Part shown: one piece after another, positions 1 through 32,175 of the stretch
Layout of the letters: each line of letters starts with the position of its first letter
Position numbering within the stretch: the first letter of the stretch is position 1
Source of the DNA: a virus
IMG/VR virus record: IMGVR_UViG_3300032011_000068
Span: 1 to 32,175 of that record
Direction: 5' to 3' (one strand)
DNA: 32,175 nucleotides
The notes under the pieces: model-generated
What the model was told of the DNA's origin: nothing
Databases searched by the model: none
The model's input: only the letters and a program-made list of their open reading frames with translations
Program-made: the position numbers and the translations under genes

Positions 1-486
1 AGATCACTTGTAGCAACTAGAGAGATTGGGTTTCTTCCTGGAGATCATGAGGATAAATCTCTACTTTATCAAATTCCTTATAAGAATATGGTGAAGTTTA
101 TGTTTCAGATGCCAGATGATACTTCATTTGATATGCTCTATTCAAATTTGAAGGCACAGGGAACTATTGGTTTTTGGAGTACTTCTTTTATAAGGGGTAC
201 AACCTTTGATAATTCTATTATTCTTGTAGATGAGTTTCAAAACTTGAATTTCCATGAACTTGATAGTATAATTACAAGGGTTGGTGAAAATTCTAAAATT
301 ATGTTTTGTGGTGATGCCACTCAAACAGATTTGGTTAAACAGAATGAAAGAAATGGTATTTTTGAATTTATGGAAATTATAAAAAATATGCCATCTTTTG
401 ATGTTATAGAGTTCAACGCTGAAGATATCTGTAGAAGTGGATTAGTTAAAGAGTACATCATAGCAAAAATGGAACTTAATTTATGA
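1..486 (+). CDS. phoH: PhoH-like P-loop ATPase, C-terminal part (5' end outside window)
   Basis: The frame is open from base 1, so the gene begins upstream of the window. The first in-frame ATG at 88 is internal, because the residues before it already fit the family (GFLPGD at about nt 28-45). Further motifs are a Walker B-type VDEFQN (about nt 226-243) and MFCGDATQTD (about nt 301-330), both typical of the PhoH ATPase domain. The Walker A loop should lie just upstream and is not visible. PhoH-like proteins are common in T4-like marine phages. They are often listed with the phosphate regulon, but their role in phage is not settled and an RNA-related role is also possible. The stop overlaps the next start (ATGA), which suggests translational coupling to the nuclease. 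The family call is firm; the function is not. Confidence 0.9.
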   Translation, partial: RSLVATREIGFLPGDHEDKSLLYQIPYKNMVKFMFQMPDDTSFDMLYSNLKAQGTIGFWSTSFIRGTTFDNSIILVDEFQNLNFHELDSIITRVGENSKIMFCGDATQTDLVKQNERNGIFEFMEIIKNMPSFDVIEFNAEDICRSGLVKEYIIAKMELNL

Positions 487-1166
487 TTTTTAATCATGTT
501 GATTTGAATCTTTCTTCATTAGAAAGAGAAACTATTGATGGTGTTAGATACTATAAGATTCCCGAATCTGGTGAGGTTATTAAGTTAGTATCTATTACTT
601 CAATTATTAGTTTTATTACTCGGGATTTCTTTATAAAATGGAGAAAGAAGGTAGGTGTAGAGGAGGCTAATAAAATTACCAAGGCTGCAACTAGTAGAGG
701 AACAGACATGCATACTCTTGCTGAATGTTATCTATGTAATAGAGAACTCCCTCCAGTTCAACCTTTATCACAATATCTTTTTAAGCAGGCAAAACCAGAT
801 CTTGATAAGATTGGTAATATTCACGCTATTGAACAACCATTGTTTAGTAAACAACTTGGTGTAGCTGGTACTGTTGATTGTATTGGTGAATATAATGGAG
901 AACTTTCCATTATTGATTTTAAGACTAGTAAAAAGCCCAAACCAAGAGATTGGATTGATAATTATTTTGTTCAGTGTGCAGCATACGCTTGTATGTTATA
1001 TGAAATGACTGGCATTGTAATTAAGAAATTTGTAATCATTATGTCCTGTGAGAATGGAGAAGTAGAAGTCTATGAAGAATACGACAAGAAAAAATATATT
1101 AAAATACTCTCAAAGTATATTAGAGAATTCGTTACTTCTAAGTTACAAGAATATGCCAAAAACTGA
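483..1166 (+). CDS. PD-(D/E)XK exonuclease, RecB/Cas4-like
   Basis: This 227-residue protein shows the RecB-type nuclease motifs in order. There is a G-T-D-M-H-x-L-A-E segment around residues 73-81, a metal-binding Asp in G-T-V-D (D132), the core I-I-D-F-K (D145 and K147), and the Q-x-x-x-Y motif (Q164, Y168) that marks the RecB/Cas4/AddB branch. It is therefore predicted to be a metal-dependent DNA exonuclease acting in phage DNA replication, recombination or host DNA breakdown. The start overlaps the phoH stop by four bases, and its own end overlaps gp33 by 14 bases, so the genes form one rightward replication and transcription operon. Family membership is well supported. Polarity and substrate cannot be read from sequence. 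Confidence 0.85.
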   Translation: MIFNHVDLNLSSLERETIDGVRYYKIPESGEVIKLVSITSIISFITRDFFIKWRKKVGVEEANKITKAATSRGTDMHTLAECYLCNRELPPVQPLSQYLFKQAKPDLDKIGNIHAIEQPLFSKQLGVAGTVDCIGEYNGELSIIDFKTSKKPKPRDWIDNYFVQCAAYACMLYEMTGIVIKKFVIIMSCENGEVEVYEEYDKKKYIKILSKYIREFVTSKLQEYAKN

Positions 1167-1416
1167 TAAAGATATTGATAGTATAATTGAGAAGAAGTTT
1201 TATTCTTCAAAAAAATTTACTGATGAAATAGAATCACTTGCTATTAATAATGGTATGAAGTATATTGATGCTATTGTATTTTTCTGTGAGAAAAATAACT
1301 TAGATGTGGAATCAGTACCTAAATTATTATCTAAACCATTGAAGGAAAAGATTAAATGTGAAGCTATGGAATTAAATTTCCTGAAAAGAACTTCACTAGC
1401 TAAGCTTCCTATCTAA
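1153..1416 (+). CDS. 33: Late promoter transcription accessory protein gp33
   Basis: This 87-residue protein resembles T4 gp33, which bridges host RNA polymerase and the sliding clamp and activates late transcription. The central block N-G-M-K-Y-I-D-A-I-V-F-F-C-E-K-N-N-L matches the T4 pattern F-G-M-S-Y-L-E-A-T-x-A-F-L-E-E-N-S-I, followed by a matching K-E-K-I-K-C-E-A-M-E-L-N-F-L helix. The frame is open upstream to 1072, but that extension lies inside the nuclease gene. The ATG at 1153 gives the usual short gp33 length and a 14-base overlap. The stop overlaps the gp59 start (TAATG). Its presence fits the ATAAATA late promoters found elsewhere in the window. Confidence 0.85.
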   Translation: MPKTDKDIDSIIEKKFYSSKKFTDEIESLAINNGMKYIDAIVFFCEKNNLDVESVPKLLSKPLKEKIKCEAMELNFLKRTSLAKLPI

Positions 1417-2015
1417 TGATTAAGGTGAACCCTTTTGAGACCTATAAATCCTATCTTGGATTAAAAAATCATTTTACAAGAGAAAACTATGACTATCATA
1501 AGTATTGTGGTAAATCAAGAGCATCATTAAAATCCTTTTATAGGCGAAAGGATAGGATTTTCTTTGAGCGCCTTAGTAGACAGAAAAAGGATAATGAAGT
1601 ATTAGATTTCTTTGTTTCTAACTTTGTAAGTACCACTGATCCACAAACTTTATGGATTGGTGAGATTATGAGGAATGGTGAGAAGGAATATACAGATTGG
1701 AAAAGAAAAGTTCAATCACTATCTTATGTCTTTAGAGATGAGTCTGAGAATATATTTTCATCTAATAAGGTAGATGATGTATTTGATTGTTCTAATGGTC
1801 ATCCTATTATTTTAAAAATGTTTTTAAATGATGAGGTTAGTATAGAGACTATGGTAATATATGATAAAATATTAAAATATGCTTCTGATTTTGATAAGAA
1901 ATTGAAAGATCCTGTGTGGGAAACCGTAAGTTTAAAGATTAAAAAATATTCTTCCTTTTTGAATATAGATGTAAATAACTATAAGAAAATATTAAAAAAA
2001 ATTATTCTGGATTAG
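1416..2015 (+). CDS. 59: Loader of replicative helicase, gp59
   Basis: This 199-residue protein matches T4 gp59 (217 residues) along its length. Matching parts include the N-terminal F-E-T-Y-K-S-Y-L segment, the K-Y-x-W/G-K-x-R region, R-R-K-D-R-I-F-F-E-R-L-S, the F-V-S-N-F-V-x-T-x-D-x-x-W-I-G-E-I stretch, and the C-terminal helices ending near V-W-E-T-V-S-L-K-I-K-K-Y. In T4, gp59 binds fork DNA and gp32-coated ssDNA and loads the gp41 helicase for recombination-dependent replication. It starts by TAATG overlap with gp33, and gp32 follows one gene later. The protein is basic, as expected for a fork-DNA binder. Confidence 0.88.
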   Translation: MIKVNPFETYKSYLGLKNHFTRENYDYHKYCGKSRASLKSFYRRKDRIFFERLSRQKKDNEVLDFFVSNFVSTTDPQTLWIGEIMRNGEKEYTDWKRKVQSLSYVFRDESENIFSSNKVDDVFDCSNGHPIILKMFLNDEVSIETMVIYDKILKYASDFDKKLKDPVWETVSLKIKKYSSFLNIDVNNYKKILKKIILD

Positions 2016-2017
2016 AT

Positions 2018-2344
2018 ATGACATTTTTTCAATCAGAGATAGTTCAAGAGGAAATCAATCGAATAGCTGAACTTCAGGAAAAGGTATATTCTGATGTTTT
2101 TTCTGTCCCAAATATGAATAAGTCGGAAAAGATAGAACATATTAATCTCTTGGAAGAATTATTAAAAAAACAAGAGATACTTTATTTTAGATTGAATATG
2201 TCTGATGATCCTGAAGCAAAAGCTATGAAGCAACAAATTATTGAAGGGGCTTCTTCATTGGGATATTCTAGGGATACTGATTTTTCTCAAGTTTTTAAGA
2301 ATATGAATGATGTTATTAGAAGGTTGAAAGCCTCACTTGACTAA
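2018..2344 (+). CDS. DUF1825-family protein, cyanobacterial type
   Basis: This 108-residue, largely helical protein begins M-T-F-F-Q-S-E-I-V-Q-E-E and contains L-L-K-K-Q-E-I-L-Y-F-R-L and S-D-D-P-E-A-K-A-M-K. I recognise these as features of DUF1825, a family found in cyanobacteria and in cyanomyoviruses. Function is unknown. It starts two bases after gp59 ends and is followed by gp32, so it lies inside the replisome gene set and may act with those proteins; this is inference from position only. Its last codons contain the -35 box of the gp32 promoter. This gene is the best evidence in the window that the host is a cyanobacterium. Confidence 0.82.
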   Translation: MTFFQSEIVQEEINRIAELQEKVYSDVFSVPNMNKSEKIEHINLLEELLKKQEILYFRLNMSDDPEAKAMKQQIIEGASSLGYSRDTDFSQVFKNMNDVIRRLKASLD

Positions 2345-2365
2345 GAATGATATATCTGTTATAAT
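2337..2365 (+). promoter_or_regulatory. Sigma70-type early promoter for gp32
   Basis: The -35 box is TTGACT (2337-2342), followed by a 17-nt spacer and the -10 box TATAAT (2360-2365). A TG one base before the -10 makes it extended. The -35 overlaps the stop of the preceding gene. It shares ATCTGTTATAATA with the promoter at 19757-19785. Transcription should begin near 2372 and give gp32 its own early or middle mRNA with a leader of about 70 nt. Confidence 0.85.
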
Positions 2366-2371
2366 AGAATC

Positions 2372-2392
2372 ATGAGGCTACCTAATCCTCAT
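2372..2392 (+). promoter_or_regulatory. Hairpin at the 5' end of the gp32 leader
   Basis: ATGAGG (2372-2377) pairs with CCTCAT (2387-2392) around a 9-nt loop, at or next to the predicted transcript start. T4 gp32 represses its own translation through a structured 5' leader, so this hairpin could stabilise the mRNA or take part in such control. I could not find a convincing pseudoknot partner for the loop. A good Shine-Dalgarno (GAGG, 2432-2435) precedes the gp32 ATG at 2441. Confidence 0.45.
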
Positions 2393-2440
2393 AAACTAAG
2401 CTAAGGGATACAGACCAAATACAACGAATACGAGGTACAA

Positions 2441-3370
2441 ATGGGTTTTAGCGACTTAAAAAAGGCATCTTCATTGGGCTCTCTTACCAATAAATTGGTA
2501 AAAGAAGTTGAAAAGATGAATAGTTCTGGAAGTAATTCTGATGAACGTCTTTGGAAACCAGAGATGGATAAATCAGGTAATGGTTATGCTGTTATTAGAT
2601 TTCTTCCTGCTGTTGATGGAGAAGAATTGCCTTGGGCTAAATTGTTTACTCATGCATTTCAAGGTCCTGGTGGATGGTATATTGAGAACTCTCTCACTAC
2701 TATCTCAGGTAAGGATCCTGTTAGTGATTTGAATAGAGAATTGTGGAATAGTGGTAGTGAACAGGATAAAGATACTGTACGCAAACAAAAGCGTAAGCTG
2801 AGTTTCTATAGTAACATTTATGTTGTTAAAGATCCTACCAATCCTCAGAATGAGGGCAAAGTTTTTCTTTATAAGTATGGAAGAAAAATCTTTGATAAAA
2901 TTATGGATGTGATGCAGCCAGAATTTGAGGATGAATCACCGATTAATCCTTTTGATTTTTGGGAAGGTGCTAACTTTAAACTGAAACTTCAGAAGAAAGA
3001 TGGTTACTGGAATTATGATAAGTCCGAATTTGATAATCAAACTCCTCTATTAGAGGATGATGAAGCACTTGAAGCACTTTGGAAGAAACAATATTCTTTA
3101 TCTGCTATTACTGCTCCCGATCAATTCAAAACTTATGATGAATTGAAAAAGAGGCTTGATTATGTTCTTGGAAATAAGAGTAATAATCAGAAAGTTACCA
3201 GTGAAGAATTGGATTATGATACTACTTCTCAAATTGAAACCAAAAGAGTTTCAGATGAGGAAGTATTGAAGAAACTTGAGAAGAGTGTTGCTAAAAGTAA
3301 AAAATCACCCCCATCAGAAGATGAAGATGATGATACTCTAAGCTATTTTCAAAAATTAGCTGATTCTTAA
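2441..3370 (+). CDS. 32: Single-stranded DNA-binding protein gp32
   Basis: This 309-residue protein (T4 gp32: 301) coats ssDNA at the replication fork and in recombination. It has a basic N-terminal arm, an OB core with N-G-Y-A-V-I-R-F-L-P, W-Y-I-E-N, Y-S-N-I-Y-V-V-K-D-P and N-E-G-K-V-F-L-Y-K-Y-G, and W-E-G-A-N-F-K-L-K-L, and an acidic tail (E-D-E-D-D-D) of the type that binds partner proteins. The zinc site is missing. Only the first ligand, a His in F-T-H-A-F, remains, and the whole protein has no cysteine, while T4 uses three. A serine/glycine and charged stretch replaces that loop. The gene follows gp59 and DUF1825 but has its own promoter and leader, consistent with higher expression. 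Confidence 0.93.
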   Translation: MGFSDLKKASSLGSLTNKLVKEVEKMNSSGSNSDERLWKPEMDKSGNGYAVIRFLPAVDGEELPWAKLFTHAFQGPGGWYIENSLTTISGKDPVSDLNRELWNSGSEQDKDTVRKQKRKLSFYSNIYVVKDPTNPQNEGKVFLYKYGRKIFDKIMDVMQPEFEDESPINPFDFWEGANFKLKLQKKDGYWNYDKSEFDNQTPLLEDDEALEALWKKQYSLSAITAPDQFKTYDELKKRLDYVLGNKSNNQKVTSEELDYDTTSQIETKRVSDEEVLKKLEKSVAKSKKSPPSEDEDDDTLSYFQKLADS

Positions 3371-3374
3371 AATA

Positions 3375-3410
3375 AAGGGAGGGGGGGTTTTTAACTCTTC
3401 CTCCTTTTTT
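3375..3410. terminator. Terminator between convergent gp32 and gp53
   Basis: AAGGGAGG (3375-3382) pairs with CCTCCTTT (3400-3407), with one G-T wobble and a 17-nt loop, and runs into a T tract. On the minus strand the same stem is followed by TTTATTTT, so it can serve both directions. The gp53 stop codon lies in the T tract. The run of seven G in the left arm stands out in this AT-rich sequence. Confidence 0.65.
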
Positions 3411-4074
3411 AATTATAAAGTCTTGCATTACTACCTTTTACTAAATTCTTAGAAACATATTGACTACTTCCTTTTTTGTATGACATTATAGATTCCATAT
3501 CATTAATTATGGTATTAATATATTTGGATTTTAATATGTAAATATTTCTCTTATCATTATCTATTTTAGTTTCATATTGATAGTTTGTAATACCAACAGT
3601 AAAATTATTAGCTATTATTTCAATACCATTATCATAGTATGTCATACTGAAATCATTAGGAACTTCTAAACCTTTTTTAATAATGATTTTACCTTCACTA
3701 TTCAATATTTGAGTTGTTTCATAATGATGAACACCAAGGAAATTTTCTTCTGTATTATATTTACTTATTAAGTAATTGTGGAATGACTCTTGGCTTAGTG
3801 GCCATTCACTTTCAACATTTAAAATATTATTAGAAAGTAGTATTAACCAATCTAAATTCTGATCATTATATACTTTATATGCAATATTGTCTGGCCTCTC
3901 ATCACCTACAATTTTGTATTTTGTAAAATTAGACAAATCTTTAAATATGTCTTGATTTATTTCAGCTTTTTTGAATATGTTTTTTACTCTAATATAGTCT
4001 GATATATTTTTTGAATTAGATTCTCTACTTATGTAATCGAATTCTGGTATGTATCTGAAATATGGTTTTGACAT
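3409..4074 (-). CDS. 53: Baseplate wedge subunit gp53
   Basis: This 221-residue protein matches T4 gp53 (196 residues), a wedge component that binds near the hub and primes sheath assembly. The match is clearest in the LysM-like segment: Y-K-I-V-G-D-E-R-P-D-N-I-A-Y-K-V-Y, then D-L-D-W-L-I-L-L-S-N-N-I-L-like helix residues and E-W-P-L-S-Q-E-S-F-H-N-Y-L. The N-terminal Y-F-R-Y-I-P-E-F-D-Y-I also fits the family. It is the last gene of the leftward unit, starting three bases after the gp48 stop with no promoter in between, so it is co-transcribed with gp48. Its stop codon lies in the shared terminator. Confidence 0.85.
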   Translation of the reverse strand: MSKPYFRYIPEFDYISRESNSKNISDYIRVKNIFKKAEINQDIFKDLSNFTKYKIVGDERPDNIAYKVYNDQNLDWLILLSNNILNVESEWPLSQESFHNYLISKYNTEENFLGVHHYETTQILNSEGKIIIKKGLEVPNDFSMTYYDNGIEIIANNFTVGITNYQYETKIDNDKRNIYILKSKYINTIINDMESIMSYKKGSSQYVSKNLVKGSNARLYN

Positions 4075-4077
4075 TTA

Positions 4078-5511
4078 TTAATAACCTGTTGTTGATGTAT
4101 TAAGATCATCACTATCTCCATCATATTCATCAGCATATATTGGTGACAATTCACTTAAAGATAGATTAATTGTATATTGAGTCATGGAACCTCCATCGTA
4201 AGTGGTATTAGATGATCCATCACCATATTTAACATCAAGATCAGTTAAAGCGCATGTCTTAAATTTATTTAGATATGGGTGGAGTTGATCTGATTGGGAA
4301 TCCCTGCCCCCCATTATATACTTTACGTCAAATACTCTTGGTGCTTTTAGGAATAGATTAGAGGTGGATCTTTGGGGTGCCATGTTCCTTTTTAAGGATC
4401 TTATAATTGCTCTAATTTGTCTGGATTCATTTTCACTTCTTGGAGTTAGAAGCCAATTGAACTTGAATGTTCTAAGCTTTGGGCCATTAAACAATAATTC
4501 CATATTATTATTAATAACCATACCAGATTGTCTTTTTATAAGACCACTAACACCAACAGCTTTTCCAGCAAACCATGATGTAAGTGCATTTTGTGTACTT
4601 GGATCTTTGATAATTTTATTAAAATCATCTCCCATGTTAACAAACACTTCCTTTAAAGTGTTCCAACTCGGATCGCTCATAAATTTACTAGAATGACCAG
4701 CCATGGCTAATTGAAGAGCATTTTGTTCTCCACTGCCCCAAGAAGTTGATTGTGATTCTCCTTTTCCTGGAACCATTGGGAGTTGATAAGTTTCCCAAAT
4801 TTCTTTTTCTGCATCAGGTCTTGGTGCACCTGCACCATAGTTTGTGTTGTCAATAGTATTCAATCCTGGTGGTTTATAATCGAATGCAGTTAATTGAATA
4901 AAATCGAAATTAGCTTGAAACTGTTCAGATAAGTTTAATGGATATTTGTAATAAGTTTTTTTTCCACCTACTTTTACAACATCTTCACCTTCTATTGCAT
5001 TTGTAATACTGTTATCTTCTTTTGAAGCATTAGCTAATGGTTCGTTTTCTGTATCGGTAAATTGTTCTAGGTTTTCTATCACAACCACCTCCCCAGCAAG
5101 ATTGATCCTATTATCTCCAGATACACCTCCTGGGGTTTTGTTATCATAGGCAATTTTTTGTACTCTGGCTTGTTCTTCTGGTGATGAGTAATTACTCGAT
5201 GTTTCAATGATAGTTTTTGTAACAGATTTCATAGTATATTCTATAGAATTTCTTCCTACACCGCTATTATAAAATTTTTCACGTTTAAATTCTTGTACTG
5301 TTAAATTTCCTTTGTTTGCTACATTATGAGCATATGTAAAGGCATTTTCTGGAACAAATGTATCAGCTTTCATTGTGGCATAAAGATTGCCATTATTACC
5401 ATCAGATTTTATTTCAAAAAATTTAGTTTCTCCAGTTGTTTTATTAGTCACCAAGTTACCTCTCACTCCTTCAAAGGTATGAATATTTTTTATTTCGGTA
5501 CTATCAGACAT
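4078..5511 (-). CDS. 48: Baseplate tail tube cap gp48
   Basis: This 477-residue protein is longer than T4 gp48 (364). The C-terminal 200 residues fit the tail-tube-like fold of gp48: F-N-G-P-K-L-R-T-F-K-F-N-W-L-L-T-P-R-S, a helix with R-Q-I-R-A-I-I-R-S-L-K-R, then L-F-L-K-A-P-R-V-F-D-V-K-Y and a final S-L-S-E-L-S-P-I-Y-A-D-E-Y. In T4, gp48 and gp54 cap the hub and start tube polymerisation. The first 170 residues are polar with low similarity to T4. A late promoter (5536-5542, minus strand) lies 24 nt before the start, inside the end of the upstream gene, so gp48 and gp53 can be expressed separately from gp4. gp54 is the related alternative but is better matched at 6384. Confidence 0.82.
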   Translation of the reverse strand: MSDSTEIKNIHTFEGVRGNLVTNKTTGETKFFEIKSDGNNGNLYATMKADTFVPENAFTYAHNVANKGNLTVQEFKREKFYNSGVGRNSIEYTMKSVTKTIIETSSNYSSPEEQARVQKIAYDNKTPGGVSGDNRINLAGEVVVIENLEQFTDTENEPLANASKEDNSITNAIEGEDVVKVGGKKTYYKYPLNLSEQFQANFDFIQLTAFDYKPPGLNTIDNTNYGAGAPRPDAEKEIWETYQLPMVPGKGESQSTSWGSGEQNALQLAMAGHSSKFMSDPSWNTLKEVFVNMGDDFNKIIKDPSTQNALTSWFAGKAVGVSGLIKRQSGMVINNNMELLFNGPKLRTFKFNWLLTPRSENESRQIRAIIRSLKRNMAPQRSTSNLFLKAPRVFDVKYIMGGRDSQSDQLHPYLNKFKTCALTDLDVKYGDGSSNTTYDGGSMTQYTINLSLSELSPIYADEYDGDSDDLNTSTTGY

Positions 5512-5530
5512 TGGGTATTTAGATTCCTAT

Positions 5531-5905
5531 TTAATTATTTATCTTGAAATTTTGATATGGAATGGAACGTAAGTCATTTAATTCCATTGGATATACAATA
5601 TGTAAATTTCCTATTGTTCTTAACCAATCATAATTATGAAATCCTGGCCAGTGATAATTCATTCCCCTAAATCCCCATTTGAATAAACCTGTTGTAGCTA
5701 TTAGTGGGAATTGGTCATATTCTATTCTATATGTCTTAGGGTCGTATATAAAGGTATAGTATTTTCCAACATCAGGAATTGGTGTAGTTTCTGAAAGGAT
5801 TTCTATAATAGCCGTCATCATATCATCAACATCAGTCATTGCGGCTATTTCAGTGACGTGTTTATCTAATCTATTTGTTGGATTTTCTAGGTAATTTTTT
5901 TCCAT
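5531..5905 (-). CDS. Conserved cyanomyovirus-type structural-cluster protein, function unknown
   Basis: This 124-residue protein has a helical acidic N-terminal half and an aromatic-rich second half (Y-Y-T-F-I-Y-D-P-K-T, F-K-W-G-F-R-G-M-N-Y-H-W-P-G, then H-I-V-Y and L-R-S-I-P-Y). I have a general impression of similar small proteins in marine T4-like phages but cannot name a T4 equivalent. There is no signal peptide, membrane segment or catalytic motif. It lies between gp4 and gp48, overlaps the gp4 end by 35 bases, and shares the gp4 late promoter, which suggests a virion or assembly role. The gp48 promoter lies in its final codons. If the start is wrong, a later Met could shorten the N-terminus. 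Confidence 0.7.
   Translation of the reverse strand: MEKNYLENPTNRLDKHVTEIAAMTDVDDMMTAIIEILSETTPIPDVGKYYTFIYDPKTYRIEYDQFPLIATTGLFKWGFRGMNYHWPGFHNYDWLRTIGNLHIVYPMELNDLRSIPYQNFKINN
5536..5542 (-). promoter_or_regulatory. T4-type late promoter for gp48-gp53
   Basis: ATAAATA on the minus strand, 24 nt before the gp48 ATG at 5511. The spacing matches the other late boxes in the window (22-29 nt). It overlaps the 3' end of the preceding gene. Confidence 0.7.
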
Positions 5906-6347
5906 ACAATTGATCTTCTGTTATTATTTTAAATTCTAAAGAATTATCTTTACAAAATTCTTTTGCAGCTTCCCACTTAGCTTGGTTTTTTGCGTAGGTT
6001 TGACATTCATAGATATATGATTTTGTAATTCTTTTTCTCTTTTTTGGTTGTTCCGTTTGTTTTTTAGGTTTTACTTCAATTACATATTTTTTTATTTTTC
6101 CATCAGACTCTTTAATTTTCATTAAAAAATCAGGATAGTATCTATGTACTTTATTATCAATAGGTGATACATAAGGAATTGAAAATTCTTCTGATGCATA
6201 TTCCAACACAGAAATATTTCTATCACACCACCTTAAAAATTCTAATTCCCAACTACTTCTATAAATGATATTGTTTGGGTTTCCCAAATACTTTTTAGGA
6301 TTTCTTGGACGAAATTTTCCTTGTGTATATTTAGAATCACTAGGCAT
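5871..6347 (-). CDS. 4: Head completion protein gp4
   Basis: This 158-residue protein matches T4 gp4, which completes the DNA-filled head before tail joining. The start fits well (G-K-F-R-P-R-N-P-K-K-Y-L-G-N-P), then N-I-I-Y-R-S-S-W-E-L-E-F-L-R-W-C-D, the S-I-P-Y-x-S-P-I-D-N-K-V-H-R-Y-Y-P-D-F pattern and V-I-E-V-K-P-K-K-Q-T. The conserved E, D (in Y-P-D-F) and E-V-K form a PD-(D/E)XK nuclease-like core, which agrees with the view of gp4 as a nuclease-fold protein. It is the first gene of the leftward unit, 27 nt after a late promoter. Its end overlaps the next gene by 35 bases. Confidence 0.88.
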   Translation of the reverse strand: MPSDSKYTQGKFRPRNPKKYLGNPNNIIYRSSWELEFLRWCDRNISVLEYASEEFSIPYVSPIDNKVHRYYPDFLMKIKESDGKIKKYVIEVKPKKQTEQPKKRKRITKSYIYECQTYAKNQAKWEAAKEFCKDNSLEFKIITEDQLYGKKLPRKSNK

Positions 6348-6374
6348 CTTACCTACATAGTAATAGTATAAAAA

Positions 6375-6381
6375 TATTTAT
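6375..6381 (-). promoter_or_regulatory. T4-type late promoter for the leftward gp4-gp53 unit
   Basis: ATAAATA on the minus strand, 27 nt before the gp4 ATG at 6347. It is part of a near-palindrome TATAAAAATATTTATA (6367-6382) that ends one base before the divergent gp54 start at 6384. The plus-strand half (TATAAAAATA) is not a clean late box. Confidence 0.75.
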
Positions 6382-6383
6382 AG

Positions 6384-7169
6384 ATGGCTGGGCCAAGACC
6401 TAATAAGATTAAAACGTCTAGTTTAAAGAGTAGGATTATGAATCTTGCTCAGGTTTCTGTATATCAAATTAAATTTGGTAATCTACCTATTAGATATAAT
6501 GACTATGATACTGAAAATATAGAACTTTTATGTGAAAGTGCAGAACTACCTGGAACATCATTCATGACTCATGAACAGTCGAATGATTATGCTGGTATTA
6601 CTGAAAGGTTTGCTTATCGTAGATCTTATACTCAAAAAATTCCCCTTACTTTTATGGTGGATAGGGAGTATAAGGTAATTGATTTCTTTGATAGATGGAT
6701 GGATTATATTAATAATAATGTATCTACATCTGATATGTCTTTTGGTTATAGGATGAAATACCCTGACGGGCCCAGAGGTTATAGGGCTGATATGTTCTTA
6801 ACAAAATTTGAAAAAGATGCTAAGGGTCCATCATTAGAATATAAATTTTTGGGAGCATATCCAGAATCTATTGATAGGATGGGTGTTAATTATAATAATA
6901 GTAATGAAATTTTAAGATGTGTTGTTACTATGTCCTTTGTACGTTATGTTAGGGGTCGTGATACTGCACCACCGCCGGAGTCATCAGCAGGATCAAATCT
7001 TATACTGCAACAACAAGCAGGATTGGAAGCAGGATTGGATGCTGCAACAAATAGTAATATTCGAGGAACCACTAGTCTTGGACTAACTGGTTCTGGAACT
7101 CTCTCTGAAGCGAACGAGATTAGAAATAGTGGAAATGTTAATGCATTCTCTGGTGTTTTTAGCACCTAA
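6384..7169 (+). CDS. 54: Baseplate tail-tube initiator gp54
   Basis: This 261-residue protein has the tail-tube-like fold expected of gp54, which with gp48 forms the platform on which gp19 tube rings assemble. Supporting segments are the N-terminal S-L-K-S-R-I-M-N-L-A-Q, C-E-S-A-E-L-P-G-T-S, Y-R-R-S-Y-T-Q-K-I-P-L-T-F and R-C-V-V-T-M-S-F-V-R-Y-V, which I associate with cyanophage gp54. The last 60 residues are low-complexity, Ser/Gly/Ala-rich. T4 gp54 is 320 residues. The ATG at 6384 has no Shine-Dalgarno. ATG 6438 has AGGA upstream, but the residues before it look conserved, so 6384 is kept. gp54 leads the rightward tail block. A simple gp19-like tube protein is the alternative. Confidence 0.75.
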   Translation: MAGPRPNKIKTSSLKSRIMNLAQVSVYQIKFGNLPIRYNDYDTENIELLCESAELPGTSFMTHEQSNDYAGITERFAYRRSYTQKIPLTFMVDREYKVIDFFDRWMDYINNNVSTSDMSFGYRMKYPDGPRGYRADMFLTKFEKDAKGPSLEYKFLGAYPESIDRMGVNYNNSNEILRCVVTMSFVRYVRGRDTAPPPESSAGSNLILQQQAGLEAGLDAATNSNIRGTTSLGLTGSGTLSEANEIRNSGNVNAFSGVFST

Positions 7170-7175
7170 TAAATA
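7169..7175 (+). promoter_or_regulatory. T4-type late promoter for gp26 and the hub genes
   Basis: ATAAATA overlapping the gp54 stop, 28 nt before the gp26 ATG. It could drive the whole chain of coupled hub genes to about 19742, as I see no terminator before then. Confidence 0.75.
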
Positions 7176-7203
7176 AACACACTGAAATCTTTATAAAGAT
7201 ATT

Positions 7204-7923
7204 ATGCCTTTACCAACAATTGCTACACCAACATATGAGTTGGAATTGCCTTCTACAAAACAAAAAATTAAGTATAGACCATTTTTAGTTAAAGAAGAAA
7301 AATTATTAGTTCTTGCTCTTGAGAGTGAGGATACCAAGCAGATTACAACAGCTATTAAGACTGTATTGAAGAATTGTATTTCTACAAAGGGTGTTAAGGT
7401 AGAAACACTTCCAACTTTTGATATTGAATTTCTTTTTCTTAATATTAGAGGTAAATCTGTTGGAGAAGAGATTGAATTAAATATTATTGCTCCTGATGAT
7501 GAAACAACTCCTGTTGAAATTAAAATTGATGTTGATGATATTAAGGTTCAGGAAAATAAGGACCATACTAAGAAAATTAAGATTGATGATGTTTTGATGA
7601 TGGAAATGAAGTACCCATCACTAGAACAATTCATTAAGACTAATTTTGATTTTAATGAAGTAAATGATATGGATAAATCATTTGAGTTAATTTCTAGTTG
7701 TATTGATAAAATTTATAGTGAAGAAGAGGTTTGGTCTTCTAGTGATGTGACTAAAAAAGAAATGATAGATTTTCTTGAGCAAATGAATTCTTTACAATTT
7801 AAAGAAATTGAAAAATTCTTTAATACTATGCCAAAATTATCTCATACAATTAAAGTAAAGAATCCAAATACAAAAGTAACAAGTGATGTTGTTTTAGAAG
7901 GGTTATCAAGTTTTTTCGGATAG
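7204..7923 (+). CDS. 26: Baseplate hub assembly protein gp26 (T4_baseplate family)
   Basis: This 239-residue protein fits the T4 gp26 family (T4_baseplate, PF12322; T4 gp26 is 208). The N-terminus contains Y-E-L-E-L-P-S-T-K-Q-K-I-K-Y-R-P-F and V-K-E-E-K-L-L-V-L-A, followed by F-D-I-E-F-L-F-L-N-I-R-G-K-S-V-G-E-E-I. The second half is acidic and helical. T4 gp26 is needed for hub assembly. The gene ends in S-S-F-F-G, and the codons for those phenylalanines form a T_TTT_TTC heptamer just before TAG. The next small gene lies in the -1 frame with no stop between, so a longer gp26-gp51 fusion of 299 residues (7204-8102) is possible by frameshifting. A late promoter lies 28 nt upstream. Confidence 0.85.
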   Translation: MPLPTIATPTYELELPSTKQKIKYRPFLVKEEKLLVLALESEDTKQITTAIKTVLKNCISTKGVKVETLPTFDIEFLFLNIRGKSVGEEIELNIIAPDDETTPVEIKIDVDDIKVQENKDHTKKIKIDDVLMMEMKYPSLEQFIKTNFDFNEVNDMDKSFELISSCIDKIYSEEEVWSSSDVTKKEMIDFLEQMNSLQFKEIEKFFNTMPKLSHTIKVKNPNTKVTSDVVLEGLSSFFG

Positions 7924-7941
7924 GCATGGTCCATATGGACC
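7911..7941 (+). promoter_or_regulatory. Candidate programmed -1 frameshift site at the gp26-gp51 junction
   Basis: The heptamer T_TTT_TTC (7911-7917) is in the X_XXY_YYZ register with gp26 codons TTT and TTC. The gp26 stop TAG (7921-7923) follows after one codon. Starting 10 nt after the heptamer, GGTCC (7928-7932), loop ATAT, and GGACC (7937-7941) form a perfect short hairpin that may act as stimulator. A -1 slip reads R-I-G and then enters the 7926 gene in frame. These facts are directly visible; use of the site is inferred by analogy with tail-chaperone frameshifts. Confidence 0.55.
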
Positions 7942-8102
7942 TTGCAAATTATTTTAAGCTTAACTTTGCTCTAATGCAGTATCATAAATACTCATTAACA
8001 GAGATTGAAAATATGATGCCTTGGGAACGTGATGTATATGTTTCCCTTTTGCAGCAGCATTTAGAGGAAGAAGAACAAAAGCACAAACAACAAAATGGCT
8101 AA
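7926..8102 (+). CDS. 51: Small hub assembly protein, gp51-like
   Basis: This 58-residue protein starts at ATG 7926, two bases after the gp26 stop, and ends at TAA 8100-8102, overlapping the next gene by eight bases. The sequence begins M-V-H-M-D-L-A-N-Y-F-K-L-N-F-A-L and continues with Y-S-L-T-E-I-E-N-M-M-P-W-E-R-D-V-Y-V-S-L-L and a charged E-E-E-E-Q-K-H-K tail. Size, pattern and position after gp26 fit the small protein usually called gp51, the T4 baseplate hub assembly catalyst. The shape, short domain with P-W-E-R plus charged helix, also resembles the T part of siphophage GT chaperones. It may be made alone by reinitiation or as a -1 frameshift extension of gp26. Alternative start: Met 4 at 7935. 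Confidence 0.7.
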   Translation: MVHMDLANYFKLNFALMQYHKYSLTEIENMMPWERDVYVSLLQQHLEEEEQKHKQQNG

Positions 8103-9990
8103 AATCGAAAAAATTGATCAAAAAATATTAAATTTGGTTGGTATTTTTGACTATGAAGCTGAGATGGATTATGATGAGTATATATCTCTTCTAAGAGAGA
8201 GAATGACTGCTGACCGTATGGGTCAGAAAGTTGATAGTGCTGATGCTAGTGATATTAAAGATGAATGGAAAAGGGTTAAAGGTGAGAAGGGTAGATTTAA
8301 AGTAGGATTAAAGGAACGAGCAAAGAAATTTGTTAATGGTGGAGAACAAAAACTTCTTAGTGGAACACAATTTACTAAACTTGATAATGAAAAAATACTT
8401 CCTTCCGGTAAAATGGATGGTGGTGGTGTAAAGAATGTTTCAAAAGCAAAAAATCCTTGGGAGTCTATATCAAATTCTATTAATGGTATTCAGAATAGTA
8501 TTAATAGAATTGCTGATATTTTAAATAAAAAGAATAAAATTGAAAGAACTCAACAAAGAGTGGGTTTTAAAATATCAAATGCTGCTAAAAGAGATAAAAG
8601 AGAAAATGAATTAGAAAATAAGGGTATTGCGGCTGTTAAAAATATAGCTTCAAAGGTTATGAAACCTGTTAAGTCTTTTTGGGATTCTATTTGGAATTTC
8701 TTGAAGTGGACATTTTTGGGAGCTGCTGTAAATAAAATATTAGAGATAATAAAGGATCCAGAAATTATTTTAAAACCTCTTAGGGATTTTGTTAATGGTA
8801 TAATTGATTTTTTGAATGGGTTAATGGAGAATATATTTAATTTCTTTGTTGCTCCACTTAATCTTCTTATAGATGGAATTAATAATGGTGTTGGACTTTT
8901 ATATGATAGGATGAATGATATAAGATCTCTTGTTAGTAATTTACCTGGAGTTGATTTAGAACCAGTTGGAAAACCTGAAAGAATGGAACATATAGAAAGG
9001 CCAGATTGGCTGGAAAATATGAAAATAGAACGTTGGGAAAAAGATGATGATAAAGTTCAAAAACTCGCTGGTGGTGGAGTAACATCTAATAGTGGGAAAA
9101 AAATTACTGGTATGGGACCAGATACTCAATTGATTGCTGCTCAGCCTGGTGAAGTGGTTATGAGTAAAAAGGCTGTGGATCATTGGGGTCGTGATAATTT
9201 ACTTTCTATGAATAAAGAAGGTGGAGGAACCAATATATCATCTTTTGGTAGTGGACCTATACAAAGAATGAGTGGTGGTGGTTCTGTAAGTCCATTTCCA
9301 GAAGGAAGTTATAAAGGACAACATGGACAAGTATTTGGTGATCCAAGATCTTATGGGGGTCATGTTGGGATGGATGTTACAGAAAATGCTCCCTATAAGA
9401 GTGATCCAGAAAGACCCATTTATGCTCCAGTAAATTCTAAAGTTTTGGCTGAAAAATATCAAACTAGTGGTTATACATCTGGATTAATGTTGGATCATGG
9501 GGATGGATTTCAATCTAGATATGTGCATATGCATCCAATGAAAAAACCTGGTGATTCAGTAGCGCCAGGAGAACAGATTGGTAAGTTGAGGGCTCTTGGT
9601 AAGTCACCTGATTGGAATAGTACTCATTTACATTTTGAACTTTATAGGGGACCAAATCTCATTAATCCTACAAGTTTTTATCAAGGATTAGTTAAGGGTC
9701 AATACAAACCTAGTACTTCTAGAGGTTTTGGTGATTTAGATAAGTATTCTGCTGGTGAAGGTGGTTTTAGATCAATAAACTTAAATAATACCTTAAGTTC
9801 TTCAATTTCAAGAGCTTCAGCTACTGGTGGTAGTGGTCCAAGAATAGTATTTGTTGGTGGTGGTGATGGTGGTGACCAATCCAATTCTAGTGCTGATGCA
9901 AATCAAAATGTTCCTTCCAATTTTTCATCAACAGATTCTTCCAATTCTGAATTAATTGTTATTAAATCAATTTATAACATTGTAGGATAA
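8095..9990 (+). CDS. Tape-measure/hub-like protein with M23 peptidase domain
   Basis: This 631-residue protein has a charged helical N-terminal third, hydrophobic helices (about residues 200-285), a tape-measure-like motif with Q-P-G-E-V-V-M-S-K-K-A-V and L-L-S-M-N (about 350-375), and an M23 (lysostaphin-type) metallopeptidase domain at about 400-525. The zinc-site residues are present: H423-x-x-x-D427, and H511-L-H513-F-E, with a further H478-M-H480. M23 enzymes cut peptidoglycan cross-bridges, so this is likely a virion protein that opens the cell wall during injection. The length is close to T4 gp29 (590), but I cannot show homology. It shares its central block with the next gene. The stop overlaps that gene's start (TAATG). 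Confidence 0.78.
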   Translation: MAKIEKIDQKILNLVGIFDYEAEMDYDEYISLLRERMTADRMGQKVDSADASDIKDEWKRVKGEKGRFKVGLKERAKKFVNGGEQKLLSGTQFTKLDNEKILPSGKMDGGGVKNVSKAKNPWESISNSINGIQNSINRIADILNKKNKIERTQQRVGFKISNAAKRDKRENELENKGIAAVKNIASKVMKPVKSFWDSIWNFLKWTFLGAAVNKILEIIKDPEIILKPLRDFVNGIIDFLNGLMENIFNFFVAPLNLLIDGINNGVGLLYDRMNDIRSLVSNLPGVDLEPVGKPERMEHIERPDWLENMKIERWEKDDDKVQKLAGGGVTSNSGKKITGMGPDTQLIAAQPGEVVMSKKAVDHWGRDNLLSMNKEGGGTNISSFGSGPIQRMSGGGSVSPFPEGSYKGQHGQVFGDPRSYGGHVGMDVTENAPYKSDPERPIYAPVNSKVLAEKYQTSGYTSGLMLDHGDGFQSRYVHMHPMKKPGDSVAPGEQIGKLRALGKSPDWNSTHLHFELYRGPNLINPTSFYQGLVKGQYKPSTSRGFGDLDKYSAGEGGFRSINLNNTLSSSISRASATGGSGPRIVFVGGGDGGDQSNSSADANQNVPSNFSSTDSSNSELIVIKSIYNIVG

Positions 9991-12719
9991 TGAGTCTTAT
10001 ATCTTCCGCTTTATCTACTATTAAAAAAGGATCATCTGCTTTAGATAAAAATGAAGTAGAGAAAGGAATTGTAAAATCCTATAAAAAAGAATCTGCTAAG
10101 AAGTTTGTTGGTGGAGGATCTAATACTGAAGTAGGTGTTGAGATTGCATCGAAGGATATTAAAAAAACTAAAGTTGGTAAGGGAGTTGGATATTCTAATA
10201 TTGTTGATCAGTTAAATGGTATTCTGGCTACTACTGATGGTATCAAGAATACATTATTAACAGATTATGCAAATGAGGTTAAGAAGAATAGGGCTGAGAA
10301 AAGGATATCTAATGCTGAAAAGAGAAGGAAAAAGGAAGATAATTTAGAATCTAAAAGTAATAAAAAGGGAAAAGGATTTTCTGTACCCGGCTTTATTTCA
10401 AAGCCAGCCTCATCTATTTTTGATTGGATATTGAATTTCGTTGGAATGACCATTCTTGGTTCTTTTGTTAATTTAGGTTTAAAGAATTTTGATAAAATTA
10501 CTAAATTCTTTAAGGATATTACTGGATCTGGTGGTGGTTTGAATTCTGGGAATATATTTTGGTTGATAAGGGCTGCTTTATATAAACTTATAATTCCAAA
10601 ATTTTTCATAAAATTAGCTCTTAGAGGACTTGGTTTACTTTTAAGTCCTTTAAAACTTATTACAGCACCATTTAGATTTGCTGGTGGTTTGATATTTAAT
10701 ACTTTGAAGTTTGTTGGAAATACATTATTTAACTGGACATCAAAGATTGTTAAGTCAGTAACAAATATAGGAAGAAGTATAGGAAGGCGTGTATTGCCAT
10801 CAGTGGCAAGAGGATTGGGTTCTACAAACAGAAAACTTTTTCCAGGGAGTCCTAGAATAACTCCTGGTGGTTATTCTAGGACTGGAAAAACTTCACCAAG
10901 TGGAAGAACTAAGGGTGGTTCAAGAATTCAAAAATTGCATGGTCATTCTGCAGCTGATTTATATGAAAATAGTTATAAAAATGCTAGAGCCAATGGAAAG
11001 TCTCCTACTGATGCTGCAAGAAGAGCGAATGCGGATGTAAAGAAAGCATTAAAAAAAGGTAGAATTGTATCCAAACCACAATCTTCATTAGCAAAGATTA
11101 AAGGTAGTAATGTTTTTAGACGTGGATTTAAACCAAACCGAATGATACTTAAGATATTTGGAAAAGGACCAGCCAAATTTCTTGCTGCAAATGCGAAAAT
11201 ATTTGCACAATTTGGTAAAGTATTACAAGGATCACCGATTAGAATTCCAGTAATTGGACCTCTTATGGTCGCGGCATTATCTTTATTGGATCCTGCACAA
11301 GGTATTAAACAAACTTTATTTAAGACACTTGGTGCTGCAATAGGTGGTGCAATAGGATTAGCTATACCCATTCCTGTTGTTGGAATGGTAATGGGTGAAA
11401 TGATTGGTGAATTTGTTGGTGATTTACTTTTTCAAGGAATGGTGCAGGGCGACTGGGCAGGAGCAAGAGATAGGCTTAAACAGAAACTTTTGGAGCTTCT
11501 TCAAGGAGGAAAGGAAGCTTTAGAATGGGTTGGTGGGGGAGCCTCAAGATTTTATGAAGCTTTACCTAAGATTAAGATACCAGATTTTCCTAAAGATCCA
11601 CCTGGTGTTCTTAAAGATATTCCTTTGATAGGAGGCTTTTTAGGAGGATCTTGGGAAAAATTAAAAATAGCACTGAAAGTGATGCTTGGTCCTCTTAGTT
11701 TGCTGATGGGTAAAGAAATACCAGATATTGGGTTCTTTCTTGATTTTAACAATTTTCTCGGTGGACCATTGTTATTGAAATCTTTCTTTCCTGATGGTTT
11801 TGTTAATACGATGAAATCTGCAGCAACATCATTTCTTGGAATGGAAGGTGAATCTGAAAATCAATTTGAGGAGAATGGGAATAATAATTTTAATGATTCT
11901 GGACCTTCTGGACCTGCTTCTTATGCACCAGGTCAAATTCCATCTAAAGTGAGAAATGATGTTGCATTTACTTCTGCTGTTACTGCAATGGCAAAGAAAT
12001 ATAATATTCCTGAAGATTATCTTTATGCTGTTATGTCATTTGAAACGGGAGGTTCTTTTAGTCCCTCACAAAAAAATATGGCTGGTTCTGGTGCTACAGG
12101 ACTGATTCAATTTATGCCATCTACAGCACGAGGATTGGGAACTACAACTGATGCATTGGCGAAGATGTCAAGAGCAGAACAGATGGTATATGTTGATAAG
12201 TATTTTTCAAATAAAGGAATAACAGGTGGTTCTCTATCTGATGTTTATATGGCTGTTCTTTTCCCAGCTGCTGTAGGAAAATCTGAGAATTTTGTTCTCT
12301 TTGGTAAAGGGGCAATGAAAGGGTATACTGGTATAGCATATCGACAAAATTCTGGTTTAGATATTAATCGTGATGGTAGTGTTACTAAAGCAGAGGCTTC
12401 TGCTAAAGTTACAAAGAATCTTCCTATTTCAACACCAGATAATAGTACACAAATATCTCCTAATTCTCAATCATCAGGAAATTCTTCTTCTATAACAGGA
12501 TCTTCTTCAAAATCATCTTCTCCATCATCGGTATCTACTTATGCATCATACGAAAATGGTGGTGATGATAGTAATACTATTGTGGTTACTTTACCAGATA
12601 GATATTATCAATCAGGTAGTGAATCTTCATCGTTACCAATTTTAGCTATGGATTCTAAATCTATATTAAATAGTTATTACAAATCTCAACTTGTGGGATT
12701 TTTATATAAGCAGGGATAA
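9990..12719 (+). CDS. Tape-measure/hub-like protein with SLT transglycosylase-like domain and EF-hand
   Basis: This 909-residue protein has a basic N-terminal region with R-I-S-N-A-E-K-R-R-K-K-E and F-D-W-I-L-N-F, matching the preceding gene. Several hydrophobic helices follow (about 180-260), then a basic Gly/Ser linker and a Gly/Ala-rich hydrophobic hairpin (about 427-485). Residues 665-820 resemble a soluble lytic transglycosylase domain: S-F-E-T-G-G with E685 as likely catalytic acid, then G-A-T-G-L-I-Q-F-M-P-S-T-A. A canonical EF-hand loop D791-I-N-R-D-G-S-V-T-K-A-E802 lies inside it. A Ser-rich tail follows. Predicted role: a tail-borne enzyme that cuts glycan strands, possibly also entering the inner membrane. 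It is TAATG-coupled to both neighbours. Confidence 0.78.
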   Translation: MSLISSALSTIKKGSSALDKNEVEKGIVKSYKKESAKKFVGGGSNTEVGVEIASKDIKKTKVGKGVGYSNIVDQLNGILATTDGIKNTLLTDYANEVKKNRAEKRISNAEKRRKKEDNLESKSNKKGKGFSVPGFISKPASSIFDWILNFVGMTILGSFVNLGLKNFDKITKFFKDITGSGGGLNSGNIFWLIRAALYKLIIPKFFIKLALRGLGLLLSPLKLITAPFRFAGGLIFNTLKFVGNTLFNWTSKIVKSVTNIGRSIGRRVLPSVARGLGSTNRKLFPGSPRITPGGYSRTGKTSPSGRTKGGSRIQKLHGHSAADLYENSYKNARANGKSPTDAARRANADVKKALKKGRIVSKPQSSLAKIKGSNVFRRGFKPNRMILKIFGKGPAKFLAANAKIFAQFGKVLQGSPIRIPVIGPLMVAALSLLDPAQGIKQTLFKTLGAAIGGAIGLAIPIPVVGMVMGEMIGEFVGDLLFQGMVQGDWAGARDRLKQKLLELLQGGKEALEWVGGGASRFYEALPKIKIPDFPKDPPGVLKDIPLIGGFLGGSWEKLKIALKVMLGPLSLLMGKEIPDIGFFLDFNNFLGGPLLLKSFFPDGFVNTMKSAATSFLGMEGESENQFEENGNNNFNDSGPSGPASYAPGQIPSKVRNDVAFTSAVTAMAKKYNIPEDYLYAVMSFETGGSFSPSQKNMAGSGATGLIQFMPSTARGLGTTTDALAKMSRAEQMVYVDKYFSNKGITGGSLSDVYMAVLFPAAVGKSENFVLFGKGAMKGYTGIAYRQNSGLDINRDGSVTKAEASAKVTKNLPISTPDNSTQISPNSQSSGNSSSITGSSSKSSSPSSVSTYASYENGGDDSNTIVVTLPDRYYQSGSESSSLPILAMDSKSILNSYYKSQLVGFLYKQG

Positions 12720-14047
12720 TGTCACAAATAGAAAATCCAAATGGAATTAAAGAATTTAAGATATCTTCCGCTTTTACAGATGATGCTGTTGATATGGTAG
12801 GTGGTGCAGTACAATTTAATTATTATGAAAGTATTCTTTCAAATAAGGTTACGGCAACTGCTACTATAATTGAAACTGGTTATACGAATGAAAATAAAAA
12901 AGGAGAAAATAATGCTAAGGGGGCATTAGATGGTCTTCCAATTAAAGGTGGAGAAAGAGCTGATATTAAAATAGAAGACTCAAAAGGAAAGATATTAGAA
13001 TTTAGTGATAGTAAAGCTTTATATGTTAATAGAGTTAGAGATATTAATCCCGAAACATTGAAGGATAATTATTATATCGACTTTACTTCACAAGAATATT
13101 TTAGAAATGAGCAAGTGAGAGTAGTTAAAAGATATGATGGTAAGATATCAGATAATATTATAAAAATATTAGGTTTATTGAATATACCATCAGATTCTAT
13201 AGAAGTTGATAAAACCGCAATACCTTATAATTTTATTGGTAATGATAGAAAACCTTTTTATATTTGTACTTGGTTAGCATCAAAATCAGTTCCAGAATCT
13301 ACTGCTGATGGAAATGCTGCTGGAATTGGTGGAGCTGCTGGATATCTATTTTATCAGACTAGGGATGGATTTCATTTTAAGGCTATTGATAAATTGTTTG
13401 AAGGTAAGGTTAAAAGGAAATTTATATACAATGATACAGCAGATATTCCGAAAAATGGAGATTATGATGGAAAAATTGTAAGCTACGGTATTAGTAGGGA
13501 GATTGATTTGCATCAAAATATGACTTTAGGTACCTATAATAATAGATCTTTATTTTTTGATTTCTTAAGTATGAATTATAAAACTGTTGAATATAATATC
13601 GAATATCAAAAACAGAAAATAAATCCAGCTGGAGATTATTTTAATATATCAAAGGAGTATACTAAATCACCATCTAGATTGATGAATCATATTTTAGATT
13701 ATGGTACTCTTCCTTCAGGTAAAACACAAGATGCTCAATTAAAATCTACACCTAAGGATAAACCAAAAGCAAATTATGATGCTGAGAAAACAATGTCTCA
13801 GTCTATTATGAGATATAATCAACTATTTACTATTCAGACTGATATTATTATTCCTGGTGATTTTAGTATTAGGGCTGGTGATGTAGTTGAATGTACTTTC
13901 CCACAGGTTATGCAAGATGGGAAGGATGAAACAAATAAATTTACCAGTGGTAAATATATAGTAGCACATGTATGTCATAAGATTGGTCCAAACGAATGTT
14001 TGAGTAGTCTTGGATTGATTAGAGATTCTTTCGGTAAGAAAACATGA
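12719..14047 (+). CDS. 27: Baseplate central hub gp27
   Basis: This 442-residue protein fits T4 gp27 (391 residues), the trimeric hub ring that joins the tube to the gp5 spike. Supporting parts are the N-terminal V-Q-F-N-Y-Y-E-S-I-L-S-N-K-V-T-A, Y-Y-I-D-F-T-S-Q-E-Y-F-R-N-E, the central Y-N-F-I-G-N-D-R-K-P-F block with W-L-A-S-K-S-V-P, and the C-terminal I-R-A-G-D-V-V-E-C-T-F-P and S-G-K-Y-I-V-A-H-V-C-H with a final R-D-S-F-G. The gene overlaps gp5 by ATGA, and the gp27-gp5 order is that expected for proteins that form one complex. Confidence 0.87.
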   Translation: MSQIENPNGIKEFKISSAFTDDAVDMVGGAVQFNYYESILSNKVTATATIIETGYTNENKKGENNAKGALDGLPIKGGERADIKIEDSKGKILEFSDSKALYVNRVRDINPETLKDNYYIDFTSQEYFRNEQVRVVKRYDGKISDNIIKILGLLNIPSDSIEVDKTAIPYNFIGNDRKPFYICTWLASKSVPESTADGNAAGIGGAAGYLFYQTRDGFHFKAIDKLFEGKVKRKFIYNDTADIPKNGDYDGKIVSYGISREIDLHQNMTLGTYNNRSLFFDFLSMNYKTVEYNIEYQKQKINPAGDYFNISKEYTKSPSRLMNHILDYGTLPSGKTQDAQLKSTPKDKPKANYDAEKTMSQSIMRYNQLFTIQTDIIIPGDFSIRAGDVVECTFPQVMQDGKDETNKFTSGKYIVAHVCHKIGPNECLSSLGLIRDSFGKKT

Positions 14048-16440
14048 TAGAACAGGGTTTATTCAAAAGACATTTTGTAGGACGTGACGGTTTTATATGG
14101 TGGATAGGTCAGGTAGCTCCGGAAGAGAGTTGGGATAAAAATGCTCCTCCTCAACCACAAGATGATACCACATCTATAGCTGGATTTGGTGAAAGGTGTA
14201 AAGTCCGCATCATGGGGTATCATACTGCTGATCCCGGTGAATTGCCTGATGATGATTTGCCGTGGGCAAGTCAGATGTATCCAGTAACTGCTGGTGGTGG
14301 TTCTGGTTCTTGGGAAAGTTCTGGACTACGTGGTGGTACATTTGTATTTGGATTCTTTTTAGATGGTGAGGATGCACAAGTTCCTGTAATTATGGGATGT
14401 ATTGGTTATAATCAATTTCAACAGGTTCCAAATTGGACTTCTAATTCTAGATTTGTTCCAGCCAATTCTTTCAGAGAATATACTGCCGATCCAAGAACTC
14501 CAACAGTACCCAGATCTGCTGTAAAAAATACGCCTGGCAGTCCTGATGAACAATCAGAATCACAAGAAGGAAGTAATAAACCTTCCACCACTGCATTAAT
14601 AATACATGGTGCTGATGGTTCTATTATAACACAGGAACAAAAAGAATCTACTGATCAAGCTAAACAAAATAAACCGATTCCACAAAGTAGGCATTGTGAA
14701 CCAGTTCCTTTAGGAAAAATTCAGAAAGGTATTGTATCTGCTATAGCAAAGGTTGAAAAATCTAAGAGGGATATTAATAGGTTTAATGCACAAATACAAA
14801 GTGGATTAGTAGAATTTAGAGGTAATGCTGATGAGGCAATTAAAAAAGCTACCACTATTGAGATTGAAGGAGAAGCAGAAGATATTGTCGGAGCTATAAA
14901 GTGGGTAATTAATCAATTAGAAGAACATGTAACAAGATTAATAACCGAAGCGGCTGCTAAAGGTTATGATATTTTATATCCTTCTGATCAAAGTAAATTA
15001 AAAGATACTGTTGATACTGGTCTTGAACTTTTAGCTTGTTTATTCAAAAAAATAATAGCTATGTTATTGGATATGGTTAAAAATATCCTTTTAGATGCTG
15101 TTAATAGATTAGTTAATGCAGCTGAATGTTTTATTGAAAATCTTATAGGAGGAATTTTGGGTCGTATAAGTGATATGATACAAGATACTCTTGATTATAT
15201 AATGGGCCTTATTTCATCGATTGTTGGTCAAGCTGTTAGTATTGGAACTAGTGTGTTGGGTCTTATCACCAAGATACTATCATTTTTGAAATGTGATGAA
15301 AAACCAGATTGCATGACATCTACTGAATGGTCGCAGTATAATGGTCTTAAGCCAATAACTAAATCTGATATTGATTCAATTATTTCAAAAGCTGAAGCCT
15401 TTGCTGGTACTATAACTTCTGCTATCGATACTGAAAATCTTCCGGATTATAGTATAGATTTTGATGAAATAATGGATGATGCCAATGCTTGTTTTACTGG
15501 TGCTATCTGGTGTGGTGCACCAATTGCTCAGTTCTGGGGTGGTAATGGATGGGGAGCAGCTGGTAATTTAATTATTGGAGCAACTGGTCATGTTATGGGT
15601 ATTGATATGATTAGTTTTGGTGTAGGATTTGATCAGGATACAGCACGTGGTAATGTTTTAGATGAGTGTGGTATAGGTAATGGTGCAGTAATTACTCCTA
15701 TAGTGGGAGATTATATTGATGATAATGGTAATACTCAGAGTGGAGTGACTGGTGTTGTTGTTTACGATCCAGGATCAGGTTACATATCAACACCGGATGG
15801 TAGCCAGGGTGGTGATGGTAGGGTTTGGTCTTATCCTGATTATACAGTTGTTACTCATCCAGATGGGTCAAATGAAGTACCTATTCCACCAGGATATGTG
15901 GTATCAGTTGTTCCTGGAGATACAGTAACTGTACCACCAGGAACAGAAGTTCCTACTAGTACTGGTGAAGTGATTTCGGGAGAACATGAAATTGTAGATA
16001 CTGGTACATTTACTACACCAGAATTTGATTATTCAACACCACTATCAAGTAGTATTACATCTAGTGATGATTCCTACTCAGTAATTCTTTATATTTGTGG
16101 TATTGAGATTGAAAATCCTGGTCAGAATTATAAAGAAGGTGATAAGGTAGTTATAGAACCAAATAATGGGGCTGTATTGGAAGCTAAATATGATAGCTTT
16201 GGTAGAGTTGAATCAGTTAAAATTGTTTCTTCTGGTGAGGGATTCAAAGAATTTCCAAGAATTTACATAGAATCTGATACTGGATTTAATGCAATATTAA
16301 AACCAAGATTCTGTGTAGATAAAATAGAAAAAGGTAAGGTTAAATCTCCAATATCTATGGAAAGTGTTCTTACAGTTGTAGATTGTGTTGGTAAACATCC
16401 TTTTAAAAATATGAATAATGAATGTCATTCCTGTAAATAA
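14044..16440 (+). CDS. 5: Baseplate spike protein gp5, OB-fold type, without lysozyme domain
   Basis: This 798-residue protein is longer than T4 gp5 (575). Residues 1-135 form the gp5 OB domain: W-W-I-G-Q-V-A-P-E-E-S-W, C-K-V-R-I-M-G-Y-H-T, D-D-L-P-W-A-S-Q-M-Y-P-V, then G-T-F-V-F-G-F-F-L-D-G-E-D-A-Q-V-P-V-I-M-G. The lysozyme domain that follows in T4 is absent. In its place are polar helices and a strongly hydrophobic helical stretch (about 326-416) that could contact membrane. The last third is Gly/Pro-rich beta, with P-G-Y-V-V-S-V-V-P-G-D-T-V-T-V-P-P-G and a final N-Y-K-E-G-D-K-V-V-I module. There is no needle helix; that appears to be the next gene. The gene is ATGA-coupled to gp27. Confidence 0.82.
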   Translation: MIEQGLFKRHFVGRDGFIWWIGQVAPEESWDKNAPPQPQDDTTSIAGFGERCKVRIMGYHTADPGELPDDDLPWASQMYPVTAGGGSGSWESSGLRGGTFVFGFFLDGEDAQVPVIMGCIGYNQFQQVPNWTSNSRFVPANSFREYTADPRTPTVPRSAVKNTPGSPDEQSESQEGSNKPSTTALIIHGADGSIITQEQKESTDQAKQNKPIPQSRHCEPVPLGKIQKGIVSAIAKVEKSKRDINRFNAQIQSGLVEFRGNADEAIKKATTIEIEGEAEDIVGAIKWVINQLEEHVTRLITEAAAKGYDILYPSDQSKLKDTVDTGLELLACLFKKIIAMLLDMVKNILLDAVNRLVNAAECFIENLIGGILGRISDMIQDTLDYIMGLISSIVGQAVSIGTSVLGLITKILSFLKCDEKPDCMTSTEWSQYNGLKPITKSDIDSIISKAEAFAGTITSAIDTENLPDYSIDFDEIMDDANACFTGAIWCGAPIAQFWGGNGWGAAGNLIIGATGHVMGIDMISFGVGFDQDTARGNVLDECGIGNGAVITPIVGDYIDDNGNTQSGVTGVVVYDPGSGYISTPDGSQGGDGRVWSYPDYTVVTHPDGSNEVPIPPGYVVSVVPGDTVTVPPGTEVPTSTGEVISGEHEIVDTGTFTTPEFDYSTPLSSSITSSDDSYSVILYICGIEIENPGQNYKEGDKVVIEPNNGAVLEAKYDSFGRVESVKIVSSGEGFKEFPRIYIESDTGFNAILKPRFCVDKIEKGKVKSPISMESVLTVVDCVGKHPFKNMNNECHSCK

Positions 16441-17013
16441 ATGAGTAAGTCAACTAGAAATTATAAGGTTGAATCTGGTCTTTATGAAGGCGAGGTAATA
16501 TCTTGGAGATTGATAAATTCCCATTCCCCAGATCCGCATTATGTTCAATTAAGAGCTACTGGTGATGAAGGTCCTAAAAATAGTACATCATGCAATTCTC
16601 CTGGTCAATTTACTGTAGAAGCAGGAAAGAATTGTAAGGCTCATAATCAACCTGCTATTAAATTTGATGCGGAAAATGGTGATATAGTTTTGAGCGCACC
16701 TCATGGTAGAATAGTCTTAGAAGCCCGTGATATTTTAATAAAAAATGATGGTGTTGATAATAAAACAGGAACCATTGAGATTTCTGCTAATGAAAAGGTT
16801 GATATTAAGGCTAAGACTGTTGTAATAAATGGAACAGTGACTGCTAGATTTGAATCTGAAAAATCTGTAGAAATTATTGGTAAGGGTATGACAAATATAT
16901 ACGGTGGTTTTATAGATTGTGTAGAAGCTTCTACATCAATTAAGACTTCAAAGTTTCCAACAAAATTTGAACTTGCAACAGGGATTTTAAGCGGTGGAGG
17001 TTTAATAGGATGA
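16441..17013 (+). CDS. Beta-helical spike/needle-like protein (gp5 C-terminal type)
   Basis: This 190-residue protein starts directly after the gp5 stop. From about residue 75 to 150 it shows alternating short strands with regular Gly and Asn turns: I-K-F-D-A-E-N-G-D-I-V-L, G-R-I-V-L-E-A-R-D-I-L-I, G-T-I-E-I-S-A-N-E-K-V-D-I-K-A-K-T-V-V-I-N-G. This is the pattern of the triple-stranded beta-helix of gp5C and VgrG needles. The first 65 residues are less regular and contain two cysteine-containing loops. It is likely that the membrane-piercing needle is encoded here instead of at the gp5 C-terminus. The end overlaps the next gene by ATGA. I infer the role from pattern and place; I do not recognise a named T4 gene. 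Confidence 0.65.
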   Translation: MSKSTRNYKVESGLYEGEVISWRLINSHSPDPHYVQLRATGDEGPKNSTSCNSPGQFTVEAGKNCKAHNQPAIKFDAENGDIVLSAPHGRIVLEARDILIKNDGVDNKTGTIEISANEKVDIKAKTVVINGTVTARFESEKSVEIIGKGMTNIYGGFIDCVEASTSIKTSKFPTKFELATGILSGGGLIG

Positions 17014-18044
17014 GACACTTAGATGCACATGTAACGAAACAGTTGATAGTTGGAGATACACCACCACTTGTTGGTATTCCTTGCCTTGGTATTGGTCCTT
17101 TAAGGATGCGTGGTTCTGCTTATATGGAGGGTCCAGTTCTTATTGGTGATCCAAAAGCTTATCCTACTCCTGGATTACCAGAAGCTACCTTTATGTTATC
17201 TCCTGGAGTTAACATACCTGATTCTCCGACACAATTATCAATATTCAAAGTAACTACTAAAAACACAGCAAGGGCAGCTGCACCAAATCCACTTGATATT
17301 ATGCTTGGTGATCCCAAAATGGGGACTGTTGGAATAACTATCAATGCTAGTGTTATTAATACGATAGTTGATACTTTACATAGTTATATTTGTCCTGTTA
17401 CTGATTGGCGTGGTCTTTTTAATCATACTGGTATTCAAAATTTTGTCGGATCTAAGAATTTAACAGGATCTGAAATAATATCTTCTGATAAAGCCCAGGC
17501 TGGTGCTGAGTGTAGATCTGGTTCTAAGGTTTTTAATGGAACCACAGTTATTAATGGCTCATTAAAATCTGGTGTTATAACTGCACCCAAGTTGATTGGT
17601 AATGTTGTTGGTAATGTTCAGGGGAAATGTAGTATAGATAAAGGATTTGATATCCCACACCCTATAAAAAAAGGAAAGAGGGTAAGACATATTTGTGTTG
17701 AGGGACCTGAATCTGCAATTTATATTAGAGGACACTTAAAGGATAAAAATATTATCGATTTACCAGAATATTGGAATGGGTTGGTTGATCCAGAAACAAT
17801 TACAGTTACAATGACTGCATTTGGAAGACCACAAAGTTTATATGTTGATTCTATTCCGTATGGAAGAAGAGTAGTTGTTAAATGTGAGGATGGTAGTGTA
17901 CCAAATTGTCATTATGAGATATGGGTTAATAGAATTAGACCACCTTTGCATGTTGTTTATGATGGAGAATCACCAGCAGATTATCCAGGAGATCAATCAG
18001 AACACTCAATCGCTGGTTATCATTACGATAGGAGGGATAATTAA
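17010..18044 (+). CDS. Tail/baseplate structural protein with LPEYW-GLVD C-terminal domain
   Basis: This 344-residue protein has an N-terminal part (1-130) rich in Gly, Pro and short beta segments, a middle linker with I-G-N-V-V-G-N-V-Q-G turns like those in the large fibre, and a C-terminal domain (about 214-344). That domain reads F-D-I-P-H-P-I-K-K-G-K-R-V-R-H, C-V-E-G-P-E, L-P-E-Y-W-N-G-L-V-D and T-I-T-V, ending with Y-P-G-D-Q-S-E-H-S-I-A-G-Y-H-Y-D. I know this domain from cyanophage and some bacterial fibre-type proteins; its exact role is unsettled. Its position right after the needle gene suggests a spike-tip or hub-distal part. A PAAR tip was considered but no clear PAAR motif is seen. 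A short paralogue of the C-terminal domain lies at 19500. Confidence 0.65.
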   Translation: MRHLDAHVTKQLIVGDTPPLVGIPCLGIGPLRMRGSAYMEGPVLIGDPKAYPTPGLPEATFMLSPGVNIPDSPTQLSIFKVTTKNTARAAAPNPLDIMLGDPKMGTVGITINASVINTIVDTLHSYICPVTDWRGLFNHTGIQNFVGSKNLTGSEIISSDKAQAGAECRSGSKVFNGTTVINGSLKSGVITAPKLIGNVVGNVQGKCSIDKGFDIPHPIKKGKRVRHICVEGPESAIYIRGHLKDKNIIDLPEYWNGLVDPETITVTMTAFGRPQSLYVDSIPYGRRVVVKCEDGSVPNCHYEIWVNRIRPPLHVVYDGESPADYPGDQSEHSIAGYHYDRRDN

Positions 18045-19487
18045 ATGGCTGGTTTAATAACAGATATTCAAGCAAAAATAACTCTCAAAAAAGAAGAAAT
18101 TGCTTGGATGGGGGATAATATAGTTTTACTTGATACTAAAAAAGAGCCGTGGGATGATGCTATTCTTAGAGTAGATGCTCATGCTTCTAAAGAGATTGAA
18201 GCTGTTAATACTACAATTCTTGATGTAGACCAAGCATATAAGGCTAGGATAACCGCTGGTTGTTGGACTGATTTGTTTTGGAGAGTAGTTGGACATACAA
18301 CTGCTCAGGGTTCTGGCCAAGGTGCAACACCAGAACAATGGACTCTTCAATGTACCAAGTTGAATGAAGTTGGTTATGCTGGTACTGGTACTCTTGGACC
18401 TAATACCTCTTTAACTCTTTATAATGGTGGTGTTAGTGGTGTGACAACTTTACCTTTAGATTCTAAGTATGGATTTGAAGTTGATTTTTTCCATGGAATG
18501 AAAAATTTTGATGAACCATGGACTAAAGATATTGGAGATACTACTGTAGGATCTTTTATTGGTACTGTTGGTACTGGTAGTACTATTTTAACTATTATGC
18601 AACCAAATTCTCAAGGTTTGGGTGAAGGTTTTGAAATTGGTCAGTTAGTTACTTGTGAAAAAGATGGTGTAATTTCTGGAACTCATAATACTATTGCTGG
18701 TTTTGGTGCGACGGTAGTTGATTTAACGGGAATCAGTACTGTTGGAACGGCAACAACAATGACAGAAGTTACAACTATCATTCTTGATACATTGACTGTT
18801 GGATTTGCTTCTGTGCCACCAGCTGGGGAGTATGTTACTTTTACAGTATCTGATGATCCTGTTTCTATTAGTACCTATAGTGACTATAAAATTCCATGGG
18901 CTAAAAATCCAATGTCTCCACAGACAATAGGAATAACGGGTTCAGGTCCTCTTGGAGTAGGAACATTTGTCCAATATGATAATTCAGGTATATCATCAAA
19001 TACTCAAAGTTGGAGACCAGAAAATAGGACAGATAATCTTCCTTCTAAAGTTCGGAAGAAATTAGATGATGATGATAAAGTTGATCCTCCTCAAGTTGGA
19101 GCTGGTAGAATTTACTATAGGGTTGGGTTTGATACAGGTCCAACTTTATTAAATGGTAGTCTTGCAGCAGAGGGTGCTGTAAGAATAATTCAAACTAGTT
19201 TCTTTGGAAGTACCTTATATCAAGATTTGCCAGCTTGTTCAGCTGAAGAAGTGAACCTTACTACTAAGGTTGGTATTAGAAATAGTAAGGAATCTGCTTT
19301 TTCATCAGATGTTGGGACATTTAATAGTATTGTGGGTGCTGGTAATGCGTTAAGAATTGAAAGAAATTCTTATGAACAGCAGATATGGGGTATAAGAATG
19401 ACTATAGGTGAAGAGTTGAGAAAAATTGATGAATATGAGTCACTTGATAACTACATAGATACACATCCCGATATTATTGATCCTTAG
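18045..19487 (+). CDS. Virion structural protein, cyanomyovirus type
   Basis: This 480-residue protein has a strong Shine-Dalgarno (AGGAGGG, 18030-18036) eight bases before the ATG and starts directly after the preceding stop. Residues 1-75 look helical and may form a coiled coil. The rest is beta-rich with many Gly, Thr and Ser, including repeated G-T-V-G-T-G-S-T, G-I-S-T-V-G-T-A-T-T and I-G-I-T-G-S-G-P-L-G-V-G-T patterns. The C-terminal 50 residues return to helix (R-I-E-R-N-S-Y-E-Q-Q-I-W-G-I-R). A helix-beta-helix layout with trimer-like repeats suggests a baseplate appendage or fibre. I do not recognise a T4 counterpart. Gene order, late unit and size support a virion role. Confidence 0.6.
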   Translation: MAGLITDIQAKITLKKEEIAWMGDNIVLLDTKKEPWDDAILRVDAHASKEIEAVNTTILDVDQAYKARITAGCWTDLFWRVVGHTTAQGSGQGATPEQWTLQCTKLNEVGYAGTGTLGPNTSLTLYNGGVSGVTTLPLDSKYGFEVDFFHGMKNFDEPWTKDIGDTTVGSFIGTVGTGSTILTIMQPNSQGLGEGFEIGQLVTCEKDGVISGTHNTIAGFGATVVDLTGISTVGTATTMTEVTTIILDTLTVGFASVPPAGEYVTFTVSDDPVSISTYSDYKIPWAKNPMSPQTIGITGSGPLGVGTFVQYDNSGISSNTQSWRPENRTDNLPSKVRKKLDDDDKVDPPQVGAGRIYYRVGFDTGPTLLNGSLAAEGAVRIIQTSFFGSTLYQDLPACSAEEVNLTTKVGIRNSKESAFSSDVGTFNSIVGAGNALRIERNSYEQQIWGIRMTIGEELRKIDEYESLDNYIDTHPDIIDP

Positions 19488-19499
19488 GAGGTTGAATTA

Positions 19500-19742
19500 A
19501 TGGATAATACTTTAATGGCTCATGGAATGTTAGTGCATGAGAATATTATTAAACTGCCTGAAGAATGGGTAGAATTGGTTGATGAACTTACTATTACGGT
19601 ATCAATAACCCCAATGGGATCTCATCAGGATATAATTGTAAAAAGGTATTCCTCATCAGAAATATTACTACAGGCTAAGGCTGGAATCCCAATAAGGTGC
19701 TTCTATCAGGTATTTGGAGAGAAGTATGTGACAGAAGAGTAA
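19500..19742 (+). CDS. Small LPEEW-LVD domain protein, paralogue of the 17010 gene C-terminus
   Basis: This 80-residue protein has an excellent Shine-Dalgarno, AGGAGG at 19486-19491, partly inside the preceding stop. Nearly all of it aligns with the core of the C-terminal domain of the gene at 17010: N-I-I-K-L-P-E-E-W against N-I-I-D-L-P-E-Y-W, then L-V-D, T-I-T-V, a G-x-x-Q turn and a C-terminal aromatic strand. It lacks the preceding H-P-x-K and E-G-P-E part. It may act as a free cap, a chaperone or a second subunit on the same appendage. It is the last gene before the sigma70 promoter at 19757, with no terminator between. Confidence 0.65.
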   Translation: MDNTLMAHGMLVHENIIKLPEEWVELVDELTITVSITPMGSHQDIIVKRYSSSEILLQAKAGIPIRCFYQVFGEKYVTEE

Positions 19743-19756
19743 GTGGGTGGAAACAC

Positions 19757-19785
19757 TTGATTCTCTTCATCAAATCTGTTATAAT
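19757..19785 (+). promoter_or_regulatory. Sigma70-type early promoter for the tRNA island
   Basis: TTGATT (19757-19762), a 17-nt spacer, then TATAAT (19780-19785) with a TG one base before the -10. It is nearly the same as the gp32 promoter (shared ATCTGTTATAATA). Transcription should start near 19792. The ATG at 19788 would then be upstream of the transcript start. Confidence 0.85.
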
Positions 19786-19808
19786 ATATGAGTAATACAA
19801 CGGATTGT

Positions 19809-20039
19809 ATGGATTTTAAACAAGAAAATTTTATAGTCCAAAGTGATGATGATGAATGGATTGTACGATGTGTAGTTAATACTATGAGGAGAAGAATTAG
19901 TCTCTATTCAAATGAAGGTGATGAAAGGCATGTAGATTGTGAAAGTGTTGATCAATTTATGGATGTTTTAGAGGTAGTTAGAGCTTTTATTCCTGAAAAG
20001 GTTTTGGTATATTCAGATCCAGTGTCTAGTGGAGAATAA
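19809..20039 (+). CDS. Small acidic protein of the tRNA island, function unknown
   Basis: The frame is open from ATG 19788 (83 residues), but that codon lies three bases after a TATAAT box and would be outside the transcript made from it. The next Met, at 19809, gives 76 residues starting M-D-F-K-Q-E-N-F-I-V and is my preferred start. The protein is compact, with W-I-V-R-C-V-V-N-T-M-R-R-R, L-Y-S-N-E-G-D-E-R and a helix F-M-D-V-L-E-V-V-R-A-F. No family, membrane segment or catalytic motif is recognised. Its last codons contain the GGAG Shine-Dalgarno of the next gene. If read from a late transcript, the longer start is possible. Confidence 0.65.
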   Translation: MDFKQENFIVQSDDDEWIVRCVVNTMRRRISLYSNEGDERHVDCESVDQFMDVLEVVRAFIPEKVLVYSDPVSSGE

Positions 20040-20040
20040 A

Positions 20041-20202
20041 TTGGAAATTTATACTGTGGAAGAATTTCAAGAAAGATGGGATGAGATGATTATTCGTGTA
20101 GATAATGGAGAGCATATAGGAATAACGAATGGAGAAGTAACAGCAGTAATGATTCCTGTAGATGAAGAGGTATATGCACATCAAAATAATGAAGGTTGCT
20201 AA
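20041..20202 (+). CDS. Phd/YefM-like antitoxin-type small protein, TTG start
   Basis: This 53-residue frame starts at TTG, six bases after GGAG (20031-20034), and ends at TAA 20200-20202. With Met at the start it reads M-E-I-Y-T-V-E-E-F-Q-E-R-W-D-E, then R-V-D-N-G-E-H-I-G-I-T-N-G-E and T-A-V-M-I-P-V-D-E-E. This is the layout of the Phd/YefM DNA-binding fold: short strand, helix, V-x-x-G-E turn, two strands with A-V-M-I-P. The toxin-binding C-terminal tail of normal antitoxins (about 75-90 residues) is almost absent, and no neighbouring gene looks like a Doc or RelE toxin. It may be a small regulator or a defence against a host toxin; both are guesses. A GTG at 20029 is a weaker start. Confidence 0.65.
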   Translation: MEIYTVEEFQERWDEMIIRVDNGEHIGITNGEVTAVMIPVDEEVYAHQNNEGC

Positions 20203-20207
20203 TCATT

Positions 20208-20393
20208 ATGAGACCTGAAACAAGGGAAGCAATGGAAATGTTATTCCACGCAAAATGGAATGTGCCAAAAGCAGCAAAACATTGCAATTTAACAAATAAG
20301 GAAATGAAAATTACATTCAACGAGTATTGTAATTTTCATGATATTACATATATCCCAGAAGATAGTGCGATCCAATTGAGTCTGCAGGTTTAG
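20208..20393 (+). CDS. Small HTH-like protein
   Basis: This 61-residue protein starts at ATG 20208, five bases after the preceding stop, with a weak GAAGG further upstream. A longer frame from TTG 20196 would overlap the preceding gene and is not favoured. Residues 1-45 form two or three helices, including W-N-V-P-K-A-A-K-H-C-N-L-T-N-K-E-M-K, where A-A-x-x-C-x-L-T fits a helix-turn-helix turn. It may bind DNA, and its place next to a Phd-like gene would suit a regulator, but the function is unknown. Its last three codons and stop lie inside the tRNA that begins at 20384, so the two products overlap on one transcript. Confidence 0.65.
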   Translation: MRPETREAMEMLFHAKWNVPKAAKHCNLTNKEMKITFNEYCNFHDITYIPEDSAIQLSLQV

Positions 20394-20456
20394 CAATCTG
20401 GTGAATGCACCGTTCTCATAAAGCGGATAAAGTGAGTTCGATCCTCACAACCTGCA
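20384..20456 (+). tRNA. tRNA-Met or tRNA-Ile2, anticodon CAU
   Basis: This is a complete 73-nt cloverleaf. The acceptor stem is GCAGGTT/AACCTGC, the D-arm GCA/TGC with GG in its loop, the anticodon stem CCGTT/AGCGG around CTCATAA (anticodon CAT at 20417-20419), the variable loop five bases, the T-arm GTGAG-TTCGATC-CTCAC, and the discriminator A. CCA is not encoded. The paired first position (G-C) rules out a typical initiator tRNA. Elongator Met and lysidine-modified Ile (AUA codons) cannot be told apart here. Its 5' end overlaps the preceding coding region by 10 bases. Confidence 0.85.
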
Positions 20457-20459
20457 TCG

Positions 20460-20544
20460 GGGAGTGTGATGAAATCGGTAAACATTGCGGACTTAAAATC
20501 CGTTGCCTGTAATGGGCTTGCGGGTTCGATTCCCGCCACTCCTA
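20460..20544 (+). tRNA. tRNA-Leu, anticodon UAA
   Basis: This is an 85-nt class II tRNA. The acceptor stem is GGGAGTG/CACTCCT with a terminal G-T pair, the D-arm ATG/CAT with GGTAAA in its loop, the anticodon stem GCGGA/TCCGT around CTTAAAA (anticodon TAA at 20494-20496), a long variable arm, the T-arm GCGGG-TTCGATT-CCCGC, and the discriminator A. CCA is not encoded. It lies three bases after the first tRNA. It reads UUA, a frequent leucine codon in the genes of this window. Confidence 0.92.
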
Positions 20545-20562
20545 CTAAATAAGTAATAAAAA

Positions 20563-20742
20563 ATGCAAATAAATCTCTGGTATTCAAAAGATACAAAACA
20601 ATGGCGTTGGTGCCTTATTAATAAAGATCCAAGAAATTATGGAATTGGTGATAGACAAGAATCTGGACAAAGAGGGGATTTAAGAGAAGCTATGAATGAT
20701 ATAGCAACTACTGTTGAATATATGATAAATAATCCTGTGTGA
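20563..20742 (+). CDS. Small conserved-looking protein after the tRNAs
   Basis: This 59-residue frame begins at ATG 20563 and ends at TGA 20740-20742. It starts M-Q-I-N-L-W-Y-S-K-D-T-K-Q-W-R-W-C-L, continues R-Q-E-S-G-Q-R-G-D-L-R-E-A-M-N-D-I and T-V-E-Y-M-I. The first half is tryptophan-rich and likely beta; the second half is helical. I have a general impression of similar short proteins in cyanomyoviruses, with no function known. There is no clear Shine-Dalgarno, only an A-rich stretch. It is the last gene of the island, 12 bases before the terminator stem. Confidence 0.65.
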   Translation: MQINLWYSKDTKQWRWCLINKDPRNYGIGDRQESGQRGDLREAMNDIATTVEYMINNPV

Positions 20743-20754
20743 AGGAAGAAAGCT

Positions 20755-20780
20755 ACCACCAAGGCCTTGGTGGTTTTTTT
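20755..20780 (+). terminator. Rho-independent terminator of the tRNA island
   Basis: ACCACCAAGG (20755-20764) is directly followed by its perfect reverse complement CCTTGGTGGT, giving an 8-bp stem with a GGCC loop, then seven T (20774-20780). It ends the early unit just before the late promoter of the fibre gene. Confidence 0.93.
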
Positions 20781-20786
20781 ATGCAG

Positions 20787-20793
20787 ATAAATA
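20787..20793 (+). promoter_or_regulatory. T4-type late promoter for the giant fibre gene
   Basis: ATAAATA 29 nt before the ATG at 20823 and seven bases after the terminator T run. The spacing matches the gp26 and gp4 late promoters. Confidence 0.8.
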
Positions 20794-20822
20794 GTGAGAA
20801 GTAGAACAATCGTGCGAATAAG

Positions 20823-23800
20823 ATGCCACTAAGTCGCTTAGATAATTTTTTAAAGAATGTCCGCGGAAACGTAATTTATGTAAGTCCAAATGATTTGGAT
20901 GCTACTGATGTAGTTGATAATCAGGGCAACTCAATGGGTCGTCCATTTATTACTATTCAAAGGGCATTAGTTGAAGCAGCTAGATTTTCATATCAGTCTG
21001 GATTGGATAATGATAGATTTGGAAAAACAACAATTCTATTATCTCCTGGAGACCATTACGTTGATAACCGGCCAGGATGGATACCAGATGGAACTGATAA
21101 TTATTACCTAAGAGCTGGTAATACAACAGCAGATTTCACACCATGGGATACCATTACAAACTTTGATGTTAGTACTGTTGATAATACTCTTTACAAACTT
21201 AACAGTATATATGGTGGTGTTATAATTCCTCGTGGTGTATCAATTGTTGCGCAGGATTTAGGTAAAACTAAAATTAGACCATATTATGTTCCTGATCCAG
21301 TAAATGATGATATTGAAAGAAGTGCTATCTTTAGAATTACTGGTGGATGTTATTTCTGGCAGTTTTCTCTACTTGATGCTGATCCGAATGGATTAGTATA
21401 TAAGGATTACACTACTGCTCAATATAGTCCCAATTTTTCCCATCACAAACTTACTTGTTTTGAGTATGTTGATGGTGTAAATTCTACAGACATTTATGAT
21501 AAATTCCTCGATTTCTATACAGATAGAACTGATTTAGATTTATACTATGAGAAAGTAGGACTTGCTTATGGTCCTGCTACTGGTAGATCTATTGAACCAG
21601 ATTATCCAGCTTCTGGTTTAGATATTCAACCCAAAGTTGATGAATATCGTATTGTTGGTCCAACTGGTGGTGAAGTTGGTATTAGTAGTATTAAAGCTGG
21701 AGATGGATCAACTGCTTCTGATAAAATTACAGTAACACTTATTGATCCTATTCCTGGATTAAATGTTGATACTGATATTCAAGTTAATGATGTTTCTGAT
21801 TCCAATTATAATGGTTCATTTAAAGTAGATGAAGTAGTAACTTCATCTGATCTTGGTACATTAGCATTTAAATATTCTTCAACAACTGTTCCTACAGATG
21901 CACTTCCAACTGTTGCTGGATCTACTGTTAGTTTAGATACTGATACTATCAATTCATCTTCTCCATGCATTTATAATGTATCAATGAAGACTCTTTATGG
22001 TATGTGTGGTTTACATGCTGATGGAAGTAAGGTAACAGGATTTAAAACTTTATTAATTAAAGAATTTGAAGGTATTGGATTACAAAAAGATGATAATGCT
22101 TTCTTAAAGTATAATAAAACTTCTGGATCTTTTGATGATTTAACAACTGTTGATAATATTCACAGTGATTCTAAGGCATTATATAAGCCTTCATATACAA
22201 ATTATCATATTAAAGCATCGAATAATGCAATTATTCAAACTGTATCTTCTATCTCTAATGGCTTTGCTAAGCAATATTTGAGTCATAGTGGTGGTGAAAT
22301 AACAGTTAATAATTCGATATCTAATTATGGCCAAACCGCACTTTCTGCAAGTGGATTTAAGAAAGATTCATTTAGAAGAGATGATGTAGGTTATATCAGT
22401 CATATCCTTCCACCAAAGGCTAACAATGATAATGATATTAAATTAGAGTATGGAGCAATTGATGCTGTAAAAACTATTGGTGTTGGTAAATCTGAGAGGT
22501 TGTATCTGAATGGGGAGAATAATCAATATGATCCACCATCATCAGTAATACAAGGATATAGAGTTGGTGCTAAGAGTGATGAGAGAATTGGTGTTGTAAT
22601 TAACTCTATAACACAGTACGCTAAAATTGTAATGGATGGTACTGCTGATGTTGGAAAGAAAACTTCTATTGTAGAAAGAACATCATCTGGTAATACTATT
22701 AATGGATCTACATTAACATTTACAGCAAATCATGGTTTAGCTAATGGTGAAACAATTAGGGTGTTTAGTGATAATACTAAACTACCTGATGGACTTAATA
22801 GTAATACATTATATCATGTAATTGTAGTTAGTGCTAATCAAATTAGAATTGCACAATCTGTTAGAGATGCTTCTAATAGTAATTATATTAATATTAATAA
22901 TCTTGGTGGTACTATAACAGTTGAGAGTAGAGTATCTGATAAAATTTGTGGTGATTTAGGTCATCCTATTCAGTGGGATTCTTCTCAAAGTAATTGGTAT
23001 GTTGGAGTATCTTCTGTAACTTCCGAAAATTCAATTTATAATACTATAGTATCTGTTGGTGCTAATGCTTTAAATGGGGTAACTTCTAGAACTCATATTA
23101 CCAGAAAGCCTGATACAAGATCAAATTCTGATAAGATTTATAGATTCTTATATGTTATTCCATCCGGAAGTGGAATTACTTCCGCAAGATCACCAAAAAA
23201 TAATTTTGTTATTCAAGAATCTAATGATGTAACTGGTGATTCTGATGCTGAAGTATCACTTCAATATAGTCCAACTTCAGTTTCAATGAATAATGTTGAT
23301 GAGATGAGGAACTTTAGTTTCATCTCTGGTGCTAGATATAATTTTGATATTACTAATCTTGTAGGAATAACTTCTTTCTATACTGAAAAACCACACAAAT
23401 TAACAGTGGGTACTGAAGTTGAAATTGATAATATAATGAGTTCTACTAATCCAGTTGGTGTTGCCAATTCTGCATATAATGGTACATATACGGTAGCTGG
23501 TATTTCTAGTGCAAAAGGATTTTATGTAGTATCTGATAAAAAAGAAGATGAAGGTTCCATTCTTGGAGATTGGAATACTAATACATCAAGTAGAACTACA
23601 AAACTTCCCACCTTTAAGAGGAAGAAAATTGATAGTACTCTGAAGATTTATGATATAGAACAGGTTAGTGAATATGTTGGTGGTAATCAAGATGGTGTTT
23701 ATTATATAACAGCATTAGATTCAAGTAATCAACCATCACTTTCACCATTCGATTCAGCTGATTATTCATTCAATCAGTGGCCAACAAATCTTTATCCACA

Positions 23801-26800
23801 ATTTGATAGAGATAATGTAAATGATGATCCTAAGGAATCTATTTCTTATGCATTATCAGATACTATAGGTCAGGTTGTTATTAATGACCCTAAGGATAGT
23901 ATTACAAAAGAATCCTTATCTAATTTAACTCGTGGATTAAAAATTGGTGTTGGTATTAAAGATATTGTATCAAATCCAACTGGTACTTCTCATACAATTC
24001 ATACTTCTTATGATCATGGATTGAATAGAATTATTGGTGTTAGTATTGAAACTGCTGGATCTGCTTATGGTAATGCTACTGGTGCTGTTGAGAATATCTA
24101 TAATGCTACATTGAATGGTTCCTCTACTGGTGTTAATGCAACAGCAAGAATTACTGTTAGTTCTGTAGGTGCAATCACTAACGTTCAGATAATGGATGGT
24201 GGTACACTTTATGCTGTTAATGATGTATTAACAGTTACAGGAACTGCTGTTACTACTGGTTTTTCTGCAGGTACTGTTAAAGTAACTAAAATTCAAAATA
24301 ATATTTCAGATACTATTAGAGTTTCTAATGTATCAACTGATGAATTTTCTGGATATAATCAACTTTATAGGATTAGTGGAATTTCTTCCAGTAATATGGT
24401 TCAGGTTTTATCTACATCAGCAATTGATAATTCATCTACTATTGGTATAGGTCAAACAGTAACATCTAAATCTGATCAATATATTACTGGACCAACATTA
24501 AATGTAACTTCTTTAGCTTATAATAATATTACTGGTATTGCTACTGTTGTTACTAGTCAGAATCATGGGTTTGGAGCTAATAATTCGGTAGCAATATCTG
24601 GAGCTGATAGTTCATTATATAATGGTGAATTTATTATTACAAATAATGTTAATTTAACAACTTTCCAGATGAAAGTTGGTGTTACTACTGATTCTATTCC
24701 AGCCACTAGCGGTACAATTTATGCACATTCTCCAGGAATTACTGCTCAAGGTGGAAATATTTTACCTTATACATCATCATTTACTGGAAGATCATGTAAT
24801 ATTTACTCTGGTATAACAACTACTACCAGTAGTTCTATTAATAATTCAACTACTGATGAGGTATCTGTTAGTAATCTTGGTAATTATGATTTTGCTATTG
24901 GTGATTATTTTAGAATTGATGATGAAATCTTTAGGATTAAAACAACAGTAGCTAGTAATCCTCTTAAAGTGTTTAGGGGTGTACTCGGATCACAAGCAGA
25001 AAGTCATGTTTCTGCTAGTGTAATTAAGAGAATTGATGTAATACCTGTTGAACTCAGAAAGCCATCATCCATACGTTCATCTGGACATACATTTGAGAAT
25101 GTTGGTTTTGGACCAGGTAATTACTCTACAGCTTTACCAGAACGTCAAGATCGTGATTTATCATTAAGAGAGGAATTAGTATCACAATCATCTTCTACTG
25201 ATGGTGGTAGTGTTGTTTATAGTGGAATCACTGGTAATGGTGATTATTATATTGGAAATAAAAAAATCTCTTCTACTAATGGAAAGGAGGAGATATTCGA
25301 TACTCCAATTTTATCAATAACTGGGGAAGATGAATTCTCTACAGGAAAAGAAGCTTTAGAGGAAATTAAACCATCTATAGCAATTGTTGAGAAATCATTA
25401 AAAGTTGAGGGTGGAACAGATAAGAGTAGTCTTTCAGAATTTGAAGGACCTGTATTATTCTCTAGAAAAGTTACTTCCACATCTGATGAAGGTATTGAAG
25501 CCAATTCAATTTATTTACAAGGTGATGTAGATATTTCTAGAAAGTATACAATATCCAGTTCAATTCCTACAGTGTCTGGAAATCCTGGTGATACTGTTTA
25601 TAACTCTAACCCTACTTCTGGTGGAAGCATTGGTTGGGTTTATACTTCAGATAATGGATGGTATGCATTTGGATCTGTTAGTTCTTCTTTAGATGGTAAT
25701 AGTAGTACTTTTAGTAAAATTGGAGTTGCTACAGATTCATTTGGTACTAATACATTTCAAGTTGGCTCAGGATCTTCAATTGTTGTTGTAGATCATTATG
25801 GTGTTGGTATTGGTTCAACATCTTGTGGAGAGAAATTATTTGTTGATGGTGTTATCAAAGGACAATTTGAAGGTGATGGTTCTAGATTAACTAATATTGA
25901 TGGTATTTGGACAGAAGATTGGGATAATAATGGATCGTGGTTATGGACAAGAATTGATGCAGATTATAGAGTTGGTATTGGTACTAGTATTGGTGTAGAT
26001 TGTCAACTTAAGGTGGCTGGTACAGCATCTACTGCTTTATGTGTGGATGGTACATCAAGGTTTATGGAGACTGGATATTTTGATAATGGTTTAACAGTAA
26101 CTGGTGAATTAAAATCCACTAATTTCAATTTATCTGGTGGTAGTGGAAATTTGAATGTTGGAATTATTACAGCTCAGACATTAAATGTTGGAACTGGTGG
26201 AAATACCATTATATCTAATGGTAGTTTTGTTGGCATTGGTACTGATACTCCAAGAGAATTGCTTGATATAGAAGGTCCTGTTAGGTTTAAGAGTTATTAT
26301 GAAATACCACAACCACTTCAAGTAACAAATAGTAGTCAAGTTGAGGTTGACCTTTCTAGAGGAAGAACATTTGAGCTTGATGCATCAACTAATATTACTG
26401 AGTTTAGATTATCAAATGTACCAACTGGTTCAACTACAGTATTTACTATTAAGCTTAATCAACCATCTAATACTTACTATGATGTTGATGTTAATAACTT
26501 CAATACATCTAGTGGAAATGATATCCCTGTTAGATGGCCTGGTGGTGTTGCTCCATCTGTTACTAATTCCACCAATTCGACAGACATTTATTCATTCATG
26601 ACCTTTGATGGTGGTACTAAACTATTTGGTGGTGTTGGTGGTCAAAATTATGCAGAGTCTGGTAGTGGTGCTATTAGTGGTGGTATTTCTGGATTAACTT
26701 ATAATTCTGGAACTCAAACAACAACAGCTCTTGGTGATTTTGTAATTAATAGAACCCTTGAGGTAGTTCAAGAATCTACATTTAAAGGACCAATTACATT

Positions 26801-27521
26801 AGGTGATGCAACTTCCGATTATGTTGAATTTAAAGGTCATATAAAGGATGGAACTTCATTAATACCTCAAAGTACTAATGTTGATTTAGGTAGTTCATCT
26901 CTCCCATTTAATAATGGATATTTTACCAATATAACTGGTAATATAACTGGCAATGTTAGTGGTAATATAACTGGTAATATAATTGGTGATGTTAATGGTA
27001 ACGCATCTTCATCAACAGTATCAGAAAAAATAGAAAACCAAGAAGATCAAGGTGCTGTTTCTATTAATCAATACATTGGAGCCTTCACTAGTGCTTCTAG
27101 TACATCTAGTGGCTTGCATGTGTATACTAGTCCCCAATTCTACTGGAATGCATCCAGTCCTGGTACATTAACCGCACCTCTTTTCTCTGGTAATCTTTTG
27201 GGTAACGTTGTAGGTGATGTAAATGCTACTACTGTTACATCAGATATTTTCAATTCTTCTTCTGATATCAATCTTAAAACTAATGTAAGTAAGGTTGACA
27301 AGGCTATGGATATTGTTAGTAAGTTGGATGGTGTTAAGTTTACTTGGAAACAACATGGTAGTGATTCTATTGGTGTTATAGCACAGGATGTTGAGGAGGT
27401 TCTTCCTGAATTGGTATTAACAGATGATGAAGGAATTAAATCAGTTAATTATAATGGTTTAATTGGTGTTCTTATTGAAGCTGTTAAAGAGTTGAATGAT
27501 AAGTTAGAAAGTAAGTCATAA
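20823..27521 (+). CDS. Giant tail fibre with S74 intramolecular chaperone domain
   Basis: This 2232-residue protein has an N-terminal block (1-110) with S-R-L-D-N-F-L-K-N-V-R-G-N and R-P-F-I-T-I-Q-R-A-L-V-E-A-A-R-F that I associate with a common cyanomyovirus fibre or baseplate protein and is probably the virion-attachment end. The shaft is beta-rich and holds several copies of an H-G-L...Y-N-G module (near residues 295, 630, 850 and 1230). Later parts have G-V-G-I-G-x-T trimer-type repeats, then N-I-T-G turns (2036-2059). The last 86 residues are an S74 chaperone: S2147-D2148, L-K-T-N-V, G-V-I-A-Q-D-V-E-E-V-L-P-E and S-V-N-Y-N-G-L-I. S74 domains fold the trimer and then cut themselves off. 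Likely role: host recognition. Confidence 0.85.
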   Translation: MPLSRLDNFLKNVRGNVIYVSPNDLDATDVVDNQGNSMGRPFITIQRALVEAARFSYQSGLDNDRFGKTTILLSPGDHYVDNRPGWIPDGTDNYYLRAGNTTADFTPWDTITNFDVSTVDNTLYKLNSIYGGVIIPRGVSIVAQDLGKTKIRPYYVPDPVNDDIERSAIFRITGGCYFWQFSLLDADPNGLVYKDYTTAQYSPNFSHHKLTCFEYVDGVNSTDIYDKFLDFYTDRTDLDLYYEKVGLAYGPATGRSIEPDYPASGLDIQPKVDEYRIVGPTGGEVGISSIKAGDGSTASDKITVTLIDPIPGLNVDTDIQVNDVSDSNYNGSFKVDEVVTSSDLGTLAFKYSSTTVPTDALPTVAGSTVSLDTDTINSSSPCIYNVSMKTLYGMCGLHADGSKVTGFKTLLIKEFEGIGLQKDDNAFLKYNKTSGSFDDLTTVDNIHSDSKALYKPSYTNYHIKASNNAIIQTVSSISNGFAKQYLSHSGGEITVNNSISNYGQTALSASGFKKDSFRRDDVGYISHILPPKANNDNDIKLEYGAIDAVKTIGVGKSERLYLNGENNQYDPPSSVIQGYRVGAKSDERIGVVINSITQYAKIVMDGTADVGKKTSIVERTSSGNTINGSTLTFTANHGLANGETIRVFSDNTKLPDGLNSNTLYHVIVVSANQIRIAQSVRDASNSNYININNLGGTITVESRVSDKICGDLGHPIQWDSSQSNWYVGVSSVTSENSIYNTIVSVGANALNGVTSRTHITRKPDTRSNSDKIYRFLYVIPSGSGITSARSPKNNFVIQESNDVTGDSDAEVSLQYSPTSVSMNNVDEMRNFSFISGARYNFDITNLVGITSFYTEKPHKLTVGTEVEIDNIMSSTNPVGVANSAYNGTYTVAGISSAKGFYVVSDKKEDEGSILGDWNTNTSSRTTKLPTFKRKKIDSTLKIYDIEQVSEYVGGNQDGVYYITALDSSNQPSLSPFDSADYSFNQWPTNLYPQFDRDNVNDDPKESISYALSDTIGQVVINDPKDSITKESLSNLTRGLKIGVGIKDIVSNPTGTSHTIHTSYDHGLNRIIGVSIETAGSAYGNATGAVENIYNATLNGSSTGVNATARITVSSVGAITNVQIMDGGTLYAVNDVLTVTGTAVTTGFSAGTVKVTKIQNNISDTIRVSNVSTDEFSGYNQLYRISGISSSNMVQVLSTSAIDNSSTIGIGQTVTSKSDQYITGPTLNVTSLAYNNITGIATVVTSQNHGFGANNSVAISGADSSLYNGEFIITNNVNLTTFQMKVGVTTDSIPATSGTIYAHSPGITAQGGNILPYTSSFTGRSCNIYSGITTTTSSSINNSTTDEVSVSNLGNYDFAIGDYFRIDDEIFRIKTTVASNPLKVFRGVLGSQAESHVSASVIKRIDVIPVELRKPSSIRSSGHTFENVGFGPGNYSTALPERQDRDLSLREELVSQSSSTDGGSVVYSGITGNGDYYIGNKKISSTNGKEEIFDTPILSITGEDEFSTGKEALEEIKPSIAIVEKSLKVEGGTDKSSLSEFEGPVLFSRKVTSTSDEGIEANSIYLQGDVDISRKYTISSSIPTVSGNPGDTVYNSNPTSGGSIGWVYTSDNGWYAFGSVSSSLDGNSSTFSKIGVATDSFGTNTFQVGSGSSIVVVDHYGVGIGSTSCGEKLFVDGVIKGQFEGDGSRLTNIDGIWTEDWDNNGSWLWTRIDADYRVGIGTSIGVDCQLKVAGTASTALCVDGTSRFMETGYFDNGLTVTGELKSTNFNLSGGSGNLNVGIITAQTLNVGTGGNTIISNGSFVGIGTDTPRELLDIEGPVRFKSYYEIPQPLQVTNSSQVEVDLSRGRTFELDASTNITEFRLSNVPTGSTTVFTIKLNQPSNTYYDVDVNNFNTSSGNDIPVRWPGGVAPSVTNSTNSTDIYSFMTFDGGTKLFGGVGGQNYAESGSGAISGGISGLTYNSGTQTTTALGDFVINRTLEVVQESTFKGPITLGDATSDYVEFKGHIKDGTSLIPQSTNVDLGSSSLPFNNGYFTNITGNITGNVSGNITGNIIGDVNGNASSSTVSEKIENQEDQGAVSINQYIGAFTSASSTSSGLHVYTSPQFYWNASSPGTLTAPLFSGNLLGNVVGDVNATTVTSDIFNSSSDINLKTNVSKVDKAMDIVSKLDGVKFTWKQHGSDSIGVIAQDVEEVLPELVLTDDEGIKSVNYNGLIGVLIEAVKELNDKLESKS
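26928..26999 (+). repeat. Six 12-nt tandem units encoding N-[I/V]-x-G
   Basis: Units are close to AATATAACTGGT and read N-I-T-G, N-I-T-G, N-V-S-G, N-I-T-G, N-I-I-G, D-V-N-G (residues 2036-2059), followed by N-A. Similar G-N-V-x-G turns recur at about 27187-27222 and in the 17010 gene. Such turns often lie just before the S74 region of phage fibres and probably form a regular beta shaft. Unit number could change by slippage. Confidence 0.8.
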
Positions 27522-27524
27522 ATA
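27518..27524 (+). promoter_or_regulatory. T4-type late promoter for the glycine-rich adhesin-like gene
   Basis: ATAAATA overlapping the fibre stop codon, 22 nt before the ATG at 27547. An AGG at about 27535-27537 may serve as ribosome binding site. Confidence 0.75.
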
Positions 27525-27546
27525 ATAAAAAAATAGGTTTATATAA

Positions 27547-30500
27547 ATGAGTCCATTCGGCGGAATCGGGTTTGGTGGGGTAGCAGGATCTACTTTAGAT
27601 GTAGATGGGCCCTCACTAAACTATGATGTAAATTTAGAAAGTAAAACAGCATCTATTAGTGGCATAGCTATATTCACTGCTTCTAATAGTGCTGTATTTC
27701 CTTCAGGAGCATTTGGTAATGGATCTTTTACTTATGAATGGTATATTAATGATGAAAAAATAGTTGATACTTCAGTTGATACTTCTAGTAAATATAAAAT
27801 TTCAAGTACTGATAATACTACTACTTTGACAGTTTGTTCTGTCAGTAATGAAGAAAGTGGTGATGAAATTTATGTTATTGCTAGTTATATTCCCTTTGAA
27901 AATGAACAAAATGCTGTTGGTGGATCTTTAATATCTAATAAGGTATTATTATATGATCCGATTTCAATTTCGGTTAGTAATGTTAGTACACCTTGGAATT
28001 CACGAAGATGTGGTAATGATTTAAATTCTTATACAAGACCTTCTGGAAATCTTCTCAATACTAAATGGAAAGTTGTAAGTGATTCTGATGCATCTACTAA
28101 TTTATTATATAATTGGGAATTGGGTGGGGTTGATTTATCAGATGGTAATATAAAAAATTCCACATTAAATGTAAGTAAAAATGGTAGTGCAATAGCTACT
28201 ATTTCATATGCATCAGTACTAACGGGGATATCAAGATCTTTTGAAGTAGATTTTAGTAAAACTTCAGTATATGATAATTTTTTACCTTGGGGTTATGCTT
28301 ATACTATAAAATTTGATAGGGACTTTGTTGCAAAGATACATGCTACTGGTGGGTATGGAGGATCATCAAGATATAGATTTTCCAGTGGTGGTAGAGGTGG
28401 AGCATCTTCAGGAACATTTACCTTTTTATCTGGACAAGAATATGTAATACAAGTTGGTCAAAATGGTGAAAGTGCTGGTTTGGCCAGAGCATTTTTAAGC
28501 GAAGAAGGATCGGCCGGCACCTTTCCTGGTGGTGGTATTTCTGATAATGGATGGTCGGGTGGTGGAGGATATACTGGTATTTTTATAGGATCTGTCAGTC
28601 AATCAAATGCTATTCTTATTGCTGCTGGCGGTGGTGGTGGTTCAGATGCTCCTGGACTTGGTGGTGATGGTGGTAGTGTTGGTGAATCTGGTAGTGTCAG
28701 TGGTTCTGGTGCTGGTGGAACACAATCTTCTGGTGGCGCTGGGTCCACAGCCGGTTCAGCTTTACAGGGTGGATCTGGTGGTGCTGCTGGTGGCGGTGGT
28801 GGATATTATGGTGGTGGAAGTGGAACTTTAACTAACGATTGGACAGATGGTGCTGGTGGTGGTGGAAGTAATTATATTCATTCAACTTTAATTACTAAAG
28901 GATCTCATGATAGAGAAAATGATTTTTATAATCAATATGGTAGATTTAGGATAGAAAGAGTAGAAGAAGATCTAGATTTAAATAGTATTACAGTAATTAG
29001 TGGTTCTAAAACTCCTGAGATATCATTAACTCCTTATGAAGGTGGATTTGGTGGTCCTCTTAGATGTAGGGTGGAGAAGAATGGTGATCCAAATTATAAA
29101 GTTTATAGTGATAGTGTTGGATATGAAGTATCAAATCCAAAAAATATTATTAATGTTGAGGCATTTGATAATAATAATAACATGGTCAGTAAAGAAGTTG
29201 AATTAGATTCTCATGATGGTTTTTCTTTAGATTCGGATATATTTGGTCCTGATTATAATATTATTACTTTTTATTCTACAGAGTCGGCGTTTGAATTGAA
29301 ATTAAAAATTTATGCGGCAGCTGGAAAAGATGGTAGAGAGAATGGCGGTGAAGGTGGAACATCTGAAATATCTTTCTGGGTTGATAAGGATATAGAATAT
29401 ACTATTATTGGTGTATCAGAGAATAAAGCTGTATTTCTTTATAGGGGATCTAGACTTATTACAGTTGTTGGACAGGGTGGAGATGGTGGAATTATAAGCT
29501 CTGGTGGTAGAGGTGGTGGAGCAAACATTCCAGGAGAAGCAAGTCCTGGAAAATATGGTGGTGATGGTGGATATAAAGTTGATAGTGGAAGCTTAGATGG
29601 TAGTGGATCTTGGGGATCCATTATGGATGGAGTATCATTACCAAATTTACAATCACATACAGTAGAATCAATACCAAATCCAGGTAAAACTATTTCTTGC
29701 TCTAGAGGAAGTTATTGGATGGGTAAGGGTACTGATCCTTGTGGACTTAATAGCAATGGGGAGTTTATAAGATTCGTAACTAGTTCTGGAACAGAAATAA
29801 AAGAAAGTTCTCAAATTATTAGGGGATTTAAACCAGGATACACTATTATTGATACTGCTGGTAAGAAAGATGGTAGCTACGCTGGTAATGGTGGTAATGG
29901 AGCTACTGGTGGTGAAGGTGGAACTAACACTGACGGTGGCGGTGGTGGAAGTGGGTATAGTGATAATTCCGTAACTATTATTAATTCAACATCTGGTGGT
30001 AATGATAAGAAGACATCTTGGGTAACATTTATGGTCGGTACTGGAGAATCTGCTCAAACAGTATTTCCAAATGTTAAACAAGAAGGAGATGATTATGTAT
30101 CAGTAACATATGATATTGAATTAATATATAGACTTTATGCTGATACGCCAACATATGATCATTATTGTAGTAGTGATTCTGTGCCACCTTCTGGTCACAA
30201 GCTAGATGGTTCTTTATGTAGACTTTACACGGATAAAGCACCATATACTGTACCGATTAAAGATGATGAAGAACCAGATAGGTATCCTGGTGTTGTTTCT
30301 AAAATATCGATCACATGTGGAACCCCTGACTTAGATGAGATAGGTCATGGAAACGCAGGTACTTTTTTATCTAGTTCTACTTGTAGTTCTGATACTTACG
30401 TCAGGCCAGTCCCTTTAAACTATATGATGTTTGGAGCGAGGTTTGACAAACCAAACACTGTGCCTTTGAAAGTCAGTGTAGGTGATGAAGTTTCAGTTCT

Positions 30501-32154
30501 GTGTGCTCATGATGCACCAAGAACAGTTAATCTTAACTTAATTTTGGATTTAACTGGAGAAAGCTATTCATCAGGGATACATCCAGACACAGCCCTGGCT
30601 AATGGGACCTCGACCAGTATTCAGATAGGAAGAGTTAGTAACCAAAGTACTTGGAATGCTTGCTCGGTTGGAACATGGTTGACAGTAACTCTTCCTCAGA
30701 GTGGGTGGATATCTGGACTGTCTGCGCGAGGCGGGCAATCCACCGATGCTGTAGGTCTTGGTCAGATGAAAATAAACGGAACTTTAATTTATCCTGGTCA
30801 AAATTACACAACTGGGTTAGGAGAAAGTCCTATTATGGGATATGCCTATCCAGATTTACAATCAGTTCTTGATGCAGGTTTAGTTGAAGGTAATGTTAGA
30901 CCAATATACAGATTAGAAGGTAAAAACCAGTATGGATTTTATGATATAATGTGGTCAATTCATGATGATGAAGGATATCCAGTTTATAAGAATACTGGTG
31001 TAAAATTTTATGCTCCATGGAATGCATTAACAATTGATGTTCTGAATGTTCCTATTGGACCCTCTGACAATTTGTCATTTCCTGATATTGTAGTAAAATC
31101 TCAACCAGAAGAATTTTATAAAGATGAAAGAGGAAGAATTCTTATTCTTTGTTCTCAAGGAGTAAGTGATCCAAGGACCATGACTAAAACTACTGGTCCT
31201 GTGATGCCTGGAGATAAACATCACTGTATTGATCAATCGAGATGGCTACAATTTCTAAAACTTGCTTCAAGTGGGGCTACACAGCCTGAAATTAGACAAC
31301 CGAATAATATCTATGAAGATTGGATGGTTGGCAATCCTAGTACTTCCCTAGCTTCAGTTGTTATGCGTAACACTGATTTGCAAATTAATTATATGTGGCT
31401 TTCGGATAATGGTTGGTTTAAATCAGCTTATCCTCATCATCAGCCGGGAAGGTGTGGTACTACTTCACCAAATAGTCCTTATAAGTATACTGGTAATACT
31501 CAAGGTAAAACAAAAAGAATATATATTAAATGGTCTGGAGAAATTATTTGGGAAGGTGATGAAGATCAGTTAAATAATGTCTTGACTGAAAATGGTGGTG
31601 TAGTTATAGGAGAATATGAATATAAACCTGGGATACTTTATGATGAGTCTTTTATAAATTGGTCAAATGATCCAAGGAATCCTCTTTCCACTACCAACAG
31701 AAAGCTAGAATATCCATATCAATATACTTGGTCTGCAAAAGATGTTGGTTGTTCTTGGGCTATTACAAGGACTAAATTTTCTAATTCTGATTGGAGATTG
31801 ACGGCAACACTTGCAAGCGAAAATCCTACACATCTTGTTACTGCTAGCCCTAATAATATTAAAAAAATGATGAATGCAAATCGGCTGGTTTTAAGAAATA
31901 GTTTGACTGATTGGATAAGTCCAATGAATTATAAGCCTGGGTGGGCGACGTCATATCCGACTCAATTGGCCCTTGCATGGGACGAAACTAGTGGAACTAG
32001 CATAAGTGGAAGTGACTATTCTCTGTTATGGTGGGTTCCTGGTAATGGATGGGGATATTATGGTCTTTCAAGTAATAGTTTCTTTAACAGTACAATATAT
32101 TATAATAAGTCTGCAATGTGGTGGTTGCTTCCTCCAGGAGTTCCAGATTTCTAA
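27547..32154 (+). CDS. Large glycine-rich adhesin-like virion protein
   Basis: This 1535-residue protein begins with Ig-like beta domains (about 30-235; Y-E-W-Y-I-N-D-E-K-I, T-L-T-V). Three glycine-rich zones follow, at about 266-445, 590-690 and 775-805. The first contains I-L-I-A-A-G-G-G-G-G-S and L-x-G-G-D-G-G, the pattern of the ALK-type glycine-rich domain. Polyglycine helices of this general kind form the tips of some phage adhesins. The C-terminal half is Trp-, Pro- and Tyr-rich, ending in W-W-V-P-G-N-G-W-G-Y-Y-G and W-W-L-L-P-P-G-V-P-D-F. There is no S74 end and no signal peptide. Its place after the fibre and behind its own late promoter suggests a receptor-binding protein, but a structural decoration is also possible. 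Stop TAA at 32152-32154. Confidence 0.75.
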   Translation: MSPFGGIGFGGVAGSTLDVDGPSLNYDVNLESKTASISGIAIFTASNSAVFPSGAFGNGSFTYEWYINDEKIVDTSVDTSSKYKISSTDNTTTLTVCSVSNEESGDEIYVIASYIPFENEQNAVGGSLISNKVLLYDPISISVSNVSTPWNSRRCGNDLNSYTRPSGNLLNTKWKVVSDSDASTNLLYNWELGGVDLSDGNIKNSTLNVSKNGSAIATISYASVLTGISRSFEVDFSKTSVYDNFLPWGYAYTIKFDRDFVAKIHATGGYGGSSRYRFSSGGRGGASSGTFTFLSGQEYVIQVGQNGESAGLARAFLSEEGSAGTFPGGGISDNGWSGGGGYTGIFIGSVSQSNAILIAAGGGGGSDAPGLGGDGGSVGESGSVSGSGAGGTQSSGGAGSTAGSALQGGSGGAAGGGGGYYGGGSGTLTNDWTDGAGGGGSNYIHSTLITKGSHDRENDFYNQYGRFRIERVEEDLDLNSITVISGSKTPEISLTPYEGGFGGPLRCRVEKNGDPNYKVYSDSVGYEVSNPKNIINVEAFDNNNNMVSKEVELDSHDGFSLDSDIFGPDYNIITFYSTESAFELKLKIYAAAGKDGRENGGEGGTSEISFWVDKDIEYTIIGVSENKAVFLYRGSRLITVVGQGGDGGIISSGGRGGGANIPGEASPGKYGGDGGYKVDSGSLDGSGSWGSIMDGVSLPNLQSHTVESIPNPGKTISCSRGSYWMGKGTDPCGLNSNGEFIRFVTSSGTEIKESSQIIRGFKPGYTIIDTAGKKDGSYAGNGGNGATGGEGGTNTDGGGGGSGYSDNSVTIINSTSGGNDKKTSWVTFMVGTGESAQTVFPNVKQEGDDYVSVTYDIELIYRLYADTPTYDHYCSSDSVPPSGHKLDGSLCRLYTDKAPYTVPIKDDEEPDRYPGVVSKISITCGTPDLDEIGHGNAGTFLSSSTCSSDTYVRPVPLNYMMFGARFDKPNTVPLKVSVGDEVSVLCAHDAPRTVNLNLILDLTGESYSSGIHPDTALANGTSTSIQIGRVSNQSTWNACSVGTWLTVTLPQSGWISGLSARGGQSTDAVGLGQMKINGTLIYPGQNYTTGLGESPIMGYAYPDLQSVLDAGLVEGNVRPIYRLEGKNQYGFYDIMWSIHDDEGYPVYKNTGVKFYAPWNALTIDVLNVPIGPSDNLSFPDIVVKSQPEEFYKDERGRILILCSQGVSDPRTMTKTTGPVMPGDKHHCIDQSRWLQFLKLASSGATQPEIRQPNNIYEDWMVGNPSTSLASVVMRNTDLQINYMWLSDNGWFKSAYPHHQPGRCGTTSPNSPYKYTGNTQGKTKRIYIKWSGEIIWEGDEDQLNNVLTENGGVVIGEYEYKPGILYDESFINWSNDPRNPLSTTNRKLEYPYQYTWSAKDVGCSWAITRTKFSNSDWRLTATLASENPTHLVTASPNNIKKMMNANRLVLRNSLTDWISPMNYKPGWATSYPTQLALAWDETSGTSISGSDYSLLWWVPGNGWGYYGLSSNSFFNSTIYYNKSAMWWLLPPGVPDF

Positions 32155-32163
32155 TAATTCTAT

Positions 32164-32171
32164 TATAAATA
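32164..32171 (+). promoter_or_regulatory. T4-type late promoter at the window edge
   Basis: TATAAATA, the exact T4 late consensus, ten bases after the stop of the last gene. It should drive a gene that begins about 25 nt beyond the window, most likely another structural gene. Confidence 0.75.
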
Positions 32172-32175
32172 ATTA

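Follow-up and report, generated by a model that had tools for sequence, protein, structure and literature searches.

The gp26-like and gp51-like reading frames of a T4-like cyanophage can be regarded with high confidence as one gene that would make two tail-assembly chaperones via a -1 frameshift, and the fusion is very likely produced by a ribosomal slip. The pair resides in a viral DNA of 32,175 nt (IMG/VR record IMGVR_UViG_3300032011_000068), here called the window, and the nearest named-phage relatives of its gp26-like protein are those of the Synechococcus phages S-H68 (80%) and S-SM2 (74%). A previous examination of this DNA without database searches (the sequence-only reading) had proposed that the two proteins are equivalents of the G and GT tail chaperones. 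This proposal gained support from conservation of the slip site, of the frame, and of coding in the -1 frame, as well as from comparison with T4, gene order, and a chaperone-like predicted fold. The accompanying suggestion, that T4 gp26 and gp51 would thereby be linked to the general tail-chaperone system, is likewise supported, but it is not new because the papers we consulted (PMC10885494; PMC12846349) credit it to Vladimirov et al. (2022). The features relevant to the argument are as follows.

6384 to 7169, plus strand: tail-tube-like gene directly upstream (phrog_45 tail tube, E 4.8e-34; PF23849 tail tube)
7204 to 7923, plus strand: gp26-like gene, short form (G-like, 239 aa; phrog_150, E 1.7e-75; PF12322, E 3.6e-72)
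7896 to 7902, plus strand: SD-like AGAAGGG, possible upstream stimulator, 8 nt 5′ of the heptamer (GAGG/GAAGG conserved)
7911 to 7917, plus strand: slippery heptamer T_TTT_TTC in the gp26 register (T_TTT_TTN in 218 of 220 distinct junctions)
7917 to 8102, plus strand: predicted -1-frame extension of the long form (T-like, 61 aa post-slip; phrog_634, E 4e-29)
7921 to 7923, plus strand: gp26 stop codon TAG in the 0 frame (read from the sequence)
7924 to 7945, plus strand: hairpin GGTCC (7928-7932)/GGACC (7937-7941), with a possible lower stem GCA (7924-7926)/TGC (7943-7945) (fold z -2.97)
8095 to 9990, plus strand: candidate tape-measure gene directly downstream, 631 aa, with an M23 peptidase domain (weak PHROG tape-measure matches, E 3e-4, and position)

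The 3′ end of the gp26-like gene (7204-7923) reads TCA AGT TTT TTC GGA TAG. The heptamer is therefore in the X_XXY_YYZ register with gp26, and the single codon GGA separates it from the stop. Following a -1 slip, the reading becomes TTT TTT CGG ATA GGC ATG GTC and remains open up to the TAA at 8100-8102, which gives a predicted short form of 239 aa and a fusion of 238 + 61 = 299 aa. On each of these points (the heptamer in register shortly before the TAG, the stop-free gp51-like frame at -1, and the sizes of both products) checking and recomputation returned what the sequence-only reading had stated. If read alone, the gp51-like open reading frame would start at ATG 7926 and pass to the same TAA. 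In addition to phrog_634, the -1 extension matches positions 241-281 of phrog_150.

In the mechanism that we propose, most ribosomes would terminate at the TAG (7921-7923) and release the 239-aa short form. A minority would slip by -1 on T_TTT_TTC, with tRNA-Phe in both sites, and would continue to the 299-aa form carrying the gp51-like tail. The slip is probably aided by the upstream SD-like AGAAGGG and, within a subgroup of relatives, by the small downstream hairpin. Lambda gpG/gpGT serves as the model for their function: the tape-measure protein would be coated by the short form, tail-tube subunits would be brought in by the tail of the long form, and both forms would depart before the virion is completed. 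The sequence signals, their conservation, and the domain relation to T4 gp26 and gp51 are observed here, and from these observations we infer the occurrence of the slip, its rate, and the role of the products in assembly.

Homologous junctions were drawn from IMG/VR and from named phages, which yielded 220 distinct examples. An in-register T_TTT_TTN lies 0-2 codons from the gp26 stop in 218 of these, and it is kept in 45 of 47 after thinning to mutually diverged representatives. The gp51-like part is in the -1 frame and open in all 220, and it extends for at least 37 codons in every case except one (L003), in which the -1 frame of 21 codons is ended by the end of the contig. Among 201 aligned relatives, the base preceding TTT is invariably T, while the codon to which it belongs varies (Ser, Asn, Asp, Ala, or Gly). 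The second Phe codon has changed to Leu in some lineages (TTA in 20 junctions and TTG in 1), leaving the heptamer still slippery. In cyanophages with both matches, among the matches listed, the gp51 match is at a constant -1 offset from that of gp26.

The signal is conserved in Kyanoviridae and is retained in phages of Delftia, Caulobacter, Sinorhizobium, Stenotrophomonas, and Aeromonas. Named phages that carry it include Syn9, S-PM2, MA01, Melnitz, phiM19, phiAS5, QD01, D479, Bhz51, PhiW-14, and Cr30. Outside the T4 group itself, most of the T4-like phages sampled, marine cyanophages included, conserve the slip signal. The sequence-only reading had held that relatives without a slippery site, or with the second gene in another frame, would speak against a frameshift; just 2 of the 220 junctions lack the heptamer, and none is out of the -1 frame. 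Of the three elements whose conservation it had raised, heptamer and frame are thus widely kept, whereas the hairpin is not conserved beyond the subgroup to which the window belongs.

The two representatives among the 47 from which the classical heptamer is absent are the Ackermann-like Vibrio phages D495 and 207E48.1 (L088 2839-3755 and L092 2854-3758). Both retain the -1 arrangement and a T-like open reading frame. Their junctions read CTT TTC AAG TAA and CTT TTT CGG TAA, with a stop-start overlap TAATG, and these phages may use a different slip or reinitiation.

Straight after the heptamer, the -1 frame shows the pattern R-[ILV]-[AG]-[LM]-x-H with variable third codon positions. This codon-position pattern begins at the slip site, 5′ of any start codon. 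The overlapping stop constrains codon 1 of the -1 frame, but codons 3 and 5 are free of that constraint. These observations bear on the possibility that the gp51-like product is a separate small protein made by termination at TAG 7921-7923 and reinitiation at ATG 7926, which we consider unlikely. The ATG lies 2 nt past the stop in the window and is usable in principle, and overlapping stop-start sequences (TGATG or TAATG) are found in Bhz51, PhiW-14, QD01, Cr30, and Ackermann-like phages. However, ATG 7926 has no good SD at the proper distance. Moreover, the first 12 codons of the gp51-like part are devoid of ATG in 71 of 218 junctions, and of ATG, GTG, and TTG alike in 19 of 45 representatives, yet the residues are conserved regardless. 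Because the start codon is missing and the residues are conserved, a frameshift would be the only plausible source of the gp51-like beginning in those phages, and no other argument weighs as strongly against reinitiation being the main route. Reinitiation would also leave the conserved heptamer unexplained, and T4 gp51, a single chain with both parts, counts against it.

A fusion could also arise if the polymerase, rather than the ribosome, slipped on the T run. A homopolymer run is indeed located at the shift point, but the run in the window has only six T, and polymerase slippage generally requires longer homopolymer runs than this. As ribosomal slippage predicts, the register of the codons is kept, and so are the T ahead of TTT and the fixed spacing of the SD-like element. 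We judge transcriptional slippage to be very improbable. Finally, T runs are frequent in AT-rich DNA and one third of neighboring gene pairs are expected to be in the -1 frame by chance, but the idea that a chance T run closes an AT-rich gene whose neighbor happens to lie at -1 has a negligible probability and is refuted by the conservation counts, in that in-register T_TTT_TTN occurs only 13 times among 50,940 other codons of the same genes versus 218 of 220 junctions, is kept in phages of the five host genera named above, and persists in the diverged representatives.

Two elements near the heptamer may stimulate the slip. Among aligned relatives, 199 of 201 carry GAGG or GAAGG ~8 nt 5′ of the heptamer, as do 40 of 45 representatives; control windows have it in 61 of 940 cases. 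Some of this conservation arises because Glu-Gly is conserved there. Codon choice is nevertheless shifted at the site, with counts (which ignore shared ancestry) of 115 GAG versus 81 GAA, as against 1429 versus 3587 elsewhere, and with GGG at 39% versus 7% elsewhere. Among the 45 representatives, the Gly codon at this site is mostly GGA, and GGG is found in 7. The AGAAGGG of the window (7896-7902) had not been mentioned in the sequence-only reading.

That reading did report the GGTCC/GGACC hairpin, which indeed starts 10 nt past the heptamer; the spacer is 6 nt if the lower stem is included. Positions 7904-7990 fold more stably than all 200 shuffled sequences (z = -2.97). Covariation of the upper stem is confined to the window's subgroup, and the lower stem is not conserved. 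Within the subgroup, ATC is accompanied by GAT in 18 sequences and by GAC in 0, while GTC is accompanied by GAC in 20 and by GAT in 4; after thinning to less related sequences, the corresponding ratios are 12:0 and 8:3. For the half of the relatives that fall outside the subgroup, no stem is formed and pairing is near the expectation for independence. The hairpin was consequently dropped as a universal stimulator, and what stands of the original claim is its presence in the window and its subgroup. No terminator was found in the junction region. Since the SD-like element is broadly kept and the hairpin is limited to a subgroup, the slip site and the SD-like element would form the general core of the signal and the hairpin a lineage-specific addition. 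We infer the stimulating effect of either element from these patterns of conservation.

Gene order is consistent with a role in tail assembly. The tail-tube gene upstream is clear, and the candidate tape-measure gene at 8095-9990 is suggested by weak matches and by its position. In Cr30, an annotated tape measure lies one gene downstream. The reading frames at 8095-9990 and 9990-12719 are large tail genes that follow one another, and either may be the tape measure. An M23 peptidase domain is present in one and an SLT transglycosylase domain in the other, and both match phrog_35029.

A predicted structure of the gp26-like protein (pLDDT 87) has as its best three PDB matches 3FGX, 2OB9 (HK97 gp13), and 3KLU (YqbN), with Z scores of 7.8, 7.8, and 7.2 over residues 1-96; the next match scores 4.9. 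These are the three structures that have been described as phage tail assembly chaperones (PMC9603447). The scores are middling (Z below 8, and a Foldseek E value of 0.94, which is not significant), and we have moderate confidence that the modeled protein has an HK97 gp13-like chaperone fold. AlphaFold models of the gp26-like protein and of T4-type gp51 have a similar order of elements, with extra helices at 206-248 in the latter. No tail chaperone was among the fold matches listed for the T4-type gp51 model, which was made from 5 sequences, and a PDB sequence search with gp26 and T4-type gp51 revealed no meaningful relative.

Both parts of the window pair are homologous to T4 gp26/gp51. The two T4 proteins are themselves paralogous (BLASTP E 2e-6; PF12322 matched by both). 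T4 gp51 gives a full-length phrog_150 match and a phrog_634 match at its end, and T4 gp26 corresponds to the first part only. Likewise, T4-type gp51 is matched over residues 6-186 by a profile of gp26 from the window's family (E 2.6e-9) and over residues 207-247 by the -1 extension (E 1.6e-7). A frameshift in T4 itself is excluded because its gene 26 is encoded on the minus strand, whereas gene 51 occupies the plus strand. T4-type gp51 appears as two open reading frames in different frames at one locus (L265 2501-3258, with 2501-2863 and 2887-3258), which may reflect a sequencing error or a true indel.

Copy numbers agree with this division. PF12322 is present in a single copy in each of the 15 frameshift-type genomes whose complete records were checked, in Vibrio phages D495 and 207E48.1, which lack the heptamer, and in the window, where the copy is split by frame; T4-type genomes have two such genes. 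No second PF12322 copy or in-frame fusion was found in the whole records of the 15 genomes, and the T4-type arrangement, a pair of PF12322 genes of which one is an in-frame fusion, is not matched by the frameshift-type relatives. Given that T4 gp51 has both parts and T4 gp26 the first part only, these counts indicate that T4 holds as two genes what frameshift-type phages appear to hold as one. A tentative scenario, to which we assign somewhat less than even probability, is that the single frameshifted locus is older among T4-like phages and that T4 duplicated it, with gp51 becoming a fixed fusion and gp26 staying short and moving to the opposite strand. In the same scenario, the cyanophage shift would be tuned by a three-part signal made up of the SD-like element, T_TTT_TTN, and the lineage-specific hairpin.

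The cyanophage annotations examined do not reflect such an arrangement. In the records of Syn9, S-H68, SynMITS9220M01, Sf-CH8, and WH25-B, gp51 is a separate coding sequence with an internal start; in that of S-PM2 it begins at an ATG; and in that of ACG-2014d (L271 2498-2686) no gene is annotated over the gp51-like part. A joined gp26-gp51 product is marked in none of these seven cyanophage records. The omission in ACG-2014d and the internal ATG starts elsewhere arise because annotation ignores the frameshift. With gp51 called as a separate and often truncated gene, or missed, fusion peptides would escape standard proteome searches.

Several known systems resemble the one described here. The -1 frameshift cassette of dnaX has an upstream SD-like element and a downstream hairpin. 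The SD-like element ~10 nt 5′ of the heptamer in this type of stimulated cassette appears to be matched in the window's family, whereas the hairpin covaries in the window's subgroup and is at chance elsewhere. The E/E+E′ genes of phage P2 shift at T_TTT_TTG and have no downstream structure (PMC3091744), which differs from the subgroup hairpin found here. The two systems share a T6N-type slip site, a -1 shift, and a location among tail genes between tail tube and tape measure, the latter being a candidate in the window. The likeness noted here is one of arrangement and slip site.

A short and a long form that share one start, with a -1 slip near the end of the first gene, are also seen in lambda (gpG/gpGT) and in tail assembly chaperones of long-tailed phages (Xu et al. 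2004, as described in PMC5009743). Like the lambda-type genes, the pair sits between the tail-tube gene and the candidate tape-measure gene, and it has an HK97 gp13-like predicted fold. It differs from lambda in its heptamer, which is T_TTT_TTC, in its longer first protein (239 aa), in its extra conserved SD-like element, and in that its long product is a prediction from sequence.

A close precedent is the work of Vladimirov, Gautam, and Davidson (2022), known to us through papers that cite it. According to these, some T4-like phages do without a frameshift and have one gene for the short chaperone and a fused one for the long (PMC10885494), and TAC-N genes of T4-like phages have poly-T frameshift signals (PMC12846349). 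The TAC genes so described, with short and long forms and a poly-T slip signal, very probably belong to the same family as the gp26/gp51-like pair, and that work, to judge from its citations, probably covers the core of the present finding. From the same citing papers, the frameshift trick and the tail-chaperone identity of these genes are already known in outline. Our literature search, which reached that study through its citations only, found no paper on the cyanophage frameshift itself and no description of the cyanophage detail, the SD-like element, the hairpin covariation, or the missing start codons.

T4 itself offers the remaining comparison. Of its two hub assembly chaperones, T4 gp26 corresponds to the short form and T4 gp51 to the fusion, with both parts homologous. 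The difference is that T4 uses no frameshift but a pair of paralogous genes located on opposite strands, whereas frameshift-type phages have one gene. The T4 pair appears to be the duplicated-gene version of a frameshifted system of marine cyanophages and other T4-like phages.
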